Assembly: GCA_024226515.1 (NCBI GenBank)
Contig: JAAELQ010000116.1
Span: 1 to 64,000 of the forward strand
Direction: 5' to 3'
Source: a bacterium
Lineage (GTDB): Bacteria > Acidobacteriota > Polarisedimenticolia > Polarisedimenticolales > Polarisedimenticolaceae
Length of the DNA stretch: 64,000 nucleotides
In this document: positions 1 through 64,000 of the stretch, in pieces
How the letters are laid out: every line of letters begins with the position of its first letter
How positions within the stretch are numbered: the stretch's first letter is position 1
Position numbers and translations under genes: made by a program
The notes under the pieces: generated by a model
The model's input: only the letters and a program-made list of their open reading frames with translations
Told to the model about the DNA's origin: nothing
Databases searched by the model: none

Positions 1-2445
1 CCGGTCTGCGGCGACAACGTCCAGGACACGGGAGAGCAGTGCGACGACGGCAATCTGGACAACGACGACGGCTGCCGCAACAACTGCACGATTCCCGAGT
101 GCGGCGACGGGATCGAGGATCCCGGCGAGGATTGCGACGACGGCGACGCCAACTCGGACATCCTGCCCGACGCGTGTCGCACCAATTGCATGGACCCGGA
201 GTGCGGCGATGACGTGACCGACACGGGCGAGGAGTGCGACGACGGCAACACGAACAACCTCGACGGCTGCCGCAACGACTGCACGCTGCCGGATTGCGGA
301 GATGGGATCGAGGACCCGGGCGAGGACTGCGACAACGGTCCGGACAACTCGAACACGGTTCCGGACGCCTGTCGCGAGGACTGCAGCGATCCCGACTGCG
401 GTGACAGCGTGACCGACACGGATGAGGAGTGCGACGACGGCGACGCCAACTCGGACATCCTGCCCAACGCCTGTCGTACCGACTGCATGGATCCGGAGTG
501 CGGGGACAGCGTCATCGACGACGGTGAGACCTGCGACGACGGCAACGACATCGATACCGACGACTGTCGCAACGACTGCACCGCGCCTGAATGCGGCGAC
601 GGCATCCTCGACACGGGCGAGGATTGCGACAACGGCGACGACAACTCGAACACCACGCCGGATGCGTGTCGCGAGAACTGCACGAATCCGGAGTGCGGCG
701 ACAGCGTGGCCGACACGGGCGAGGAGTGCGACGACGGCGACGCCAACTCGGACATCCTGCCCGACGCGTGCCGCACGGATTGTATGGACCCGGAGTGCGG
801 TGACGACGTGACCGACACGGGTGAGGAGTGCGACGACGGCGACGCCAACTCAGACACGCAGCCGGACGCCTGCCGTACCGACTGCATGGATCCGGAGTGC
901 GGAGACGGCGTCGAGGACGCGGGCGAGGAGTGCGACGACGGCGACACGGATAACTTCGACGAGTGTCGCAACGACTGCTCGCTGCCGGATTGCGGCGACG
1001 GGATCGAGGATCCCGGCGAGGACTGCGACAACGGTCCGGACAACTCGAACACGGTCCCGGACGCCTGCCGCGAGGACTGCACGGATCCGGAGTGCGGCGA
1101 CGGCGTCGAGGATGCCGGTGAGGAGTGCGACGACGGCGACACGGATAATCGTGACGAGTGTCGCAACAACTGCGAGCTGCCGCGCTGTGGCGACGGGATC
1201 CAGGATCCTGACGAGCAGTGCGACCAGGGCAACGACAACAGCGACACCGCGCCCGACACCTGTCGCACGAACTGCGAGCTGCCCGGCTGCGGTGACAACG
1301 TGCAGGACGGCGATGAAGAGTGCGACGACGGTAACGACAACAACCTCGACGACTGCCGCAACGACTGCACGATGCCGGATTGCGGCGATGGGATCGAGGA
1401 TCCCGGCGAGGACTGCGACAACGGCGACGACAACTCGAACAACGCTCCGGACGCGTGCCGCGAGGACTGCACCGACCCGGACTGTGGCGACAGCGTCACG
1501 GACAGCGACGAGGAGTGCGACGACGGCAACGACAACAACAACGACGGTTGCCGCAACGACTGTACGTTGCCGGGCTGCGGAGACGGGATCGAGGATCCCG
1601 GCGAGGATTGCGACAACGGTGTCGACAACTCGAACAGCACTCCGGATGCCTGCCGCGAGGATTGCTCGGACCCGGATTGCGGCGACAACGTGACCGACAC
1701 CGACGAGGATTGCGACGACGGTAACGACAACAACCTCGACGGTTGCCGCAACGACTGCACGCTGCCCGAGTGCGGCGACGGGATCGAGGATCCGAACGAG
1801 CAGTGCGACAACGGTCCGGACAACTCGAACAGCGTCCCGGATGCATGTCGTGAGAACTGCATGGACCCGGACTGTGGCGACAACGTCACGGACTCGGACG
1901 AGCAGTGCGACGACGGCAACGACAACAACAACGACGGTTGTCGCAACGACTGCACGATGCCGACCTGCGGCGACGGGATCGAGGATCCGGGCGAGCAGTG
2001 CGACAACGGTGACGATAACTCGAACACGGCCCCGGATGCGTGTCGCGAGAACTGCACGGACCCGGATTGCGGCGACAACGTCACGGACTCGGACGAGCAG
2101 TGCGACGACGGCAACGACAACAACAACGACGGTTGCCGCAACGACTGCACGACGCCGACCTGCGGCGACGGGATCGAGGATCCGGGCGAGCAGTGCGACG
2201 ACGGCAACGACAACAACAACGACGGTTGTCGCAACGACTGCACGGCGCCGATCTGCGGCGACGGGATCGAGGATCCCGGCGAGCAGTGCGACAACGGTGA
2301 CGACAACAGCGACACGGTTCCCGATGCGTGCCGTGAGAACTGCATGCTGCCCAGCTGCGGCGACGGCGTCGAGGACGGCGACGAGGAGTGCGACGACGGC
2401 AACAACGAGGACGGCGACGGCTGCCAGTCGGACTGCAGGGTCTGC
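1..2445 (+). repeat. 25-unit tandem Cys-rich coding repeat
   Basis: Twenty-five CGD-initiated units of 31-34 codons were counted in frame. Two variants tend to alternate. A longer unit contains NSNTxPDACRxxC, and a shorter one contains NDNNxDGCRNDC. Neighbouring units are near-identical at the nucleotide level, for example the recurring gacgggatcgaggatcc core. This suggests growth by unequal recombination. The array continues past the left edge. Confidence 0.93.
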
Positions 2446-4209
2446 TCGGGCAGCATCGGCGACTTCATCTGGCACGACGGCACACCCGGCGAGGATTGCG
2501 ACGGCATCCAGCCCGGTGACGGGTCGGGTGGCCTGAACGACGTCGAGGTGCGGCTACTGGACTCCGGTGACGGAACGGTGTTGCAGACGACCACGACGGC
2601 GCCCGGACCGGGCGGCGCGGACGGCTACTTCTCGTTCGACGGACTGTGCGCCGGTGCCTACCTCGTCGAGGTCGAGACGCCCGACGGGTTCTTCCCCGCC
2701 CCGGCGGATCAGACCGACGACGGCGCCGACAGCAGCAGTAGCCCGATCGAGGTGTTCCTGCCGACGGACCAGACGCCGGAAGGTACGATCGACTTCGGCT
2801 TCTGCGCGGGCCCGGACTGCGAGCTGCTCGTCGACAAGACGTGCCAGGTGCTCCAGGAACAGGAGACCTGCAGCGATACGTGGTGCGACGATTGCGGCGG
2901 TTTCATCATCTCGATGAAGCTCGAGTACACGGGCAGCGGTTGCTCCGGTACGACCAACTTCCAGGGCAACAACGTCCGTTGCACGGGAGGCTCGACGTTC
3001 GACCCGGTTCACATCAAGGTCGAGGACCACCAGCTGGGTTACGTCTGGGCCGATCAGCCCGGTATGTTCATCGGTGATGTGATCGAGGTCGCCGCGATCG
3101 CGGAGGGCATGGGGCAGTTGACGCCTGACTCGCGCATCGTCATCGACGACGGCGTGGAGAGCGTCCGCTTCCACACCTCGTGTTCCGAACCGATCAACGT
3201 CGGCGATCAGTTCGGCTCGATGAAGGTCGTCGAGCTGTCGACGATCTTCGGCGGCACCGTGACCGAGACGGCGGAACTGCCGCCGGCGGCCGATTGCGAG
3301 GCGGCCGCGCCGCCGCAACCTCCGCATTGCGAGGGCGGGCTGCGCTCGATCGAGTTCCGCTACGTGGGCGGCAACTGTGCTACCACGACGAACTTCCAGG
3401 ACAACACCTTCCAGTGTAACGGCACGGCCGACGTGGACCCGGTCCAGCTTCGCGTGCGCGGCGTCGGCGGCGTCTACGCCGACTCGTTGGTGCCCGAAAT
3501 GGCCCTCGGCGACGTGTTGAAGGCCGACGCGGCGCAGATCGGTCAGCTGACGTTCGACAGCAAGACCTGGTTGCAGGCGTTCGATGCGAGCGGCGCCCTC
3601 GTCCAGGAGGCGCGCATCGACACGTCGTGCATGACGGACCTCAACCTGAACGACCGGTTCGGTGCCTTCCAGGTGTTCAGCATGAACACCACGGAGGGTG
3701 GCTCGGTCTCGCTGGGGACCGAGGTCGAGTACCTCTACACGATCACCAACAACAGTTCTGTCGCGGCGACCGACCTGACCGTCTTCGACGATCAACTGGG
3801 AGAGATCGACGGCAGCCCCGTGGATTCCGTCGGTCCGTTCGGCGACAGCGTGGTACTGAGCCAGACGGCGGTGCTGCACGAGACCACGACGAACATCGTC
3901 GAGGTCACCGGCATGCTCGACACGGGCGCGGCCTGCTACGCGACGGACGTCGTCACCGTCGTCGTCGACGAAGACGAGGACGAGGACGAGGATGAAGACG
4001 AGGACGAGGACGAGAACAGCGACGACCAGGCGGGCACGTTGTTCAGCGGCGCTGAGTCGACGATCGTGTTCGACCTGATGGAACAGCGCGGCAATGGTCT
4101 CGATTCGAGTGAAAGCGATGACGACCCCGGGCTCCACCAGGAGGAGAGTCCGGCGGAACGCGGTCAGCGTTCTACCGACCCGCGGAGGGAGTTGGGCCGG
4201 GGTCGCTAG
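1..4209 (+). CDS. Giant Cys-rich repeat surface/secreted protein (5' end outside window)
   Basis: The reading frame is open from base 1, so the N-terminus lies upstream of the window. The first 2445 bases encode 25 tandem units of the form CGDxxxDxGExCDDG...CRxDC, the DUF4215 / Myxococcus Cys-rich disulfide repeat type. They are followed by an SdrD B-like module (about 2452-2805). Next come two copies of a module opening with EYTGSGC..TTNFQ or RYVGGNC..TTNFQ (about 2900-3290 and 3335-3700; DUF7467-like by memory). A DUF11-like beta domain with YTITNNSS follows (about 3725-3930), then a run of Asp/Glu (3966-4014) and a low-complexity tail. No membrane anchor or sorting signal is visible at the C-terminus. 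The architecture points to an extracellular, Ca-binding, disulfide-rich stalk or adhesin. Function is inferred only from domain style. Confidence 0.85.
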   Translation, partial: PVCGDNVQDTGEQCDDGNLDNDDGCRNNCTIPECGDGIEDPGEDCDDGDANSDILPDACRTNCMDPECGDDVTDTGEECDDGNTNNLDGCRNDCTLPDCGDGIEDPGEDCDNGPDNSNTVPDACREDCSDPDCGDSVTDTDEECDDGDANSDILPNACRTDCMDPECGDSVIDDGETCDDGNDIDTDDCRNDCTAPECGDGILDTGEDCDNGDDNSNTTPDACRENCTNPECGDSVADTGEECDDGDANSDILPDACRTDCMDPECGDDVTDTGEECDDGDANSDTQPDACRTDCMDPECGDGVEDAGEECDDGDTDNFDECRNDCSLPDCGDGIEDPGEDCDNGPDNSNTVPDACREDCTDPECGDGVEDAGEECDDGDTDNRDECRNNCELPRCGDGIQDPDEQCDQGNDNSDTAPDTCRTNCELPGCGDNVQDGDEECDDGNDNNLDDCRNDCTMPDCGDGIEDPGEDCDNGDDNSNNAPDACREDCTDPDCGDSVTDSDEECDDGNDNNNDGCRNDCTLPGCGDGIEDPGEDCDNGVDNSNSTPDACREDCSDPDCGDNVTDTDEDCDDGNDNNLDGCRNDCTLPECGDGIEDPNEQCDNGPDNSNSVPDACRENCMDPDCGDNVTDSDEQCDDGNDNNNDGCRNDCTMPTCGDGIEDPGEQCDNGDDNSNTAPDACRENCTDPDCGDNVTDSDEQCDDGNDNNNDGCRNDCTTPTCGDGIEDPGEQCDDGNDNNNDGCRNDCTAPICGDGIEDPGEQCDNGDDNSDTVPDACRENCMLPSCGDGVEDGDEECDDGNNEDGDGCQSDCRVCSGSIGDFIWHDGTPGEDCDGIQPGDGSGGLNDVEVRLLDSGDGTVLQTTTTAPGPGGADGYFSFDGLCAGAYLVEVETPDGFFPAPADQTDDGADSSSSPIEVFLPTDQTPEGTIDFGFCAGPDCELLVDKTCQVLQEQETCSDTWCDDCGGFIISMKLEYTGSGCSGTTNFQGNNVRCTGGSTFDPVHIKVEDHQLGYVWADQPGMFIGDVIEVAAIAEGMGQLTPDSRIVIDDGVESVRFHTSCSEPINVGDQFGSMKVVELSTIFGGTVTETAELPPAADCEAAAPPQPPHCEGGLRSIEFRYVGGNCATTTNFQDNTFQCNGTADVDPVQLRVRGVGGVYADSLVPEMALGDVLKADAAQIGQLTFDSKTWLQAFDASGALVQEARIDTSCMTDLNLNDRFGAFQVFSMNTTEGGSVSLGTEVEYLYTITNNSSVAATDLTVFDDQLGEIDGSPVDSVGPFGDSVVLSQTAVLHETTTNIVEVTGMLDTGAACYATDVVTVVVDEDEDEDEDEDEDEDENSDDQAGTLFSGAESTIVFDLMEQRGNGLDSSESDDDPGLHQEESPAERGQRSTDPRRELGRGR

Positions 4210-4215
4210 TCCGTG

Positions 4216-4250
4216 GACTCGGGGCTTCGTCCCTTACGGGGCCCCGAGTC
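4216..4250. terminator. Hairpin between convergent genes
   Basis: A perfect 10-bp inverted repeat, GACTCGGGGC / GCCCCGAGTC, is separated by 15 nt. It lies in the 67-nt gap between two convergent genes and starts 6 nt after the stop at 4209. There is no clear U-tract, so it may act as a bidirectional or transcript-stabilising hairpin. Confidence 0.6.
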
Positions 4251-4276
4251 GCTCGAGCCGAACCGGGGAGCCGAGT

Positions 4277-6562
4277 TCAATCGGCCGCTGTCGACGAGAC
4301 GCGGTTCACCAGTTTGTCGAACTCGGGATCTCCGCGTAGTGCGGCCAGGTCGGGATCGTCGCGCATGCGCCACGCGGGATACCCCCGTTCGATCGCCGAG
4401 CGCAGCGTCGCGATCGCCTCTTCACTCCGACCGTCCAGCGCGGCGAGACACGCCATGTTGTACTCGGTCGCGAGCGTGCTGGGGTGTTCGGCGCCCAGGA
4501 CCTGGCGCTTCAGCACCAGTGTCTCGCGGTACAACCGTTCCGAGTCCTCGTGGCGCCCGAGGTCCATGTACAACACGGCAAGGCTGTTCATCGCGCTCAG
4601 CGTGTGCGGATGGCGAGGGCCGTGCACCGCGCGCTGCTTGTCGACTGCTTCCACCGTGTAGGGCTCGGCCAGCGCAGGTCGACCGCTCATGCGGTACATC
4701 ACGCCGATGTCCTTCAGCGCCTGCAGCGTCAGCGGGTGCTCGTCCCCGAGGGCACGTCGGGCGGTCTCCAGCATCTCCAGCGAGAGTGTCTCGGACGCCA
4801 CGAACCGATCCTGTTCCGCGTACACGTTGGCCAGGCCCTTCATCGCGGTCAGCACGACCACGTCGTCGCCATCGGTCGAGTCGCGCGTGTAATCCAGGTT
4901 CTCGAGGTACAGCACCTCGGCTTCGTCCAGTCGGCCGCGATAGAAGTACATGAAGGCCAACACGTTGTTGGTCGTCAACGATTCGGGATGTTGCGGGCCG
5001 AGCAGCGAGTCCAGCCGCTCTTTCGATCGTTCGAGCAGCTCCAACGCTCGGTCATGCATGCCGAGGTTGCGGTACACGGTGCCGACGGCCGTCATCAACC
5101 GTGCCTGGATCACGGGATCGTCGGCCATGTCGCCTTCGATGCGTTCGGTGGCGCCGTCGAGGACTTCGCGCGCGGTGACCGTATCCCCCTGGGACGCCCC
5201 GGGATTCGACCGCCTGAACATCTCGACCATCAACTCCAGCGTGCGCTCCGCGGTCACGGCCTGCTGGCTGGCTCGATCGCGCTCGCTCGCGATCTGCCCG
5301 CGTTGAAACGTCATCGTCACGGTGAAACCCAGCAGCAACGCGAACAGGATCGCGGCGAAGACCACACCGACCTTGTGCCTGCGCACGAACTTGCCCGCAC
5401 GGTAGAGCTTGCTCGGCGGACCGGCGAGCACGATCTCGCCCGAGAGATGGCGTCCGATGTCGGCGGCCAGCTCGGCGGGGGAGGAGTAGCGGCGCGCGGG
5501 GTCCTTCTCCAGCGCCTTCATCGTGATCCAGTCGACGTCCCCACGCAGCTTGCGTACCAGCGTCGCGGGCTCCGCCCGGCGCGCGCGGGCCAGCGACGGC
5601 AGCGTGTCGTCGCGCCCCAGTCGCAGGCTCGGCAGCATCACGTCTTCCTCGCGAATCCTGCGGAACGTCTCGGGAAAGCCGGCGCCGCGAACGTCCTCGG
5701 AGCTCAGCGGCTGCGAACCACTCAGCAGCTCGTAGAGCACGACGCCCAGCGAGTACACGTCGCTGCGCGTATCCACGTGCCCCCCGCCCAGCTCGGCCTG
5801 TTCCGGGCTCATGTACTCGGGTGTGCCGACGAACTGGCCGATCTCGGTCGCCGGCGCGCCGTCGCCCGGGATGCTCTCGATCGCCTTGGAGATGCCGAAG
5901 TCGATGATCTTCGGCACCGGCCGCTCGTCGACGACGGCGACCAGGATGTTCGAAGGCTTGATGTCCCGATGGATGATCGCCTTCTGATGCGCGTGCTGCA
6001 CGCCGTCGCAGACCTGGAGGAAAAGCTCGAGCCGCTGGCGGACATTGAGGCGATGTTGGTCGCAGAAGGCATTGATCCGGATACCCTCGACGAACTCCAT
6101 CACGAAGTACGGGCGACCGTCTTCGGTGGCTCCTGCGTCGAACACGCGTGCGATGTTGGGGTGGTTCATGAGCGCCAGTGCCTGGCGTTCGGATTCGAAG
6201 CGGGCGATGACCTGGCGCGACTCGATGCCCAGCTTGATCAGTTTCAGCGCGACTTCGCGGCGCAAGGGGCGCTCTTGCTCGGCGCGGTAGACGACGCCCA
6301 TGCCGCCCTCGTCCAGTTTCTCCAGGATGCGGTAGGGACCGATCCGTTCGGGAACGGACTCGTCGTCGGCGCTCGCGGCCAGCGCGCCGCGGTCGAGGAT
6401 CTGCGGAACGTCGCCCTCGTGCTCGAGCAGGGATTCGACCTCGCGTCGCAGGTCGGGGTCGTCGGCGCACTCGTGGTCCAGACGGTTCGCCCGCTCTTCC
6501 GGGCTCAGCTCGCAGACCTCGAGAAACAGCTGTGAGATGCGTTCGTGATCGGGGCGGCTCAT
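4277..6562 (-). CDS. Transmembrane Ser/Thr protein kinase with TPR domain
   Basis: The 761-residue protein has a short N-terminal segment, ELSPEER...DLRREVESLL, typical of planctomycete and acidobacterial kinases. The kinase domain spans about residues 75-375. It has a glycine-rich loop LDEGGMGVV (83-91), Lys107 in VALKLIK, catalytic HRDIKPSN (198-205) and DFG (221-223). One membrane helix lies at about 398-418. Four to six TPR-like repeats fill residues 470-750. All catalytic residues are intact, so it should be active, with the TPRs as the sensory or partner-binding part. Its ATG overlaps the stop of the upstream ECF sigma factor by 4 nt. The two are therefore co-transcribed and probably form one kinase/sigma signalling unit, as known for several ECF groups paired with kinases. 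Confidence 0.92.
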   Translation of the reverse strand: MSRPDHERISQLFLEVCELSPEERANRLDHECADDPDLRREVESLLEHEGDVPQILDRGALAASADDESVPERIGPYRILEKLDEGGMGVVYRAEQERPLRREVALKLIKLGIESRQVIARFESERQALALMNHPNIARVFDAGATEDGRPYFVMEFVEGIRINAFCDQHRLNVRQRLELFLQVCDGVQHAHQKAIIHRDIKPSNILVAVVDERPVPKIIDFGISKAIESIPGDGAPATEIGQFVGTPEYMSPEQAELGGGHVDTRSDVYSLGVVLYELLSGSQPLSSEDVRGAGFPETFRRIREEDVMLPSLRLGRDDTLPSLARARRAEPATLVRKLRGDVDWITMKALEKDPARRYSSPAELAADIGRHLSGEIVLAGPPSKLYRAGKFVRRHKVGVVFAAILFALLLGFTVTMTFQRGQIASERDRASQQAVTAERTLELMVEMFRRSNPGASQGDTVTAREVLDGATERIEGDMADDPVIQARLMTAVGTVYRNLGMHDRALELLERSKERLDSLLGPQHPESLTTNNVLAFMYFYRGRLDEAEVLYLENLDYTRDSTDGDDVVVLTAMKGLANVYAEQDRFVASETLSLEMLETARRALGDEHPLTLQALKDIGVMYRMSGRPALAEPYTVEAVDKQRAVHGPRHPHTLSAMNSLAVLYMDLGRHEDSERLYRETLVLKRQVLGAEHPSTLATEYNMACLAALDGRSEEAIATLRSAIERGYPAWRMRDDPDLAALRGDPEFDKLVNRVSSTAAD

Positions 6563-7134
6563 GAGGTCTCGACGTCCGAGCGCAGTTCACGAGCGAGCCA
6601 GGCGCGGGCCACGCGCCAGTCCTGCTTGATCGTGCGCTCGGAGACGCCGAGGATGTGCGCGCTCTCCTTGACCTGCAGGCCGGCGAACACGCGAAGCTCC
6701 GCGACGCGCGCCTGCCGTGGGCTGGCCTCGGACAGTCTCTCCAGAGCCTGCTCGAGCGCCAGCAGGTCCAGCGTGTTCTGCTCGGCGAGAGCATCGTCGT
6801 CGTGCAGCGTCACGCGCCGGCGCCCGGCCCCGCGTTTCTGAGCGTTGGCCGCACGCGCGTGTTCGACCAGGATCCGGCGCATCTGTCGCGCGGCCATGGC
6901 GAAGAAGTGCGTCTTCCCTTTCCAGTCCACGCGGTCGATATCGACCATGCGGACGTAGGCCTCGTGCACCAACGCGGTCGGCTGCAGCGTGTGTCCGCAG
7001 TCTTCGCCCTTGAGGTAACTCCCCGCCAGCGCGCGCAGGCGGTCGTAGATCAGCGGCACGAGCCGATCCGCCGCGCTCGAGTCCCCGGCGCTGTGAGCGG
7101 TCAGATCGCGAGTCGGGTCAGCGGTGTTGGACAA
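6559..7134 (-). CDS. ECF sigma factor (TIGR02999-like)
   Basis: An RNA polymerase sigma factor of the extracytoplasmic-function type. Region 2 contains LQPTALVHEAYVRMV and the KTHFFAMAARQMRRIL block. Region 4 contains SPRQARVAELRVFAGLQ and a helix-turn-helix VKESAHILGVSERTIKQDW. I chose the TTG at 7134 (191 aa). It has a GAGG ribosome site 6 nt upstream, gives the usual family length, and lies 30 nt below a TATACT -10 box that would sit inside the gene if the ATG at 7218 were used. No anti-sigma gene is adjacent. Instead the gene overlaps a Ser/Thr kinase gene by 4 nt, so control by phosphorylation is likely but inferred. Confidence 0.9.
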   Translation of the reverse strand: MSNTADPTRDLTAHSAGDSSAADRLVPLIYDRLRALAGSYLKGEDCGHTLQPTALVHEAYVRMVDIDRVDWKGKTHFFAMAARQMRRILVEHARAANAQKRGAGRRRVTLHDDDALAEQNTLDLLALEQALERLSEASPRQARVAELRVFAGLQVKESAHILGVSERTIKQDWRVARAWLARELRSDVETS

Positions 7135-7164
7135 CGAGAACCTCGTTCGTATTCGCCGGCCCTC

Positions 7165-7170
7165 AGTATA
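7165..7170 (-). promoter_or_regulatory. -10 box for the ECF sigma/kinase operon
   Basis: TATACT on the minus strand, 30 nt upstream of the chosen TTG start. No good TTGACA-type -35 is visible at 16-18 nt. This supports the short form of the sigma factor. Confidence 0.45.
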
Positions 7171-7211
7171 TGTCGATTTCGAAGTGACGTTGCGTGCCTG
7201 CTGACCTGAGA

Positions 7212-7252
7212 TCCGCATGCGACAAACTCTCGGGCAGGGTCCGAGACACTAG
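7212..7252. repeat. Dispersed intergenic element, copy 1
   Basis: It contains TCCGCATGCGACAA (7212-7225, around a CGCATGCG palindrome) and AGGGTCCGAGACACTAG (7236-7252). The second box recurs exactly, in the opposite orientation, at 13209-13225. The first recurs with one mismatch at 13737-13750. In both loci the TAG stop codon of an upstream gene (subtilase here, SEC-C protein there) is the first triplet inside the 17-nt box. Confidence 0.5.
7228..7246 (-). terminator. Hairpin after the subtilase gene
   Basis: The inverted repeat TCTCGG / CCGAGA has a 7-nt loop. On the minus strand it begins 2 nt after the subtilase stop and is followed by GTTTGT, a weak U-rich tail. It lies within the dispersed element. 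Confidence 0.4.
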
Positions 7253-9651
7253 GGACACGAACCCGCGGCGCGGGGCGTTCCCGTCGAGTCGAAGCCCGCG
7301 GGACCGTCGCCGCACGCGCTCGACGCGCGCACGAGCAGAAAGATCGGTGCGCCCACGGCGGGAATCTCCGCGAGGACGGCCTGCGTGTCCGTGCCGTCCG
7401 TTTCGAGACAGAAGCCGTTGGTTGCGAACTCGCTCGGGCCCGGAGCGGCGATCGTGTCGTAGACCGTGGCCGTGCCGCCGGCGTCCGACGGTGTGCTCCA
7501 CGACAGCGTCGCCTTGCCGCTCACCGGATTGCGATCCAGCACCAGCGAGCTCACGCCTCCCGGGATCGACCACAGGCTTGCATCCGCGGGTGCGCAGTCC
7601 ACCGCGCAGGTCGCGCCGGAGAAGCCCGGATCGCCGAGGCCGTCGCCGTCCGTGTCCGTGCAGGGGTCGCACACGTCGCCGACGCCGTCTCCGTCGAGGT
7701 CCGCCTGGTCGTCGTTGACGACGGCGGGGCAGTTGTCGCACGCGTCGCCGATCGTGTCCCCGTCGTCGTTCGACAGTCCCTCGCAGACGTCCGGGACGTC
7801 GTTCGCGTTGCAGTCGGCCGCCAGCCCGACGATGGCGATCGCATCGAGATCGAAGCCGTCGCCGGGCGTCGGCAGCCCGCTGACGCGGACGTAGCGCGCC
7901 GCGGCCAGTCCGGCCGATGCGAGGTCGTACGATCGGGCGAGGGTCGGGTCGTCGTGCCGATCGTCCCCGGAGATCGGGGCCACCGCGCCTTCGCTGGACT
8001 TGACGCTGCCGAACACGACGCCGTCCGCGCTGACCAGGACGTCGACGGCGAAGAACTCGTCGGCTTCGGTGTCCGCCTCGTAGACGTTGAAGTCCGGGCC
8101 CGGCGCGTCGAAGATGCGCTGCGAGCCGAAGTCGTAGGTCACGCTTCCGTTGCCGATCCCGGCCCACACGTCATCCGGCGCGCGGGAAAAAACGATGTCG
8201 GCCACGCCCGTGTCGTTGCCCGACAGCACCCGGGTCGTGCGGGCCAGATCGCAGCTGTCGGGATAGCCGTTGGCGTTGCAGTCCGGAAGGGCCACTCCGG
8301 CCGGAGTGCCCAGCTCGCACGACAGCTCTTGCACGGCGGCCATGCAGTCGAGCCGCGGGTAGATGTTGCCGGTTGCCGGATCCTCGAGCAGTCGTCCCGT
8401 GCTCTCCAGCGTCGATTCGATCTCGCCGACCGTCAGCCCGGGGAAGGCCTGCAGCAAGTTGGCCGCGCAGCCGGCGACATGCGGCGCCGCCTGGCTCGTC
8501 CCGTAGTACGTCGAGAGTCCGCCGAAGCGCGAGCACGACGTCGTCGGCGCGCCGGGCGCGAAGAGGTCCGTCTGCGCGTTACGGCTGGTCCAGCACGTGA
8601 TCTTGTCCGCGGCGGTGCTCTCCGAGCAGCCGAAGATGTTCTGCGTGCCGGAGTTCGAATCCCACACCGCGCCGACGGAGATCGATCCGGACAGGCACGA
8701 CGGAGCGCCCATCGAGGTCGGCGAACCCTCGTTGCCGGCTGAGGTGAAGCTCGGCACGCCTGCGGCGCGCAGCGTGTCCACCGCCTCGCCCATCGCCATG
8801 CTCCAGGCGGAGAGCTCGTCGCACGCCACTTCGGACACCGCGATCGAGCCGAGGCTCATGTTGACGATGTCGACGTCCGGACGGTTGTTGATGATCCAGT
8901 CCAGCCCCGCGATGACGTCGCTGGCGCAGCAAAAATTTCCGTTCTGATCCAGCACCTTGACCGCGACGATCTCGGCCGCCGGGGCGGTTCCGGTCGGCGC
9001 GACCAGGCCGTCGGACGTGACGATGCCGGCCACGTTCGAGCCGTGCCCGTTGTCGTCCGAGGCCGCACCGGCGCCGAACTGCGCCGTCGAACCGTCGGGA
9101 CAGCAGCCGTTACCGTCGTCGAAGCAGAAGCAGACCTCGCCCACGAGGCTGCTTTGGATGTCCGCGTGATCCAGGTCGACGCCCGTGTCCAGGACGGCGA
9201 CCGTCAGACCCTGGCCCTGCACGCCCAGCGCCGCGAGGTCGTCGGTGTTGGTCAGCGGAACGGCCTGGGACAGGTGCGCCTTCCCCCCGCTGTCGAGGTC
9301 GATGCGCAGCACTTCCGGCATGGCGGCCAGCTTGGCCAGCCCCGCGGCCGTGACCTCGCCGGCAAACGCGGAGACGGCGCCGAAGCGGTGCGCCACGCGC
9401 AGCTCGTCCCGGTCGACCTGCGCGAGCACCCGATCCTGCACGCGTTCGATCTCCACGCGCACGCGCTCCAGGTCCCGCGCGTCGGCGGGGCGAGTGTCCA
9501 GCGCGACCATCACCCGGACCCGTTCGGCGTCCTGCAGCTCGAGCAGCACGGCGCGACCGATCTTGGCCAGCTCCACGGGTTCGGCGGCCGCCCCCGGCAG
9601 GGCGAGCGCGCACAGCAGCACGGCGATCAACGGGGCTCGTATCGCGCTCAC
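7249..9651 (-). CDS. Secreted subtilisin-like serine protease (S8) with dockerin-like and TSP3 repeats
   Basis: I chose the GTG at 9651 (800 aa) because AGGAGA lies 5 nt upstream. It gives a clean signal peptide, [22 protein letters not shown]. An I9-like propeptide follows. The catalytic domain has Asp155 (VLDTGVD), His203 (NGHGSNVAG), oxyanion Asn307 (SAGNEG) and Ser386 (YGTSQAAPH), so the triad is complete. It is rich in paired Cys. Downstream are a [12 protein letters not shown] dockerin/EF-hand-like motif, a beta-sandwich of unknown type, a second [11 protein letters not shown] motif, thrombospondin type 3-like Ca-binding repeats ([27 protein letters not shown]) and a C-terminal beta domain. 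The expected role is an extracellular protease. It is divergent from the DUF4384 gene at 9858. Confidence 0.93.
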
Positions 9652-9783
9652 GGGGGTCTCCTGAGACTGCGGATGCATCTTCTTTACGGCGGCCGGGCGT
9701 GCGTGGCCAGCGGATTTCCCGGCCGCCGGCCCGGAAAACCGGGACAGGCCCGGATCTCCCACCCCCCCCCCGGCGAGTCGTGA

Positions 9784-9789
9784 TACGAT
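9784..9789 (+). promoter_or_regulatory. -10 box (TACGAT) for the DUF4384-cyclase operon
   Basis: TGATACGAT precedes the ATG at 9858 and implies a 5' leader of about 60 nt. It follows a C-homopolymer region (around 9760-9772) in the divergent intergenic stretch. Confidence 0.35.
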
Positions 9790-9857
9790 GTCGCACCAGC
9801 AGGACAGGCGGCGTACCGCCGCCATACCCAGCCCCGCCGGACCTGGGGAGATCAAGC

Positions 9858-10502
9858 ATGAAACGAGCTCGATTCATCGGAATTCTGACGCTGGCGTTGC
9901 TCGCCGTGGCGACAGCCGGGTCGCTGGCCGACGACGCCGCGACGGTCAAGCTTCGTTGGGCCCTGGGTGCCTGGGACGCGGGAGAGGCGGCGCCGAAGAG
10001 AATCCAGAAGGACGTTCAGCTCGACACGGGAGCCAAGTTGCAGTTCCTGGTCGAGCCGCTTTCGGCATGCTCGGTCTACCTGCTGCTGCTCGATTCCAGC
10101 GACGCCTTGTATGTGCTGTACCGCGAATCGGCAAAGAAGGGGAGCGGCGACGAGCGCAACCTCATTCCGCCGGGCAGCGGGAGGTTCCAGCTGGACGATG
10201 ACGCCGGCCGCGAGACCTTCTTCCTGCTCGCCTCTCATGAACCGCTCGACAAGCTCGAGGGGCTGATCGAGAGTCACGACGCGGCGTCGGACTCCGCCAA
10301 GCCCGCCATCGTCGAGAGCGTCGTCGCCGAGATTGTCCGGCTGAACCGCGAACACCGCCGCCTGTCTCGACCGATCGAAAAGCCGGTCATGATCGGCGGC
10401 CAGACCCGGGGTGGGCCGGACGGGCGCTCGGCAATCGATCAACTTGCCGTCGAGGTCACCGCAGAGACCTACTACGGCAAGACGATCACGATTGAGCACT
10501 AG
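9858..10502 (+). CDS. Secreted DUF4384-like protein
   Basis: The 214-residue protein starts at the ATG at 9858, with GGGGAG 7 nt upstream. [24 protein letters not shown] is a classical signal peptide. The body resembles DUF4384, with [28 protein letters not shown], then [24 protein letters not shown]. Such domains usually occur with Ser/Thr kinases or caspase-like proteins and are thought to bind ligands at the cell surface; the exact function is unknown. Its last codons overlap the proposed start of the cyclase gene, so the two are translationally linked. It could supply the periplasmic input for the CHASE2 cyclase, which is an inference from position only. Confidence 0.75.
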
Positions 10503-12495
10503 CCGGAATCAGGTTTTCGTCGCGACGGTCGCGCTGCTGGCCGCGACGCTCGTCGTCGGCAACCTCGCGATCTACCTGCTGCCCGATTACTACTCCCGCG
10601 TTCGCGAGGGCGTGACCGACCGGCTGTTCCGCCATCGCTCCGACAGCGAACGCTATCGCCCGGTCTACGACGGCGACGTCGTGCAGGTCGTCGTCGACGA
10701 CACCGGAATCCGCCTCCTCGGCCGCACGTATCTGGATCGTATCGATCACGCGCAACTGGTCGCCAACCTGGCGCAGGCCGGGGTAACCGCGCAGTTTCAC
10801 GACGTGATCGTCGCGGAGCCGGTCGGCCCGGCGCAGGACCAGCCGCTGCTCGAGGCCGTGACCGAGGCCGGCAACGTCTTCTTCGGCCTGTCGGTCGGGC
10901 TGACCGGCGGCACGACCCGGGACGAGCCGCGCATCGCAGACAAGGACCGGCCGGTCCTGGATGGCGCCCTGTGGCGCGTCGACGGACCGCCCGAGCATTT
11001 TCCGCGGTTGAGCCAGTCGTCGACCACGTTCGTCGAGCTGGCGGCCGCCGCCCGGGGCAACGGCTTCCTCGACCTGACCCCCGACGCCTGGGACGGCATC
11101 CAGCGCCGGCTGACCCTGCTGGTGCGCTACGAGGACGGTCTCGTCCCGGCGCTGGCGCTGCGCGTCGCCTGCGACTACCTGTCCGTCGATCCGTCGACGA
11201 TCCGCATCGAGCCCGGTCGGATCGTGCTGCCGGAGGCGCGTCGTCCGCAGGACGAGAAGCCGCGCGACATCGAGATCCCGATCGACGGCGCCGGCAGCAT
11301 GCGCGTCGACTATCTCGGCAAGTGGGGCGCGATGACCCAGGTGCCGTTCCTCGAGGTGTTCGAGGCGTCCGACGATCGGTTCATCATGAAGGACCTGCGC
11401 GATCAGGTCGACGGCAAGATCGCCGTGCTGTACTGGGCGACGACGGGTTCGGGAGACGCGGGCCCGGTGCCGACCGACGAGACGTACATCTTCGGCGCCC
11501 TGCACGCCAACGCGATCCAGCAGATCGTCAGCGGCCGCTTCCTGTGGGCCTGGTCGCCGCTGCGCATGATCCTGCTGGTGCAGCTTCCGCTGTTCGCCCT
11601 CCTCCTGCTGGCCTCGACGCGACTGTCGGCGACGCCGTTCGTCGGCACGGTCGCCGCGTCGCTCGTGGCGTATGGCGGCCTCGCCGCCTGGCTGTTCCTC
11701 GCGCAGGGCTGGATCCTCGATATCCCGGGCCCGATCGTGCTCGTGGGAACCGCGACGCTGCTGGTCTCGGCCTACCGCTTCCACGTCGAGTCGATGCACC
11801 GCGCCGTTCTGCGCAGCACGTTCGACGCCTACTTCCCGCCGGCGGTCGTGGACAAGGCGGTCGCGCAGTCCGACCACCTGGCCGAGTCGGCGCAGAAGAA
11901 AGAGCTGACCATCCTGTTCAGCGACATCAAGAGCTTCACCTCGCACACGTCGGAGATGGAAGCCGGCCATGTGCGCAAGCTGCTCAACGAGTACTTCGAG
12001 CGCATGATCGAGATCGTCTTCCGCCACGGCGGGACGCTGGACAAGTTCATCGGCGACGGGTTGATGGTCTTCTTCGGCGACCCGGAGGATCAGCCGGACC
12101 ACGCGGCGCGCTGTATCCGCGCCGGGATCGAGATGCAGCACGCCGCCCGCGAGCTGGACGCCGAATGGCGCCGGCGCGGCGACATGCCGCTGATCATCCG
12201 CGTCGGCATCAACAGCGGCGAGGTCGTCGTGGGCAACATGGGCTCGGAGCGTCGGCTGTCCTACACCGTGCTGGGCGAGCCGGTGAATCTGGCCCAGCGC
12301 CTCGAGTCCAACGCACCCAGCGGCGGCATCCTGATCTCGGCCCGGACACACGAGCTGGCCCGCGGGGCCGTCCGCGCGATCAAGCTCGAGCCGATCCGCG
12401 TCAAGGGCATCGATCGTCCGATCGAGGTCTACGAGGTGCCGGTCGAGTCCGACTCCGCGGCACCGTCCGTGGCCGCGGACGCCGGTTCGCGGTAG
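10492..12495 (+). CDS. CHASE2-domain class III adenylate cyclase
   Basis: I propose the TTG at 10492, overlapping the previous gene by 11 nt, because it places the first membrane helix (QVFVATVALLAATLVVGNLAIYLL) at the N-terminus. The start is uncertain and has only a weak ribosome site. A periplasmic CHASE2 region follows (about 40-340), with DVVQVVVDDTGI and the QAGVTAQFHDVIVAEP block. Three more helices lie at about 355-433. The cyclase catalytic domain is at about 470-620. Metal ligands Asp478 (FSDIKSF) and Asp522 (IGDG) are present, as is Lys518 (DKFIGDG), which favours ATP. The transition-state Asn and Arg in VNLAQRLES are also present. It should make cAMP from ATP in response to an outside signal. 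Two STAS/SEC-C genes follow. Confidence 0.88.
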   Translation: MSTSRNQVFVATVALLAATLVVGNLAIYLLPDYYSRVREGVTDRLFRHRSDSERYRPVYDGDVVQVVVDDTGIRLLGRTYLDRIDHAQLVANLAQAGVTAQFHDVIVAEPVGPAQDQPLLEAVTEAGNVFFGLSVGLTGGTTRDEPRIADKDRPVLDGALWRVDGPPEHFPRLSQSSTTFVELAAAARGNGFLDLTPDAWDGIQRRLTLLVRYEDGLVPALALRVACDYLSVDPSTIRIEPGRIVLPEARRPQDEKPRDIEIPIDGAGSMRVDYLGKWGAMTQVPFLEVFEASDDRFIMKDLRDQVDGKIAVLYWATTGSGDAGPVPTDETYIFGALHANAIQQIVSGRFLWAWSPLRMILLVQLPLFALLLLASTRLSATPFVGTVAASLVAYGGLAAWLFLAQGWILDIPGPIVLVGTATLLVSAYRFHVESMHRAVLRSTFDAYFPPAVVDKAVAQSDHLAESAQKKELTILFSDIKSFTSHTSEMEAGHVRKLLNEYFERMIEIVFRHGGTLDKFIGDGLMVFFGDPEDQPDHAARCIRAGIEMQHAARELDAEWRRRGDMPLIIRVGINSGEVVVGNMGSERRLSYTVLGEPVNLAQRLESNAPSGGILISARTHELARGAVRAIKLEPIRVKGIDRPIEVYEVPVESDSAAPSVAADAGSR

Positions 12496-12518
12496 CTTGT
12501 GCGGATGGAAACTTCGAC

Positions 12519-12860
12519 GTGAGCATCGAGCTGCAGCAGCGCGGAGACGTGACGCTCCTCCGCTTCGAGGATCGCATCGTCCGCCCCGACGGCGAGCTCG
12601 AGATGCGCACGGTATTCGCCGAGCAGATCGAGGCCGGCCGTCGCTTCTTCGTGTTCGATCTGCGCGAGGTCCCGTACATGGACAGCGCCGCGGTCGGCGA
12701 GATGGTGGCCTGCCAGAAGCGGGCTGTCCAGGACGACTCCACCGTCGCCCTCCTGATTCGATCCGACTCGAAGCCGGAGCAGCTGCTGCGGCTCACGATG
12801 ATGGACCGGCTGTTCTCGATACACTACGACGAGCGAGAGGCGCTGAGCGGCTTCGTCTAG
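12519..12860 (+). CDS. STAS-domain protein (anti-sigma-factor antagonist-like)
   Basis: A 113-residue single STAS domain starting at the GTG at 12519, 23 nt after the cyclase stop. The frame has no better start. The key helix-cap motif FDLREVPYMDSAAVGEMV keeps the phosphorylatable Ser56. STAS proteins switch anti-sigma factor kinases or act in membrane-bound signalling complexes. A second STAS protein is encoded nearby at 13224-13568, with its Ser at the same position. No anti-sigma kinase of the RsbW type is in the window. Confidence 0.8.
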   Translation: MSIELQQRGDVTLLRFEDRIVRPDGELEMRTVFAEQIEAGRRFFVFDLREVPYMDSAAVGEMVACQKRAVQDDSTVALLIRSDSKPEQLLRLTMMDRLFSIHYDEREALSGFV

Positions 12861-12942
12861 GCTCGCATCCCGCCCTCCCCTCCCGTCGCCGCGGGTGATA
12901 TGTTCTGACCGTACGGGTTCATGAAAGACGTCGGAGGCACTC

Positions 12943-13212
12943 ATGGGACGCAAGGGCATGCGCCGCCACTCGAAGGTGGTCTGGCCTGGATTCTCCAACG
13001 CGCCGTTGCCGCGCCACGTGTTCAAGGTCGGCCGCAACGACCCCTGCCCGTGCGGCAGCGAGAAGAAGTACAAGGACTGCCACGAGAGCCAGGGCTCGGG
13101 CTGGTTGGAGAAGCTGGCCCGCGAGCACGAGCGCGAGCGGCTCAAGGAGCTCCGCAAGGAGATGAAGGCCAAGGGTGTGCCGTGGTGGAAGAGGATCTTC
13201 TACCGCGTCTAG
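12943..13212 (+). CDS. Small SEC-C motif zinc-binding protein
   Basis: An 89-residue basic protein. A GGAGG site lies 5 nt before the ATG, and a TATGTT -10 candidate is at 12899-12904. The centre holds [13 protein letters not shown], the complete CxCx8CH zinc-binding SEC-C motif known from SecA C-termini. The rest is a charged, probably helical tail, [17 protein letters not shown], then PWWKRIF. SEC-C motifs bind SecB or ribosomes in known proteins. The role here is unknown. Confidence 0.8.
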
Positions 13213-13225
13213 TGTCTCGGACCCT
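13209..13225. repeat. Dispersed intergenic element, 17-nt box copy 2
   Basis: CTAGTGTCTCGGACCCT matches 7236-7252 exactly on the other strand. It includes the TAG stop of the SEC-C gene and touches the stop of the convergent STAS gene (13224-13226). It is immediately followed by AGTGCC, so CTAGTG occurs twice 13 nt apart. Confidence 0.5.
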
Positions 13226-13568
13226 AGTGCCAGAAGCTCGAGACGGCCTTCGACTCGTCGTTGAACGTCTCGATGCCCTTGTCCACGCCGCTGACCGTGA
13301 TGACGCGGCCGACCGTGCTCTCGTCCGAGACGACGACCTTCATGACGCCGCTGTGGTCCGTGGCGAGCTTGGAGCAATAGACCAGCTCGCCGACTCCGGC
13401 GCTGTCGAGGTAGTCGAGGTCGCGTAGGTTGATCACGAACCGGCGGTCGCCGCGCTCGATACGGTCGCCGATCTCGCGCCGCAACGCGGTCTCGTCGCGT
13501 CCCAGGGCCAGCTTGCCCGAACAGTCCAGGATGCACACGCGTCTGTGGCTGCGAATCTCGATCAGCAT
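13224..13568 (-). CDS. STAS-domain protein (anti-sigma-factor antagonist-like)
   Basis: A 114-residue STAS protein starting MLIEIRSHRRVCILDCSGKL. The signature INLRDLDYLDSAGVGELV carries the conserved Ser56 that partner kinases phosphorylate in this family. An AGGTAGGGG ribosome site precedes the ATG. It converges on the SEC-C gene with 11 nt between stops. It is paralogous in design to the STAS protein at 12519 but not closely similar, so the two may feed different partners. Confidence 0.85.
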   Translation of the reverse strand: MLIEIRSHRRVCILDCSGKLALGRDETALRREIGDRIERGDRRFVINLRDLDYLDSAGVGELVYCSKLATDHSGVMKVVVSDESTVGRVITVSGVDKGIETFNDESKAVSSFWH

Positions 13569-13736
13569 CTCGATCCCCCTACCTGCCGTTTCCGCTCGAC
13601 CCCGTCGGAATCCGTTGCCGAGAGTTTACTTCGATGTCACGGTAGCTGCAGCAAATTCAGGCGCGGCGCCCGGGTCGGCTTGCATCCGTCGGTGCCGCGC
13701 CCGACAATTCGACCAGGCGGCGGCGAGAGCCTCTCG

Positions 13737-13753
13737 TCCGCATGCGATAAGAT
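13737..13753 (+). promoter_or_regulatory. Palindromic element and TAAGAT -10 box upstream of the gamma-glutamyltranspeptidase gene
   Basis: TCCGCATGCGATAA (13737-13750) matches 7212-7225 with one mismatch and contains the palindrome CGCATGCG. It overlaps GATAAGAT, whose TAAGAT (13748-13753) makes a reasonable -10 box 48 nt before the ATG at 13802. The rest of the 233-nt gap between 13569 and 13801 shows nothing else convincing. Confidence 0.4.
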
Positions 13754-13801
13754 CCACGGCGGTCCCGCGACGGGGCCGAAAGTAGTGATCGGAATGCTTC
13801 C

Positions 13802-15364
13802 ATGAAACCCAGGGGTGTCGTAGCCGCCGGGCACGAGCAGACCGCGCGTGCCGCCGAGGCGATCCTGCGCGAGGGCGGCAACGCCTTCGACGCGGCGCTG
13901 GGCGCCATGGTCGCTGCGTGCGTGACCGAGCCGGTCCTGGCCTCGTTGGGAGGCGGAGGGTTCCTGCTGGCGCATCCCTCGCGCGGCAAGAGCCTGGTCT
14001 ACGACTTCTTCGTCCACACGCCGCGCACGCGAGTCGCCGAGGAACACCTCGACTTCCGGCCGATGGAAGCCGACTTCGGCACCGTCAAGCAGACGTTCCA
14101 CTTCGGTCGCGGCTCGATCGCGACGCCGGGTTTAATCCGCGGCCTGTTCGAGGTGCACCGCGACCTGGGCAGCATGCCGATGCGCGACGTCGTCGCCCCG
14201 GCGCTGCAGATGGCGCGCGAGGGCGTGCGGGTCAACGCGCTGCAGGCCTACATCTTACAGGTCGTCAGTCCGATCTTCGTCGCCTGCCCCCAGGTGCTCG
14301 AGGCGTTCGGTAGCCCGCGCGAGGAGGGCGGACTGGTCGTCGAGGGCGACGTGCTGCGCATGCCCGAGATGGCCGACACGCTCGAGATCCTGTCCATCGA
14401 GGGCGACGACCTGTTTTACCGTGGCGAGATCGCGCAGCTGATCGACCACGAGTGCCGCGAGGGCGGGGGCTGCCTGCGGCTGGACGACCTCGAGCACTAC
14501 GAGGTCCTGCGCCGCGAGCCGTTGACCGTCGACTACCGCGACGTGCGCGTGCAGACGAACCCACCGCCGTCCTCGGGCGGCATCCTCGTCGGGTTCGCGC
14601 TGAGGCTGCTGCAGCAGCTGCGTGACTTCGGCGCGTCGTCGTTCGGATCGCATCGCCACCTGTCGTTGCTGGCCAAGTGCATGGAGTTGACCAACAAGGC
14701 GCGGGTCGATGCGCACGCCGACGACGCCTCCGCGCATCTCGACAACGCGCTGCTGCTCGATGGAACCCTGCTGGGGCGCTATCGCGAGGAGATCCTCGGG
14801 CGCGCGGAGGCCCTGCGCGGGACGACGCACGTCAACGTGATCGACGCCGACGACAACGTCGCCACGCTGACCGTCTCCAACGGCGAGGGCTGCGGCTACC
14901 TGCTTCCGCGCACCGGCATCATGCTGAACAACATGCTCGGCGAGGAGGACCTGAACCCGCAGGGCTTCCACTGCTGGGAGCCCGACGAGCGGATGACCTC
15001 GATGATGTCGCCCAGCCTGATCTACTGGAAGGACGGCCGCATCGTCGCCACCGGCTCGGGCGGCTCGAACCGCATCCGCACCGCGATCCTGCAGGTCATC
15101 GTCAACCTCGTCGACCACGGCATGAGCGTCGAGGACGCCGTCGCGAGCCCGCGCATCTTCCACGAGGGCGACACGCTGTCGGTCGAGAACGGCTTCCGCG
15201 ACTCGGAGCTGTCCGGCCTGCTCGAGGACTTCCCGCGGCACGAGCTGTGGGGCGAGCAGAACCTGTACTTCGGCGGCGCGCACACGGTCGAGCACGAGGC
15301 CGGCGGCGGTTTCCACGGCGCCGGCGATCCTCGCCGCGGCGGAGTCTGCCTGGTCGTGGACTGA
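13802..15364 (+). CDS. Gamma-glutamyltranspeptidase family protein
   Basis: A 520-residue Ntn-hydrolase of the gamma-glutamyltranspeptidase family. It opens with GVVAAGHEQTARAAEAILREGGNAFDAALGA, and the large-subunit motif EPVLASLGGGGFLL is present. The predicted autoprocessing site is before Thr341 in GTTHVNVIDADDN, followed by the small-subunit motifs TLTVSNGEGCGYLLPRTGIMLNN. The family cleaves or transfers gamma-glutamyl groups of glutathione. No signal peptide is seen, unlike the periplasmic E. coli enzyme, so it is probably cytoplasmic or a divergent amidase of the same fold. It appears monocistronic: it has its own -10 box and a hairpin starting at the stop codon. Confidence 0.88.
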   Translation: MKPRGVVAAGHEQTARAAEAILREGGNAFDAALGAMVAACVTEPVLASLGGGGFLLAHPSRGKSLVYDFFVHTPRTRVAEEHLDFRPMEADFGTVKQTFHFGRGSIATPGLIRGLFEVHRDLGSMPMRDVVAPALQMAREGVRVNALQAYILQVVSPIFVACPQVLEAFGSPREEGGLVVEGDVLRMPEMADTLEILSIEGDDLFYRGEIAQLIDHECREGGGCLRLDDLEHYEVLRREPLTVDYRDVRVQTNPPPSSGGILVGFALRLLQQLRDFGASSFGSHRHLSLLAKCMELTNKARVDAHADDASAHLDNALLLDGTLLGRYREEILGRAEALRGTTHVNVIDADDNVATLTVSNGEGCGYLLPRTGIMLNNMLGEEDLNPQGFHCWEPDERMTSMMSPSLIYWKDGRIVATGSGGSNRIRTAILQVIVNLVDHGMSVEDAVASPRIFHEGDTLSVENGFRDSELSGLLEDFPRHELWGEQNLYFGGAHTVEHEAGGGFHGAGDPRRGGVCLVVD

Positions 15365-15398
15365 TCCGATCCGGTCTCTGTTCGGCAGATTCGGATCA
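15362..15398 (+). terminator. Hairpin at the end of the gamma-glutamyltranspeptidase gene
   Basis: The 8-bp inverted repeat TGATCCGA / TCGGATCA begins at the stop codon itself. The 21-nt loop can add three more pairs (CCG/CGG). It is followed by ATCTTGCCC, so the U-tract is poor. Confidence 0.45.
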
Positions 15399-15459
15399 TC
15401 TTGCCCCCAATACCTCGTCTTTGCGCCATAAGTGGCGTACATGAACACGAGGTGCTGCC

Positions 15460-18400
15460 ATGAAGACCCGGATCGAAACGACCGTCCCCGCCCTGCTGAT
15501 TCTCCTGGCTCTGTGCGTCGTCCCCGCGACGGGTGGCGAGTTCCCCGAAGCAGGGCCGGAAGAGGACGTAGACGTTCGGCGCGAGTCTCTTGCGGAGTCC
15601 GGATCCGCGGCGTTGCGCGCGCCCACGGCGCCGCAGGTGAGCGCCGCGGCACGCTGGCGGCGCGAGCGGCCGGACCTCGAGCTGCGCTGGGACGGGATGT
15701 CCGGCGCTCCGCGGTCGATCGCCGCCGGTGGGCGAGCCTTGACCGCGCCGGACGCGCGATCGCCTGCCGAGATCGTGGCGGAGTTCGTCGGTAGGCACGC
15801 CGAGCTGTTCGGTTTGTTGTCCGGGGAGATCGCCGGGCTCGTCCCGACGTCGAGCGTTCCCGCCGCGGGAGGCGGCACGCACCTCTACTTCAAGCAGACG
15901 GTCGGCGGCATCGACGTCGACCAGGGTCGGCTGAACGCGACCGTGTCGGCGCGTGGGGAGCTGGTCTCGATCGGCGCGCGGTTGTTTGCCGGCATCGCGG
16001 CCGACGCGACGCCCGCGCTGGGCGCGACGGCCGCCGTGTCGCGGGTCGCGTCGCGACTCTACCCCGAGCTCGAGTTCTCCGGAGACGTCCGCGCGGCGGT
16101 CGGCGAGGACGCGGAGCGTAAGACGACGTTCGACGAGGCCGCGTTCGGCCGTGCCCCGCAGGCGCGGCTGGTGCACTTCCCGCTGGCGCGCGGCTCGCGC
16201 CTGGCGTGGGAGGTGCGCATCGGCGAGCCCTCGCTGTACACGGACTACGTGGTGCTGATCGACGCCGCGACCGGCGATCGGTTGGCGCGGCGCAACCTGA
16301 CGGCGTACGCCGAGGGGCGCGTGCTGCAGCGTGGCTCGCCCGAGCCGGAGTACGCCGAGTTCGAGCAGAGCGACCATCAACTGACGATCTTCCCGGCGTC
16401 GACTTCCGAATCGCCCCTGGGCTGGATCTCCGGCGCGGGGACGGCGCTCGAGGGCAACAACGCGGTCTCGCACCTGGGAACGATCCTGCAGCCGGGATTG
16501 ACCTCGCCGACCGGCGTCTACGATCATCCGTTCAACACGACCGAGGCCGCGCTGGCCAACGCCTGGTTCTGGGTCAACGACGCGCACGATCGGTTCTACG
16601 CCGCGGGTTTCGACGAGGCGGCCGGCAACTTCCAGACCGACAACTTCGCCCAGGGTGGCCTGGGAGGGGACGCGATCGAGCTGGTTGCCGCGCCGGCCCA
16701 GCGGACGCCCTTCTTCACCGCGACCGTTGACGGCGAGCCTCCGCAGCTCTCCTTCGGGTGGATCCCGTTCGGTGGTTGTCGCTTCTGCGGCGATCACGAC
16801 GGCTACCCCGAGAACGGGGGCGACCGCTCGTACGGCTTCAGCCGCGAGCGGATCGTCCACGAGTACACCCACGGGGTCCTGTTCCGTCGTGTCGGCGGAC
16901 CGGCCGACGTGAGCTGCCTGACGGCCGTGCAGTCCCGGGAGATGGCCGAGGGCTGGAGCCTGTTCTTTCCCGCCTCGTTCTACGATGATCCGACGTTCGG
17001 CGACTTCGAGAGTTTGGGGATGGGGCACCGCGGGGACGCCCTGCAAGATCTGACCCTCGAGGACTTCGTCTACTACGGGGGCTGGCTCGGCGACCTGTTC
17101 TGGGCCGGCACGCTGTGGGACCTCCGCCGGTCGTTCGTGGCTGCCGATCCCTCCGCAGGGCTCGACGACCTGCACGACGTCGTGATTGAATCGCTGGCGC
17201 TCGCACCGTGCAACCCGAGCTACCTCGAGGCGCGCGATGCGCTGCTCGCCGCGGACACGGCGCTGTTCGGCGCGACGCACCACGGCCTGATCTGGAACGT
17301 CTTCGCCGCGCGCGGCATGGGTGAACTGGCCTCCACGATCGACGAGAACGACAGCTCCCCGGTGGCGGACGACACGGTTCCCGCCGCCTTCGTCTGTGCG
17401 CCGCCGGCGCAGCCGACGGGACTCGGCGCCGTCGTCGATGGAACCAACGCCGTTCGCTTGGACTACTCGGCCGCGGGCGCGACGTCGATCGAGATCTGGC
17501 GCGAGGACCTGGACAACCCCGCGGACGCGCCGGAGCTGATCGCGACGACGCTCGACGACTCGACCTACGTCGACACGACCGTGCAGGGCTCCAAGAGCTA
17601 TCGCTACCACGTCGTCGCGCTGGGCGACGGCGGTGTCTACTGCCGTAGCGCGGCGTCATCGACCGCCGACGTAACCGCCACGGGATCGTGCGACCTCGAG
17701 TTCCCGCAGTTCATCCCGAATCCCGACGCCACGGACGGCGACCCGAGCTGCGAGATCACGCTGACCTGGGATCCGGCGACGCCGGCCTGCCCCGGAAGCG
17801 CCGAGCCGATCGTCTACAGCATCTACCGCGGTGAGACGCCGGGAATCCTGCCCTCGGACCGTACGCTCGTCGGCCGCACGGCCTCGACCTCGTTTGCCGA
17901 CGTGCCCCCCGACCGGGGCGGGGGTACGAGCGGCTGGTTCGACAACGCGACGCATTATCTCGTGCTGGCGCAGCACGGGACGCTCGACGATCCGCCGGAC
18001 CACCGCGACCGTGGGTCGGCGCAGGTGATGCAGTGGCGCGGTGTCGTCCCCACGCTGGGGCGTACGCTGGTCCATTCCTGGGACTTCGAGGCGGGGCCCG
18101 CCGGCTGGACGTCGTCGGACCTGGGCGGCACGGGCCCGGCTTTCGAGTGGGCGCTGGTCGATCCCAGCCCGACCTGGACCGGTGGAGCCTTGCTGGCCCC
18201 GGACGAGGCGGCCGGGGGATCGGGGATGGCGTGGGTCACCGGCGATGCCGCCGGCCCGGCCGACTCAGCGGTCACGAACTCGTGCCAGGAGCTGCAGCTG
18301 CTGACCTCCCCCGCCTTCGACGCCTCGGACGGCGCGACCATCGTCTCGTTCGACTACTGGAACTACCACACCAACCTCCTCAGCGAGCTGTACGCCTCGA

Positions 18401-19872
18401 TGTGGCTCACGACCGGAGACGACAGCAGCGGGCTGGGCGACTTCAACAGCCGCGACATCGGCCTGCGCACCGTGCAGCGCTTCAACGGCCCCGGGCGCTA
18501 CGGCTGGCAGCGTTTCGAGATGGACCTGGCGTCGGTCCCCAACTTCAGCGCCTCGACGATCCAGCGCATCGCGTTTGCGGGGGCCGACTGCCTGGCTTTT
18601 TCCGAGTACGGCATCGACAACGTGCGCATCGAACAGGCGACCGCCTGCTCGCGCTCCGGACTCAGGCTGCAGAGCGCCTCGATCGACGACTCGGGGCCCG
18701 GCTGGGGCAACGGCAACGGCGTGCTCGAGCCCGGCGAGATCGCGCGCGTCAGCGTCGACCTGTACAACGACGGCACGGCCACGGCGGTCACGCCGGTCGG
18801 GTCGCTGCGCAGCCCCGACCCGCGCCTGTTCGTCCTGGACGCCGACGCCGCGTTTCCGAACATTCCCGTCGCGGGAACGGGCAGCTCGACCGAGCACTTC
18901 CTCGTCGCGCTCGACGACGACACGGACTGCTTCGGAACGGTCAACTTCGAGTTCGTCTTCACCGACGACGGCGGGGCGCGGACGGCCGAGCTGTGGACGC
19001 CGGAGGTGGGCGAGATCGTGACCGACACGCTGCTCGACGACGACTTCGAATCGCACCAGAGCTGGGTGATCTCGGGTAACGCTCAGCCCGGCAACGGCGT
19101 GTGGAAGCGCGGCGACCCCCTGGGCGCGACCTACGACGGCGAGGAGACCAATCCGGACTCGTGCGCGGACGGCGAGGGCACGCTGTGCTACGTGACCGGA
19201 CTCGCGTCCGACGACCCGACGAAGGACGACGTCGATCCGGGGGGCGACACGATCCTGACCTCCCCGTCGTTCAATATCGACGGGTACAAGCGCGTGCGTT
19301 ACATCTTCGACGGGTGGAACTACAGCCAGTACAACCACGAATTCGGTACGGGTTGCTGCGACGGATCCGGCGGGCTGTGGAGCCTGTTGCGCGACGACGA
19401 TTCCGAGCGGACCATTGGTTCCTTCAACTTCGGCAACCAGTGGCACACCTACGAGGCGGTCGAGCAGCTCGATCCGAATGCCACGCAGGGCACGGACCTC
19501 CGCCTCTCGTTCCTGGCCACGGACCTCGTGGTGGACGAGATCGCCGAGATGGCGGTCGACAACGTGCTCATCGAGGGCGATCTCCAGGTCTGCACCTCGA
19601 ACGCGGTCGACCCGCCGAACCCGGTCGGCCCGACCGTGGAGGTCGATAAGGACGGGAGCGACGCGCGCCTCGACTGGGCGGTGCCTGCGGTCGACGCCGG
19701 GCACGACGCGGCCGTCTTCTACCGCGTCTACGTGTCGAGTGGTCCGAGCGGTGGGTTCGCCACCGAGGAGACGCCGACGTTGCCTACCGCGACGCGCTCG
19801 CTGGGCGGCGCGACGGAGTACTACCTGCTCAGCGCGGCCAACGGCGGCGGAACGAGCGGGGAGGATCCCTGA
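15460..19872 (+). CDS. Giant secreted M36 (fungalysin-like) metallopeptidase
   Basis: A 1470-residue protein with signal peptide TVPALLILLALCVVPATGG. An FTP-like propeptide region follows to about residue 290. The peptidase domain has FWVNDAHDRFYAAGF and the zinc site His467-Glu468-x-x-His471 (VHEYTHGV), with Glu497 in EMAEGWS as third ligand. These are the fungalysin/thermolysin-clan signatures, so it should be active. The usual Asp after GWS is Leu here. The C-terminal two thirds contains FN3-like domains (about 650-740, 755-860), a MAM/jellyroll-like domain opening SWDFEAGPAGW, a CARDB-like segment and another jellyroll opening DDFESHQSW. A final FN3 ends at the C-terminus. There is no sorting tag. 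The expected role is extracellular protein degradation, together with the subtilase at 7249. Confidence 0.9.
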   Translation: MKTRIETTVPALLILLALCVVPATGGEFPEAGPEEDVDVRRESLAESGSAALRAPTAPQVSAAARWRRERPDLELRWDGMSGAPRSIAAGGRALTAPDARSPAEIVAEFVGRHAELFGLLSGEIAGLVPTSSVPAAGGGTHLYFKQTVGGIDVDQGRLNATVSARGELVSIGARLFAGIAADATPALGATAAVSRVASRLYPELEFSGDVRAAVGEDAERKTTFDEAAFGRAPQARLVHFPLARGSRLAWEVRIGEPSLYTDYVVLIDAATGDRLARRNLTAYAEGRVLQRGSPEPEYAEFEQSDHQLTIFPASTSESPLGWISGAGTALEGNNAVSHLGTILQPGLTSPTGVYDHPFNTTEAALANAWFWVNDAHDRFYAAGFDEAAGNFQTDNFAQGGLGGDAIELVAAPAQRTPFFTATVDGEPPQLSFGWIPFGGCRFCGDHDGYPENGGDRSYGFSRERIVHEYTHGVLFRRVGGPADVSCLTAVQSREMAEGWSLFFPASFYDDPTFGDFESLGMGHRGDALQDLTLEDFVYYGGWLGDLFWAGTLWDLRRSFVAADPSAGLDDLHDVVIESLALAPCNPSYLEARDALLAADTALFGATHHGLIWNVFAARGMGELASTIDENDSSPVADDTVPAAFVCAPPAQPTGLGAVVDGTNAVRLDYSAAGATSIEIWREDLDNPADAPELIATTLDDSTYVDTTVQGSKSYRYHVVALGDGGVYCRSAASSTADVTATGSCDLEFPQFIPNPDATDGDPSCEITLTWDPATPACPGSAEPIVYSIYRGETPGILPSDRTLVGRTASTSFADVPPDRGGGTSGWFDNATHYLVLAQHGTLDDPPDHRDRGSAQVMQWRGVVPTLGRTLVHSWDFEAGPAGWTSSDLGGTGPAFEWALVDPSPTWTGGALLAPDEAAGGSGMAWVTGDAAGPADSAVTNSCQELQLLTSPAFDASDGATIVSFDYWNYHTNLLSELYASMWLTTGDDSSGLGDFNSRDIGLRTVQRFNGPGRYGWQRFEMDLASVPNFSASTIQRIAFAGADCLAFSEYGIDNVRIEQATACSRSGLRLQSASIDDSGPGWGNGNGVLEPGEIARVSVDLYNDGTATAVTPVGSLRSPDPRLFVLDADAAFPNIPVAGTGSSTEHFLVALDDDTDCFGTVNFEFVFTDDGGARTAELWTPEVGEIVTDTLLDDDFESHQSWVISGNAQPGNGVWKRGDPLGATYDGEETNPDSCADGEGTLCYVTGLASDDPTKDDVDPGGDTILTSPSFNIDGYKRVRYIFDGWNYSQYNHEFGTGCCDGSGGLWSLLRDDDSERTIGSFNFGNQWHTYEAVEQLDPNATQGTDLRLSFLATDLVVDEIAEMAVDNVLIEGDLQVCTSNAVDPPNPVGPTVEVDKDGSDARLDWAVPAVDAGHDAAVFYRVYVSSGPSGGFATEETPTLPTATRSLGGATEYYLLSAANGGGTSGEDP

Positions 19873-19880
19873 CCCCCCGT

Positions 19881-22199
19881 CTAGAACAGACGTAGCTGGT
19901 GCTCGTCGCCGACGACCTGGTCGAACTCCAGGCCCAGGACGGCGAGGACCGGCTCGGAGACGGGGCGCACCTGCTTCTGAACGTAGTGCTCGCGGTCGAT
20001 CTCGTTGCACAGCTTCTCGACGGGCTCGGCGCCGTCGACGGTGATCAAGTAGGAGATCGTCCGTGGCGGGCGACCACCGAGCTTGCGCGCGGCCGCGACG
20101 TGAGGCGGCGTCGAGGCGGTGTACGACTCGAGCTTCTTGCGCAGCGATTTTCGGTAGACGAGCAGGTCGTCGAGCCGCCCGGCCCGCACGTCCTCCACGA
20201 CGCCGCGCAGGTAGTCGTCGACCGGCCGGTCGCGGAACAGCCGCCCGTACAGCTCGCGCTGCACGCGCTTGGCCAGCTCGGTCCAGTCGCGTCGCACGAC
20301 CTCCATCCCGGTGAAGCTGACCCGCGTGCCCTCGCCTTCTTCCACGAGTCCCGCGTAGCGCTTGCGCGCCCCGCCGGTGCCGTGGCGCACCGCGGGCAGC
20401 AGCAGTCGTAAGTAAAGGCGCTCGAACTCCAGCTCCAGCTTGCTCTCGACGCGCCACATGCGCCGCACGTGCCCGCGCAGGTCGTCGTTCAGCGTCACGA
20501 CCAGTCGTTCGCCCAGCGCGCGCGCCTCGTGCGCGTCCTCGACTCCCGCCTCGACGAACAGGCTGTCCGTGTCGCCGGACAGCACGCGGTAGCCGTGCTG
20601 CTCGATACGCGCCTTGGTCCACAGCAGGATCTCGCGCCCGAAGCCGGTGATCGCGTTGGCCAGCGCGGGATCGTAGAAGCGACAGGCGGGTGTGCCGAGC
20701 ACGCCGTAGAACGAGTTCATCAGGATCTTGATCGCCTGGCTGGTAACCGAGTCGTTCTCGCGCTTGGCCCGCTCGCGCCGCGGGACGAGGTCATCGAGCA
20801 GGGCGGGCAGGATGCCGGGCTCGCGGCGAAACGCGGCGCCGTTGGGCGCGACGATCGGATCGTCGTCGGGGCCGGGGCAGGGGATGTGCCCCAGCGGGTC
20901 GATCTCGAACGTGCGGATCAGGCTGGGGTACAGGCTCTTGAAGTCGAAGATGAGGACGTTGCGGAACAGCCCCGTCTCGGGCTCCAGCACGTGCCCGCCC
21001 GCCGTCGGCTCTTCCAACGCCATCGAGTCCGCGACCGACGGCGCGACGCGCTCCCTGCGCCCCAGCTCGGTCAGGTAGAGGAAGTCGAAAGACGCGATAC
21101 TGGCCGAGACGCGGTCGGGCGGCATGCCGGTCAGTCGGCTGCGCTCGACGGTCAGCTCGATCAGCTTCAGCTCGTCCAGGATCTCCAGCACCAGCCGCGC
21201 GTCGTTGAGGTTGTACTCGACGAAGCTCGGCAGCTCCTCCTCGAACTGGCGCAGGATCTCCTCCGCGCGGTCCTTGCCCTGGATCGTCTTCCGCTTGCCG
21301 ACGATCGCGTGCGAGACGGCGTTCAGTCCGTAGCTCTCGACGCGAATGAACGCGCCGCGCAGCAACTGGATACCGTCGAGCACGACACGCCCCGGGACGA
21401 TCGCGTGGGTCATCCCGCGCGACTGCCGCGCGGGCAGCAGGCGCAGAACCTCGGGGCCACGCCCCAGCGCCAGCGGCACGACCGCGCGCTGCGCCATGCG
21501 TTGCAGGACGGTCAGGTCGAAGTCGATGAAGTTCCAGCCCGTCAGGATGTCGGGGTCGATCTCCTGCACGCGGTGGACGAACGCGCGCAACAGCTCCTGC
21601 TGCGTCGCGAACGGAGTCGCTCCGGGCGGGCACTCGCGGTCGTCGGGGTGCCACAGCAGCACCTCCTCGGTGCCGCAGCCGCACAGCGCGACGGAGAGCA
21701 GCTGCTGCGCTCGCGGATCGGTCTCGATGTCGATCGACAGCACGGACAGTTGCGGCGTCCAGTCGGCCGGTGCCACGTCGGGGTTGTCGAAGACGTGGGT
21801 CTCGCCGATGCCCGGATGCGACTCGCCGCGGATCTCGAGCGAGCCGCGAATGCCGCGGTCGATCAGGTAGCGGTAGGCGAAACGCACGTCCGCCTCGTGA
21901 ACGGTCGCGCCCTGATCGCGCAGCCCGTCGCGCAGCGCCGTGGCCTCTCGCGGCAGCACGAACTCGATTCGCGCCACCGGCTCGCCGGCCAGCGTCTGCC
22001 GCCCTTCCCCGTGCTCGGCGATCGTCGCCCCGAGCGCCGTGGCGCGATGAGCCTCGTCCGCGGCGACCCAGAAGTAAGGTCGGGCCCGGGTATCGCGCAC
22101 GAGGAACGTCCCGCCCTCGCGCAGGACGCCGTGCAACAGCACCACCGGCCTCCCGGCCTCGATCCGGTAGGTCGGCTGCAGGATGAACCCGGTTTTCAT
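19881..22199 (-). CDS. polB: DNA polymerase II (family B)
   Basis: At 772 residues it is close to the E. coli PolB length. The proofreading exonuclease is intact: Exo I Asp157/Glu159 (SIDIETDP), Exo II in GWNFIDFDL (221-229) and Exo III Tyr329...Asp333 (YNLND). Polymerase motifs are A FDFKSLYPSLI (about 418-428), B KILMNSFYG (491-499) and C GDTDS (542-546), plus RKRYAGL. It should perform error-avoiding or translesion repair synthesis. It is divergently transcribed from the rhodanese-MBL gene and converges on the metallopeptidase gene with 8 nt between stops. The C-terminal LGLEFDQ..HQLRLF is a typical PolB end that may contact the clamp. Confidence 0.96.
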   Translation of the reverse strand: MKTGFILQPTYRIEAGRPVVLLHGVLREGGTFLVRDTRARPYFWVAADEAHRATALGATIAEHGEGRQTLAGEPVARIEFVLPREATALRDGLRDQGATVHEADVRFAYRYLIDRGIRGSLEIRGESHPGIGETHVFDNPDVAPADWTPQLSVLSIDIETDPRAQQLLSVALCGCGTEEVLLWHPDDRECPPGATPFATQQELLRAFVHRVQEIDPDILTGWNFIDFDLTVLQRMAQRAVVPLALGRGPEVLRLLPARQSRGMTHAIVPGRVVLDGIQLLRGAFIRVESYGLNAVSHAIVGKRKTIQGKDRAEEILRQFEEELPSFVEYNLNDARLVLEILDELKLIELTVERSRLTGMPPDRVSASIASFDFLYLTELGRRERVAPSVADSMALEEPTAGGHVLEPETGLFRNVLIFDFKSLYPSLIRTFEIDPLGHIPCPGPDDDPIVAPNGAAFRREPGILPALLDDLVPRRERAKRENDSVTSQAIKILMNSFYGVLGTPACRFYDPALANAITGFGREILLWTKARIEQHGYRVLSGDTDSLFVEAGVEDAHEARALGERLVVTLNDDLRGHVRRMWRVESKLELEFERLYLRLLLPAVRHGTGGARKRYAGLVEEGEGTRVSFTGMEVVRRDWTELAKRVQRELYGRLFRDRPVDDYLRGVVEDVRAGRLDDLLVYRKSLRKKLESYTASTPPHVAAARKLGGRPPRTISYLITVDGAEPVEKLCNEIDREHYVQKQVRPVSEPVLAVLGLEFDQVVGDEHQLRLF

Positions 22200-22245
22200 C
22201 TGCTCCCCGTACCGGGTCCATTATGTCAAACGACGGCGCCTCTGA

Positions 22246-22251
22246 TATAAG
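22246..22251 (+). promoter_or_regulatory. -10 box (TATAAG)
   Basis: GATATAAG lies 26 nt before the ATG at 22278 in the 78-nt divergent gap with polB. A CGGAGG ribosome site follows at 22265-22270. Confidence 0.35.
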
Positions 22252-22277
22252 AAGGAAGCTCTTTCGGAGGACCCGAC

Positions 22278-23393
22278 ATGCAGATTCCCGCAAACGAACT
22301 GGTCACCCGCCTCGAGTCCGGCGAGCCGGTCGAGGTCGTCGACATTCGCGAGACGAACGACTTCGACGCCTGGCATATTCACGGCAGCAGCAACCTGCCG
22401 GCATACGATGCCCTGCGGCAGAACGACCCCGGACCGCTGATGCGACAGGCCGAGAATCTGCCTCGCGGAAAGACCGTCGTCGCGGTCTGCAAGGGCGGGA
22501 TCATGTCGCAGCGCGCGGCCGAGCTGATGCAGTCGCTGGGCATCGACGCGCTGAGCCTGATCGGCGGGATTCGCGGCTGGGGCAGTGTGTGGACCGAGGC
22601 TGCGTTGCCCGAGGGGCTGGGCGGAACGCGGACCTTCGTGCAGGTCCGGCGCAACGGCAAGGGCTGCCTGTCGTACGTCTTCGGCGCGGACGGGGCGGGA
22701 GCCGTCGTCGACCCCAGCGTCGACACCGAGGCCTACCGTCGGATCGCGGAGCGCGAGGGGCTGCAGATCCATTACGTCTTCGAGACGCACGTCCACGCGG
22801 ACCACGTGTCGCGGGCGCGCGACCTGTGCCGCGAGACCGGCGCGACGCTCGTGATGGCTCCCAACCGGCGCGCCGTCTACCCCTTCACGCCGATGGAGGA
22901 CGGGCAGACGATCGACGTCGGCAGCATCCAGGTGCGCGCGTGCTTCACGCCGGGCCATACGACCGAGAGCACGTGTTACCTCGTCGGCGGCGAGGCGCTG
23001 CTGACGGGCGACACGCTGTTCATCGACGCGGTAGGGCGGCCCGATCTCGAGCAGGGCGACGCCGGCGCCGAGTCCGGCGCGCGCGCGCTGTACGACAGCC
23101 TGCATCGCAAGCTGCTGGGCGAGCTTGGCGACCTGGTGTTCTACCCCGCGCACTACGGCCGGCCGATCGGTTTCGACGGTGAGCCGCTCGGCTCGTCGTT
23201 GAGCGCCGCGCGCGACGGCATCGACCTGGTGGGCAAGGACGAGCCGGAGTTCGTCGCCTCGCTCGTCGGCCGGTTGGGCGTCAAGCCGGGCAATTTCGAA
23301 ACGATCGTCGCGATCAACGAGGGGCGCGAGAGCCTCGAAGAGATCAACCTGCTGGAGCTCGAGGCCGGACCGAACTGCTGCGCCGCCAAGTAG
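22278..23393 (+). CDS. Rhodanese-metallo-beta-lactamase fusion (persulfide dioxygenase-like)
   Basis: A 371-residue protein. Residues 1-108 form a rhodanese domain with catalytic Cys71 in VCKGGIMS. Residues 120-330 form a metallo-beta-lactamase domain with ETHVHADH (His171, His173, Asp175, His176), FTPGHTTEST and TGDTLFIDAVGRPDL. This is the ETHE1/persulfide dioxygenase arrangement of iron ligands. The family oxidises glutathione persulfide to sulfite and the rhodanese shuttles sulfane sulfur. Most bacterial fusions I know place the rhodanese after the MBL domain; here it is first. The C-terminus ends GPNCCAAK. The radical SAM gene follows after 14 nt, so they may share a transcript. Confidence 0.88.
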   Translation: MQIPANELVTRLESGEPVEVVDIRETNDFDAWHIHGSSNLPAYDALRQNDPGPLMRQAENLPRGKTVVAVCKGGIMSQRAAELMQSLGIDALSLIGGIRGWGSVWTEAALPEGLGGTRTFVQVRRNGKGCLSYVFGADGAGAVVDPSVDTEAYRRIAEREGLQIHYVFETHVHADHVSRARDLCRETGATLVMAPNRRAVYPFTPMEDGQTIDVGSIQVRACFTPGHTTESTCYLVGGEALLTGDTLFIDAVGRPDLEQGDAGAESGARALYDSLHRKLLGELGDLVFYPAHYGRPIGFDGEPLGSSLSAARDGIDLVGKDEPEFVASLVGRLGVKPGNFETIVAINEGRESLEEINLLELEAGPNCCAAK

Positions 23394-23407
23394 GGGCCGG
23401 GTTTCCA

Positions 23408-24280
23408 ATGCGCTACGAAGGCGACATCTACCGACCGCCGAGCGAGGCGAACTCGTACATCCTACAGGCGACGATCGGTTGCTCGTGGAACGCGTGCACG
23501 TACTGTGCGATGTATCGTGCCAAGTCGTTCCGCGTGCGCGACCTGGACGAGACGCTGCGAGACGTTCGCGACGCTGCGCGCGAGCTGGGTCCGCGCGTCG
23601 ACAAGATCTTCGTCGCCGACGGCGACGCGCTGGCGATGGACCTCGGTCACTGGGAGGCGATCCTCGACGCATGTCGCGAGAGTTTCCCCCGCCTGCGGCG
23701 TGTCAGCGCCTACGCCACGGCGATGAACCTGCTCGAGAAGACGCCCGAAGAGCTCGCGCGGCTGCGCGAGCTGGGGTTGACGCTGCTGTACATCGGTCCC
23801 GAGTCCGGCGACGACACGACGCTGAAGAAGATCGCCAAGGGCGCCGGCTTCGAGCAGCACGCCGAGGCGGCGAAGAGGGCGCACGCGGCGGGGATCAAGC
23901 TGTCGGCGATCTTCCTGCTCGGCGCGGGCGGCCTCGAGCGTTCGGCCGAGCACGCCGCGGGCTCCGCCAGGCTCGCCACCGCGATGGACCCGCGCTTCGT
24001 ATCGCTGCTGACGCTGACGGTCGTGCCGGGCACGCCGATCGCGACGCTGGAACAGCGCGGCAAGTTCGAACTGCCGGAGATCGAGGGGTTGATGCGCGAG
24101 CTGCGCACGTTCGTCGACGTCGCACAGCCGACCGACGCGGTGTTCCGTACGAATCATGCGTCGAACTATCTGCCGCTCGAGGGCCGACTGCCGCGCGATC
24201 GCGAGCGCATCCTCGAGGTCGTGGACGCCGCGCTGTCGGGGAACATCCCGCTGAAGCCCGAGTGGGCGCGAGGCTTGTAG
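23408..24280 (+). CDS. Radical SAM protein
   Basis: A 290-residue radical SAM enzyme. The cluster motif is Cys25-x4-Cys30-x2-Cys33 (GCSWNACTYCAMYRAKSFRVR), an Elp3/YgiQ-style spacing rather than the classic Cx3Cx2C. A TIM-barrel glycine motif, LLYIGPESGDD, and the repeat KIAKGAGFEQH follow. It probably transfers or activates via a 5'-deoxyadenosyl radical. The substrate is unknown and there is no B12 or SPASM domain. It starts 14 nt after the rhodanese-MBL stop. Its stop (24278-24280) directly abuts the stop of the convergent ABC permease, making a TAGCTA junction. Confidence 0.85.
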   Translation: MRYEGDIYRPPSEANSYILQATIGCSWNACTYCAMYRAKSFRVRDLDETLRDVRDAARELGPRVDKIFVADGDALAMDLGHWEAILDACRESFPRLRRVSAYATAMNLLEKTPEELARLRELGLTLLYIGPESGDDTTLKKIAKGAGFEQHAEAAKRAHAAGIKLSAIFLLGAGGLERSAEHAAGSARLATAMDPRFVSLLTLTVVPGTPIATLEQRGKFELPEIEGLMRELRTFVDVAQPTDAVFRTNHASNYLPLEGRLPRDRERILEVVDAALSGNIPLKPEWARGL

Positions 24281-25081
24281 CTACAGGTCCTGGCGCGAGA
24301 AGCGCCGCAGCGCCAGCCCGCCGGCGGTGAGAGCGGCCGCGGTCAGCACCAGCCAGTCCGACCAGGGCACCGCCCCGAACACGGCCGTACCGATCGGGTC
24401 GAAGTAATAGAACGGGCTCAGCCAGCGCACGTTGCCGAGCGGCGCCCACAGCAACGCGAGCGCGTCGACCCAGAACAGCACGATCAGCAGGCCGACCATC
24501 CGCGCCGCCGCCGGACCGCGCCGCGGCGAGCCGCAGGCCAGCAGCGCGGTCACGCCGCCGAAGGTCAGGAACAGCGGGACCTGGCCCAGCGCCGCCAGCG
24601 CGTAGTGCGAGAACGGAAACGCCTCCGGCCCGTCGACCTGGGTCAACCCGACCGCCACGCCGGCCAGTAACGTTGCAGGCAGCGCCACGGCGCCGACGGC
24701 GATCAGGCCGAAGATCGCCAGCAGGTAGCTGCGTCGTTCGACCGGTCGCGATAGCACGAGATCCAGCAGCCCCGCCTCGCGCTCGGCGGCCGGGATCGTG
24801 CCGGCCAGGATCACGAACGCCGAACAGGCCACGAGCGTCACCGGATGGCGGAAGCCGAACGCGACCGCGCCCGCGAAGGTGACCGAGGCGAATTGAGAGT
24901 TGAGCAGCGTCTGCAACGGTGCCGGCATCGCCTGCTGCACCAGGTTTTGCAGCCCCGGCCCCGCGTCGATCTGTGCCATGACCCACACCAGCAGCAGCTC
25001 CAGCCCGAACAGTCCGGCGCACAGCGAACCCAGCAGCCGGCCGTTCTGGCGCAGGTGCCGTCCGAGCAACGGCGCGATCAC
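24281..25081 (-). CDS. ABC-2 type transporter permease
   Basis: A 266-residue membrane protein with six predicted helices (for example LCAGLFGLELLLVWVMA, LVACSAFVILAGTIP, LLAIFGLIAVGAVALPATLLAG). The ERxxGLLDLVLSRPVERRSYLLA segment is typical of ABC-2 permeases. Its ATG overlaps the ATPase gene stop by 4 nt, so the two form one exporter. The substrate is unknown. Similar pairs export drugs, lipids or peptides. Confidence 0.85.
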   Translation of the reverse strand: MIAPLLGRHLRQNGRLLGSLCAGLFGLELLLVWVMAQIDAGPGLQNLVQQAMPAPLQTLLNSQFASVTFAGAVAFGFRHPVTLVACSAFVILAGTIPAAEREAGLLDLVLSRPVERRSYLLAIFGLIAVGAVALPATLLAGVAVGLTQVDGPEAFPFSHYALAALGQVPLFLTFGGVTALLACGSPRRGPAAARMVGLLIVLFWVDALALLWAPLGNVRWLSPFYYFDPIGTAVFGAVPWSDWLVLTAAALTAGGLALRRFSRQDL

Positions 25082-25980
25082 GACGCGGCCCCGTTGCCGC
25101 GGTACAGCTCGACGAAGGCCTCCTCGAGCGTCGGTTCGGGAAACGCGAGATGCACGACCGCATGCCGCGACAGCACCTCCAGCAGCGGATTCAGGTCGCC
25201 TGTCACGCGCAACACCGCGCGGTCGCCGTCACACTCGACGAGCGTCACCCCCGGCAGCGACAGCTCGTCTCGCGGCACCGAGCCGCGGAAGCGTACGTCC
25301 ATCCGCCGCACCGACGCACCGCGTACGTCCTCGACGTGCAGAACTCGAAGCAGCTTCCCTTCACGCACGATCGCCAGCCGGCTGCACGTGCGCTCGACCT
25401 CGGACAGGACGTGCGAGGACTGGAAGACCGTCTTGCCCGCGCGGGTCGTGTCGGCGAGCAGCTCGAACAGCGACTCACGGACCAGTGGGTCGAGCCCGCT
25501 CGTGGGCTCGTCGAGAATCAACAGGTCGGGGTCGTGCTGAAAGCTCGCGACCAGTCCGATCTTCTGCTTCATTCCCCGCGAGTAGTCGCGCACGCGCCGC
25601 GTCAGGTCGCGCGAGTCGAGCCCCAGCCGCTCGCAGATCTCTCCACGCCGCGAACAGGGCGCGCCGCTGAGCGCGCCCAGGAACTCCAGCGTGCGCGCCC
25701 CGGTCATCTTCCCGTCCAGCGCCAGCTCGCCGGGCAGGTAGCCGATGCGCGAGCGCACCGCCCGGTCGCCCACCGGCTGCCCCAGCACGCGCGCGTCGCC
25801 GCGCGAGGGGCGAATCAGGTCCAGCAGCAGCCGGATCGTCGTCGTCTTCCCCGAGCCGTTCGGGCCCAGCAATCCGAACGATTCGCCGCCCTCGACCGCG
25901 AGATCCAGCGCCTCCAGCCCGATCGTGGCCCCGTAGAGCTTGGTCAGGTCGCGGGTTTCGATGGCGGGAGCGGTGGGCAC
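25078..25980 (-). CDS. ABC transporter ATP-binding protein
   Basis: A 300-residue ATPase. It has Walker A GPNGSGKT (39-46), signature YSRGMKQ (133-139), Walker B LLILDEP (153-159) and H-loop QSSHVLSEVE. The C-terminal 80 residues form the extra domain seen in ABC-2 drug-exporter ATPases. It is the first gene of a two-gene operon with the permease and is divergent from the SGNH-like gene. Confidence 0.93.
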   Translation of the reverse strand: MPTAPAIETRDLTKLYGATIGLEALDLAVEGGESFGLLGPNGSGKTTTIRLLLDLIRPSRGDARVLGQPVGDRAVRSRIGYLPGELALDGKMTGARTLEFLGALSGAPCSRRGEICERLGLDSRDLTRRVRDYSRGMKQKIGLVASFQHDPDLLILDEPTSGLDPLVRESLFELLADTTRAGKTVFQSSHVLSEVERTCSRLAIVREGKLLRVLHVEDVRGASVRRMDVRFRGSVPRDELSLPGVTLVECDGDRAVLRVTGDLNPLLEVLSRHAVVHLAFPEPTLEEAFVELYRGNGAAS

Positions 25981-25990
25981 GGGAGGATTA

Positions 25991-25996
25991 TAGGAT
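25991..25996 (+). promoter_or_regulatory. -10 box (TAGGAT) for the SGNH-like gene
   Basis: ATTATAGGAT lies in the 62-nt divergent gap and is the only AT-rich segment there. The ATG at 26043 follows 46 nt later with CGGAGGA 5 nt upstream. Confidence 0.4.
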
Positions 25997-26042
25997 TTGC
26001 GTCTGGTCCGTGACGGTCCTAAATCTGCCTCGGAGGAACAAG

Positions 26043-27224
26043 ATGCCTGGCTCGGGGCGACGATCGCCGTTTCAACGCATTCGCGACGCCTGGATCGGCG
26101 GCGCGTTGATCGTGTTCAATACGTTGCTCGCGCTCGGCGCGATCGAGATCGCCTCACGAGTCGTGCTGGCCGTGCGCGACGCGGTGCACCCTCCCGTCGC
26201 CGAGGAGGAATCGGTCGACGCCGCGACGCTGGCGCTGGCCTACCCCGGCAGGACGCCCGAGCAGATCGAGGACGCGCGCGCGAGCGCCGTGTTGACCCAG
26301 GTCTACGCCCCGTGGGTTCAGTTCCGCGGGCCGGATCGCGAGACCGCGCAGGTCAACGCGTCCGGATTCGTGCGACGCAGCGTCCCCTCCGTCTCGCGCA
26401 GCGCCGCGGAGGATGAGTACTTCGACGTCTTCTTCTTCGGTGGCTCGACGATGCAGGGTACGCGCGTCGGCGACGACGAGACGATCCCCGCACACTTCGC
26501 GCGTCACGCCGCCGACGCTGCAGGCGACGCGGTCCGCGTGCACAACTACGGTCAGCCGTATTACTACAGTCTGCAGGAGGCGATGTTGTTCGCCCATCTG
26601 CTGGTCCGGGGCGAACGCCCCGAGGCGGCCGTGTTCCTCGACGGATTGAACGACGTCCTGCAACCGGGCAGCACGTTCTACCGGCAGCCGTTCTGGACGC
26701 CGAAGCTCGAGGTGTTGTTCGACGAGGATCCGCCGTCGGCGTCGGGTGCGCAGTCGGCGCTGGGCCTGTGGCACTCGAGCGGACTGTACCGCCTGCTCGG
26801 CGGGGCCGGCGTCGTTCCCGAGAAACGGCCCTTCGAGTCCTCGTACACGCCGCCGCCGGACCTCGAGGAGTCGGAGCTCATTCGGACGATCCTGGACAAC
26901 TACTCGGATACACAGAGCGCGATCCGACAGCTGTGCGACGCGTTCGAGGTCCGCTGCTTCTTCTTCTGGCAGCCGGTCCCGCACTATCGCTACCCCAACC
27001 GGTCCGAGGATCCGTTCGCGCTGCAGGAGCCCTCGACGCGCTTCGAGGCCGCGTACGCGCTGATGGCCGAGCGGGCCGGTTCCCGGGGCACGCCCGTGTT
27101 CCTCGCGGGAATGCTGGAGGACGAAACGGGGTATCCGTTCGTCGACGCGATCCACTACTCGTCCCCTTTCGGAAAGAGGATCGCCGAGCGCATGGCCGGG
27201 GTCGTGCTCCAGCCCTGGCCCTGA
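26043..27224 (+). CDS. Membrane-anchored SGNH-hydrolase-like protein
   Basis: A 393-residue protein; the ATG at 26043 has CGGAGGA 5 nt upstream. One N-terminal helix (about 19-42) anchors it. SGNH blocks are visible: block I FFGGSTMQG (Ser135), block II VHNYGQPYY, block III LDGLNDVL and block V DAIHYSSPFG (Asp368, His371). This is a near-complete catalytic set, so an esterase/acyl-hydrolase or O-acyl-modifying role outside the membrane is likely. The substrate is unknown. It is followed 13 nt later by the FG-GAP/UnbV selenoprotein candidate, although a -10 box sits between them. Confidence 0.75.
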   Translation: MPGSGRRSPFQRIRDAWIGGALIVFNTLLALGAIEIASRVVLAVRDAVHPPVAEEESVDAATLALAYPGRTPEQIEDARASAVLTQVYAPWVQFRGPDRETAQVNASGFVRRSVPSVSRSAAEDEYFDVFFFGGSTMQGTRVGDDETIPAHFARHAADAAGDAVRVHNYGQPYYYSLQEAMLFAHLLVRGERPEAAVFLDGLNDVLQPGSTFYRQPFWTPKLEVLFDEDPPSASGAQSALGLWHSSGLYRLLGGAGVVPEKRPFESSYTPPPDLEESELIRTILDNYSDTQSAIRQLCDAFEVRCFFFWQPVPHYRYPNRSEDPFALQEPSTRFEAAYALMAERAGSRGTPVFLAGMLEDETGYPFVDAIHYSSPFGKRIAERMAGVVLQPWP

Positions 27225-27230
27225 TAGCAT
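27225..27230 (+). promoter_or_regulatory. -10 box (TAGCAT), possible leaderless promoter
   Basis: TGATAGCAT sits directly after the upstream stop, and TAGCAT ends 7 nt before the ATG at 27238. That spacing would start the transcript at or next to the start codon. No ribosome site is seen before this ATG. Confidence 0.4.
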
Positions 27231-27237
27231 CTGGTCC

Positions 27238-30200
27238 ATGACCGTCGTCATCCTCATGCTCGCGACGCTGGTCGGACTCCAAGCCCAGCAACCGCCGGAG
27301 GACGAGCCGACCCCCGTGGCCGTCGAGCGCCCCGAGCGCGAGCGAACACTCGTCGACGAGGTGCTGAAGGCCGACGACCCTTCGTTCGGCGGCTGGGAAA
27401 CTGAAGCGCTGAGCAGCGCCGCGAACGGTCGGCTGAAGAGCCTGGCGGCCTGGATCGCGAAGCCGGTCGGGGCCGAGACGCTGGCCGGTTTCATGACGCC
27501 CGGATTCGCCTGCACGGCGTTGCGCCCGGACGCGCTCGCGCCGGCGTTCGAGGACGACGTGTGGTCCGTCCGACGCTTCGAGGCGGCCGAGGGCGAGGGT
27601 GTCCTCGCGCCGAGAGACGCGGCCGGCCTGGCCGCCGTGCTGTCCGACCTGGCGGCGCCGCTGAAGGCGGCGGGCAAGCCGAAGGTCAAGTTCAAGACAC
27701 ACCGCGTCACGCGGGCCGAGGGCCACTACACGACGCGCGCCTTCCTGGAGGCCGAGTCCCACGGCGAGAACGACGGCGTCCAGATCAACGCGGACTGGGA
27801 GCTGACCTGGGCCTACCCGGACGGCGACGGCGGGCCGCCGTTGCTGAAGACGATTCGCCTCCTGCGCCACGAGGAGATCGACGTCCGCGCCGCGCACGGC
27901 AAGCTGTTCGTGGATCACACCGCCTCGGCGCTGGGAGGTCTGGAGACGTATCGCGACCTCGTGCTGCGCGGCGTGCTGCACTGGGTGGACCGCATCAGTC
28001 GCATCGATAACGTCTCGCTCTTCGGCCACGCGGGCATCGCGGTCGGCGACGTCGACGGAGACGGGCTCGAGGACCTGTACGTCTGCGACGAGGGCGGCCT
28101 GCCGAACCGTCTCTACCTGCAGCAGCCCGACGGCACGCTGAAGGACGCCTCCGCCGCGGCAGGCGTGGACTGGCTCGAGCGGACCTACTCGGCGCTGATC
28201 GTCGACCTCGACAACGACGGCGACCAGGACCTGGCCGTCGCGACGTATCCGCGGCTGTTGCTCGCGGAGAACGACGGCGCGGGGAAGTTCAAGCTGCGCG
28301 CGAAGATGGCCGTCGCGGAGGAGGCCTACTCGCTGTCGGCAGCGGACTACGACGGCGACGGGGATCTCGACCTCTACGCCTGCACCTACGGCGGCCGTGG
28401 TCCCGGCGCGGCCGGAGAAGATCAGCTGCGCGACGAGGACGCCGCGGTCGGCGTGCCCGTGCCGTACCACGACGCCAACAACGGGGCGCCGAACGCGCTG
28501 CTGCGCAACGACGGAGACTTTCGCTTCGTCGACGCGACGGAGGGGTCGGGTCTCGACACGAACAATATGCGCTTCAGCTTCGCCGCGTCGTGGGAGGACT
28601 ACGACAACGACGGCGATGCAGATCTCTACGTGGCCAACGATTTCGGCCGTAACAGCCTGTTTCGCAACGACGGCGGGAAGTTCGTCGATGTCGCGGCCGA
28701 GGCGGGGGTCGAGGACATCGCGACGGGGATGTCGGTCTCGTGGGGCGACTACGATCGCGACGGCTGGATCGATCTCTACGTCGGCAACATGTACTCCAGC
28801 GCGGGCAACCGCATCGCGTTTCAGCGCAACTTCGGGCCGGGGCTGACGAACGAAGCCGTGACCCACCTGCAGCGTACCGCGCGCGGCAACACGCTGTTCG
28901 CCAACCAGGGCGACGGCACGTTCCGCGACGTCAGCGACGAGTCGGGTGCGACGATGGGGCGCTGGGCCTGGTCGTCGAACTTCGCGGACCTCAACAACGA
29001 CGGCTGGCTCGATCTCGTCGTGGCCAACGGTTTTCTCACGGGGGACGCCGACGCGGCAGACCTCTGAAGCTTCTTCTGGCGACAGGTCGTGTCGCAAACG
29101 CCGGTCGAGAACGAGCCCGTGGACGAGTACCAGGCGGGCTGGGACGCCACGATGCGCCTGGTGCACCAGGGGCGCTCGTGGAGCGGCCACGAGAAGAACT
29201 GCGCCTTCCTCAACGACCGCAACGGTCGATTCGCCGACGTCTCGTCGGCTTCGGGGCTGAATTTCGACGACGACGGGCGCGGCGTCGCCGTCGTGGACTG
29301 GGATCACGACGGCGATCTCGACCTGTGGCTGCGCAACCGCACCGCGCCGCGGCTGCGGCTGATGCTGAACCAGACCGCGGGCGCCGCCACGGGCAGCTTC
29401 GTCGCGTTTCGACTACGCGGGACGGCGGTCAATCGCGACGCGATCGGCGCGCGCGTGGAGCTCGACCTCGCGGGTGGCCGCCCGGCGCTGGCGCGCAGTC
29501 TCTACGCCGGCGAAGGTTTCCGTTCGCAGTCCAGCAAGTGGCTGCACTTCGGCCTGGCCGAAGGCGACGTGGTCGAGCGCATCCGCGTCCGCTGGCCCGG
29601 CGGCGCGTCGGAGACGTTCCCCGCGGTCGAGGCCGGTCAGCGTTACGTCTTGGTCCAGGGCACGGGCGAGGCCGAGACCTGGGCCCGACCCGAGCGCGAA
29701 CTGGGGCTCGTGCCCGGCGTTTCGGACCTGCCCGAGTCGAGCCGCAAGGGTCGAGTCGTCGTCGCGCACCGCATCCCGGCGCTGACGCTGCGCTACGAGG
29801 ATTACCTGCCAGGGCCGCCGCAGGTGCTGGAGCCGTCGGGCGAGCCGACGCTGGTCAACCTGTGGGCCAGCTGGTGCACGCCCTGCGTGACCGAGCTGCG
29901 CGAGTTGACGGACCATGCCGAGGAGCTCCGCAAAGCGGGCCTGCGCGTCGTGGCCCTGACGGTCGAGGGCGTGGACGACGACGACACGACACCGCGCGAC
30001 GCCGCGAACCTGCTGGAGCAGATCGGTTACCCGTTCGAGTCCGGCGTGGCCACGACGGAGTTGCTCGATCGGCTCGAGCTGTACCAGGAGACGCTGTACG
30101 GCCGCGTGCCGGAGTTCGGGGTTCCGCTGAGCCTGTTGCTCGACCGGCAGGGGCGAGTGGCGATGATCTACCGCGGCGCGGTCTCGAAACAGCAACTGCT

Positions 30201-31146
30201 CGAGGACGTACGCCTGCTCGATGCCTCGAGCGACGTGCTGCGCGAGGCGTCTCTGCCCTTCGCCGGACGCTGGTACACGCCCCATCCCTCCGTCGACACG
30301 TTCTTGCCGATCGTGGCCAAGATGTTCGTCGAGCGCGATGCCGAGGACGCGGTCCGCTTCCTGCAACTCTCGGCCGAGCGGCAGGAAGCTCGACTGACCG
30401 CCGAGAGCGGCGCAGAGGACAAGGCTGCGCTGGCCGACACGCATTACAGCCTGGCCACCGCACTGGCCGACGAACAGCGACTTCGTGACGCCGTCCCGCA
30501 CTACGTGCGGACGTTGCAGCTCTCGCGCGACCACCTCGATGCGCACATCGGACTGGGCGTTGCCATGTCCACGCTGGGCGACCTGGCTCGCGCGATTCCT
30601 GTCCTCGAGCGAGCCCTCGAGCTCAGTCCGGACAACGCCCGGGTACTCAACAACCTCGGCCTGGCCTATCACATCCGTGGCGATGTGCCGCGCGCGATGC
30701 AGCACTATCGCCGATCGATCGAGCTTGATCCCGATTCCGAGGAGGTGCACTACAACCTGGGCCAGGCGTTCTTGATGAGCGGGCAGGCACAATCGGCCAA
30801 GGCGGAGTTTCTCGAGGCGCTGCGCATCGATCCCGAATCGCTGGGCGCGTTGACGGATCTGGCGTGGATTCTGGCCACCCATCCGGACGCCGGGCTGCGC
30901 GACGCCGAGGAGGCGATTCGTCTCGCGTCCCGTGCGGCGGAACTGACCGCGCACGAAGACGCCACGATTCTGGACACGCTGGCCGCCGCGTTCGCCGAGG
31001 CGGCCCGCTTCGACCTCGCGGTCGAGACGGCGCGAAACGCCCTGAAACGCGCTCAGCAGGACCGAGACCCGGAGCTCGTCCGCTACGTGCGCCTGCGACT
31101 CAGTCTGTACGAGCAATCCCGGCCCTATCGCGAGCCGCGACACTGA
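27238..31146 (+). CDS. FG-GAP/UnbV (CRTAC1-like) - TlpA - TPR protein with in-frame UGA (probable selenocysteine 610)
   Basis: Read straight through the TGA at 29065-29067, this is one 1302-residue protein. It has signal peptide MTVVILMLATLVGLQAQ and an N-terminal domain of unknown type (about 20-250). FG-GAP/VCBS repeats follow (260-700) with DxDxDGxxD Ca-binding loops such as DVDGDGLEDL and DYDGDGDLDL. An ASPIC/UnbV domain lies at about 720-800 (NRDAIGARVELDL). A thioredoxin/TlpA-like domain (about 840-1000) has Cys880-Cys883 in WASWCTPC, and TPRs run from about 1040-1290. The codons on either side of the TGA read AADL-TGA-SFFWRQVVSQTP in one frame, with no frame change. The coding character continues without a gap, so a second gene from the GTG at 29089 would begin in mid-domain. 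A SECIS-like hairpin follows. I infer Sec at the TGA. Confidence 0.8.
29065..29100 (+). promoter_or_regulatory. UGA codon and bacterial SECIS-like hairpin
   Basis: The TGA at 29065-29067 is followed after 11 nt by GCGACA (29079-29084), loop GGTCG (29085-29089) and TGTCGC (29090-29095). This is a perfect 6-bp stem. The apical loop begins 17 nt after the UGA. E. coli fdhF has about 18 nt and a GGUCU loop, so both spacing and the GGUC loop agree with the known bacterial SECIS that SelB binds. The flanking codons still encode a sensible peptide. Confidence 0.75.
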
Positions 31147-31221
31147 CGCAACCGCCGGGTTTCCCGCAGCGTTCCCGCCGTGTTACGCTCAATTCCCCGC
31201 CTTTCTCCGAGGAGACCGAAC

Positions 31222-33531
31222 TTGCCGTCTGACGTCCCGGATCGCCGCGACGGCGCCGCGCGAGTATCTGCCGGAAGCCCGTTCTCCGGTGATGAGATCG
31301 CCTGCCGACCGCTGGGCTTCTTCATCTCGGAGCTCGAGCGCCAGGGGCACTCCGCGGACATCCTGCTCGACGGCCTCGGCCTGACACGCGACGACATCAA
31401 CTCGTTCCACGGGCGCATCGACTGGGAGTCCTCGCGTCGTATGTGGACCAACCTGCGCAGCGTCTGGAGCGACGACGATTTCGTCGCGGCCGGCCGCCGC
31501 ATGGTGCGCTCGAGGTGGATTCAGCCGTTCTTCGCCATCGCGCGGCTGATCTTCACCACCTCCGACCTCTATCGCTGGGTCTTCGAGCCCGACGTCGGGT
31601 TCGCGCGTCACCTCATCACATGCATCCACAACGATATCCGCCGGGCCGCGCCCGGGAAGCTGCGCATCGAGCGGCGGATGCAGGCGGGGTACCGCCCCAG
31701 TCGCGAGCTGTTCCTGATCATGCGCGGGCAACTGATCGGGTTGCCCTGCCTGCTGGGCCAGCCGAAGGCGCGCGTCGACATGCAGCTGATCGACGACGGC
31801 GCCGTCTTCGACGTGACGTACTCGCGGCGCATCGGCCTGCGCGCGCGGTTGCGCCGACTGCGCGCGTGGCCCAGCTTCACCGGCGCGGCGAACCGCGAGC
31901 TGCACGACGCACGCGACGAGCTGTTCGATCATGCGCGGCGCATCGCGGTCGAGATCGACGTGCGCAAGGCGGCGGAGGCGGCGCTGCTCGAGAGCGACCG
32001 CCGCTTCGTGGAAGTGTTCGAGGCCGCACCGGTGCCGGTCGTGATCAGCACGTTCGACGGCGTGCTGAAGGACGTGAACGAGTCGTTCATCCAGCTCGCG
32101 GGGTATCCGCGCGAGGTGCTCGTCGGCAAGAACACCGCGCGCATGAACATGTGGCACGACCGCGCGGTTCGCGCCGACATGGTGGACCGCGTGCGTCGCG
32201 GTGAGTCGGTGCGCGGTGTCGAGACCCGCTTCAACGTCGGCGACGGCGGTTTGCGGGACGTCGTGCTGTCCGCGGTCGGCATTCGCTTCGGCGGAGAACC
32301 GTGCATCATCTGGCAGGCCACCGACCTGACGGAGAACAAGCGGGCCGAGGGAGAGACACGGCGACTCGAGGAGCGCGTCCTGCAGACGCAGAAGCTGGAG
32401 TCCCTCGGCGCGCTCGCGGGCGGAATCGCGCACGACTTCAACAACCTGCTGGTCGGCGTGATGGGCAACGCGGAGCTCGCGCTGGAGGAACTGGAGTCGC
32501 ACCCCGAGAGGCTGCGATCGCGGCTGGAGGCGATGCTGGTCGCCTCGCGCGACGGAGTCGGCCTGACGCGTCGGATGCTGTCCTGTGCCGGCATGACCGA
32601 ACCGAGCAAGGAGCGCTTCGATCTCGCGACTCTAGCCGAGAGCAGCGCAATGATGGTGCGCAGCACGCTGTCGGGGGACGTCAAGATCGAGTGCCGACTG
32701 GGCGTCGAGCCGATGTGGGTCGACGGCGACGAGTCCGAGGTGCGTCAGGCCCTGTTGAACGTCCTGACCAACGCCGCGGAGGCGCACGGCGACGATAGCG
32801 GCACGGTCGAGATTCGCACGGACCGGGTACACGTCGACGCGGAGTACCTGTCCGGGACCTACCTGGCGCAACCGCTCGAGGAGGGCGACTACATCCTGCT
32901 CGAGATTCGCGACAGCGGCTGCGGCATGGATCCCCAGACGCTGAAGAAGATCTTCGATCCGTTCTTCACGACGAAGTTCGCGGGGCGGGGACTGGGTCTC
33001 GCGGTGACGCTGGGCATCGTGACCAGCCACGGCGGAACGCTCAAGGTCGAAAGCGATCCGGGACGGGGAACGACGTTCCAGGTGCTGTTCCCGTACGCCG
33101 CCGAGGCGACCGATCGAGCCGAGATCGTCACGCCGGAGCGCGATGCGCGCGAGGGCGTAGTGCTGGTGATCGACGATGAACGGAGCGTGCGCGAGGTCGC
33201 GGAAGCCATGCTCGAGCGTTGCGGCCACCGGGCGATTTGCGCGACGGGCGGCGCCGAGGCGGTCGAACTGCTCGTCGCGAACCGGGACGATGTAGCGCTG
33301 GCGCTGCTGGATCTGACGATGCCGGGGATCGGCGGCACCGAGACGTTCCGGCTCTTGCGCGAGATTCGCCCCGAGCTGCCGATCATCTGCTGTAGTGGGC
33401 ACGGCGAGCAGACCGGGAGACGCCTCATCGAGGGTAAGTCGGCCGCCCAGTTCCTGGCCAAGCCCTTCAGCCTCGACGATCTGCGCACCGCTCTGGACCG
33501 CGTGTTCTCCGGGGCGTCGAGAACTACCTGA
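31222..33531 (+). CDS. PAS hybrid sensor histidine kinase with receiver domain
   Basis: I chose the TTG at 31222 (769 aa), which has GAGGAG 7 nt upstream. Residues 25-230 form a domain opening CRPLGFFISELERQGHSADILLDGLGL. It recalls the arabinose-binding-like N-terminal domain of some AraC regulators, but that is uncertain. A PAS domain follows (about 255-375; FVEVFEAAPVPVVIS). The HisKA H-box is GGIAHDFNNLL with His404. The ATPase part has DPFFTTKFAGRGLGLAV. The C-terminal receiver has VLVIDDE, phospho-acceptor Asp697 in LLDLTMPG, and Lys in FLAKPF. It is a cytoplasmic hybrid kinase with no membrane helix; the phosphorelay partner is not identified. The next gene encodes a degenerate receiver fused to TonB. 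Confidence 0.9.
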   Translation: MPSDVPDRRDGAARVSAGSPFSGDEIACRPLGFFISELERQGHSADILLDGLGLTRDDINSFHGRIDWESSRRMWTNLRSVWSDDDFVAAGRRMVRSRWIQPFFAIARLIFTTSDLYRWVFEPDVGFARHLITCIHNDIRRAAPGKLRIERRMQAGYRPSRELFLIMRGQLIGLPCLLGQPKARVDMQLIDDGAVFDVTYSRRIGLRARLRRLRAWPSFTGAANRELHDARDELFDHARRIAVEIDVRKAAEAALLESDRRFVEVFEAAPVPVVISTFDGVLKDVNESFIQLAGYPREVLVGKNTARMNMWHDRAVRADMVDRVRRGESVRGVETRFNVGDGGLRDVVLSAVGIRFGGEPCIIWQATDLTENKRAEGETRRLEERVLQTQKLESLGALAGGIAHDFNNLLVGVMGNAELALEELESHPERLRSRLEAMLVASRDGVGLTRRMLSCAGMTEPSKERFDLATLAESSAMMVRSTLSGDVKIECRLGVEPMWVDGDESEVRQALLNVLTNAAEAHGDDSGTVEIRTDRVHVDAEYLSGTYLAQPLEEGDYILLEIRDSGCGMDPQTLKKIFDPFFTTKFAGRGLGLAVTLGIVTSHGGTLKVESDPGRGTTFQVLFPYAAEATDRAEIVTPERDAREGVVLVIDDERSVREVAEAMLERCGHRAICATGGAEAVELLVANRDDVALALLDLTMPGIGGTETFRLLREIRPELPIICCSGHGEQTGRRLIEGKSAAQFLAKPFSLDDLRTALDRVFSGASRTT

Positions 33532-33574
33532 ATTTGCCTGGTTCCGGGCCGGGACTTATGTTCGGCCCAGAATC

Positions 33575-34804
33575 ATGTCTAGTCGAGTCATTCTCATCGA
33601 TACCGATCCCCGCGGGCTGGAGTCGACGGCGTTTCTGCTGGAAGAGCAGGGACTCGACCCGGTCTGCGCGCGGACGTTCCAGCAGATCGATCGCGCGCTG
33701 GCGGGCCACGAGGACCAAGTCGTGGTGATCGAGCCCGTGCTCGAGGGTATCGACGGCTTCGAGCTCTGCCGGGCCGTGCGCAAGGTGTACAACGCCTCGC
33801 CTCCGACGGTGCTGCTGGCGTCGTCGAAGATCCGCGGGGAAGCGCACCGCCGCCGCGCCGAGGATGTCGGGGCGCACGCGTTCCTCGAGCGCCCGGCCCA
33901 CGACGACGAGCTGGTGCAGGCGCTCCGCACGGTCCTCACGCAGAGAGAGGCCGCCGCCGCCGCGCCGGCCGTCGGTGTGCTGCCGCGAAGGCGTCCCGCA
34001 TGGGTTCCGCTGGCGGCGAGTGTTGTCGGAATCGCCGCAGGCCTGGGGCTCGGATACCACTTCTTCCACACCACGCCCCCGGTTCCCGCAGCCCAACGTA
34101 GCTTTCTCGCGTCCGGCGGGTTCTCGCTCGAGACGGCTCCCGATCTGCCCGGACTCGGCGTGCCCGTGATCGGCTACGTGGCCGAGCTCGACGTCGCGAC
34201 CTCCGAGCCGGGCGCCCCGAGACCGTCGCCGCCGCCACGGCCGACCAAGCGGCAGGCCGTCACGCCGCCGCCACCCGAGAAAGCGGTCGCCGCTGCTCGA
34301 CAGCCGAGCCCGGCAGCGCCCGCCGCCGTGGTCGCGAACGAGACGATCGAGGATCTCGAGGCGGCCCACGTGCCCGGCCTGGACCTTGCCCTGCCCGAAA
34401 TGCCGGTCGAGGGCGGCGCAGTCGCCGAGGGCACGACGGACGAAGCGCCTCTGTGGACGCTGGAGATCGGTGCTCAGCCGGGGGCGGCGCCGTCTTCTGT
34501 CGAGGCCCAGGTGGCTCGCGTTCCGGACGTCGAACCGCGGTTGATCGCATCGAGCCGTGTCGCGCCGGTCTATCCGTACTCGGCGCGCCGCCTGCGCGCC
34601 GAGGGACAGGTCGTGCTGCGCGCGCGGGTCCTGACCGACGGCACGTTGTCGGAGGTCGAGGTCGTCAAGGAGCCCGGGCGGCACCTCGGCCTGGGCCGGG
34701 CGGCCCTGGACGCCGTTCGTCAATGGCGCTACGAGCCCGCGACGAGCGCCGGAACTCCGGTTGAATGGCCGATCACGATCCAGGTCGACTTCAAGCGTCG
34801 TTGA
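33575..34804 (+). CDS. Pseudo-receiver - transmembrane - TonB C-terminal domain fusion
   Basis: A 409-residue protein starting at the ATG at 33575, with TATGTT (33557-33562) 12 nt upstream. Residues 1-125 resemble a response-regulator receiver (VILIDTDPRGLES, then VVVIEPVLEGIDGFELCRAV). The phospho-acceptor Asp is Glu (IEP), and the conserved Lys before Pro is Arg (LERP), so it is probably not phosphorylated normally. A helix follows at about 145-165 (WVPLAASVVGIAAGLGLGYHFF), then a long Pro/Ala-rich linker spanning the periplasm. The last 85 residues are a TonB C-terminal domain, with VAPVYPYSARRLRAEGQV and LDAVRQWRYEPA. It may couple a cytoplasmic regulatory contact to outer-membrane transport; the fusion is unusual. 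No ExbBD genes are nearby. Confidence 0.8.
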   Translation: MSSRVILIDTDPRGLESTAFLLEEQGLDPVCARTFQQIDRALAGHEDQVVVIEPVLEGIDGFELCRAVRKVYNASPPTVLLASSKIRGEAHRRRAEDVGAHAFLERPAHDDELVQALRTVLTQREAAAAAPAVGVLPRRRPAWVPLAASVVGIAAGLGLGYHFFHTTPPVPAAQRSFLASGGFSLETAPDLPGLGVPVIGYVAELDVATSEPGAPRPSPPPRPTKRQAVTPPPPEKAVAAARQPSPAAPAAVVANETIEDLEAAHVPGLDLALPEMPVEGGAVAEGTTDEAPLWTLEIGAQPGAAPSSVEAQVARVPDVEPRLIASSRVAPVYPYSARRLRAEGQVVLRARVLTDGTLSEVEVVKEPGRHLGLGRAALDAVRQWRYEPATSAGTPVEWPITIQVDFKRR

Positions 34805-34826
34805 GCGTCGTCCGTCCGCCCGTCGC

Positions 34827-34832
34827 TATAAT
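34827..34832 (+). promoter_or_regulatory. Perfect -10 box TATAAT, leaderless promoter
   Basis: The consensus TATAAT ends 6 nt before the ATG at 34839 and no ribosome site intervenes. Transcription would begin at or within 2 nt of the start codon. It also fixes the start of the lipoprotein gene against longer in-frame alternatives. Confidence 0.6.
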
Positions 34833-34838
34833 CCACGC

Positions 34839-37076
34839 ATGAACGAGATTCGTCGCGGCGCGTTCCTGCTGTGCATCGTCGGAGTGACGGCGGCGCTATT
34901 CGTGGCCTGTTCGGGCGGCGACACGGGCGACCCCCGACCGGCGCCGGAGCGTGCGGACACGCAGCGTCCAGCCGGCCACGTGCGAATGGTCAACGAGCTG
35001 CGTCGCATCTCCGAGAACATGGACAGCTTCCCGTATCTCGGATCGGGGCTGGCCGATCGACTGACCCGGCGGCTGGCCGAGTTGCCGGCGGGCGCCCCGG
35101 CGGAAGAGCGCGCGAAGCTGCACCTCGCTCTGGGCGAGGCGCAGATGAACCAGGGGTTGCTGCGCCCCGCGATCGACAATCTCACGCAGGCCTACCGGCA
35201 GCTCCCCGACTCCTCGATCGAAGAGCTGTCGCAGGCGACGTTCAAGTTGGCCGTGGCCTACATGCGGCTCGGCGAGACGCAGAACTGCTGCAAGCGCAAC
35301 AACCCCGATAGCTGCATCCTACCCCTGCGCGGCGGCGGGGTGCACACGGATCAGGAGGGATCGAAGAACGCGATCCGCCACTTCTTCGAGCTGATGAACA
35401 ACACGCCGCCGGACAGCGACATGCACCTGGCGGCGCGCTGGCTGTTCAACGTGATGTACATGACGCTGGACAAGTACCCCGACTCGGTTCCCGAGCGGCT
35501 GCTGATCCCACCGGATGCGCTGGGGTCCGATTCCGGATTCCCGCGATTCAACAACGTCTCCAAGAAGCTCGGGCTGGACACGTTCAACCTCTCCGGTGGC
35601 GCGATCGTCGACGACTTCGACGGCGACGACGACCTGGACCTGGTCACCTCGACCTGGGACCCGCGCGGCCCAATCCACTTCTTCCGCAACAATGGCAATG
35701 GAACGTTCGCCGACGAAACGGGCGCTGCCGGGCTCGACGGGCTCTACGGAGGGCTGAATCTCAAGCCGACGGATTACGACAACGACGGGGATCTCGACGT
35801 GTTCGTCCTGCGGGGTGCGTGGCTCGGATCGTCGGGGAGGATTCCAAACTCTCTGCTGCGCAACAACGGCGACGGAACGTTCACCGACGTGACGTTCGAC
35901 TCCGGCCTGGGCGACGCGCACCGTGCCACGCAGGCCGGCGACTGGGCCGACTACGACAACGACGGTGACCTCGACCTGTTCGTCGGCAACGAATCGACGG
36001 AGGGCGACGACCACCCGTGCCAGTTGTTTCGCAACAACGGCGACGGGACGTTCACCGACGTCGCGCCAGAGGCCGGTGTCGATTACGTGGGCTACATCAA
36101 GGGCGTGACCTGGGGCGACTACGACGAAGATCGCGACGCGGACCTCTTCATCTCCGAGTACTTCGGAGAGAACCTACTGTTCCGCAACAACGGTGATGGC
36201 ACGTTCACCGACGTCGCGCCCCAGCTCGGCGTCACCCGTCCGCACTCCAGCTTTCCGACCTGGTTCTGGGATTATGACAACGACGGGCACCTCGATCTGT
36301 TCGTTGCGAGCTACACCGGCCGCGTGCAGCACATCGCCCGGCACTATCTCGGTCTGGAGCGAAACTACGAGATCGCGGCACTCTACCGCGGCGACGGGCG
36401 CGGCGGCTTCGTCGGCGTCGCGGAGACGAGCGGACTGGCGGTACCGATGCTGCCGATGGGATCGAATTACGGCGACATCGACAACGACGGATTCCTCGAC
36501 TTCTATCTCGGCACGGGCGACCCCTCGTACTGGAATCTGATGCCGAATCTGTTGTTCCACAATCGAGGTGGACAGCGCTTCGAGGATGTGTCGGTCGCGG
36601 CCGGCATGTCGAATCTGCAGAAGGGTCACTCGGTCGCATTCGCCGATCTCGACAGCGACGGCGACCTCGACGTGTTCGAGCAGATGGGCGGAGCGTACCC
36701 CGGAGACAAGTACGCGGACGCGCTCTACGAGAACCCCGGCTTCGGCAACCACCGGCTGACCGTCCAACTCGTCGGCACGCGCTCGAACCGTGCGGCGATC
36801 GGGGCGCGCATACACGCGCGCTTCGAGGGGCCGGAGGGCGAGCGATCCGTGTACCGCTGGGTCAACAGCGGCGGCAGCTTCGGCGGCAACCCGCTGCGCC
36901 AGACGCTGGGCCTCGGTGGCGCCGACCGTGTCGAGCGACTGGAGATCTTCTGGCCCATGAGCGGTGAGACCCAGGTGCTCGAGGACGTCGAGGCGGACCG
37001 CATGATCCGCGTCGTCGAGGGTGAGGCGGGCTACACCGTCGTCGAGCTGAAGCGGACGCGACTGGGAGCCGAGTGA
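34839..37076 (+). CDS. FG-GAP/UnbV (CRTAC1-like) lipoprotein
   Basis: A 745-residue protein. The ATG at 34839 yields MNEIRRGAFLLCIVGVTAALFVAC, a lipoprotein signal with lipobox FVAC. An N-terminal helical region (about 45-200) contains paired Cys (NCCKRNNPDSC). At least seven FG-GAP/VCBS repeats follow, with acidic loops DFDGDDDLDL, DYDNDGDLDV and DLDSDGDLDV. A C-terminal UnbV/ASPIC domain (about 640-720; VGTRSNRAAIGARIHARF) closes the protein. It is a surface beta-propeller of unknown ligand. It is a paralogue of the UGA-containing protein at 27238 but lacks the TlpA and TPR parts. The glycosylase gene overlaps its stop. Confidence 0.88.
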   Translation: MNEIRRGAFLLCIVGVTAALFVACSGGDTGDPRPAPERADTQRPAGHVRMVNELRRISENMDSFPYLGSGLADRLTRRLAELPAGAPAEERAKLHLALGEAQMNQGLLRPAIDNLTQAYRQLPDSSIEELSQATFKLAVAYMRLGETQNCCKRNNPDSCILPLRGGGVHTDQEGSKNAIRHFFELMNNTPPDSDMHLAARWLFNVMYMTLDKYPDSVPERLLIPPDALGSDSGFPRFNNVSKKLGLDTFNLSGGAIVDDFDGDDDLDLVTSTWDPRGPIHFFRNNGNGTFADETGAAGLDGLYGGLNLKPTDYDNDGDLDVFVLRGAWLGSSGRIPNSLLRNNGDGTFTDVTFDSGLGDAHRATQAGDWADYDNDGDLDLFVGNESTEGDDHPCQLFRNNGDGTFTDVAPEAGVDYVGYIKGVTWGDYDEDRDADLFISEYFGENLLFRNNGDGTFTDVAPQLGVTRPHSSFPTWFWDYDNDGHLDLFVASYTGRVQHIARHYLGLERNYEIAALYRGDGRGGFVGVAETSGLAVPMLPMGSNYGDIDNDGFLDFYLGTGDPSYWNLMPNLLFHNRGGQRFEDVSVAAGMSNLQKGHSVAFADLDSDGDLDVFEQMGGAYPGDKYADALYENPGFGNHRLTVQLVGTRSNRAAIGARIHARFEGPEGERSVYRWVNSGGSFGGNPLRQTLGLGGADRVERLEIFWPMSGETQVLEDVEADRMIRVVEGEAGYTVVELKRTRLGAE

Positions 37077-37648
37077 ACGAGGCGCGTCGTCGGCTGACCC
37101 TCGGCTTCTATCGCCGGCCGTCGCTGGAGGTGGCTCCCGATCTTCTGGGGCGAGAGTTGTGCCGCAGCGTCGGCCGGGAAGTGCTGCGGGGTCGCATCGC
37201 CGAGGTCGAGGTCTACGACGGCACGCGGGACCGGGCGAGCCACGCCTTTCCCGGTCGCACCCGGCGCAACGCGCCCATGTTCGCCCGGGGCGGCATCGCG
37301 TATGTCTACCTGATCTATGGCGTGCACCACTGCCTGAACGTCGTCACCGCGGAGGAGGGCCATCCCGCGGCGATTCTGATCCGCGCCGCGGAGGCGCCGG
37401 TCGACGGGGCGAACGCTGCCGGGCCGGGACGGCTGACGCGGGCGTTCTCCATCGACCGCGAGCTCGACGGCGAATCGCTGGTGGGGAGCCGGATCTGGCT
37501 CGAGGCGGGATCTCCCGCGCCGGCCTCCCGGATCCGGCGCACGGCCCGCATCGGCATCGACTACGCCGGTGCCTGGGCTCGGCGCCGGCTGCGCTTCGTC
37601 ATCGCGGGCCACCCCGACCTGTCGGGGCCGCGCTCGATGAACGTTTGA
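37073..37648 (+). CDS. mpg: DNA-3-methyladenine glycosylase (AAG/MPG family)
   Basis: A 191-residue AAG-family glycosylase. The GTG start at 37073 overlaps the preceding TGA (GTGA), so translation is coupled. Family motifs are LARELL-like APDLLGRELCR, the catalytic AEVEVYDG (Glu activates water), DRASHAFPGRTRRNAPMF, GGIAYVYLIYGVHHCLNVVT and GPGRLTRAF. It excises alkylated purines in base-excision repair. The link with an FG-GAP lipoprotein seems accidental. Confidence 0.94.
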   Translation: MNEARRRLTLGFYRRPSLEVAPDLLGRELCRSVGREVLRGRIAEVEVYDGTRDRASHAFPGRTRRNAPMFARGGIAYVYLIYGVHHCLNVVTAEEGHPAAILIRAAEAPVDGANAAGPGRLTRAFSIDRELDGESLVGSRIWLEAGSPAPASRIRRTARIGIDYAGAWARRRLRFVIAGHPDLSGPRSMNV

Positions 37649-37654
37649 GCGCCC

Positions 37655-38047
37655 TCAGCCGCCCAGCTTGAGCGTGCCGGTGTCGATCGGCTTGCCTCCC
37701 GTGGTCTCCGCGTGCGTCCCCTGGAACACGCCGTCCTTGACCTTGCCGTCGAAGGTGAAGGTGCGCTTCTTGTTGTCGTTCTTGACCGAACCCTTCAGGC
37801 GGCCCTTCTTCAGGTTGCCCTCGGCGGTTCCCGCGTAGATGTGGGGCTCGCCGCGGAACTCGAAATGGAACGCGACGTCCCACGAATTCTCTCCGGTCGG
37901 GGTGAAGACGGCCTCGAGCTCGCCCTTGGTGCCGCGCTGGGTCCAGTTGAACTCGCCGTTCAACGTCGTCGGCTCTTCGGCCAGGTTGGTTCCGCCGACG
38001 AGGCCGGCCATGAGGATGGCGGCCAGCAGAAGCGCGTTCTTTTTCAT
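37655..38047 (-). CDS. Small secreted protein of unknown function
   Basis: A 130-residue protein with signal peptide MKKNALLLAAILMAGLVGGTNLA. The mature part is beta-rich, with LNGEFNWTQRGTKGELEAVF, GSVKNDNKKRTFTFDGKVKDGVFQGTHAE and TLKLGG. No family was recognised; it looks like a small beta-barrel or lipocalin-sized domain. It stands alone, converging on the glycosylase gene with 6 nt between stops. Confidence 0.7.
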   Translation of the reverse strand: MKKNALLLAAILMAGLVGGTNLAEEPTTLNGEFNWTQRGTKGELEAVFTPTGENSWDVAFHFEFRGEPHIYAGTAEGNLKKGRLKGSVKNDNKKRTFTFDGKVKDGVFQGTHAETTGGKPIDTGTLKLGG

Positions 38048-38235
38048 GGTCTCTCCTGGGTTGGTTCCGGTTCCGGGTGTTTACAAGTCCGAGCCGCGGC
38101 CGATCCGGATAATTGTCTCATTCGTCGGTCCGGGGCGCAAAAAGCCCCCCGGTTGCCCCTCCCGGACCCGGAGCCCATATTCGCTGTCCAGGGCCCGCCC
38201 GGGAAGTCGGCCGGCCCGCCGAGGAGGAGAGTCAG

Positions 38236-39234
38236 GTGACTGCGAACACGAAGTACCGGCTGGTCACGCGCAGCGATTTCGACGGGCTGGTCTGCGCCGT
38301 GCTACTGAAGGAAATCAACCTGATCGAAGACATCCTGTTCGTTCATCCCAAGGACATGCAGGACGGCAAGATCGAGATCAACGAGAACGACATCACCACC
38401 AATCTGCCGTACGTCTCGCGCTGTCACCTGGCGTTCGACCATCACGCCAGCGAAGAGACCCGCCTCGACGGCGCGCACCCCGAGAATCACATCATCGACG
38501 CCGAGGCTCCGTCCGCCGCCCGCGTGGTCTGGGACCACTTCGGCGGCGATGTTACGTTCTCCAACATCGCGCTCGAGATGATGGAGGCGGTGGACAAGGG
38601 CGACTCGGCGGACTTCAGCGAGGACGAGATCGTCAACCCGACCGGCTGGAACCTGCTGAACTTCCTGATGGACGCTCGCACCGGTCTCGGTCGCTTCCGG
38701 CAGTTCCGTGTCTCGAATTACAACCTGATGATGGAATTGATCGACTACGTTCGCGAGCACGACGTGGAAGAGATTCTCGCGCTGCCCGACGTGGCGGAAC
38801 GCGTTCAGCTGTACTTCGACCACGAACAGCGTTTCCGGGATCAGATCAAGCGTTGCTCGACCGTGCACGGCAACCTCGTCGTGCTGGATCTGCGCAACGA
38901 AGAGACGATCTTCGCCGGCAACCGCTTCCTGATCTACGCCATGTTCCCGCAGTGCAATATCTCGATCCACGTGCTGTGGGGCCTGCGGAAGCAGAACACC
39001 GTCTTCGCCATCGGGAACTCGATCATCAACATGACGTCGAGGACCGATATCGGTCAGTTGTGTCTGGACAACGGCGGTGGCGGTCACGTCAACGCCGGCA
39101 CCTGCCAGGTCGATAACGACGTGGCCGGAGAGCGGCTGACGCAGTTGATTCGCCGGATCAACGAGAACGAGATCGATCCGGCGCTGAGCGCCACCGGCCA
39201 GGCCGCCGGCGAGACGCTCGTGAACAAGGACTGA
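38236..39234 (+). CDS. DHH/DHHA1-family phosphoesterase
   Basis: The GTG at 38236 has GAGGAGGAGA 5 nt upstream, giving 332 residues. DHH motifs are TRSDFDGLVCAVLL (metal-binding Asp) and FDHHAS. The C-terminal DHHA1 signature is GGGGHVNAGTC. The family includes exopolyphosphatases and nano-RNA/c-di-AMP phosphodiesterases. The substrate cannot be told from the sequence, though an exopolyphosphatase-like role is common for this layout. A strong intrinsic terminator starts 27 nt after the stop. Confidence 0.85.
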   Translation: MTANTKYRLVTRSDFDGLVCAVLLKEINLIEDILFVHPKDMQDGKIEINENDITTNLPYVSRCHLAFDHHASEETRLDGAHPENHIIDAEAPSAARVVWDHFGGDVTFSNIALEMMEAVDKGDSADFSEDEIVNPTGWNLLNFLMDARTGLGRFRQFRVSNYNLMMELIDYVREHDVEEILALPDVAERVQLYFDHEQRFRDQIKRCSTVHGNLVVLDLRNEETIFAGNRFLIYAMFPQCNISIHVLWGLRKQNTVFAIGNSIINMTSRTDIGQLCLDNGGGGHVNAGTCQVDNDVAGERLTQLIRRINENEIDPALSATGQAAGETLVNKD

Positions 39235-39260
39235 AACTCTCCTCCAACGGTAAGACGTTT

Positions 39261-39290
39261 ACGGCCCCGTGCGCGGGGCCGTTTTTTTTT
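39261..39290 (+). terminator. Intrinsic terminator of the DHH gene
   Basis: The stem ACGGCCCC / GGGGCCGT (39261-39282) is followed directly by a run of T. This is the only textbook rho-independent terminator seen in the window. Confidence 0.92.
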
Positions 39291-39304
39291 ATCCTGAAAG
39301 GAGA

Positions 39305-39334
39305 AAGCCCCCGCCGCTCTAGCGACGGGGGCTT
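39305..39334 (-). terminator. Terminator of precursor-peptide gene B
   Basis: The 9-bp stem AAGCCCCCG / CGGGGGCTT lies 19 nt after the stop of the peptide gene at 39354. On the minus strand it is followed by a pyrimidine-rich TCTCCTTTC. Its stem is similar to the hairpin at 39807. Confidence 0.65.
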
Positions 39335-39353
39335 CGGGCAGCCAGAGGCCTGA

Positions 39354-39572
39354 CTAATCGTCCAGTTCGCGAAGCTCGCTGAGGCGCTGCTTGACCTCGC
39401 CTGCGCCGGGCCGGTTCGCAGGATCCTGCTGCGTGCCGGTCCTGTTCCTGGATCGCTTGATGCGGGCCACGTTGCCCCAGTTGCGCGGCGCGGGTCCGTC
39501 TTCCGGCGGCGAGAAGTCGGCGGTGGCTCCGGTCACTTTCTCTAGATCGTCGTTGTTCAGCTTCTTCGTCAT
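39354..39572 (-). CDS. Bacteriocin/RiPP-like precursor peptide B
   Basis: A 72-residue peptide. I chose the second ATG of ATGATG (39572), 3 nt after GAGGAGAGG. It starts MTKKLNNDDLEKVTGA, which resembles double-glycine leaders (LxxxELExVxGG) cut by C39 peptidase exporters, with GA at the cut site. The following block DFSPPEDGPAPRNWG is shared with peptides C and A. A basic stretch and a GxQQ motif follow, and the tail diverges. There is no Cys and only one Trp, so it is not an obvious lanthipeptide or disulfide bacteriocin. It has its own sigma-54 promoter (39631-39646) and terminator. No maturase or C39 transporter lies in the window. Function is unknown; a secreted signal or antimicrobial is inferred. 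Confidence 0.75.
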   Translation of the reverse strand: MTKKLNNDDLEKVTGATADFSPPEDGPAPRNWGNVARIKRSRNRTGTQQDPANRPGAGEVKQRLSELRELDD

Positions 39573-39630
39573 CATCCTCTCCTCATCCGCCCCCTCGCCG
39601 GGCTGTTGTTGTTTGTTCACCCATCTCTAT

Positions 39631-39646
39631 TGCCAGGAGCGTGCCA
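39631..39646 (-). promoter_or_regulatory. Sigma-54 promoter of peptide gene B
   Basis: On the minus strand it reads TGGCACG-CTCC-TGGCA. The invariant GG and GC are separated by exactly 10 nt, and only one base (TGGC for TTGC) departs from the -24/-12 consensus. It lies 59 nt upstream of the start. The leader below it is nearly the same as that of peptide A. Confidence 0.8.
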
Positions 39647-39752
39647 GGTCGGCTCCTCGTGGGCTGGTTCGCTGTAAGTCGTTGTTGCTGTTGGGCTTTT
39701 TCTGGGGGGCAGTGGGAGGGTTGCGTCGCAGGTGTCTCCAGTCGTTCAAGAA

Positions 39753-39774
39753 AACCGGGCACTCCGGTTCACGA
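39753..39774 (-). promoter_or_regulatory. Candidate activator (enhancer) site for promoter B
   Basis: The inverted repeat AACCGG-GCACT-CCGGTT (39753-39769) overlaps GGTTCACGA (39766-39774). The same GGTTCACGA, followed by nnCCnCG and CAGGA, lies 120-121 nt above the sigma-54 promoter in both loci. The rest of the 295-nt gap between genes B and C holds only the promoter, this site, a hairpin and a G-tract near 39839. Confidence 0.55.
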
Positions 39775-39806
39775 CACCTCGGCAGGAGCCTGACTCCAAT
39801 AAGACA

Positions 39807-39836
39807 AGGCCCCCGCCGCTGTCGCGGCGAGGGCCT
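39807..39836 (-). terminator. Terminator of the A-C peptide operon
   Basis: The 6-bp AGGCCC / GGGCCT outer stem continues inwards with six more pairs around a TGTC loop. It lies 31 nt after the stop of peptide gene C. On the minus strand TTGTCTTATT follows. It separates the A-C transcript from promoter B. Confidence 0.65.
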
Positions 39837-39867
39837 CGGGGGGGGGGCGGAGGCTATCGGCTCAGCC

Positions 39868-40083
39868 TTATGGATTCCGATCCACGTCTGTGATGGGCAC
39901 TTCGGCGTCGTCGCGGAGCGGCCGGTTCTCCGCCGGCTGCTGCATGCCGGAGCGCTTCCTGAGTCGTTTGATCTGCGGCACGGCGCCCCAGTTGCGGGGG
40001 GCGGGTCCGTCTTCCGGCGGAGCGAAGTTGGCTTCGGCTCCGGTGACTTTCTCGAGATCGTCTTGGTTCAGTTTCTTGGTCAT
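39868..40083 (-). CDS. Bacteriocin/RiPP-like precursor peptide C
   Basis: A 71-residue peptide starting MTKKLNQDDLEKVTGA at 40083, with GAGGAGAAGG just upstream. The shared block reads NFAPPEDGPAPRNWG, then a basic KRLRKRSGMQQ and a divergent acidic tail. It is the closest relative of peptide B: the first 16 residues differ at one position. It lacks its own sigma-54 motif and lies 60 nt after the stop of peptide A, so it should be the second gene of the A-C operon. There is no Cys. An exporter must be elsewhere. Confidence 0.75.
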   Translation of the reverse strand: MTKKLNQDDLEKVTGAEANFAPPEDGPAPRNWGAVPQIKRLRKRSGMQQPAENRPLRDDAEVPITDVDRNP

Positions 40084-40143
40084 TGTTCCTTCTCCTCTGT
40101 TCCCCACGGACGTTTTCGCTAAGTCCCTCGCTCGGTTCGTCGA

Positions 40144-40383
40144 TCAGCCGAGGCTGACGACTTCGACGCTCTGCGCCTTCTTCCGGCGGGCCAGGTAGTT
40201 CTGGTAGTTCGGCATGTCGGCGACGTCCTGCTGAACGCCCTCGCGCTGCTCGTAGCGCGCGCGCAGTCCGGTGGTCGGGGCATTGGCCCAGTCGCGCGGG
40301 CCGGGTCCGTTTTCCGGCGGAGCGAAATCCGCGACGGCACCGTTCACTCTCTCCAGGATCTCGTTGTTCAGCTGCTTCGTCAT
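40144..40383 (-). CDS. Bacteriocin/RiPP-like precursor peptide A
   Basis: A 79-residue peptide starting MTKQLNNEILERVNGA, with GAGGAG 7 nt before the ATG. The shared core reads DFAPPENGPGPRDWA, then a basic region, the GVQQ motif and a longer divergent tail rich in Tyr and Arg. Its 5' leader, about 55 nt, is nearly the same as that of gene B, and a sigma-54 promoter starts at 40456. It is the most diverged of the three in the leader (IL for DL, VNGA for VTGA). The MerR-TPR gene lies upstream on the same strand. Confidence 0.75.
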   Translation of the reverse strand: MTKQLNNEILERVNGAVADFAPPENGPGPRDWANAPTTGLRARYEQREGVQQDVADMPNYQNYLARRKKAQSVEVVSLG

Positions 40384-40440
40384 CGTAGTCTCCTCATCCG
40401 CCCCTCGCGGGCTGCTTTTTGTTTGTTCGCCCCTGTATAT

Positions 40441-40456
40441 AGCCAGGTTCGTGCCA
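40441..40456 (-). promoter_or_regulatory. Sigma-54 promoter of peptide genes A and C
   Basis: On the minus strand it reads TGGCACG-AACC-TGGCT, with GG-N10-GC spacing exact and one base away from consensus. It lies 58 nt above the ATG of gene A. The match to promoter B extends through the leader into the ribosome site. Confidence 0.8.
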
Positions 40457-40565
40457 GGATTCTTGTCCTCGCGGAGACGCTTGCTAAATCACTGATGAGT
40501 AACGGGTTATTGCGCTATTGTTCGGCAATTCGCTCTTCGGGCGTGTCTCCTGACGTGAAAAAAAT

Positions 40566-40585
40566 GTGAACACTTTGGTTCACGA
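40566..40585 (-). promoter_or_regulatory. Candidate activator (enhancer) site for promoter A
   Basis: GTGAAC-ACTTTG-GTTCAC (40566-40583) is a perfect 6-bp inverted repeat, 110-127 nt upstream of the sigma-54 promoter. This is the usual distance for a bacterial enhancer-binding protein. It includes the GGTTCACGA shared with locus B. The surrounding gap (40384-40633) is AT-richer than the genome average and holds no other gene. Confidence 0.65.
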
Positions 40586-40633
40586 ATCCACGCAGGATTC
40601 CCTTCGAAGTCAATAGCGAGCCGGGGTGCGGGG

Positions 40634-41464
40634 TCAGTCGGTGAGCTGGCGGTAGGTCTTCAGGTAGCGGATAGCGGACCGACGATCGCCGGTCTCTTCG
40701 ACGAGACGGGCCAGATTGAAGTACGCGTCGGCGTAGGCCGGATCGGCGTCGATCGCCTGGCCGTAGTACCGGATCGCCTCGTCGGTGCGACCCAGGTCCT
40801 CGAGCGCCACTCCCAGGTTGTAGAGCCCGGTAGCGTTACGCGGCGCGTCTGCGGCGGCGGCCCGAAACTGCCGCGCGGCGCCGTCGTGGTCACCGGCGAT
40901 GTGCATCAACCGACCCAGGTTGATTCTGGCGTCCACCAGCGAGGGCTCGAGGTGCAGCGCCTGCTCGTACGCCCGGCGGGATTCGTCGGGTGCGACGCCC
41001 TCCAGCTCCAGGCCCATCTCGTGCCACTCGGCCGCGCTCAGCGGCCCTTCGAGGTCGTCGAGCGTAGTCGCCGCCGGCTTCTCGCACTGCCGGACCGGTC
41101 GGGCCGGCAGGCGCTCACGGTCGAAGTCGAGCGCCCCCTGCCCGGATTCGGCATCCCACAGCGTGTTTCCGCGGCGGATGAGTACGCTCGCGCCGCGAGC
41201 CTCGATCTGGACTCCGCTGAGCGGCTCGCCCGGGGGGAGTTCTTGCTTGAGCTTGCGCAGCGCGCTGCGCAGCCGCCGGGCGGGCACCCGAGCGTCGCTC
41301 AGGCCTTTTGCCTTCCGTAGCAGGGCCAGGTCCTGGAACGAGAAGCGGTACTCCCCGTGCTCGCCGCGTTGCGGCTCCACGAGCCCCGTGCGGGCGAACG
41401 AGCGGACCCGCTCGACGTTCACGTCGAGCATCCGGGCCACGTCTTTTACCGTGTACCCCTGCAT
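40634..41464 (-). CDS. MerR-type regulator with TPR domain
   Basis: A 276-residue protein. Residues 1-70 are a MerR-like winged helix (YTVKDVARMLDVNVERVRSFARTGLV, then EYRFSFQDLALLRKAKGL). A linker with a possible small beta domain (70-120) precedes at least three TPR repeats (about 130-270), such as ATGLYNLGVALEDLGRTDEAIRYYGQAI. It binds DNA and probably senses a protein partner through the TPRs. It lies directly upstream of, and on the same strand as, the precursor-peptide genes. The peptide promoters are sigma-54 type, however, and MerR proteins do not usually activate sigma-54, so a direct link is unproven. Confidence 0.8.
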   Translation of the reverse strand: MQGYTVKDVARMLDVNVERVRSFARTGLVEPQRGEHGEYRFSFQDLALLRKAKGLSDARVPARRLRSALRKLKQELPPGEPLSGVQIEARGASVLIRRGNTLWDAESGQGALDFDRERLPARPVRQCEKPAATTLDDLEGPLSAAEWHEMGLELEGVAPDESRRAYEQALHLEPSLVDARINLGRLMHIAGDHDGAARQFRAAAADAPRNATGLYNLGVALEDLGRTDEAIRYYGQAIDADPAYADAYFNLARLVEETGDRRSAIRYLKTYRQLTD

Positions 41465-41470
41465 AAGGCC

Positions 41471-41476
41471 AGGATA
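41471..41476 (-). promoter_or_regulatory. -10 box (TATCCT), possible leaderless promoter
   Basis: On the minus strand TATCCT ends 6 nt before the ATG at 41464. The GAGGAGG nearby is 13 nt from the ATG and overlaps the promoter, so it is unlikely to act as a ribosome site. Confidence 0.35.
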
Positions 41477-41492
41477 GCCTCCTCGGCTGGGT

Positions 41493-42347
41493 CTAGCCGC
41501 GTGAGCGTTTCGCGGCGACTTTCTTCTTGGATCCGGAGGCTTTGGCGGCGGCGCGCCGCGCCGGCTTCCTCTCGCTGCGTTTGGCCAGGCTGGCCTTCAG
41601 CGCGTCCATCAGGTCGATCACCTGGGCCTTGGGCGCTTCGGCCGGCTGCTCGGTGATCTCCTGGCCCTCGACCTTCCGTTCGATGACCTTGAGCGTCCGC
41701 GTGCGGACCTCGTCGTCGTAGTCCTTGGGCCGGAACGTCTCCGAGATGCCCTGATCGATGATCTGCAGCGCCAGCTTCAGCTCTGCCGCCTTGACGTCGG
41801 CGTCGCCCAGCGGGACCTCTTTCATCGGCCGGATCTCGTCAGCGTAGCGTAACTGCTGCATCACCAGGCCCTTGTCGAAGGGACGCAACATCACCAGATA
41901 TTGCTTGCCGCGGGTGGCGTATTTCGCCAGGGCCGACCGGCCGCTCTTCTGCAAGGCCTTCGAGAGCAGCTTGAACGCACGATCCCCGCCCTTGTCCGGG
42001 CCGAGGTAGTAGGTCTTCTCGAAGTAAATCGGATCGATCTTCTCGGTCGGAAGGAACTCCGTGATCTCGATCGACTGCGTGGACTTCTGTTGCAGGGCCT
42101 TGAGCTCTTCGTCGGAGAACAGGACGTACTGGCCCTTGGTGAACTCGTATCCCTTGACCATCTCGTCACGGGCGACCACGTCGCCGTCCTTGGGGCAGAT
42201 GTACTGCTGTTTCAACCGGGTGCCGCACTTGCCGTGCAGCATGTTGAAGCGAATACCAGCCGAAGGCTCGCCCGACGAATAGACCTTCATCGGAATAGAA
42301 ACCAAGCCGAATGAGACAGTTGCAGAGGATATGGGTCGTGCGCTCAT
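41493..42347 (-). CDS. ku: Ku DNA end-binding protein
   Basis: A 284-residue bacterial Ku. The start is ATG 42347 (MSARPISSATVSFGLVSIPMKVYS), the usual N-terminus. Motifs LHGKCGTRLKQQYICPKDG and IDPIYFEKTYYLGPDKGG are present, and the Lys-rich tail (KKKVAAKRSRG) is typical. It is a homodimeric ring that holds DNA ends and recruits LigD in non-homologous end joining. It is divergent from ligD across 132 nt that contain two copies of a direct repeat. Confidence 0.96.
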   Translation of the reverse strand: MSARPISSATVSFGLVSIPMKVYSSGEPSAGIRFNMLHGKCGTRLKQQYICPKDGDVVARDEMVKGYEFTKGQYVLFSDEELKALQQKSTQSIEITEFLPTEKIDPIYFEKTYYLGPDKGGDRAFKLLSKALQKSGRSALAKYATRGKQYLVMLRPFDKGLVMQQLRYADEIRPMKEVPLGDADVKAAELKLALQIIDQGISETFRPKDYDDEVRTRTLKVIERKVEGQEITEQPAEAPKAQVIDLMDALKASLAKRSERKPARRAAAKASGSKKKVAAKRSRG

Positions 42348-42412
42348 GGCTTCGCATCGTAACATAGGCCGCGCTCCGCACCGGGGCAATCGAGCGAAAC
42401 CGAGGCGAACGT

Positions 42413-42429
42413 CCCGACCCAGGTTGATG
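42413..42429 (+). repeat. ku-ligD repeat, copy 1
   Basis: CCCGACCCAGGTTGATG. It is identical to 42461-42477, 48 nt further on, and its 14-nt core is inverted at 45003-45016. Confidence 0.75.
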
Positions 42430-42460
42430 CAGCAGCATCGGACCGGGCAGGACCGGGCAC

Positions 42461-42477
42461 CCCGACCCAGGTTGATG
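42461..42477 (+). repeat. ku-ligD repeat, copy 2
   Basis: CCCGACCCAGGTTGATG ends 2 nt before the ligD ATG. Two GACCGGGCA copies (42441-42449, 42451-42459) lie between it and copy 1. Confidence 0.75.
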
Positions 42478-42479
42478 AA

Positions 42480-44993
42480 ATGACGAAGGGACCCAGAAAG
42501 AGCCGAGATCGGCTCGACGAGTACCGCGCGAAGCGGTCGGCCGATCGTACGACGGAGCCCTACGGATCCCCCATGGCGGCGCGGCCGGGGCTGTTCGTCG
42601 TGCAGAAGCACGCCGCGACCCGAACCCACTACGATCTCAGGTTGGAGATGGGAGGGGCTCTCCACTCGTGGGCCGTACCGAAAGGACCGTCGCTCGACCC
42701 GGGCGAGAAGCGGCTGGCCGTCGAGGTCGAGGAGCATCCGCTGGAGTACGCCGAGTTCGAGGGGGTGATCCCCGAGGGCGAGTACGGGGCCGGTGCGGTC
42801 GTCGTCTGGGATCGCGGTCGCTGGGACTCGATCGGCGATCCCTTCGAGGGGCTCGAGAAGGGCAAGCTGCTCTTCGATCTGCACGGGTACAAGCTGCGCG
42901 GCCGCTGGACCCTCGTGAAGACGACGAGGGGCCCCAAGGAATGGCTGCTGATCAAGAAACCGGACGGCGAAGCGTCGACCGATCGCGTCCCCGGCGAGGA
43001 GTCGGTGCGGTCGGGCCTGACGGTCGAGGAGCTCGAGCAGGGGAGGGATCCGTTCCACGAGATCTGCACGACGCTGCAGAAGGAGAAAGTCCCCGTTCGG
43101 GAGGTTCGCCTGTCCGATCTGGCGCCGATGCTGGCCCGGACCCGAGAGGAACCGTTCTCCGACGAGGACTGGCTGTTCGAGCTCAAGTACGACGGCTACC
43201 GTCTGCTGGTCGAGCGCGACGGTGCGCGCGCTCGCCTGCGCTACCGACGAGGCTCGGATGCGACGGCCGTGTTCCCCGAGCTGGCCGACGCCCTGGTCGC
43301 GTTACCCTGTTCGGAGCTGATCCTCGACGGAGAGGTCGTCGTCCTCGACGACGAGGGGCGACCGAGCTTCCAGCGCCTCCAGCAACGTGTTCATCTGACG
43401 CGGACCGGCGACATCCAGAAGGCCACCGTCAATCTCCCCGCGACGCTGTTCGTCTTCGACCTGATCTCCCTCGGGGGGCACGACCTGCGCAAGCTCCCTC
43501 TGGTTCGACGCAAGGAATACCTGCGCCGAACCGTCCCGCCCGCGGGCCCGCTGAAGTACTGCGATCACATCGCGCATCACGGCGAGGCCATGTTCGAGGA
43601 AGTCCGCAGGATGCGCCTCGAGGGCATCATGGCCAAGAAGGCCGACTCGAAGTACGTCAGCACGCGATCGCCGTCCTGGTTGAAGATCCGAGCCGATCGC
43701 GTCGGTGACTTCGCGATCGTGGGCTACAGTCCGCCGAAGGGGAGGCGGACCGGATTCGGAGCGTTGCATCTCGCCGTTTGCGAGGGCGAGCAACTGGTGT
43801 ACGCCGGCCGTGTCGGAACCGGATTCGACGAGGCGTCGATCCGAGAGTTGCACGGCGAGCTCGACGCCATCCGCCGAGAGAAACCGGCGTTTCGCGGCGA
43901 CGTGCTGCAGCCGCAGCATCAGACCTGGGTCGACCCCGAGCTGGTGTGCGAGGTGCGTTACAAGGAATGGACCGCGGACAACCACCTGCGACATCCGGTC
44001 TTCCTCAGGCTGCAACCGGACAAGCCGCTGCAGGACTGCGAGCGGCTGGACGGTCCCATGACCGACGAGCCGCCCCCTGCGCCCGAGCCCGAGCCGATCG
44101 AGAAGGCGGTCAGCTTCACCAACCTGACCAAGACGTTCTGGCCCGAGGAGGGGTTTACCAAGGGCGATCTGATCGAGTACTACCGCAGTATCTCGCCCTG
44201 GATCCTCCCATACCTGGTCGATCGGCCCATCGTGTTGACGCGCTATCCGGACGGGATCGACGGCAAGAGCTTCTTCCAGAAGGACGCCCCCGCGTTCGTC
44301 CCCGAGTGGGTGCGCACCGAGCGCATGTGGAGCGAGCACGCCGAGCGTGAGATCCACTACTTCGTCTGCGATGACGAAGAGACGCTGCTGTACCTGATCA
44401 ACATGGGTTCGATCCCGCTGCACCTGTGGTCGAGTCGCACGTCCGCGCTGCAGGAGCCGGACTGGTGCATCCTGGATCTGGACCCGAAAGAAGCCCCGTT
44501 CGAGCACGTGATCAAGATCGCCCGCATGATCCGCTCGCTGTGCGAGGAGATCGGCCTCGAGTGCTTCGTCAAGACCAGCGGCTCGACGGGGTTACACGTG
44601 CTGCTGCCCCTCGGGGCGCAGTGCAGCTACGAACACTCTCGCGCGCTCGGTGAGTTGATGGCCCGTGTCGTGACGACCGAGCTTCCCGATATCGCGACGA
44701 TCACCCGTTCGCCGAGTCGGCGCGCCGGGAAGGTCTACGTCGACTACCTGCAGAACGGCCACGGTCGGCTGCTCGTCTCGCCGTTCTGCGTGCGCCCGCT
44801 ACCCGGAGCACCCGTCTCCATGCCGCTGCGCTGGACCGAGGTGCGGCGCGGCCTGAGCCCGCGCAAGTACGACATCACCAACGCCGCCAGGCGCATGAAG
44901 CGGCTCGGTGGAGACCCCGCGATATCGGTGCTGGAACAGACGCCGGATCTGGTTGCCGCCCTCGAGCGACTACAGGAGCGTTTCGGCGACTGA
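42480..44993 (+). CDS. ligD: Multifunctional ATP-dependent DNA ligase LigD
   Basis: An 837-residue NHEJ ligase with all three modules. The phosphoesterase domain comes first (about 1-165; KHAATRTHYDLRLEMGGALHSWAVPKG, EGEYGAGAVVVWDRG). The ligase domain spans about 210-520, with nucleotidyl-acceptor Lys236 in ELKYDGYR and later motifs GEVVVLD and EGIMAKK. The polymerase/primase domain spans about 540-830, with catalytic Asp666 and Asp668 in LDLDP. The PE-LIG-POL order differs from Mycobacterium (POL-PE-LIG) and matches Pseudomonas. It acts with Ku in repair of double-strand breaks. No ribosome site is clear, because the repeat sits directly before the ATG. Confidence 0.96.
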   Translation: MTKGPRKSRDRLDEYRAKRSADRTTEPYGSPMAARPGLFVVQKHAATRTHYDLRLEMGGALHSWAVPKGPSLDPGEKRLAVEVEEHPLEYAEFEGVIPEGEYGAGAVVVWDRGRWDSIGDPFEGLEKGKLLFDLHGYKLRGRWTLVKTTRGPKEWLLIKKPDGEASTDRVPGEESVRSGLTVEELEQGRDPFHEICTTLQKEKVPVREVRLSDLAPMLARTREEPFSDEDWLFELKYDGYRLLVERDGARARLRYRRGSDATAVFPELADALVALPCSELILDGEVVVLDDEGRPSFQRLQQRVHLTRTGDIQKATVNLPATLFVFDLISLGGHDLRKLPLVRRKEYLRRTVPPAGPLKYCDHIAHHGEAMFEEVRRMRLEGIMAKKADSKYVSTRSPSWLKIRADRVGDFAIVGYSPPKGRRTGFGALHLAVCEGEQLVYAGRVGTGFDEASIRELHGELDAIRREKPAFRGDVLQPQHQTWVDPELVCEVRYKEWTADNHLRHPVFLRLQPDKPLQDCERLDGPMTDEPPPAPEPEPIEKAVSFTNLTKTFWPEEGFTKGDLIEYYRSISPWILPYLVDRPIVLTRYPDGIDGKSFFQKDAPAFVPEWVRTERMWSEHAEREIHYFVCDDEETLLYLINMGSIPLHLWSSRTSALQEPDWCILDLDPKEAPFEHVIKIARMIRSLCEEIGLECFVKTSGSTGLHVLLPLGAQCSYEHSRALGELMARVVTTELPDIATITRSPSRRAGKVYVDYLQNGHGRLLVSPFCVRPLPGAPVSMPLRWTEVRRGLSPRKYDITNAARRMKRLGGDPAISVLEQTPDLVAALERLQERFGD

Positions 44994-45002
44994 CCCCGGA
45001 AA

Positions 45003-45016
45003 ATCAACCTGGGTCG
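45003..45016 (-). repeat. ku-ligD repeat, inverted copy 3
   Basis: ATCAACCTGGGTCG is the reverse complement of the 14-nt core CGACCCAGGTTGAT found twice upstream of ligD. It starts 10 nt after the ligD stop, so ligD is bracketed in inverted orientation. Confidence 0.7.
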
Positions 45017-45024
45017 TGTCGGGC

Positions 45025-47043
45025 CTATTCGGAGACGGCAGTCCAGGAGAACGTGGCGCCCGAGCCTCCCGGCTGGACATCGACCCGAATCTGGAACGAC
45101 GCCGCGGCCACGTTCGCGATCCAGAAGCGGCTCGCCTGCCCCAGGTCGTTGGTCGGCGTGACGGAGATGCCGGCGACGGTTGGCGCGACGTCGAGACCGT
45201 GGGCCACGGTGTAGACCGTACTTCCCGCGGAGATCGTCGCCGTGCCGCGAGTTTCCGTCACGAAACCGACGTTGCGGCGCAGGGCGATCTGACCCGACGT
45301 CTCGTCGACCACGGCGGCGGCGGTGTGCCCCGAGATCTCGTTGCGAACGAATCGCGTCGCCGACACGCCGGCCTCGAACCGAGCGCCGTGAGTCATCAGC
45401 GGCGTACCGCGGCTGTCGGAGATCCGGTTGTCCGCCACCGACAGGCCGGTCCCGGACGTGAACCGCATGCCGAGTTGCCCCGGGTCCAGCAGGACGTTGG
45501 CTCGAATCTGCCCCCGGTCGCCCTGATCCCACTGGATTCCCGCCTCGCCGGGCTCGAGCAGGTAGTTGCCGGACACCTTCACGTCGTTGCCGTCGATGCG
45601 GATGCCGAACTGGAAGCCCTCGACGAAGTTGTCCTCGACGCTGCAGCGTTGCATGGGAGAGCCGCCTGGCCGGATGCGAATTCCGCTTCCCGACGAGCCG
45701 GCGTAGTCGACCTGGTTCCCCGAGACGACGACGCTGTCGGGAGCCTCGACGTCGACCCCGTCGCCGTGACCCGCGATCAAGTTGCCGACGATCGAACCGC
45801 CGCCCGCCCCGGTTGCCACGTGGATCCCGGCCCCGGACGACACGGCACCGTCCTGAACGATCAAGTTGCTCTCGATCAACCAGCCGTCGCTTCCGGTCCC
45901 GGGGCGCAGGCCGTCGCGCGCCAGCACGTCGCGGATGTGGTTGCGGCTGATCCCGACCTCGTCGGCGTTCTCGAACAGAACGCCCTCCGCGTTGAGCGTC
46001 ATGAAGTTGTCGCGAACTCGAACGTCCTCGGCGTTCTGGGTCCCGGCGTTGCCCCGGATCAGCACCGCGCAACCCGACGAGTCCTCCAGGCGCAGGTTCG
46101 CGATCTCGATCGACGACGCCTGCCCGACCACCGCAACACCCGCCCGCCGGTCGTAGTCGCCGCCGACCAGCGGGTTGTTGCCGCCGTTGCCGTCCAGCGT
46201 TCCGGGTCCCAGGATCGTCACGTCGGAGGTCGCGCTCGACTCGGTTCCGATCTGCAACAGATACAGCGTCTGCGCTCCCGTGGCCTCACCGTCGTCCAGC
46301 CGGATGACCGAGTCGGCCTCCAGCGTCAACCGGAAGCCGCTCTTATCGATCAACAACGCGTGATCCGCGGCCGCGTGTCTCACGACGCACTGGCTTCCCG
46401 AGTCGATCAACACCTCGGGCGCGGCCAGGATCGCATCCTGGATTCGCGCGGTGTCGTCGATGCCGTCGCACACGACCCTCAGCGGCAGTTCCTGTTCCAG
46501 CACGTAGGGCGCGTGCGGGTCCGCCTCCCCCTCGTGGTCCGAGATGACGGATGCGATCTCGGCGCTGACGTTGACCTGGATCAACGAGAGTTCCACCTGC
46601 AGCCCTTCCGGCGTCAGGCTACCGATCGCCTCGGCGACGTGCGCGTACGGCGCATTGGCCAGTCGCAGCCGCGGCGTCAACGTCTCGCCGTCGATCGTCG
46701 TCTCGAGCCAGCGGTCGGCGCCGGAGAGCGCGGCGAGGTCGAGCGAAATCGACACCTCGTAGACGCCGTCGTGCACGGCGACCGACACGGGACCGTGCGA
46801 GGCCACCAACGCGCCCCCGAGCTCGGCGTCGAACACGGCGAAGCTCATCGTGAACGTCCCGTCCGCCGGCACCGTCTGCGGGCCCGTCGTATCGCTGAGT
46901 ACGCCTTGTATCGTGATCTGACGCGGCGTTGGATCGTCGGCCAGAACGCCTCCCGCCACTGCGAGACAGGCCAGCAAGACGACGGTCGCCAGCCGCGGCC
47001 GCGCACCGATTCGATCCAGAGGGGATGGTCGGGTGATGCGCAC
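45025..47043 (-). CDS. Secreted right-handed beta-helix protein
   Basis: A 672-residue protein starting at the GTG at 47043, 1 nt after the stop of the upstream paralogue, with GAGGG 6 nt upstream. The signal peptide is ATVVLLACLAVAGGVLA. An N-terminal domain, ITIQGVLSDTTGPQ..DGTFTMSFAVFDAE, is shared with the paralogue. It is followed by many right-handed beta-helix coils (about 215-560; repeated NxIxxxxxxGIxxxxGxxxVxxN) and a C-terminal beta domain ending GGSGATFSWTAVSE. Such helices bind or cleave polysaccharides, but no lyase site is evident. It is probably a surface glycan-binding protein. It is the last gene of a three-gene operon. Confidence 0.82.
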   Translation of the reverse strand: MRITRPSPLDRIGARPRLATVVLLACLAVAGGVLADDPTPRQITIQGVLSDTTGPQTVPADGTFTMSFAVFDAELGGALVASHGPVSVAVHDGVYEVSISLDLAALSGADRWLETTIDGETLTPRLRLANAPYAHVAEAIGSLTPEGLQVELSLIQVNVSAEIASVISDHEGEADPHAPYVLEQELPLRVVCDGIDDTARIQDAILAAPEVLIDSGSQCVVRHAAADHALLIDKSGFRLTLEADSVIRLDDGEATGAQTLYLLQIGTESSATSDVTILGPGTLDGNGGNNPLVGGDYDRRAGVAVVGQASSIEIANLRLEDSSGCAVLIRGNAGTQNAEDVRVRDNFMTLNAEGVLFENADEVGISRNHIRDVLARDGLRPGTGSDGWLIESNLIVQDGAVSSGAGIHVATGAGGGSIVGNLIAGHGDGVDVEAPDSVVVSGNQVDYAGSSGSGIRIRPGGSPMQRCSVEDNFVEGFQFGIRIDGNDVKVSGNYLLEPGEAGIQWDQGDRGQIRANVLLDPGQLGMRFTSGTGLSVADNRISDSRGTPLMTHGARFEAGVSATRFVRNEISGHTAAAVVDETSGQIALRRNVGFVTETRGTATISAGSTVYTVAHGLDVAPTVAGISVTPTNDLGQASRFWIANVAAASFQIRVDVQPGGSGATFSWTAVSE

Positions 47044-47044
47044 G

Positions 47045-49054
47045 TCAATCCCTCACGGCGGACCAGGAGAAGTCGACACCGCCCGCCCCCGGGTCGGCGT
47101 CGAGGTGGATCTCGAACGACGTGTCGGTCACGGCGGCGACCCAGTACTTCGTCGCCTGCCCGAGGTTCCCCGCCGGAGTCACCGAGACGTGCGGCGCTCC
47201 CGGTGCGGAGTCCAGGCCGTGCAGCACCGAGACGATGGACGCGGACGAGGGCACCGAGGCGACCCCGCGCGTCTCCGTCGCGAACCCGACGTTCTCGCGG
47301 ACGAGCACGGCGCCACCCGTATCGTCGCGCACGGCGAGGAATGTCTGGCCCACGATCTCGTTGTCCACGAACGTGGCACCGGTCACCGTAGATTTGAAGT
47401 ACGCACCGTCGGTCATGACCGGCACGGCGCGACTGTCGACGATCGTGTTGCCCGAGATCGAGATGCCGTCGCCGTCCGCCACATGGATCCCGCGTCCTCC
47501 GGGGTCGATCACGAAATTGTCCGTGATCGTGCCGCGGTCGCCGAGGTTCCAGTACACGCCGTGGCTTTCCGCCCCCACGACGTAGTTGCGCGACACGTGG
47601 ACATCGTCGCTCTCGATCAGCAGGCCGTAGTGGTAGCCCTCGATTCGGTTGCCCACGATGTTGCAGCGCTGGTCGACGCCCGGCACGTCCCGCACGCGGA
47701 TCCCGATCCCGTTCGTGCCGCCGGGCTTGCGGATCAGGTTGTCGCTGACCAGGATGCGGTCGGTGTTCTGCAGGTCGATGCCGTCGACGTGGCCGACGAT
47801 CGTGTTGCCGACGATCACGCCGTCGCTGGCGCCGGCGAACGGATTGATCCCGGACCCGGACTCTGCGGCGACCTGCGAGATGATGTTGTCGGCGATGATC
47901 CAGAACTCGCTGAACTCGTGCGGCTCGATCCCATCCTGTTCCAGTACGTCGTGGATGTGATTGCCGGTGATCGACACGTGGTCGGCCATGAAGAAGATGA
48001 TTCCCTCTTCCACGTTTCGGAAGCGGTTGTCGCGGACGCGGATGTGGCGTGCGTTCTCGAGCGAGTTGCCCTGGATCATGATCGCGTCGCCGCTGGCCTC
48101 CACGAAGCGGACGCCACGGACCTCGATGTCCTCGGCGATCCCGAGGATCGCTACGCCTGCGCGACGCTGCATCACGACATCCTTGCCCAGAGGGTTGTTC
48201 GCCCGGTTCCCGTCGATCGTGCCGGGCCCCTCGATCGTCACGCCGTGAATCGCCGCGGCAGCGCTTCCGATCTGGACGATGCGCAGCGTCTCCTCGCCCG
48301 AGGCCTGGCCGTCCGCCAGGCGCAGCACCGCCCCCGCCTCGATCCTCAACCGGAAGTCGTCCTTCACGATCTGCAGCGCGTACTCCGCGGTCGTGCGCAG
48401 CACGGTGCACGTCGCGCCGGCGGGTAGGATCACCTCGTTGGCTCCTGCGATCGCCTGTTGCAGCCGCACGGTGTCGTCGACTCCGTCGCAGTCCACTCGA
48501 GTGGGCAGCTCCATCTCGTCGGCGTACGCGGGGTGCGGGTCCTGCGCTGCCGCGTGCAGTCCCACCGAGGCCACGACCTGCGCGACGAACTCACCCTCCG
48601 CCGCGGCGAGCTGTGCCGCCAGCGCTCCCTCGTCCGCCCCCGCCAAGCTCTCCGCGACGTGGGTGAACGGGGCATTGGTCAGCGATATCCGCGGGGCCAG
48701 CAGCTCGCCGTCGACGGTCAACTGCACCCACGCGATCGTGCCGCCGAACTGGTCCACGCCGAGCGGCAGTTCGACCTCGTACGAGCCGTCGGTGACCAGC
48801 ACCGGGACCGGCCCGTGCGTCGCCAGCAGGCTGCCGCCACGCCAGGCGTCGTAGACCTCGAACGTCATCGAGACGACGCCGTTGACCGGCATGGGTTGAA
48901 GCTGGACCGCCTCGCTGAGAAATCCCTGCACCGTCAAGCGCTCGGGCGTCGCGCTCGACGCCGTCGCGACGGTCCACGTCGACACGGCCGTCAGTAGAAC
49001 GGCGAGCAGCGCGACACGCAGCGGGCGTGCGATGGCAACCTGCGCTTTCTGCAC
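47045..49054 (-). CDS. Secreted right-handed beta-helix protein (paralogue)
   Basis: A 669-residue protein. The start is GTG 49054, with AGGAG 8 nt upstream overlapping the stop of the preceding gene. It has signal peptide LRVALLAVLLTAVSTWTVATA. It has the same plan as the next gene: LTVQGFLSEAVQLQPMPVNGVVSMTFEVYDA, then a CDGVDDTVRLQQAI segment, then beta-helix coils. It ends GAGGVDFSWSAVRD, close to the paralogue's end. The two are a tandem duplication with considerable divergence. Confidence 0.82.
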   Translation of the reverse strand: MQKAQVAIARPLRVALLAVLLTAVSTWTVATASSATPERLTVQGFLSEAVQLQPMPVNGVVSMTFEVYDAWRGGSLLATHGPVPVLVTDGSYEVELPLGVDQFGGTIAWVQLTVDGELLAPRISLTNAPFTHVAESLAGADEGALAAQLAAAEGEFVAQVVASVGLHAAAQDPHPAYADEMELPTRVDCDGVDDTVRLQQAIAGANEVILPAGATCTVLRTTAEYALQIVKDDFRLRIEAGAVLRLADGQASGEETLRIVQIGSAAAAIHGVTIEGPGTIDGNRANNPLGKDVVMQRRAGVAILGIAEDIEVRGVRFVEASGDAIMIQGNSLENARHIRVRDNRFRNVEEGIIFFMADHVSITGNHIHDVLEQDGIEPHEFSEFWIIADNIISQVAAESGSGINPFAGASDGVIVGNTIVGHVDGIDLQNTDRILVSDNLIRKPGGTNGIGIRVRDVPGVDQRCNIVGNRIEGYHYGLLIESDDVHVSRNYVVGAESHGVYWNLGDRGTITDNFVIDPGGRGIHVADGDGISISGNTIVDSRAVPVMTDGAYFKSTVTGATFVDNEIVGQTFLAVRDDTGGAVLVRENVGFATETRGVASVPSSASIVSVLHGLDSAPGAPHVSVTPAGNLGQATKYWVAAVTDTSFEIHLDADPGAGGVDFSWSAVRD

Positions 49055-49065
49055 CGGACGGGCTC

Positions 49066-49551
49066 CTAGTCTTTCGGGACGATCTTGTAGAACAGGATGT
49101 CGGACAGGCCCGACGTCGGGTCCGTGATCACGCAGTCCCGTGTCGAGCGGTCGAAGTTCGTCGGATCGGTCACGTTCAGGGCCGACGTCGAGCGGTAGAC
49201 CTCGAACTTCTGATCCGATCCGGACCACGACAGCTCGACCTCCGTCGCGATCGCCGGATCGCGCTGCACCTCGAGAACGTTGCGCACCGGAATCTGACCC
49301 CGGATGGACCACAGGCCGAGGCTGGCGTGATAGCCCGCGCCGCAGAACGACGCCGCGCCGACCGGCGACGACTGGCCGATCGAGGCCACGTTGTCGAAGC
49401 TGAGCGAGCTGCTGCGTCCACCGGCCGAGGTCACGGCGATTCGCTCGGAAACCACCGCTGCTCCGGGCCCGGCGTGGGCGACGACGATCGACCCGATCAG
49501 GAGCGCCCCGAGCGCGAACGCGGCACGCACACCTCGGCCCAGCATCTTCAT
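49066..49551 (-). CDS. Small secreted protein, unknown function
   Basis: A 161-residue protein. The ATG at 49551 gives signal peptide MKMLGRGVRAAFALGALLIGSIVVAHA. The mature part has SAGGRSSSLSFDNVASIGQSSPVGAASF and an FN3-like ending VELSWSGSDQKFEVYRST. No known family was recognised. It is the first gene of the operon with the two beta-helix proteins (9-11 nt gap), so it may be an accessory or assembly partner. Confidence 0.7.
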   Translation of the reverse strand: MKMLGRGVRAAFALGALLIGSIVVAHAGPGAAVVSERIAVTSAGGRSSSLSFDNVASIGQSSPVGAASFCGAGYHASLGLWSIRGQIPVRNVLEVQRDPAIATEVELSWSGSDQKFEVYRSTSALNVTDPTNFDRSTRDCVITDPTSGLSDILFYKIVPKD

Positions 49552-49708
49552 GGCATGCTTCCCCCTCGATACGTATGGGATAGTACGGTGAAGAAACTCG
49601 GATAACCGGGAGAATTCTGCTCGTGGACCGCGGAAACAGCGGAAAGCCGCAGTCGGCCTCGCTCGAGCCGGGGTTTCTTGGAATAGTCCGGGCACCGAGG
49701 CACAGGCG

Positions 49709-52700
49709 ATGAGCGACGAGAATCGGGATTTCGAGCGAATCGATGCCGTCTTGTCGGCGGCGCTCGACCGCCCCGTGGAGGAGCGCGAGGCGTTCCTCGA
49801 CCGCGAATGCGCCGGAGACGCCGGGCTGCGACGGCGGGTCGAGTCCCTGCTGCACGCCGTCGACGACCCGCACCATCCGCTGGTTCCCGGCGGGGCGCTC
49901 GAGGGTCCGCTCTGGGAGTCCGTCGTCGACGACCTGCGGGAATCGCCGGCGCTGCCCGCCGGCTCACGCCTGGGTCCCTACGAGATCGTCGCGCTGATCG
50001 GCGAGGGCGGTGCGGGGCAGGTCTACCGCGCCACCGACGTACGGCTGCGGCGCGCGGTCGCCGTGAAGGTTCTCGCGCGCGACCGGTGGGGCCCCGATCA
50101 GGAAAAGCGATTCGGTCGCGAGGCGCGGGCGGCCTCCGCGTTGAACCACCCCGGAATCGTCACGATCTACGACGTCGGGCAAGCGGACGGCGCGTCGTAC
50201 ATCGCGATGGAGCTCGTCGACGGCGAGAGTCTACGCGAGCGGATGGACCGTACACCGCTCGATCTGGGCGAGGCGCTCTCCGTGGCGTGTCGTGTCGCCG
50301 AGGCGCTGTCGATCGCGCACGCCAAAGGCATCGCGCATCGCGATCTGAAGCCGGGCAACATCATGCTGACGTCGCAGGGCGAGGCCAAGATCGTCGACTT
50401 CGGCCTGGCCAAGGTCGGTGTAGACGCAGGGGCCGACGCGACGTTCACCGAGAACGAACCGCACACCGCCGAGGGCACGGTGTTCGGCACGGTGGGTTAC
50501 ATGGCGCCGGAACAGGCCCGCGGTGCGGCGACGGATCACCGGGCCGATATGTTCTCCTTCGGCGCGATCCTCTACGAGATGCTGACCGGCCGACGCGCGT
50601 TCGGTCGCGCGAGCCACGCCGAGACGATCGCGGCCATCCTGAAGGAAGAGCCGGCGCCGATCGCTCCCCAGAACACGGAGGTGCCGGTGCCGCTGCACTG
50701 GGCGGTCGAGCGTTGTCTGCGCAAGGACCCGGCCGAGCGTTACGACTCGACACGCGACCTGGCCCGCGACCTCGAGGCCGTTCGCCGCTACGTCGCGCAG
50801 TCGTCCGTCTCGCGCGTGCAGTGCGAGAAGTGCCACTCGGAGAATCCGCACGGACACCGCTTCTGCAGCCAGTGCGGAGCCGACCTGCGCCGGGCCTGTG
50901 CCACGTGCGGCGAGATCCTCTCACTCGACGCCGGCTTCTGCGGTGCGTGCGGCAAGCCGTTGCCGAGCGCGTCTTTCGAGGCCGAGGTCACCAGCCGTCC
51001 CGCGCTGGAGAGCGAACGGCGCAAGGCAACGATCCTGATCGTGCGGCTGATCGGTTTCGAGTCGGCGATCGAGGAATTGCCGTCGGAGGCGCTCGAGGAG
51101 CACCACGCCTTCTTCGAGCAGCTCGCGCGGGAGACCGTCGAGCGCTTCGGCGGGACGATCGATCGTTCCGATCCGGAACAGGTCGTTGCGCTGTTCGGAG
51201 TTCCCACGGCGCATGAGGACGATCCGGCGCGCGCGGCGCGCGCGGCGCTCGAGATCCACGCGGGTCTGGATACGCGCGGCGGCCCCACGGCGGAGATTCG
51301 CCCGTGCTCGGCCGTGCACACCGGGATGATCGTCGTGAGGACCGCGAGCGAGCCCGGACGGCGGCGGCGCATCGTCGGCGAGGCCGCCGAGGTTGCCATG
51401 AGCCTGGCCCACGCCGGCGCGCCGGGGCAGGTGTTGCTGACACCCGAGTCACGGCGGCTTGCCGGGTCGTCGATTCGCACGGAGCCGCTCGAGAAAACCC
51501 GCATTCGCGGGGGCAGCGAGCCGATCGTGCCGCACCGGGCGATGGGCACCGACGACGGATCGATTCCGCCGCTGCAAGCCTCCGGCGCGCCGCTGACCGC
51601 ATTCGCCGGACGACAGAGCGAGCTCGGAACGCTGCTCGGCTGCGTCGAGGCTGCGGTCGGTGGCGAGGGCCAGTTCGTCGCGGTGCTCGGCGAGGCGGGC
51701 GCAGGCAAGAGTCGACTGTTCTTCGAGATGCGCAGGCAGGTCGATCGCGAACGAGTCGTCTTGCTCGAGGGTCGATGCCAGTCGCACGGCGAACGCGTGC
51801 CGTACTTGCCGCTGATCCAGGTCTGCCGCGCGGCCCTGGGCGTCAAGGACGAGCAAGGCGAAGACGCCCAACTCGAGAGCATGGCGCGCCGCGTGCATGA
51901 GATCGACCCCGAGCTCGAGGCGTTCCTACCGCTGTACGTGAAGCTGCTCTCGCTGCCGAACGACCGCCACCCGTTGCCCGAGCATCTCGAGGGCAAGCTG
52001 TTCCGGCACGCGATGCAGGAGGCGATCGCGGCGTTGCTGACGCTGGCGTCGCGTGAGAAGCCGTTGTTGCTATTGCTGGAGGACTGGCACTGGGTCGACG
52101 AGGCGTCGCACGACGCCGTGCGCCAGCTGATCGAGATGTGCCCGGGGTACCCGGTGATGCTGGCCGTCAGTCACCGCCCCGAGGCGTCGCCCGACTGGGG
52201 CTCGTTTCCGCCGCGCACGGTCCAGCTCGCGGCCCTCGGGCCCGTGTCGGCCGGCGCGATCATACGCAGCGTGCTCGGCGCGCAGTCGTTGCCGGACGAC
52301 CTGACGAAGCTGATCCACCACCGCACCGCGGGCAACCCGTTCTTTCTCGAGGAGACCTGCCGTGCGCTGATCGAGGACGGTACGCTCGAGCTCGTGGACG
52401 GAACGGCGAACGTCAACGGACCGCTCGAGCGGCTGCAGCTGCCGGACAGCGTGCAGGCCGTGATCCGGACCCGACTGGATCGGATCGACGACGTGGCGCG
52501 TGACCTGCTGCGCCACGCTTCGGTGATCGGTCGCGAGTTCTCGCTCGACGTACTGCAGTCCTCGATGGAGGTCTCGGGCGAGCTGGACGCCATGCTCGAG
52601 CGACTGAAGGAGCGCGGCCTCGTACGTCGCGTGCGCGTCGTACCCGAGACGGTCTACGCGTTTCAGCACGTGTTGACGCAGGAGGTGGCCTACGACAGCC

Positions 52701-54550
52701 TGCTGCAGATCCAGCGCCAGGAGCTGCACGGTCGTGTGGGCCGCGCACTGGAGACGCTGCACGGGCAGCGCCTGGAAGAGCACTACGACGAGCTCTCGCG
52801 CCACTTCGCCGAGGCCATGGACTGGCCGCGCGCCGTGGAATACGGCCATTGCTCGGCGCAGCGGGCGCGTAGCCTGAGCCAGTTCACCGAGGCGCTGGAT
52901 ACGCTCGAGCGCACGCGACGCTGGGTGGAGCGCCTCGAAGACGGAGCGGCGCAGAACGAAGAGTGGATCAAGTTGTTGCAGGAGGAGAGCCGCGTGTCCG
53001 AGATCGTCGGCGACCGGCGGCGGCATCAACGCGCGGTGGACGACCTGCTCCAGCGGCTCGAGCCGCTCGGGGATCGGCCCGAGCTGGTCCAGGCCTACAC
53101 GGGACGCGCCGAGCTGCTGGCCCTGGCCAAGCGCTTCGATGCCGGAGAGCAAGCGCTGGAGCAGGCGCTGAGTTGCTCGCGCAGGCTGGAGGATCCCGAG
53201 CTCGAACGCCACGCGCTGCGCAGCCTGGCCTTCCTGTACTGGCAGCGAGGGCGCAACGAGGATGCGCTGGCCTCGTTGGACAGCGCGCTGGCGATCGACC
53301 GCGCGAGCGGCGACAAGCAGCGGCTGGCCGGCACGCTGACCAATCGCGCGAGCGCGCTGCGCGGGCTGGGGCGCCACGAAGAAGCGTTGCAGTGTCTGCA
53401 CGAGGCACTCGAACTCGCCGAGGGACCCGGAAGCAATCCGCACCGCCTGACCGAGGCCAACTACGTCGTGTACACGATCTACCGTGACCTGGGGCAGACC
53501 GAGAAAGGAGAGTCGTTCCTGCGCCGAGCAATCGAGATCCAGAGTGCGGACCGCTTCACGATCCACCAGCCGTTTCACGCCGGGGCTCTCGCGACCGTGC
53601 TGCTGGGTCGTGGCGAGGTCGAGGAAGGGCTCAAGCTGTTGCGCACCCAGGTCGAGAAGTGCCGACGCTCGCAGTACGCGTTCGGCCTGTCGCGTTGCCA
53701 GCAGAGCCTGGCCGAGACATTGCTGGGGCTCGGCCGCGACGACGAGGCGCTGCCGCACTTGCTCGAGGCGGCGCGGGTCTTCCGTCGGCTGCGCGAGCAC
53801 GATGTCGAGCTGGACATGCTGTGCAAGGCAGGACCGATCCTCGAGCGGGAAGGGGCAGAGACGCGTGGCGCGTGGGAGCGCGCGCTGGAGGTCGCGCGCG
53901 CGGAGCGTGACGACGAGGCGACGATCGTAGCGTTGAAGGGCCTCGCGCGCGCCGCGGAGTCGGTGGGGATGAACGTCCAGGCGCTGGGATACCTGCAGGA
54001 CGCGCGTACGCGCTGCCCGCACCGCGATCACGCGCTGCGTGGAGAACTGCTGAACAGCATCGGCATCCTGGAGTGGAAGGACGGCGAGTTCGACCGCGCC
54101 CTGGCTGCTTTCGAGGCCGCGCTCGAGTGCTTCGAGACCGAGGAGGATCGCGTGCACGCCGGTCTTGCGCTGAACAGCATCGGCGCCTGTCTCAAGTCGC
54201 TCGGCCGCCGTCGAGAGGCGTTCGACATACTCGAGCGCGCCGTTCGGGTGCACGTCTCGTCCGGACAGACCCTGCTGCGCGGACACGCCCTCGCCCTGCT
54301 GGGCGACATCGCCTTCGAGCAGGGCGACCTCGAGCGCGCCTCCGCCCGATACCAGGAGTCGATGAAGATCCGGGAGGAGATCGGCGACCGTCGCGGCGAG
54401 GGGTGGATGCGGCATCACCTTGCGCGTACATTCGCGACGGCCGGTGAGCGGGACCGTGCACGGGAGAGCGCCATGCTCGCTCGCGCGGCGGCCGAGTCCG
54501 TGGACGATGAGGAGTTGCAGCGCGCCTGCGACGAGCTCGGGCTGGATTGA
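49709..54550 (+). CDS. Giant Ser/Thr kinase - zinc ribbon - cyclase-like - AAA ATPase - TPR regulator
   Basis: A 1613-residue cytoplasmic protein. The kinase domain (about 88-365) has LIGEGGAGQVYRA, Lys120, HRDLKPGN (210-217) and DFG (230-232), all intact. Next are paired zinc ribbons (about 372-425) with four CxxC knuckles (CEKC, CSQC, CATC, CGAC). A class III cyclase-like domain follows (about 435-590). It has RKATILIVRLIGFE and ALFGVPTAHEDDPARAARAAL, but the metal Asp of the usual FxDI motif is missing, so it is probably inactive. An AAA/STAND ATPase follows, with Walker A GEAGAGKS (661-668) and Walker B LLLLLEDWHWVDE. About 15 TPR-like repeats run from 1030 to the end. This cyclase-ATPase-TPR plan is known from large bacterial regulators. 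The kinase addition makes it a signal hub whose ligand is unknown. Confidence 0.9.
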   Translation: MSDENRDFERIDAVLSAALDRPVEEREAFLDRECAGDAGLRRRVESLLHAVDDPHHPLVPGGALEGPLWESVVDDLRESPALPAGSRLGPYEIVALIGEGGAGQVYRATDVRLRRAVAVKVLARDRWGPDQEKRFGREARAASALNHPGIVTIYDVGQADGASYIAMELVDGESLRERMDRTPLDLGEALSVACRVAEALSIAHAKGIAHRDLKPGNIMLTSQGEAKIVDFGLAKVGVDAGADATFTENEPHTAEGTVFGTVGYMAPEQARGAATDHRADMFSFGAILYEMLTGRRAFGRASHAETIAAILKEEPAPIAPQNTEVPVPLHWAVERCLRKDPAERYDSTRDLARDLEAVRRYVAQSSVSRVQCEKCHSENPHGHRFCSQCGADLRRACATCGEILSLDAGFCGACGKPLPSASFEAEVTSRPALESERRKATILIVRLIGFESAIEELPSEALEEHHAFFEQLARETVERFGGTIDRSDPEQVVALFGVPTAHEDDPARAARAALEIHAGLDTRGGPTAEIRPCSAVHTGMIVVRTASEPGRRRRIVGEAAEVAMSLAHAGAPGQVLLTPESRRLAGSSIRTEPLEKTRIRGGSEPIVPHRAMGTDDGSIPPLQASGAPLTAFAGRQSELGTLLGCVEAAVGGEGQFVAVLGEAGAGKSRLFFEMRRQVDRERVVLLEGRCQSHGERVPYLPLIQVCRAALGVKDEQGEDAQLESMARRVHEIDPELEAFLPLYVKLLSLPNDRHPLPEHLEGKLFRHAMQEAIAALLTLASREKPLLLLLEDWHWVDEASHDAVRQLIEMCPGYPVMLAVSHRPEASPDWGSFPPRTVQLAALGPVSAGAIIRSVLGAQSLPDDLTKLIHHRTAGNPFFLEETCRALIEDGTLELVDGTANVNGPLERLQLPDSVQAVIRTRLDRIDDVARDLLRHASVIGREFSLDVLQSSMEVSGELDAMLERLKERGLVRRVRVVPETVYAFQHVLTQEVAYDSLLQIQRQELHGRVGRALETLHGQRLEEHYDELSRHFAEAMDWPRAVEYGHCSAQRARSLSQFTEALDTLERTRRWVERLEDGAAQNEEWIKLLQEESRVSEIVGDRRRHQRAVDDLLQRLEPLGDRPELVQAYTGRAELLALAKRFDAGEQALEQALSCSRRLEDPELERHALRSLAFLYWQRGRNEDALASLDSALAIDRASGDKQRLAGTLTNRASALRGLGRHEEALQCLHEALELAEGPGSNPHRLTEANYVVYTIYRDLGQTEKGESFLRRAIEIQSADRFTIHQPFHAGALATVLLGRGEVEEGLKLLRTQVEKCRRSQYAFGLSRCQQSLAETLLGLGRDDEALPHLLEAARVFRRLREHDVELDMLCKAGPILEREGAETRGAWERALEVARAERDDEATIVALKGLARAAESVGMNVQALGYLQDARTRCPHRDHALRGELLNSIGILEWKDGEFDRALAAFEAALECFETEEDRVHAGLALNSIGACLKSLGRRREAFDILERAVRVHVSSGQTLLRGHALALLGDIAFEQGDLERASARYQESMKIREEIGDRRGEGWMRHHLARTFATAGERDRARESAMLARAAAESVDDEELQRACDELGLD

Positions 54551-54556
54551 TAGAAT
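54551..54556 (+). promoter_or_regulatory. -10 box (TAGAAT) for the DUF4242 gene
   Basis: TGATAGAAT starts at the stop codon of the giant kinase gene and lies 38 nt before the ATG at 54595. Confidence 0.4.
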
Positions 54557-54594
54557 CAGTGGCGGCGGCCGATCGTCGTCGAGAAGGGGAGTCG

Positions 54595-54861
54595 ATGCCG
54601 AGATACCTGATCGAACGTGACGTGGGCCAGCTCAGCCCGGAAGAACTCGAGGCCGCATCCAAGAGGTCGCTCGACGTCATTTCGGAGATGGAAGGCGTGA
54701 CCTGGATTCGCAGCTACGTCTCCGACGTCGACGGCAAGATCTTCTGCGAGTACGAGGCGCCCAGCGCCGACGACGTCCGCGAGCACGCGCAACGCGCGGG
54801 AATCCCGGCCGACGTGGTGCGCGAGATCAAGCTCACCATCAGCCCCGACATGTTCCGCTGA
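54595..54861 (+). CDS. DUF4242 (SCO4226-like nickel-binding) protein
   Basis: An 88-residue ferredoxin-fold protein. The ATG at 54595 has AAGGGGA just upstream. It starts MPRYLIERDVGQLSPEELEAA and carries the family stretch VTWIRSYVSDVDGKIFCEYEAPS and HAQRAGIPADVV. DUF4242 members such as Streptomyces SCO4226 bind nickel; the role here is unproven. Confidence 0.85.
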   Translation: MPRYLIERDVGQLSPEELEAASKRSLDVISEMEGVTWIRSYVSDVDGKIFCEYEAPSADDVREHAQRAGIPADVVREIKLTISPDMFR

Positions 54862-54867
54862 GGCGCG

Positions 54868-56055
54868 TCACGGGCCAAGTAGCTCGTCGAGCGTCTGCGC
54901 GAGATCCTCGATGTGCACCGCGCCGTCCAGCACGGTGCCGTCGCGATCGATCAACACGTTGGTCGGGAAGTTCTGCACGCGGAACAGCTTGAACACGTGC
55001 TCTTCGTCACGCCGCATCGTCTGCGGCCAGGTCATGCCCAGCCGCGCGATGAACTCGCGCACGATCTCCACCGAGCCGCTGGAATGGAACCCGAGGATCT
55101 CGAACCCGCGTTCGTGATGTGTCCGGTAGATCTCGACCATCGCCGGCGCCTCCTCGACGCACGGCTTGCACCACGTGCCCCAGAATTCGAGCAGCACGAT
55201 CTTGCCGCGATAGTCGGCCAGGCGCCGGGTGTTGCCGTCGATGTCGACGAACTGCACAGCGGGTGCGCGAGCGCCGACCTCGTAGTGCTGCCGGTCGGGC
55301 TGCTTCTGCTCCAGCGGGCGAAGCGTCAGCTCCCGGCCCAGCGGATCGACCGTGAAGGCGTAGCTCTCGCCGAACAGATTGACGTGAGCGGCGTCCTCCC
55401 GGAATCGCTCGCGAGCGGTGGGGGAGAGTAGATCGAGCTGCCCGTTTCCGTCGAGGTCGAACAGTACCTCGTTCCCGATGCGATCGTACTCTCCGCCGTA
55501 GCCACGCAGTCCGAACAGCATGGAATCGTCGCCGATCCGGAGCGTCCCCGTGCGCAGCGTCCCCTGGGCGACGCGCAGCTCGGCGTCGCCCACGCGCCAG
55601 TGGATTCGCATCGGCGTCGGGACGTCGAGGACCGCGGCGTCGCGTTCGACCCGGCGCTCGTAGCGCAGGTCGACCAGCCACTCGTCGCCCTGCCGGCGCA
55701 GCGGCAGCGCGTCGTCGTCCAGCAGGTCGCCGTTGGCGTTGCGGTCGATGCGACACACGCGGTTCGTGGGCTCGAGCGCGGCGCCGACCAGCGGGCCGCC
55801 CAGCGGGAGGATCGCGAACCAGGCGTCCCCCGCGAACGCGTCGCGCTCGTTCGAGATGGCCACGAAGGTCGCGTTGTGGCGCCGCCGCTCGGCCTGCGCG
55901 CGGTACGCCTCCCAGTCCATCACGGGCAGTGGCATGTCGGGAGCGAGGAATTCCTCGGTCTCGGTCGGCGCGCGGAGCGTCGGCGAGCCCCAGGCCGCCG
56001 CACAGCCGAAGAGCCACAGCGTGAGGAGGATTGCGGATCGGTTGCGGGTTCTCAT
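54868..56055 (-). CDS. Exported TlpA-like thioredoxin-domain protein
   Basis: A 395-residue protein. The N-terminal signal has a possible lipobox LFGC (Cys18). A beta-rich domain fills residues 40-250, with EF-hand-like DRNANGDLLDDD and DLDGNGQLDLL loops. The C-terminal redoxin domain (260-395) has Cys296-Cys299 in WGTWCKPC and the cis-Pro loop NFPTNVLID. It is expected to reduce disulfides in the cell envelope, like TlpA or ResA. It converges on the DUF4242 gene with 6 nt between. Confidence 0.88.
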   Translation of the reverse strand: MRTRNRSAILLTLWLFGCAAAWGSPTLRAPTETEEFLAPDMPLPVMDWEAYRAQAERRRHNATFVAISNERDAFAGDAWFAILPLGGPLVGAALEPTNRVCRIDRNANGDLLDDDALPLRRQGDEWLVDLRYERRVERDAAVLDVPTPMRIHWRVGDAELRVAQGTLRTGTLRIGDDSMLFGLRGYGGEYDRIGNEVLFDLDGNGQLDLLSPTARERFREDAAHVNLFGESYAFTVDPLGRELTLRPLEQKQPDRQHYEVGARAPAVQFVDIDGNTRRLADYRGKIVLLEFWGTWCKPCVEEAPAMVEIYRTHHERGFEILGFHSSGSVEIVREFIARLGMTWPQTMRRDEEHVFKLFRVQNFPTNVLIDRDGTVLDGAVHIEDLAQTLDELLGP

Positions 56056-56114
56056 CCTTCAAGTTTACCGGTGTGCCGCCGGTTCGCCACGTCGCCAACC
56101 CGGGCGGGGGCGCA

Positions 56115-56120
56115 TATCAT
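56115..56120 (+). promoter_or_regulatory. -10 box (TATCAT), possible leaderless promoter
   Basis: TATCAT ends 8 nt before the GTG at 56129. No ribosome site lies between them. Confidence 0.4.
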
Positions 56121-56128
56121 CGTGGCCC

Positions 56129-57352
56129 GTGTTCCGCGCCATCTTCAATTCGTACCGTGAAGCGTTCGGTGGGCTGCCGCGCCCGTTGTGGCTGCTGTCC
56201 GGTGTCACGCTCGTCAACCGCGCCGGCACGATGGTCGTCCCGTTCATCAGCCTGTACCTCGCGCAGGATCGCGGGATCTCGACGACGGTCGTCGGTCGCA
56301 TCCTCGCGCTGTACGGCATCGGCGCGATGATCGGCGCCTACCTCGGCGGCTGGCTCAGCGACCGCATCGGCGCCCTGCGCACGCAGAAGCTGAGCCTCGT
56401 CGGCAGCGGCTTCGCGTTCCTCGTGCTCGGCATGCAGGAGAGCATGCTCGGGATCTCGATCGCCGCGTTCGTCGCCAGCGTCATCTCGGAGGCCTACCGG
56501 CCCGCGGCGATGTCGTCGATGGCGCAGATCGCGCCACGCGAGCTGCAGGCGCGAGCGTTCGCCCTGTTGCGGCTGGCCGTCAACGTGGGGCAGGCCCTCG
56601 GGCCCGCCGCGGCCGGGTTCCTCGCGTTGCGCAGCTACATGTGGCTGTTCGTCGGCGACGCGGCGACCTGCTGGCTGGCGGCGTTGATCGTCGTCGTCGG
56701 CTTTCGCGGAAGCGACGCGCACGGCGCGAGTCCGGCTGCGGAACGGGCCGAGGTCCGGCGCTCTCCGTGGCGCGACGTGCCGTTCGTGCTGTTGATGCTG
56801 ATCGTCGTCAGCCTCGCCGCGGCGTTCTTCCAGATCTTCAGCACCGTCCCGTTGTACTTCAGCGAGGGCTACGGTTTCCGCGAGGACGTCATTGGAACGC
56901 TGTTTGCCCTCAACGCGCTGCTGATCGTGCTGTTCGAGATGGTGTTGATCCATCGCACCGAGAAGTACGACCGCCTGTCGTTGATCGGACTGGGGAGCTT
57001 CCTGACCTGCGCCGGCCTGGCACTCATGCCGCTGGGAAGCGGGGTCCTGTTCGTGGCGTTGACCGTCACGGTGTGGACCTTCGGCGAGATGCTGACGATG
57101 CCGTTGATGAGCGCCGCGGTTGCCGAGCGCGCACCGGCGAACAGCCGCGGGCGCTACATGGGGTTCTTCACCATGTCCTTCGCACTGGCCTTCGTCTTCG
57201 CGCCGGCGCTGGGCACGTGGGTCTACGCCACGATCAGTCCGGCCGCGCTGTGGTACGGCATCGGTGTGCTGGGCGTGTTGCTGTGGGTTGCGTCGCTGGC
57301 GCTGCGCGGGCCGTATCGAGCGATTCGCCGCGACTCGCGACCGCCGGCGTAG
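56129..57352 (+). CDS. MFS transporter
   Basis: A 407-residue protein with about 12 membrane helices. The GTG at 56129 puts the first helix near the N-terminus. The conserved loop 2-3 motif GGWLSDRIGALRTQKLSL and the TM5-like LLRLAVNVGQALGPAAAGFLA are present. This resembles drug-efflux MFS proteins of the DHA1 or YfcJ-like kind. The substrate is unknown. It stands alone between convergent and divergent neighbours. Confidence 0.88.
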   Translation: MFRAIFNSYREAFGGLPRPLWLLSGVTLVNRAGTMVVPFISLYLAQDRGISTTVVGRILALYGIGAMIGAYLGGWLSDRIGALRTQKLSLVGSGFAFLVLGMQESMLGISIAAFVASVISEAYRPAAMSSMAQIAPRELQARAFALLRLAVNVGQALGPAAAGFLALRSYMWLFVGDAATCWLAALIVVVGFRGSDAHGASPAAERAEVRRSPWRDVPFVLLMLIVVSLAAAFFQIFSTVPLYFSEGYGFREDVIGTLFALNALLIVLFEMVLIHRTEKYDRLSLIGLGSFLTCAGLALMPLGSGVLFVALTVTVWTFGEMLTMPLMSAAVAERAPANSRGRYMGFFTMSFALAFVFAPALGTWVYATISPAALWYGIGVLGVLLWVASLALRGPYRAIRRDSRPPA

Positions 57353-57388
57353 GCGAGAGATTCGTGGCGGACACACGGCAGCCCGTCA

Positions 57389-58624
57389 TCAACACTTGGC
57401 AAGGAAACCGGCTCGCTCGATCGCCTCTCGAATAGCGTCCTCGCTGACCGGGCCGTGGACGACCGCGCGCGGCGGGTCGAGCGTCACGTGCGCCGTCCGC
57501 ACGCCGTCCTCCCGGCGCAGCGCCGACTCGAGCCGGTTGACGCATCCGTTGCAGGTCATGCCGTCGACCTCGACCTCGACCGAGCGGTCGCCGGCGCCGC
57601 GAGACGCGAAACGCGAGAGGAGCCGCCGCAGGTCCTGCGCGGCGAACCACGCGATCAGGCCGGTGAGCGCGACGGCTCCCACCGTCTTCCACCACGCGCC
57701 GCTCTCGTGGACGTGCGTCGCCGCGGTGTCGCCGCCCCGGCCGAAGAAGCGCTCGAAGACCCAGGAAAAGGCGATGCTGCCGACGACGATCGTCGTCAGG
57801 TAGACCGCCAGAACGCGCCGGCCGAACGCTCGCCCGATCGCGCCGATGGTGGCGACGTTGGTCGCCGGCCCCGCCATCAGGAACACGAGCGCCGCGCCGG
57901 TCGGCAGGCCGCCCGCGACCAGCGCTGCCGCGATCGGCACCGACGCCGTCGCGCAGACGTAGAGCGGCAGCGCGATCACCAGGGCCGACAGCGCGGCGAC
58001 CAGCGCTCCGCCGCGGCCCAGACCGCCGAGAAGATCCGTGGGCAGAAAGACCGTGATCGCCGCGGACACGGCGACACCGAATAGGAGCCAGCGCCAGATC
58101 GTGCGCAGGATGTCGATCGCGTGCGCCGCGCCGTCGCTCCAGCCGCGCGCATCCTCCGTCGATCCGGTCGCGTCGGCGGCATGTTCGTCGTCGCTCGCCG
58201 CGGACTCCGTCGCCGACGAGGAACCGAGCGCGTCGCTCATGAATCCGCCGACGAGTCCCGTGACCGCGGCGGCGGCGACCTTGAACAGCGCGAAGGGCCA
58301 GCCGAGAAACGACGCCGTCACCAGCACGGAGTCGACACCGGTCTGCGGCGTGCTGATCAGAAAGCCGACCGACGCACCGTCGCCGGCCCCGTCCTTCTTG
58401 AGACCGAGGCCGGTCGGGATCACGCCGCAGGAGCACAGCGGCAGCGGTACGCCGAGCACGACCGCCTTCAGCACACCGGAGGCGCCCGTGAATTGACGCC
58501 GGATGAAGTCGCGCGGCAGCAGCACGTGGACCAGGCCGGCGATCGCCATGCCCAGCAACATCCACGCGGAGAGGTCGAGCATCACGACCCAGCTCTCGCG
58601 CACCCACTCGGACAGAGAGGCCAT
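57389..58624 (-). CDS. Permease (DUF318/SO_0444-type metal efflux) fused to an HMA domain
   Basis: A 411-residue protein with about 8-10 membrane helices. The signature PLPLCSCGVIPTGLGLKK and the second repeat PLYVCATASVPIAAALV are family hallmarks. A His/Asp-rich loop (ASDDEHAADATGS) sits between the halves. Residues 340-411 form a heavy-metal-associated domain with GMTCNGCVNRLESALR. The family exports Cu, Zn or As-like ions. It overlaps the stop of the CsoR-type repressor gene (TGATG), so the operon is metal-induced; copper is most likely, given the repressor and operator. Confidence 0.88.
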   Translation of the reverse strand: MASLSEWVRESWVVMLDLSAWMLLGMAIAGLVHVLLPRDFIRRQFTGASGVLKAVVLGVPLPLCSCGVIPTGLGLKKDGAGDGASVGFLISTPQTGVDSVLVTASFLGWPFALFKVAAAAVTGLVGGFMSDALGSSSATESAASDDEHAADATGSTEDARGWSDGAAHAIDILRTIWRWLLFGVAVSAAITVFLPTDLLGGLGRGGALVAALSALVIALPLYVCATASVPIAAALVAGGLPTGAALVFLMAGPATNVATIGAIGRAFGRRVLAVYLTTIVVGSIAFSWVFERFFGRGGDTAATHVHESGAWWKTVGAVALTGLIAWFAAQDLRRLLSRFASRGAGDRSVEVEVDGMTCNGCVNRLESALRREDGVRTAHVTLDPPRAVVHGPVSEDAIREAIERAGFLAKC

Positions 58625-58914
58625 CAGCGCGCCCCCTGACGAGACCAGCGCGAGAAGACCTCCATCAACTCGTCGATCTTGGCCTCGCGTGCGTCCTCGT
58701 CTCCGGAGTCGAACGCGTCCCGCACGCAGGTCCGCACGTGGGAGTCGAGCACGATCTCGCCCACGCGCGACAAAGCTCCCTGTGCCGCCGCGATCTGCAG
58801 CAGGACGTCCACGCAGTACGAGTCGTCGTCGATCATGCGGCCGATGGCGGCAACCTGCCCCTCGGCGCGCCGCAACCGGGCGCGCAGAGCGCGCTTGGAT
58901 TTGTCATCGAGCAT
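58624..58914 (-). CDS. csoR: CsoR/RcnR-family metal-sensing repressor
   Basis: A 96-residue all-helical protein. It has RRAEGQVAAIGRMIDDDSYCVDVLLQIAAAQGAL, and the metal ligands are Cys-x(n)-His-x3-Cys (YCVD, then DSHVRTC). This is the Cu(I) CsoR set, lacking the extra N-terminal His of Ni/Co RcnR proteins. It represses its own operon until metal binds. The start at 58914 lies directly below the operator. Confidence 0.92.
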   Translation of the reverse strand: MLDDKSKRALRARLRRAEGQVAAIGRMIDDDSYCVDVLLQIAAAQGALSRVGEIVLDSHVRTCVRDAFDSGDEDAREAKIDELMEVFSRWSRQGAR

Positions 58915-58920
58915 GCTCTC

Positions 58921-58940
58921 AGCATACCCCCCAGGGGTAT
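58921..58940 (-). promoter_or_regulatory. CsoR operator overlapping the -10 box
   Basis: ATACCCC-CCA-GGGGTAT (58924-58940) is a perfect 7-bp inverted repeat of the known G-tract CsoR type. On the minus strand TATGCT (58926-58921) overlaps one end of it and ends 6 nt before the ATG. Bound CsoR would therefore cover the promoter, and the transcript is nearly leaderless. Confidence 0.85.
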
Positions 58941-58983
58941 TGAGGACAAGTCCCGCGCCACGGCGGTGTCGTGGGAGCCCGGT

Positions 58984-60786
58984 CTAACGACCGGAGCAGA
59001 ACTGAATCGCGGGCGCGAACGACGGATCCGCCCGCAGCGCGGCCGCACAGGATCGCCGCGCCGCGTCGGCCTTCCCCGACGCGGCGTGCGACATGGCGAC
59101 GCCGAGCCATCCTCGTGGAGAGCGCGGTAGGATCCGGGCCGCGCGCTCGAAGGCCTCCTCCGCGCCGCCGGCGTCCCCCGCCTTGAGCCGGCGGGCACCG
59201 GTCGCGAGCAGCAGATTGATCTGATTGGGGTGCGTGAGAAGTGCAGCTTCGAGCGCCGGAAGGGACGTCGCCGGATCCGCGTCGCAGTGAAAGACCGCCA
59301 TGCCCGCGCGGCCCATCGCGTCGCGGTCCCAGGGCACGCCGTGCTGGATCCGTGCCGCGGATTCGACCGCACCTCGACAGCCCGATCGGATCTCACGGGT
59401 CAGGCGCCCGAACTCTCGACCGGCGCGCGCCTCGCTCACGCCGACCCACGCTCCCAGCGCGCTCGCCCCGAGCAGCAGCACGACGGGCACGGCGCGGAGT
59501 CGGCCGCGTGCACCGGTCTTCCCGCCGGCCGCCGACCAGCTTCGTCCGACGACGAGCCACAGGATCCACGCGCTCGCCGGAGAGTGGAGCGGGAAGCTGA
59601 CCAGGCCGTGCACCAGGACGCCCGCGATGGATGCCGCCCTCGCCCTCGCGCGCGCGGCGGCCGCATCGTTCCCCCGTCCACGCACGAACGAGAAGCAGAA
59701 GCCCGCGAGTATCGCGACCGCCAGCGGAGCGGTGCCGAGAACGCCGATCTCGGCAGCCGACTCGAGCAGGTCGTTGTGCGGGTGCTTCGGTTGCGTGTCG
59801 ACGCCGAAGCTCGGAGTGGGCACGCGCAGCTCGTGGACCGTCGGATAGGCGACCTGGAATCGGCCGGCGCCGACGCCGAGCCATGGGCGTCTCTCGATCA
59901 TGCCGATCGTGTTGCGCCACAGGGCGATACGAATGGCGCCGCTTCCCCCGGTCGGGCTTCCCAGGCTCGTCAGCGCGCCGCCGACGGACGGCATCGCCGT
60001 CTCCGGGCTCTTCACCGGCAGGAACAGTGCGGCTCCCACGAGTACCAGCACGGGGACGGCCGCCCGCAAGCGCCCCGACGGAGGAATGCGGAGCCGCGGC
60101 GCGGGCCGCGACGCGACGGCGATCGCGGCGCCGACGAGAACGGCGATCCACGCGCCGCGGGAGCGCGTGGCGATCAGGAACGCCAGTCCCAGTCCGACAC
60201 CGGTCGTGCAGAGCCACTGCTTCGCACGCCGCCGCGCGTGCAGCATGGGCGGGACTGCGAGCGGAACGAGCGCGACGAGGGCCTGCGCCGCCACGTTACG
60301 GTTGACGAACGTCGCGGCCGGCGACCGCACCTGCGCGATGCCGTCCCACCCCAACCAGCCCTGGAGCAGACCGAGCCCGCCGAGGGCGACCAGCGCCGCA
60401 CCGGCCGCGGTCTCGACCGCGCCGTCGAAGACCTGCCGATCGCCGCTGTCGCTCCGCGGAAGCGCGGCTGTGCCCAGCGCCGCGCACGCCAGCGCGAACA
60501 GGCCCAGCACGTCCCGCCCGACGACGAGAGCTTCGGCGGATCCCGTGCGCAGCAGGCCCAACGTCGCCGCGCTCGCGGCGGCCGCCAGCAGTCCGAGCAG
60601 CGCCCGTGGCGGAAGGAGTCGGCTCGCCGCCAGCGTCAGCGCCAGTGCAGCCGGGGTGAGCAGCAGGATCAACGCCTCGCGCGCGATTCTCCCCGGCTCA
60701 TCGGCCCCGGGTAGGTACAGGACGGCAACGGCGAGCAGCTGCCCGGCCCACAGAGATGCCAGCAATCGCTCAACGCGCTGCGACAA
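58984..60786 (-). CDS. O-antigen ligase / polymerase-like membrane protein with C-terminal TPRs
   Basis: A 600-residue protein with about 12 helices in residues 1-460. The Wzy/WaaL core is visible: FLIATRSRGAWIAVLVG, then RIALWRNTIGMIERRPWLGVGAGRFQVAYP and HPHNDLLESAAEIGVLG. The C-terminal 140 residues are TPR-like (HCDADPATSLPALEAALLTHPNQINLLLATGAR). The family joins polysaccharide or O-antigen units in the outer face of the inner membrane. It follows the giant repeat-protein gene by 5 nt, so it may glycosylate or be co-expressed with that surface protein, an inference from position. Confidence 0.85.
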   Translation of the reverse strand: MSQRVERLLASLWAGQLLAVAVLYLPGADEPGRIAREALILLLTPAALALTLAASRLLPPRALLGLLAAAASAATLGLLRTGSAEALVVGRDVLGLFALACAALGTAALPRSDSGDRQVFDGAVETAAGAALVALGGLGLLQGWLGWDGIAQVRSPAATFVNRNVAAQALVALVPLAVPPMLHARRRAKQWLCTTGVGLGLAFLIATRSRGAWIAVLVGAAIAVASRPAPRLRIPPSGRLRAAVPVLVLVGAALFLPVKSPETAMPSVGGALTSLGSPTGGSGAIRIALWRNTIGMIERRPWLGVGAGRFQVAYPTVHELRVPTPSFGVDTQPKHPHNDLLESAAEIGVLGTAPLAVAILAGFCFSFVRGRGNDAAAARARARAASIAGVLVHGLVSFPLHSPASAWILWLVVGRSWSAAGGKTGARGRLRAVPVVLLLGASALGAWVGVSEARAGREFGRLTREIRSGCRGAVESAARIQHGVPWDRDAMGRAGMAVFHCDADPATSLPALEAALLTHPNQINLLLATGARRLKAGDAGGAEEAFERAARILPRSPRGWLGVAMSHAASGKADAARRSCAAALRADPSFAPAIQFCSGR

Positions 60787-60791
60787 CGGGC

Positions 60792-63700
60792 TTAGCGTTC
60801 GTGGGCCCCGGTGTCCGGCCGGGACACGCCGTCCTTGTCCCCGTCGACCACCCTGGCGTTGCCGTCCTTGTCCTGCGGAGCAAGACGCGGAGCCTCGACG
60901 TGCCCGGCGTCCGTCGCCGCGATCTCCTCGTTGAGGACCAGCTGGGGCACGAGCAGCAGGTCGTCCGACGCGCCGCTCGTGTTCCAGACCGCGATCGACA
61001 GCGAGTGCGTGCCGGTGGACAGCAACGGCAACGCCGCAGTGGTGACGTCGGTCTCCTCATAGATCGGGAACTGTGCGTTGCTCGACTCGTGCTCGGCAGC
61101 AATCGAGTTCCAGTCCAGCGCACCGGGCGGCATCGAGGCCGAGCGGAAGATCTCGATCCCGTCGATCCAGACCGCATACCCGTCGTCGTAGTCCGCCCGC
61201 AGCGTCACGCTGGTCACGGACGCGACGTCCGCCACCTCGAACTCGCTGCGCGTGAACAGCGAGATCGTTCCCGCAGGCACCTCCGTTCGAATCAGATCTT
61301 CCGCGTTCGGCGGTGGCGCGGTGTCGTAGCCGAATCCATGGAGCCCGACCGACCACGCAGCGTCGTCGAACGCCGGCGCGGTCCAGCCCATCCCGAGCCC
61401 GGGGTCGGATGCGTTCGCGAGGTAGCGCGCGGAACTGCCGACGCCGAATACCGTGCCCTCGACCAGCCGGTAGTTCCCCGACGGCCGGTCGACGTACCGC
61501 GGATCCTCCGCGTAGTTGTCGTAGGCGCCCGCGAGCTGGTTGACGTCTTCGATCTGACTCAGGCCGATCGCGCCCTCGTCGAGATACAGCGTCGTGTTGC
61601 CGAAGAGGTCGTTGCCCACGACGCGCGGATCCGCCTCGACCCCGTCGGCGACGTCGTCCGCCGACTCGGAGATGCCGGGACCGGCGTGGAACGAGATCAG
61701 ATTGTCCCAGATCTCGGCGCCGCAGCGCACGACGTTCGTCGCCGTGCCGCCGCTGCGCCAGGCGCTGCACGCGATGCCGGCCGCGCCGCCGTCGGACAGG
61801 GTGTTGCCGACGATCAGCGGGGCGGAGACGCTGTCGGCTTGTCCCAGAGGCGACGTCGATGAGGCCTCGACCACGACCGCGTCGGCCGTCGTCGAGTGCA
61901 CGACGTTCGAGCCGAGGAACGCGCGCTGCAGTGCGTCGCCGGACACGCCGTCGACATGCGCGCCCAGGACGATGCCGGCGCTACCGCCGGTCACGGTGTT
62001 CGCCACGACGTCCAGGCGCAGGTCGGCATCGACGCCGCCGCCGGGGTCGGCCTCCAGGCGCACGCCGGCGTCGGTTCCGCCGTCGAACAGGTTCTGCCGG
62101 ATCGTGCCCTCCAGCGCGCCGGCGCCGGCGACGGCGCGCAGTCCCCCCAGCCCGGACGTGGCGTCGAACACGCTGTCGCGCACGAGCAGGCGACTCAGCG
62201 GAGTCTCGGCGTGGACGACGAGGCCGTAACCCGTCGTCTCCCGCACGGAGACGCCGCTCAGCTCGAGCAGCGCACCGGACGGATCGGCGTAGATCGCGGA
62301 CGTCGCGTTCTCGAGCGTGATCCGCTCGAGCGACGCGCTCGCGCCGATCAGGCGCAGGGCGACCCCGGCTCCCTCGACGTCCCAGACGGTCTCCGCCGCG
62401 GCCGGGGATCTCTCCCACGACTCGCTCTCGGTGCCCTCGAACGACCCCAGAATCCGTGCGCCGTCGCGAGAGCTCGCGTTCATCCCGCCGATGCCGTTCA
62501 CGGTACCGCCCCGGACCCACACCTCCACGCCGCGTGGGCGATAGCGCGCGTCTCCGAGGGCCGAGTTGATCCCGGTGTAGGCGGTGGCCCAGCTCATCCC
62601 GTCGTGAGTCGCCGCCACGAGATCGGGGTCCACGTAGACCCTGGCGCCGCAGGTGATCGTCGTCGACTCCGGACGTGAGCTGCCTCCACCGTCCTTGCCC
62701 AATGGGCCCAGCACCTGGATCGGTGTCGGAGCGGCGTCGATCCGCTGCCCCGTCACGACGTAGTAGTACGTCTCGCGCGGAGCCGGAGTGTCCGTGTCGA
62801 TCGCCGACCCGAGCGCGACCTCCGTCGCCTGGCAGCGGTGGTCGTAGCCGAATCCGCCGGGTGCGATCGTTCCGCGATACACGGCGTACGAGTCGGCCTC
62901 GAGCGCCGGATCCCACGACAGCGTCGCGCTGGTGTCCGTCACGCGGAGACCCGCTACGATCAGCCCACTGCAATGGGCGTCGTCTCCGTCGGTCGCTCCG
63001 TTGCAGTCGTTGTCCCGGGCGTCGGAACACAGCTCTTGCCCGCCGGGGTAGACCGTCGAGTCCTCGTCGTCACAGTCGGCGTCGCAGACCCGGAAGCCGT
63101 CGTTATCCAGGTCTTCGCAGTCCTCGCTGCATCCCGGATCCGCGTCGTTGCAGTCGGCGGTGGCGCAGACTCCGTCCCCGTCCCCGTCGGTGCAATCCGA
63201 GGTGCAGGTGTCGTTGTCGTCGTCGCAGTCGGCCGTGACGCAGTACCCGTCGTCGTCCTGATCGGTGCAGTCCGCGACACAGAAGGGATTCGCGTCGTCG
63301 CAGTCCGCGTCGGCACACAGGCCGTCGCCGTCTCCGTCGCCACAGTCCGTCATGCACTCGGGGTCCGCGTCGTCACAGTCCGCGGGAGCGCAGAACCCGT
63401 CGTTGTCCTGATCCGTGCAGTCCGAGGTGCACGTGCTGTTGCCGTCGTCGCAGTCGGCCGTGACGCAGTACCCGTCGCTGTCCTGATCGGTGCAGTCCGC
63501 GACACAGAAGGGGTTCGAGTCGTCGCAGTCCGCGCTGGCGCACAGGCCGTCACCGTCTCCGTCGCTGCAGTCCGTGTTGCACTCGAACGCGGAATCGTCG
63601 CAGTCCGCAGGAGCGCAGAACCCGTCGCCGTCTTGATCCGTACAGTCCGAGTTGCAGAACGGATTTGCTTCGTCGCAATCGAACCCGACGCAATAGCCGT

Positions 63701-64000
63701 CTCCGTCGGCGTCCGTGCAGTCCTCGTCACAGTTCGGGTTCGTGTCGTCGCAGTCGGCGCCGGCGCACAGGCCGTCGCCGTCGCCGTCGGTGCAGTCCGT
63801 GTTGCATTCGAACTCGGAGTCGTCACAGTCCGCGGGAGCGCAGAACCCGTCACTGTCTTGATCCGTACAGTCCGAGTTGCAGAATGGGTTCGCTGCGTCG
63901 CAATCGAACCCGACGCAGTAACCGTCTCCGTCGGCGTCCGTGCAGGCCGCACCACAGTTCGGGTTCGAGTCGTCGCAGTCCGCGTCGGCGCATACGCCGT
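60792..64000 (-). CDS. Giant Asp/Cys-repeat - FN3 - beta-helix surface protein (5' end outside window)
   Basis: The frame stays open to the right edge, so the N-terminus is missing. From 64000 down to about 63038 it encodes 25-residue units, CTDxDGDGYCVxxDCDDxNPFCxxD. These are Ca-binding, thrombospondin type 3-like, with two disulfide pairs. An FN3 follows (GLRVTDTSATLSWDP), then a right-handed beta-helix region of PMP type (YVDPDLVAATHDGMSWATAYTGI). Many coils come next (about 62500-61550), then a galactose-binding-like domain (SVTLRADYDDGYAVWIDG) and a short Asp-rich end (DKDGNARVVDGDKDGVSR). It is an adhesin-like extracellular protein. There is no clear anchor. It is in one operon with the O-antigen ligase-like gene downstream. 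Confidence 0.85.
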   Translation of the reverse strand, partial: GVCADADCDDSNPNCGAACTDADGDGYCVGFDCDAANPFCNSDCTDQDSDGFCAPADCDDSEFECNTDCTDGDGDGLCAGADCDDTNPNCDEDCTDADGDGYCVGFDCDEANPFCNSDCTDQDGDGFCAPADCDDSAFECNTDCSDGDGDGLCASADCDDSNPFCVADCTDQDSDGYCVTADCDDGNSTCTSDCTDQDNDGFCAPADCDDADPECMTDCGDGDGDGLCADADCDDANPFCVADCTDQDDDGYCVTADCDDDNDTCTSDCTDGDGDGVCATADCNDADPGCSEDCEDLDNDGFRVCDADCDDEDSTVYPGGQELCSDARDNDCNGATDGDDAHCSGLIVAGLRVTDTSATLSWDPALEADSYAVYRGTIAPGGFGYDHRCQATEVALGSAIDTDTPAPRETYYYVVTGQRIDAAPTPIQVLGPLGKDGGGSSRPESTTITCGARVYVDPDLVAATHDGMSWATAYTGINSALGDARYRPRGVEVWVRGGTVNGIGGMNASSRDGARILGSFEGTESESWERSPAAAETVWDVEGAGVALRLIGASASLERITLENATSAIYADPSGALLELSGVSVRETTGYGLVVHAETPLSRLLVRDSVFDATSGLGGLRAVAGAGALEGTIRQNLFDGGTDAGVRLEADPGGGVDADLRLDVVANTVTGGSAGIVLGAHVDGVSGDALQRAFLGSNVVHSTTADAVVVEASSTSPLGQADSVSAPLIVGNTLSDGGAAGIACSAWRSGGTATNVVRCGAEIWDNLISFHAGPGISESADDVADGVEADPRVVGNDLFGNTTLYLDEGAIGLSQIEDVNQLAGAYDNYAEDPRYVDRPSGNYRLVEGTVFGVGSSARYLANASDPGLGMGWTAPAFDDAAWSVGLHGFGYDTAPPPNAEDLIRTEVPAGTISLFTRSEFEVADVASVTSVTLRADYDDGYAVWIDGIEIFRSASMPPGALDWNSIAAEHESSNAQFPIYEETDVTTAALPLLSTGTHSLSIAVWNTSGASDDLLLVPQLVLNEEIAATDAGHVEAPRLAPQDKDGNARVVDGDKDGVSRPDTGAHER
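63038..64000 (-). repeat. 25-residue Asp/Cys repeat array with 225-bp higher-order period
   Basis: Units are 75 bp. Three successive unit types (GYCVGFDCD, GFCAPADCD, GLCAxADCD) form a 225-bp block. The cagaacccgtc segment at 63616 recurs at 63841, exactly 225 bp on. The adjoining sequence is almost identical in the two blocks. The array continues beyond the window. Confidence 0.85.

Follow-up and report, generated by a model that had tools for sequence, protein, structure and literature searches.

A very likely selenocysteine in a CRTAC1-type beta-propeller protein of Acidobacteriota and its putative TlpA-like redox partner

Introduction

Among the closest known systems to the protein described here are CRTAC1 (cartilage acidic protein 1; murine structure 9etn) and the bacterial CRTAC1-family or VCBS-UnbV proteins, one gene of which is described beside hydrazine-synthase-like genes in PMC12758564. 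Further points of comparison are the TlpA/ResA thiol-disulfide oxidoreductases and the thioredoxin-fold selenoproteins, including the UGC-containing TlpA, that appear in Table 1 of a 2026 review (PMC13188914) and carry selenocysteine (Sec) inside the thioredoxin-like motif (UGC or UxxC). That table covers 119 prokaryotic selenoprotein families or subfamilies.

The locus studied here resembles each of these systems in part. Relative to CRTAC1, the bacterial protein is extended by TlpA and TPR domains and has a proposed Sec surrounded by a helical insert. Its residues 867-983, which include a CxxC motif, match AhpC-TSA/Redoxin and TlpA/ResA chains; unlike in TlpA/ResA themselves, this domain is fused behind a Sec-bearing propeller or, in some relatives, encoded downstream of one. 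The association of Sec with TlpA-type redox chemistry would be shared with the thioredoxin-fold selenoproteins of PMC13188914, whereas here the thioredoxin-like motif contains Cys only, and the proposed Sec sits in the propeller, which has no CxxU or UxxC.

The preliminary description stated that this family is not known as a described selenoprotein, and the family is indeed missing from the inventory of 119 families in PMC13188914, which has no FG-GAP, VCBS, UnbV, ASPIC or CRTAC entry. In NCBIfam release 20 no model exceeded its cut-off for the whole protein among the 25 of 30 matches listed, and the Sec regions of motif groups 2, 3 and 4 (defined below) had no match. We found no paper on an FG-GAP, VCBS, UnbV or CRTAC1 selenoprotein among the openly licensed articles listed, going by their titles and the openings of their abstracts, and no match for this family in the accessible text of PMC9312934. 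The accessible part of PMC4807772 reports selenoprotein candidates of two planctomycetes, one of which may belong to this family.

Results and Discussion

A single in-frame UGA interrupts a multidomain gene

The window (the whole stretch of 64,000 nucleotides that was analysed) carries a gene whose features are as follows:

27238..31146, forward strand: whole gene, 1302 residues with UGA 610 read through; ends at TGA
27238..27288, forward strand: signal-peptide-like hydrophobic N-terminus, assigned by eye from the sequence
27910..29439 (bounds approximate), forward strand: CRTAC1-like beta-propeller region with FG-GAP repeats, enclosing the UGA
29065..29067, forward strand: in-frame TGA, codon 610, proposed selenocysteine codon (translation, homologue alignment)
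29079..29095, forward strand: SECIS-like hairpin, stem 29079-29084 with 29090-29095, loop GGUCG at 29085-29089
29440..29646, forward strand: UnbV/ASPIC domain, residues 735-803 (Pfam)
29836..30186, forward strand: TlpA/ResA-like thioredoxin-fold domain, residues 867-983 (Pfam AhpC-TSA/Redoxin; TlpA/ResA chain matches)
29875..29886, forward strand: CTPC motif (in WCTPC) with Cys880 and Cys883, proposed redox partner of the Sec
30538..30840, forward strand: TPR repeats, about residues 1101-1201 (Pfam)

The TGA at codon 610 (U610) is the sole break in the frame, and the translation shows no frame change across it, which bears out the earlier view of the two flanking open frames as one frame split by one TGA. 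Position 29089 is simply the first GTG past this codon and has no support as a gene start. The Pfam order of FG-GAP repeats, UnbV/ASPIC, AhpC-TSA/Redoxin (with WCTPC) and TPRs, with a propeller followed by the UnbV/ASPIC domain, places the protein among the CRTAC1 or FG-GAP-UnbV proteins, and at the sequence level the CxxC-bearing thioredoxin-like domain belongs with TlpA/ResA. The structure model (pLDDT 92.6, pTM 0.94) predicts a CRTAC1-like beta-propeller plus UnbV/ASPIC, then TlpA and TPR domains, and from its N-terminus the protein is probably exported.

The mechanical splitting of this gene by ORF calling invites the reading that the UGA is a true stop, which leaves a short propeller and makes the remainder a second protein or a product regulated by termination. 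We regard this as highly improbable: homologues without the TGA cross the site in one frame, the downstream frame still aligns to the UnbV, TlpA and TPR domains, and both Pfam and the model agree with the original observation that one CRTAC1-type domain spans the codon, such that a stop there would cut the propeller in two.

UGA recurs at the homologous codon in three phyla

When 41 genomes were queried with the read-through protein, further long matches carrying one TGA came up. Among 21 aligned homologous genes, the TGA occupied the homologous column in 14, with Ser, Glu and Gly in one each and a gap in four; the Ser form (C9) comes from the window's own genome, which also holds two further TGA paralogues (C166 and C303). 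A site-region profile found some match in 199 of 396 genomes of the phylum, many of them weak and to other FG-GAP proteins, and a TGA at the Sec column in at least 47 of the 396 Acidobacteriota genomes, from at least 27 genera; this number is a lower bound because the residue was read only at the stronger matches. The sites fall into four motif groups: (1) DLUSFFWRQVV, (2) KDTUSLFWRHVVA, (3) PDGUTCLWRAVV and (4) DDLULPYILSAVAH.

A scan of one genome per species with a 35-base TGA-bearing DNA pattern yielded at least 117 matching stretches, by title at least 43 from Planctomycetota, at least 40 from Verrucomicrobiota, at least 30 from Acidobacteriota and at least four without a phylum. Of the 117 listed, 108 can be aligned with the window protein across 480 residues or more, the remaining nine having been dropped by a length or duplicate filter. 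The homologues thus show the in-frame UGA with the same frame kept on both sides that is expected of a selenoprotein, and the further UGA codons with hairpins that the preliminary description had proposed to look for do occur at the same site in many of them. The draft state of the assembly (320 contigs) might otherwise have suggested a sequencing error or a single broken gene, a reading whose probability we consider negligible: with the two TGA paralogues in the same genome and the same codon in at least 46 other genomes of the phylum, the recurrence of the TGA effectively refutes it.

The selenocysteine machinery is present and tends to co-occur with the UGA

In the window's genome (a 6.5 Mb draft), all components whose presence had been proposed as a check, selA, selB, selC and selD, are found above curated cut-offs: tRNA-Sec at 70.8 bits (cut-off 47; the next match, at 46.8, falls below it), SelA at 530 (cut-off 267.9), SelB at 326.9 (cut-off 242.25) and SelD at 321.2 (cut-off 125). 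The SelD gene has its own in-frame TGA, in GGUAGKT, which we take to be the usual Sec site of that enzyme. Given this machinery and the TGA-bearing SelD, some UGA codons are expected to be decoded as Sec in this cell. Like the SelD gene, the propeller gene has an in-frame TGA and belongs to a genome that encodes the complete Sec machinery; SelD is a known selenoprotein family of cytosolic function, in which it is proposed to differ from the propeller protein.

We compared tRNA-Sec across 78 genomes, of which 47 had the TGA, 20 had the full motif without it, and 11 with more distant matches were left out. With a threshold of 60 bits, chosen after seeing the gap between 60.8 and 55.2, tRNA-Sec was present in 42 of the 47 TGA genomes vs 8 of the 20 others; the five TGA genomes without a clear tRNA-Sec are all drafts of 50 to 780 contigs. 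Among Planctomycetota and Verrucomicrobiota, 38 genomes with a TGA match were reached via 40 of the DNA-pattern loci; of these, 25 had a tRNA-Sec of at least 60 bits, three more scored 53.9 to 57.7, and 10, all drafts, had none over the family cut-off.

A covarying hairpin follows the UGA

The hairpin of the window gene has six pairs (29079-29084 with 29090-29095) that close the GGUCG loop. With the T of the TGA numbered 0, pair 17-27 links the last base of an Arg codon to the first base of a later codon. In 147 distinct TGA sequences, base 17 is G where the later codon encodes Ser (56) or Pro (28), A with Ser (21), C with Ala (25) and T with Thr (10). Each of these combinations pairs; seven of the 147 differ. 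Pair 19-25 is A-U with Gln or His...Val (130) or G-C with Arg...Ala (15), with two exceptions. After correction, these two pairs are the top covarying column pairs of all. The inner five pairs are kept in 128 of the 147 TGA sequences vs 1 of 18 without TGA, a set chosen mostly by the DNA pattern, in which stem positions 15, 16, 18, 19, 25 and 28 are fixed or restricted and 17, 26, 27, 29 and 30 are left free.

Because of this constraint, we repeated the count on genes found with the protein profile. All six pairs were present in 37 of 49 such TGA genes, a set including group-3 genes with the hairpin in another register, vs 1 of 23 non-TGA genes in the same peptide register. Pair 17-27 was present in 47 of the 49, a value equalled by none of 2000 shuffles, and 90% of cells were paired in register vs 21-68% when the partner was shifted by 1 to 3 bases. 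By eye, compensating changes are also seen in group 3 (GGGCUGU/ACAGCCC, GGGCCGU/ACGGCCC and GGGUUGC/GCAACCC) and, around GGUC, in group 4 (GCGC/GCGC and GUGC/GCAC). The GGTC loop is not shared by all four groups, as group 3 differs.

The energy tests speak neither for nor against the hairpin. The 42-nt segment that follows UGA 610 had a folding energy no better than that of shuffles, and the 23-nt hairpin alone gave a z of -3.2 for a segment picked after the fact. With synonymous recoding, 11 of 57 TGA sites ranked in the best 10 of 200 vs 1 of 28 others, and the median ranks of 44 and 92.5, respectively, gave no clear separation. As folding energy against synonymous recoding did not clearly separate the TGA sites, it is the covariation that carries the SECIS argument, and by that measure a SECIS-like hairpin is conserved shortly after the UGA.

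Residues at the site in homologues without the UGA

A protein-database search with the site region gave 674 proteins, from which 120 listed full-length homologues had Asn (55), Ser (27), Glu (7), Ala (7), Asp (5), Cys (4), Gly (3), Leu (2), Arg, Gln and Met (1 each) or a gap (7) at the site; this sample leans towards non-TGA forms since the length filter excludes the 609-residue piece cut at the TGA. None of the 120 has Trp, and no source name among those listed from the search includes 'selenoprotein'. Cys was additionally read from DNA in three genes of two genomes. Hence, the Cys homologues anticipated in the preliminary description exist, and Sec/Cys exchange takes place, but rarely, with Asn and Ser far commoner. 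The outcome that had been named as telling against Sec, unrelated residues at this site, is accordingly seen in part, in that most non-TGA homologues have Asn or Ser, while Cys also occurs.

As Asn and Ser far outnumber Cys, a redox residue is not needed family-wide. Members with Asn or Ser mostly lack the hairpin (where the DNA is at hand) and the CxxC, for which reason we read them as standing outside the Sec/redox state; their frequency suggests that the scaffold also occurs in a non-redox version.

These residues also bear on the possibility that the UGA is read through with another amino acid, by near-cognate readthrough or local reassignment. Readthrough at UGA is generally common. Nonetheless, we judge this very unlikely here: the same gene ends with a TGA, implying that UGA also serves as a stop; the genome encodes the Sec machinery; a covarying hairpin lies downstream of the codon; and the site admits Cys with no Trp among the 120 proteins. 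Insertion of Sec at codon 610 is instead supported by frame conservation, the machinery, the co-occurrence with tRNA-Sec and the stem covariation. Because UGA and hairpin recur at this position in homologous genes from three phyla, UGA 610 very likely encodes selenocysteine, and the original selenoprotein reading is sustained by these lines of evidence together with the occasional Cys homologue.

A TlpA-like thioredoxin domain as a putative redox partner

The preliminary description suggested the fused WCTPC domain as the redox partner of the Sec. The TlpA CxxC is present in 158 of 165 TGA proteins, 11 of 114 with another residue and two of three Cys proteins; these raw counts leave out 23 TGA and 34 other rows without aligned TlpA columns, as well as a fourth Cys row that is the query itself. 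After dereplication at 90%, the counts are 114 of 121, 10 of 100 and two of three, leaving seven TGA proteins in which the CxxC is missing and ten others in which it is kept. Many non-TGA proteins retain a recognisable TlpA domain from which the first Cys or both are gone.

Because of shared ancestry, such counts are inflated. On a tree built without the Sec and TlpA columns, the TGA state changed at least 14 times and the CxxC state at least 16 times. A tree-aware test on seven well-supported independent pairs gave an average of 4.1 pairs in the same direction vs 0.1 in the opposite one (median p 0.125), and a more careful tree of 136 rows gave 3.1 vs 0.2 on eight pairs (median p 0.25), neither being significant. 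The independent changes of TGA and CxxC inferred from the sequences thus point the same way, short of significance.

Groups 3 and 4 have the TGA without a fused TlpA. A separate TlpA-like ORF lay nearby at four of the six group-4 loci first examined, which prompted a test of all 17 loci for the 21 strong group-4 TGA genes detected across 148 genomes of a single class. Such an ORF was found downstream on the same strand at 13 of the 17 loci, including 9 of the 11 that had not prompted the idea, and at two of the four misses the sequence ends about 1 kb past the site. The matched stretch has a CxxC in 12 of the 13 ORFs, the exception (L276) being a weak match. No TlpA-like ORF was found around relatives without the TGA at 23 control loci (six close relatives, the rest more distant FG-GAP genes), with 230 kb scanned in total as against 174 kb for the TGA loci. 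In two clusters examined with Pfam, the propeller and TlpA genes are separated by a gene for an acyltransferase (PF01553). At the three group-3 loci tested, no TlpA-like ORF was found beside the TGA genes.

The suggested partnership is therefore supported, short of proof: the correlated loss and the separate TlpA-like gene favour it, and the tree-aware tests do not reach significance. Those tests, the seven exceptional TGA proteins and the state of groups 3 and 4, with no separate TlpA gene near the three group-3 loci, would fit a Sec that is inserted but not recycled by TlpA, serving instead a metal, a substrate or another role while the CxxC co-occurs by shared descent. We hold this to be unlikely, if appreciably less so than the alternatives above, in the face of the dereplicated CxxC contrast, the leaning of independent changes in one direction and the downstream genes of group 4 with none at the controls. 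On the sequence evidence, a relay between Sec and TlpA is, in our estimate, probable.

Of nine ORFs near the window gene that were scanned with Pfam, five had no match; the upstream neighbour encodes a metallo-beta-lactamase/rhodanese protein, and those downstream encode a histidine kinase, a TonB-C protein and another FG-GAP/UnbV protein. None of the nine offered a clue to the substrate. The flanks of 128 TGA loci had no widely shared gene, the most frequent ORF cluster, which has a second FG-GAP protein as its representative, occurring at 16 of the 128.

Proposed mechanism and implications

We propose that the cell's SelB and tRNA-Sec very likely decode UGA 610 through the hairpin just downstream, giving a probably exported product with a predicted CRTAC1-like beta-propeller and Sec as its redox centre. 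The propeller Sec would react with an oxidised substrate, after which the CxxC of the fused TlpA-type domain would reduce it again. Where no TlpA is fused, a separate TlpA-like protein encoded downstream would take the same role, and where the site is occupied by Asn, Ser or another residue, its redox activity would have been lost. Taken as a whole, from hairpin-directed decoding to recycling of the Sec by the CxxC, we consider this proposal likely. For the chemistry, we can offer only a tentative guess guided by the partner, namely the reduction of an oxidised substrate held by the propeller. As for the class, we lean towards a joint reading in which these proteins make up a large, so far unrecognised selenoenzyme class, namely CRTAC1-type propellers of Acidobacteriota, Planctomycetota and Verrucomicrobiota with a catalytic Sec in a helical insert, recharged by a TlpA that is fused or encoded next door.

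As ORF calling halves the genes at the UGA, a widespread family could easily be hidden or misannotated in three environmentally common phyla. If our reading is correct, selenocysteine would occur in a CRTAC1-type beta-propeller, outside any thioredoxin-type fold, and the FG-GAP/UnbV proteins would gain a testable redox function, with an evolutionary record in which the Sec, the RNA hairpin and the CxxC of the partner tend to come and go together.

Paralogues and gene neighbourhoods of the TGA loci

Alignment of the homologues revealed that, besides the gene with the proposed selenocysteine codon (27238-31146), the window's own genome carries two more paralogues with TGA at the homologous codon and one with Ser:

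L040 (contig C166): paralogue of the gene, TGA at the site
L043 (contig C303): paralogue of the gene, TGA at the site
L039 (contig C9): paralogue of the gene, Ser at the site

The stem of the hairpin that follows this codon contains a mismatch in the Ser paralogue. Separately, a TGA gene of motif group 3 (L119, G337:C44) shows an apparent frame break soon after the site, which is perhaps an assembly frameshift.

In group 4, whose members lack the fused TlpA domain, the TGA propeller gene is followed by a TlpA-like gene at 13 of 17 loci (L272-L288). An acyltransferase (PF01553) lies between the two in both group-4 clusters scanned with Pfam (n=2).

The neighbours of the gene in the window include:

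22278-23390, + strand: protein with rhodanese and metallo-beta-lactamase domains, upstream by a few kb
34761-37073, + strand: second FG-GAP/UnbV gene, without an internal stop, about 3.6 kb downstream

Across the TGA loci, the most frequent cluster of flanking ORFs has another long FG-GAP protein as its representative and is found at 16 of 128 (L257 among these).
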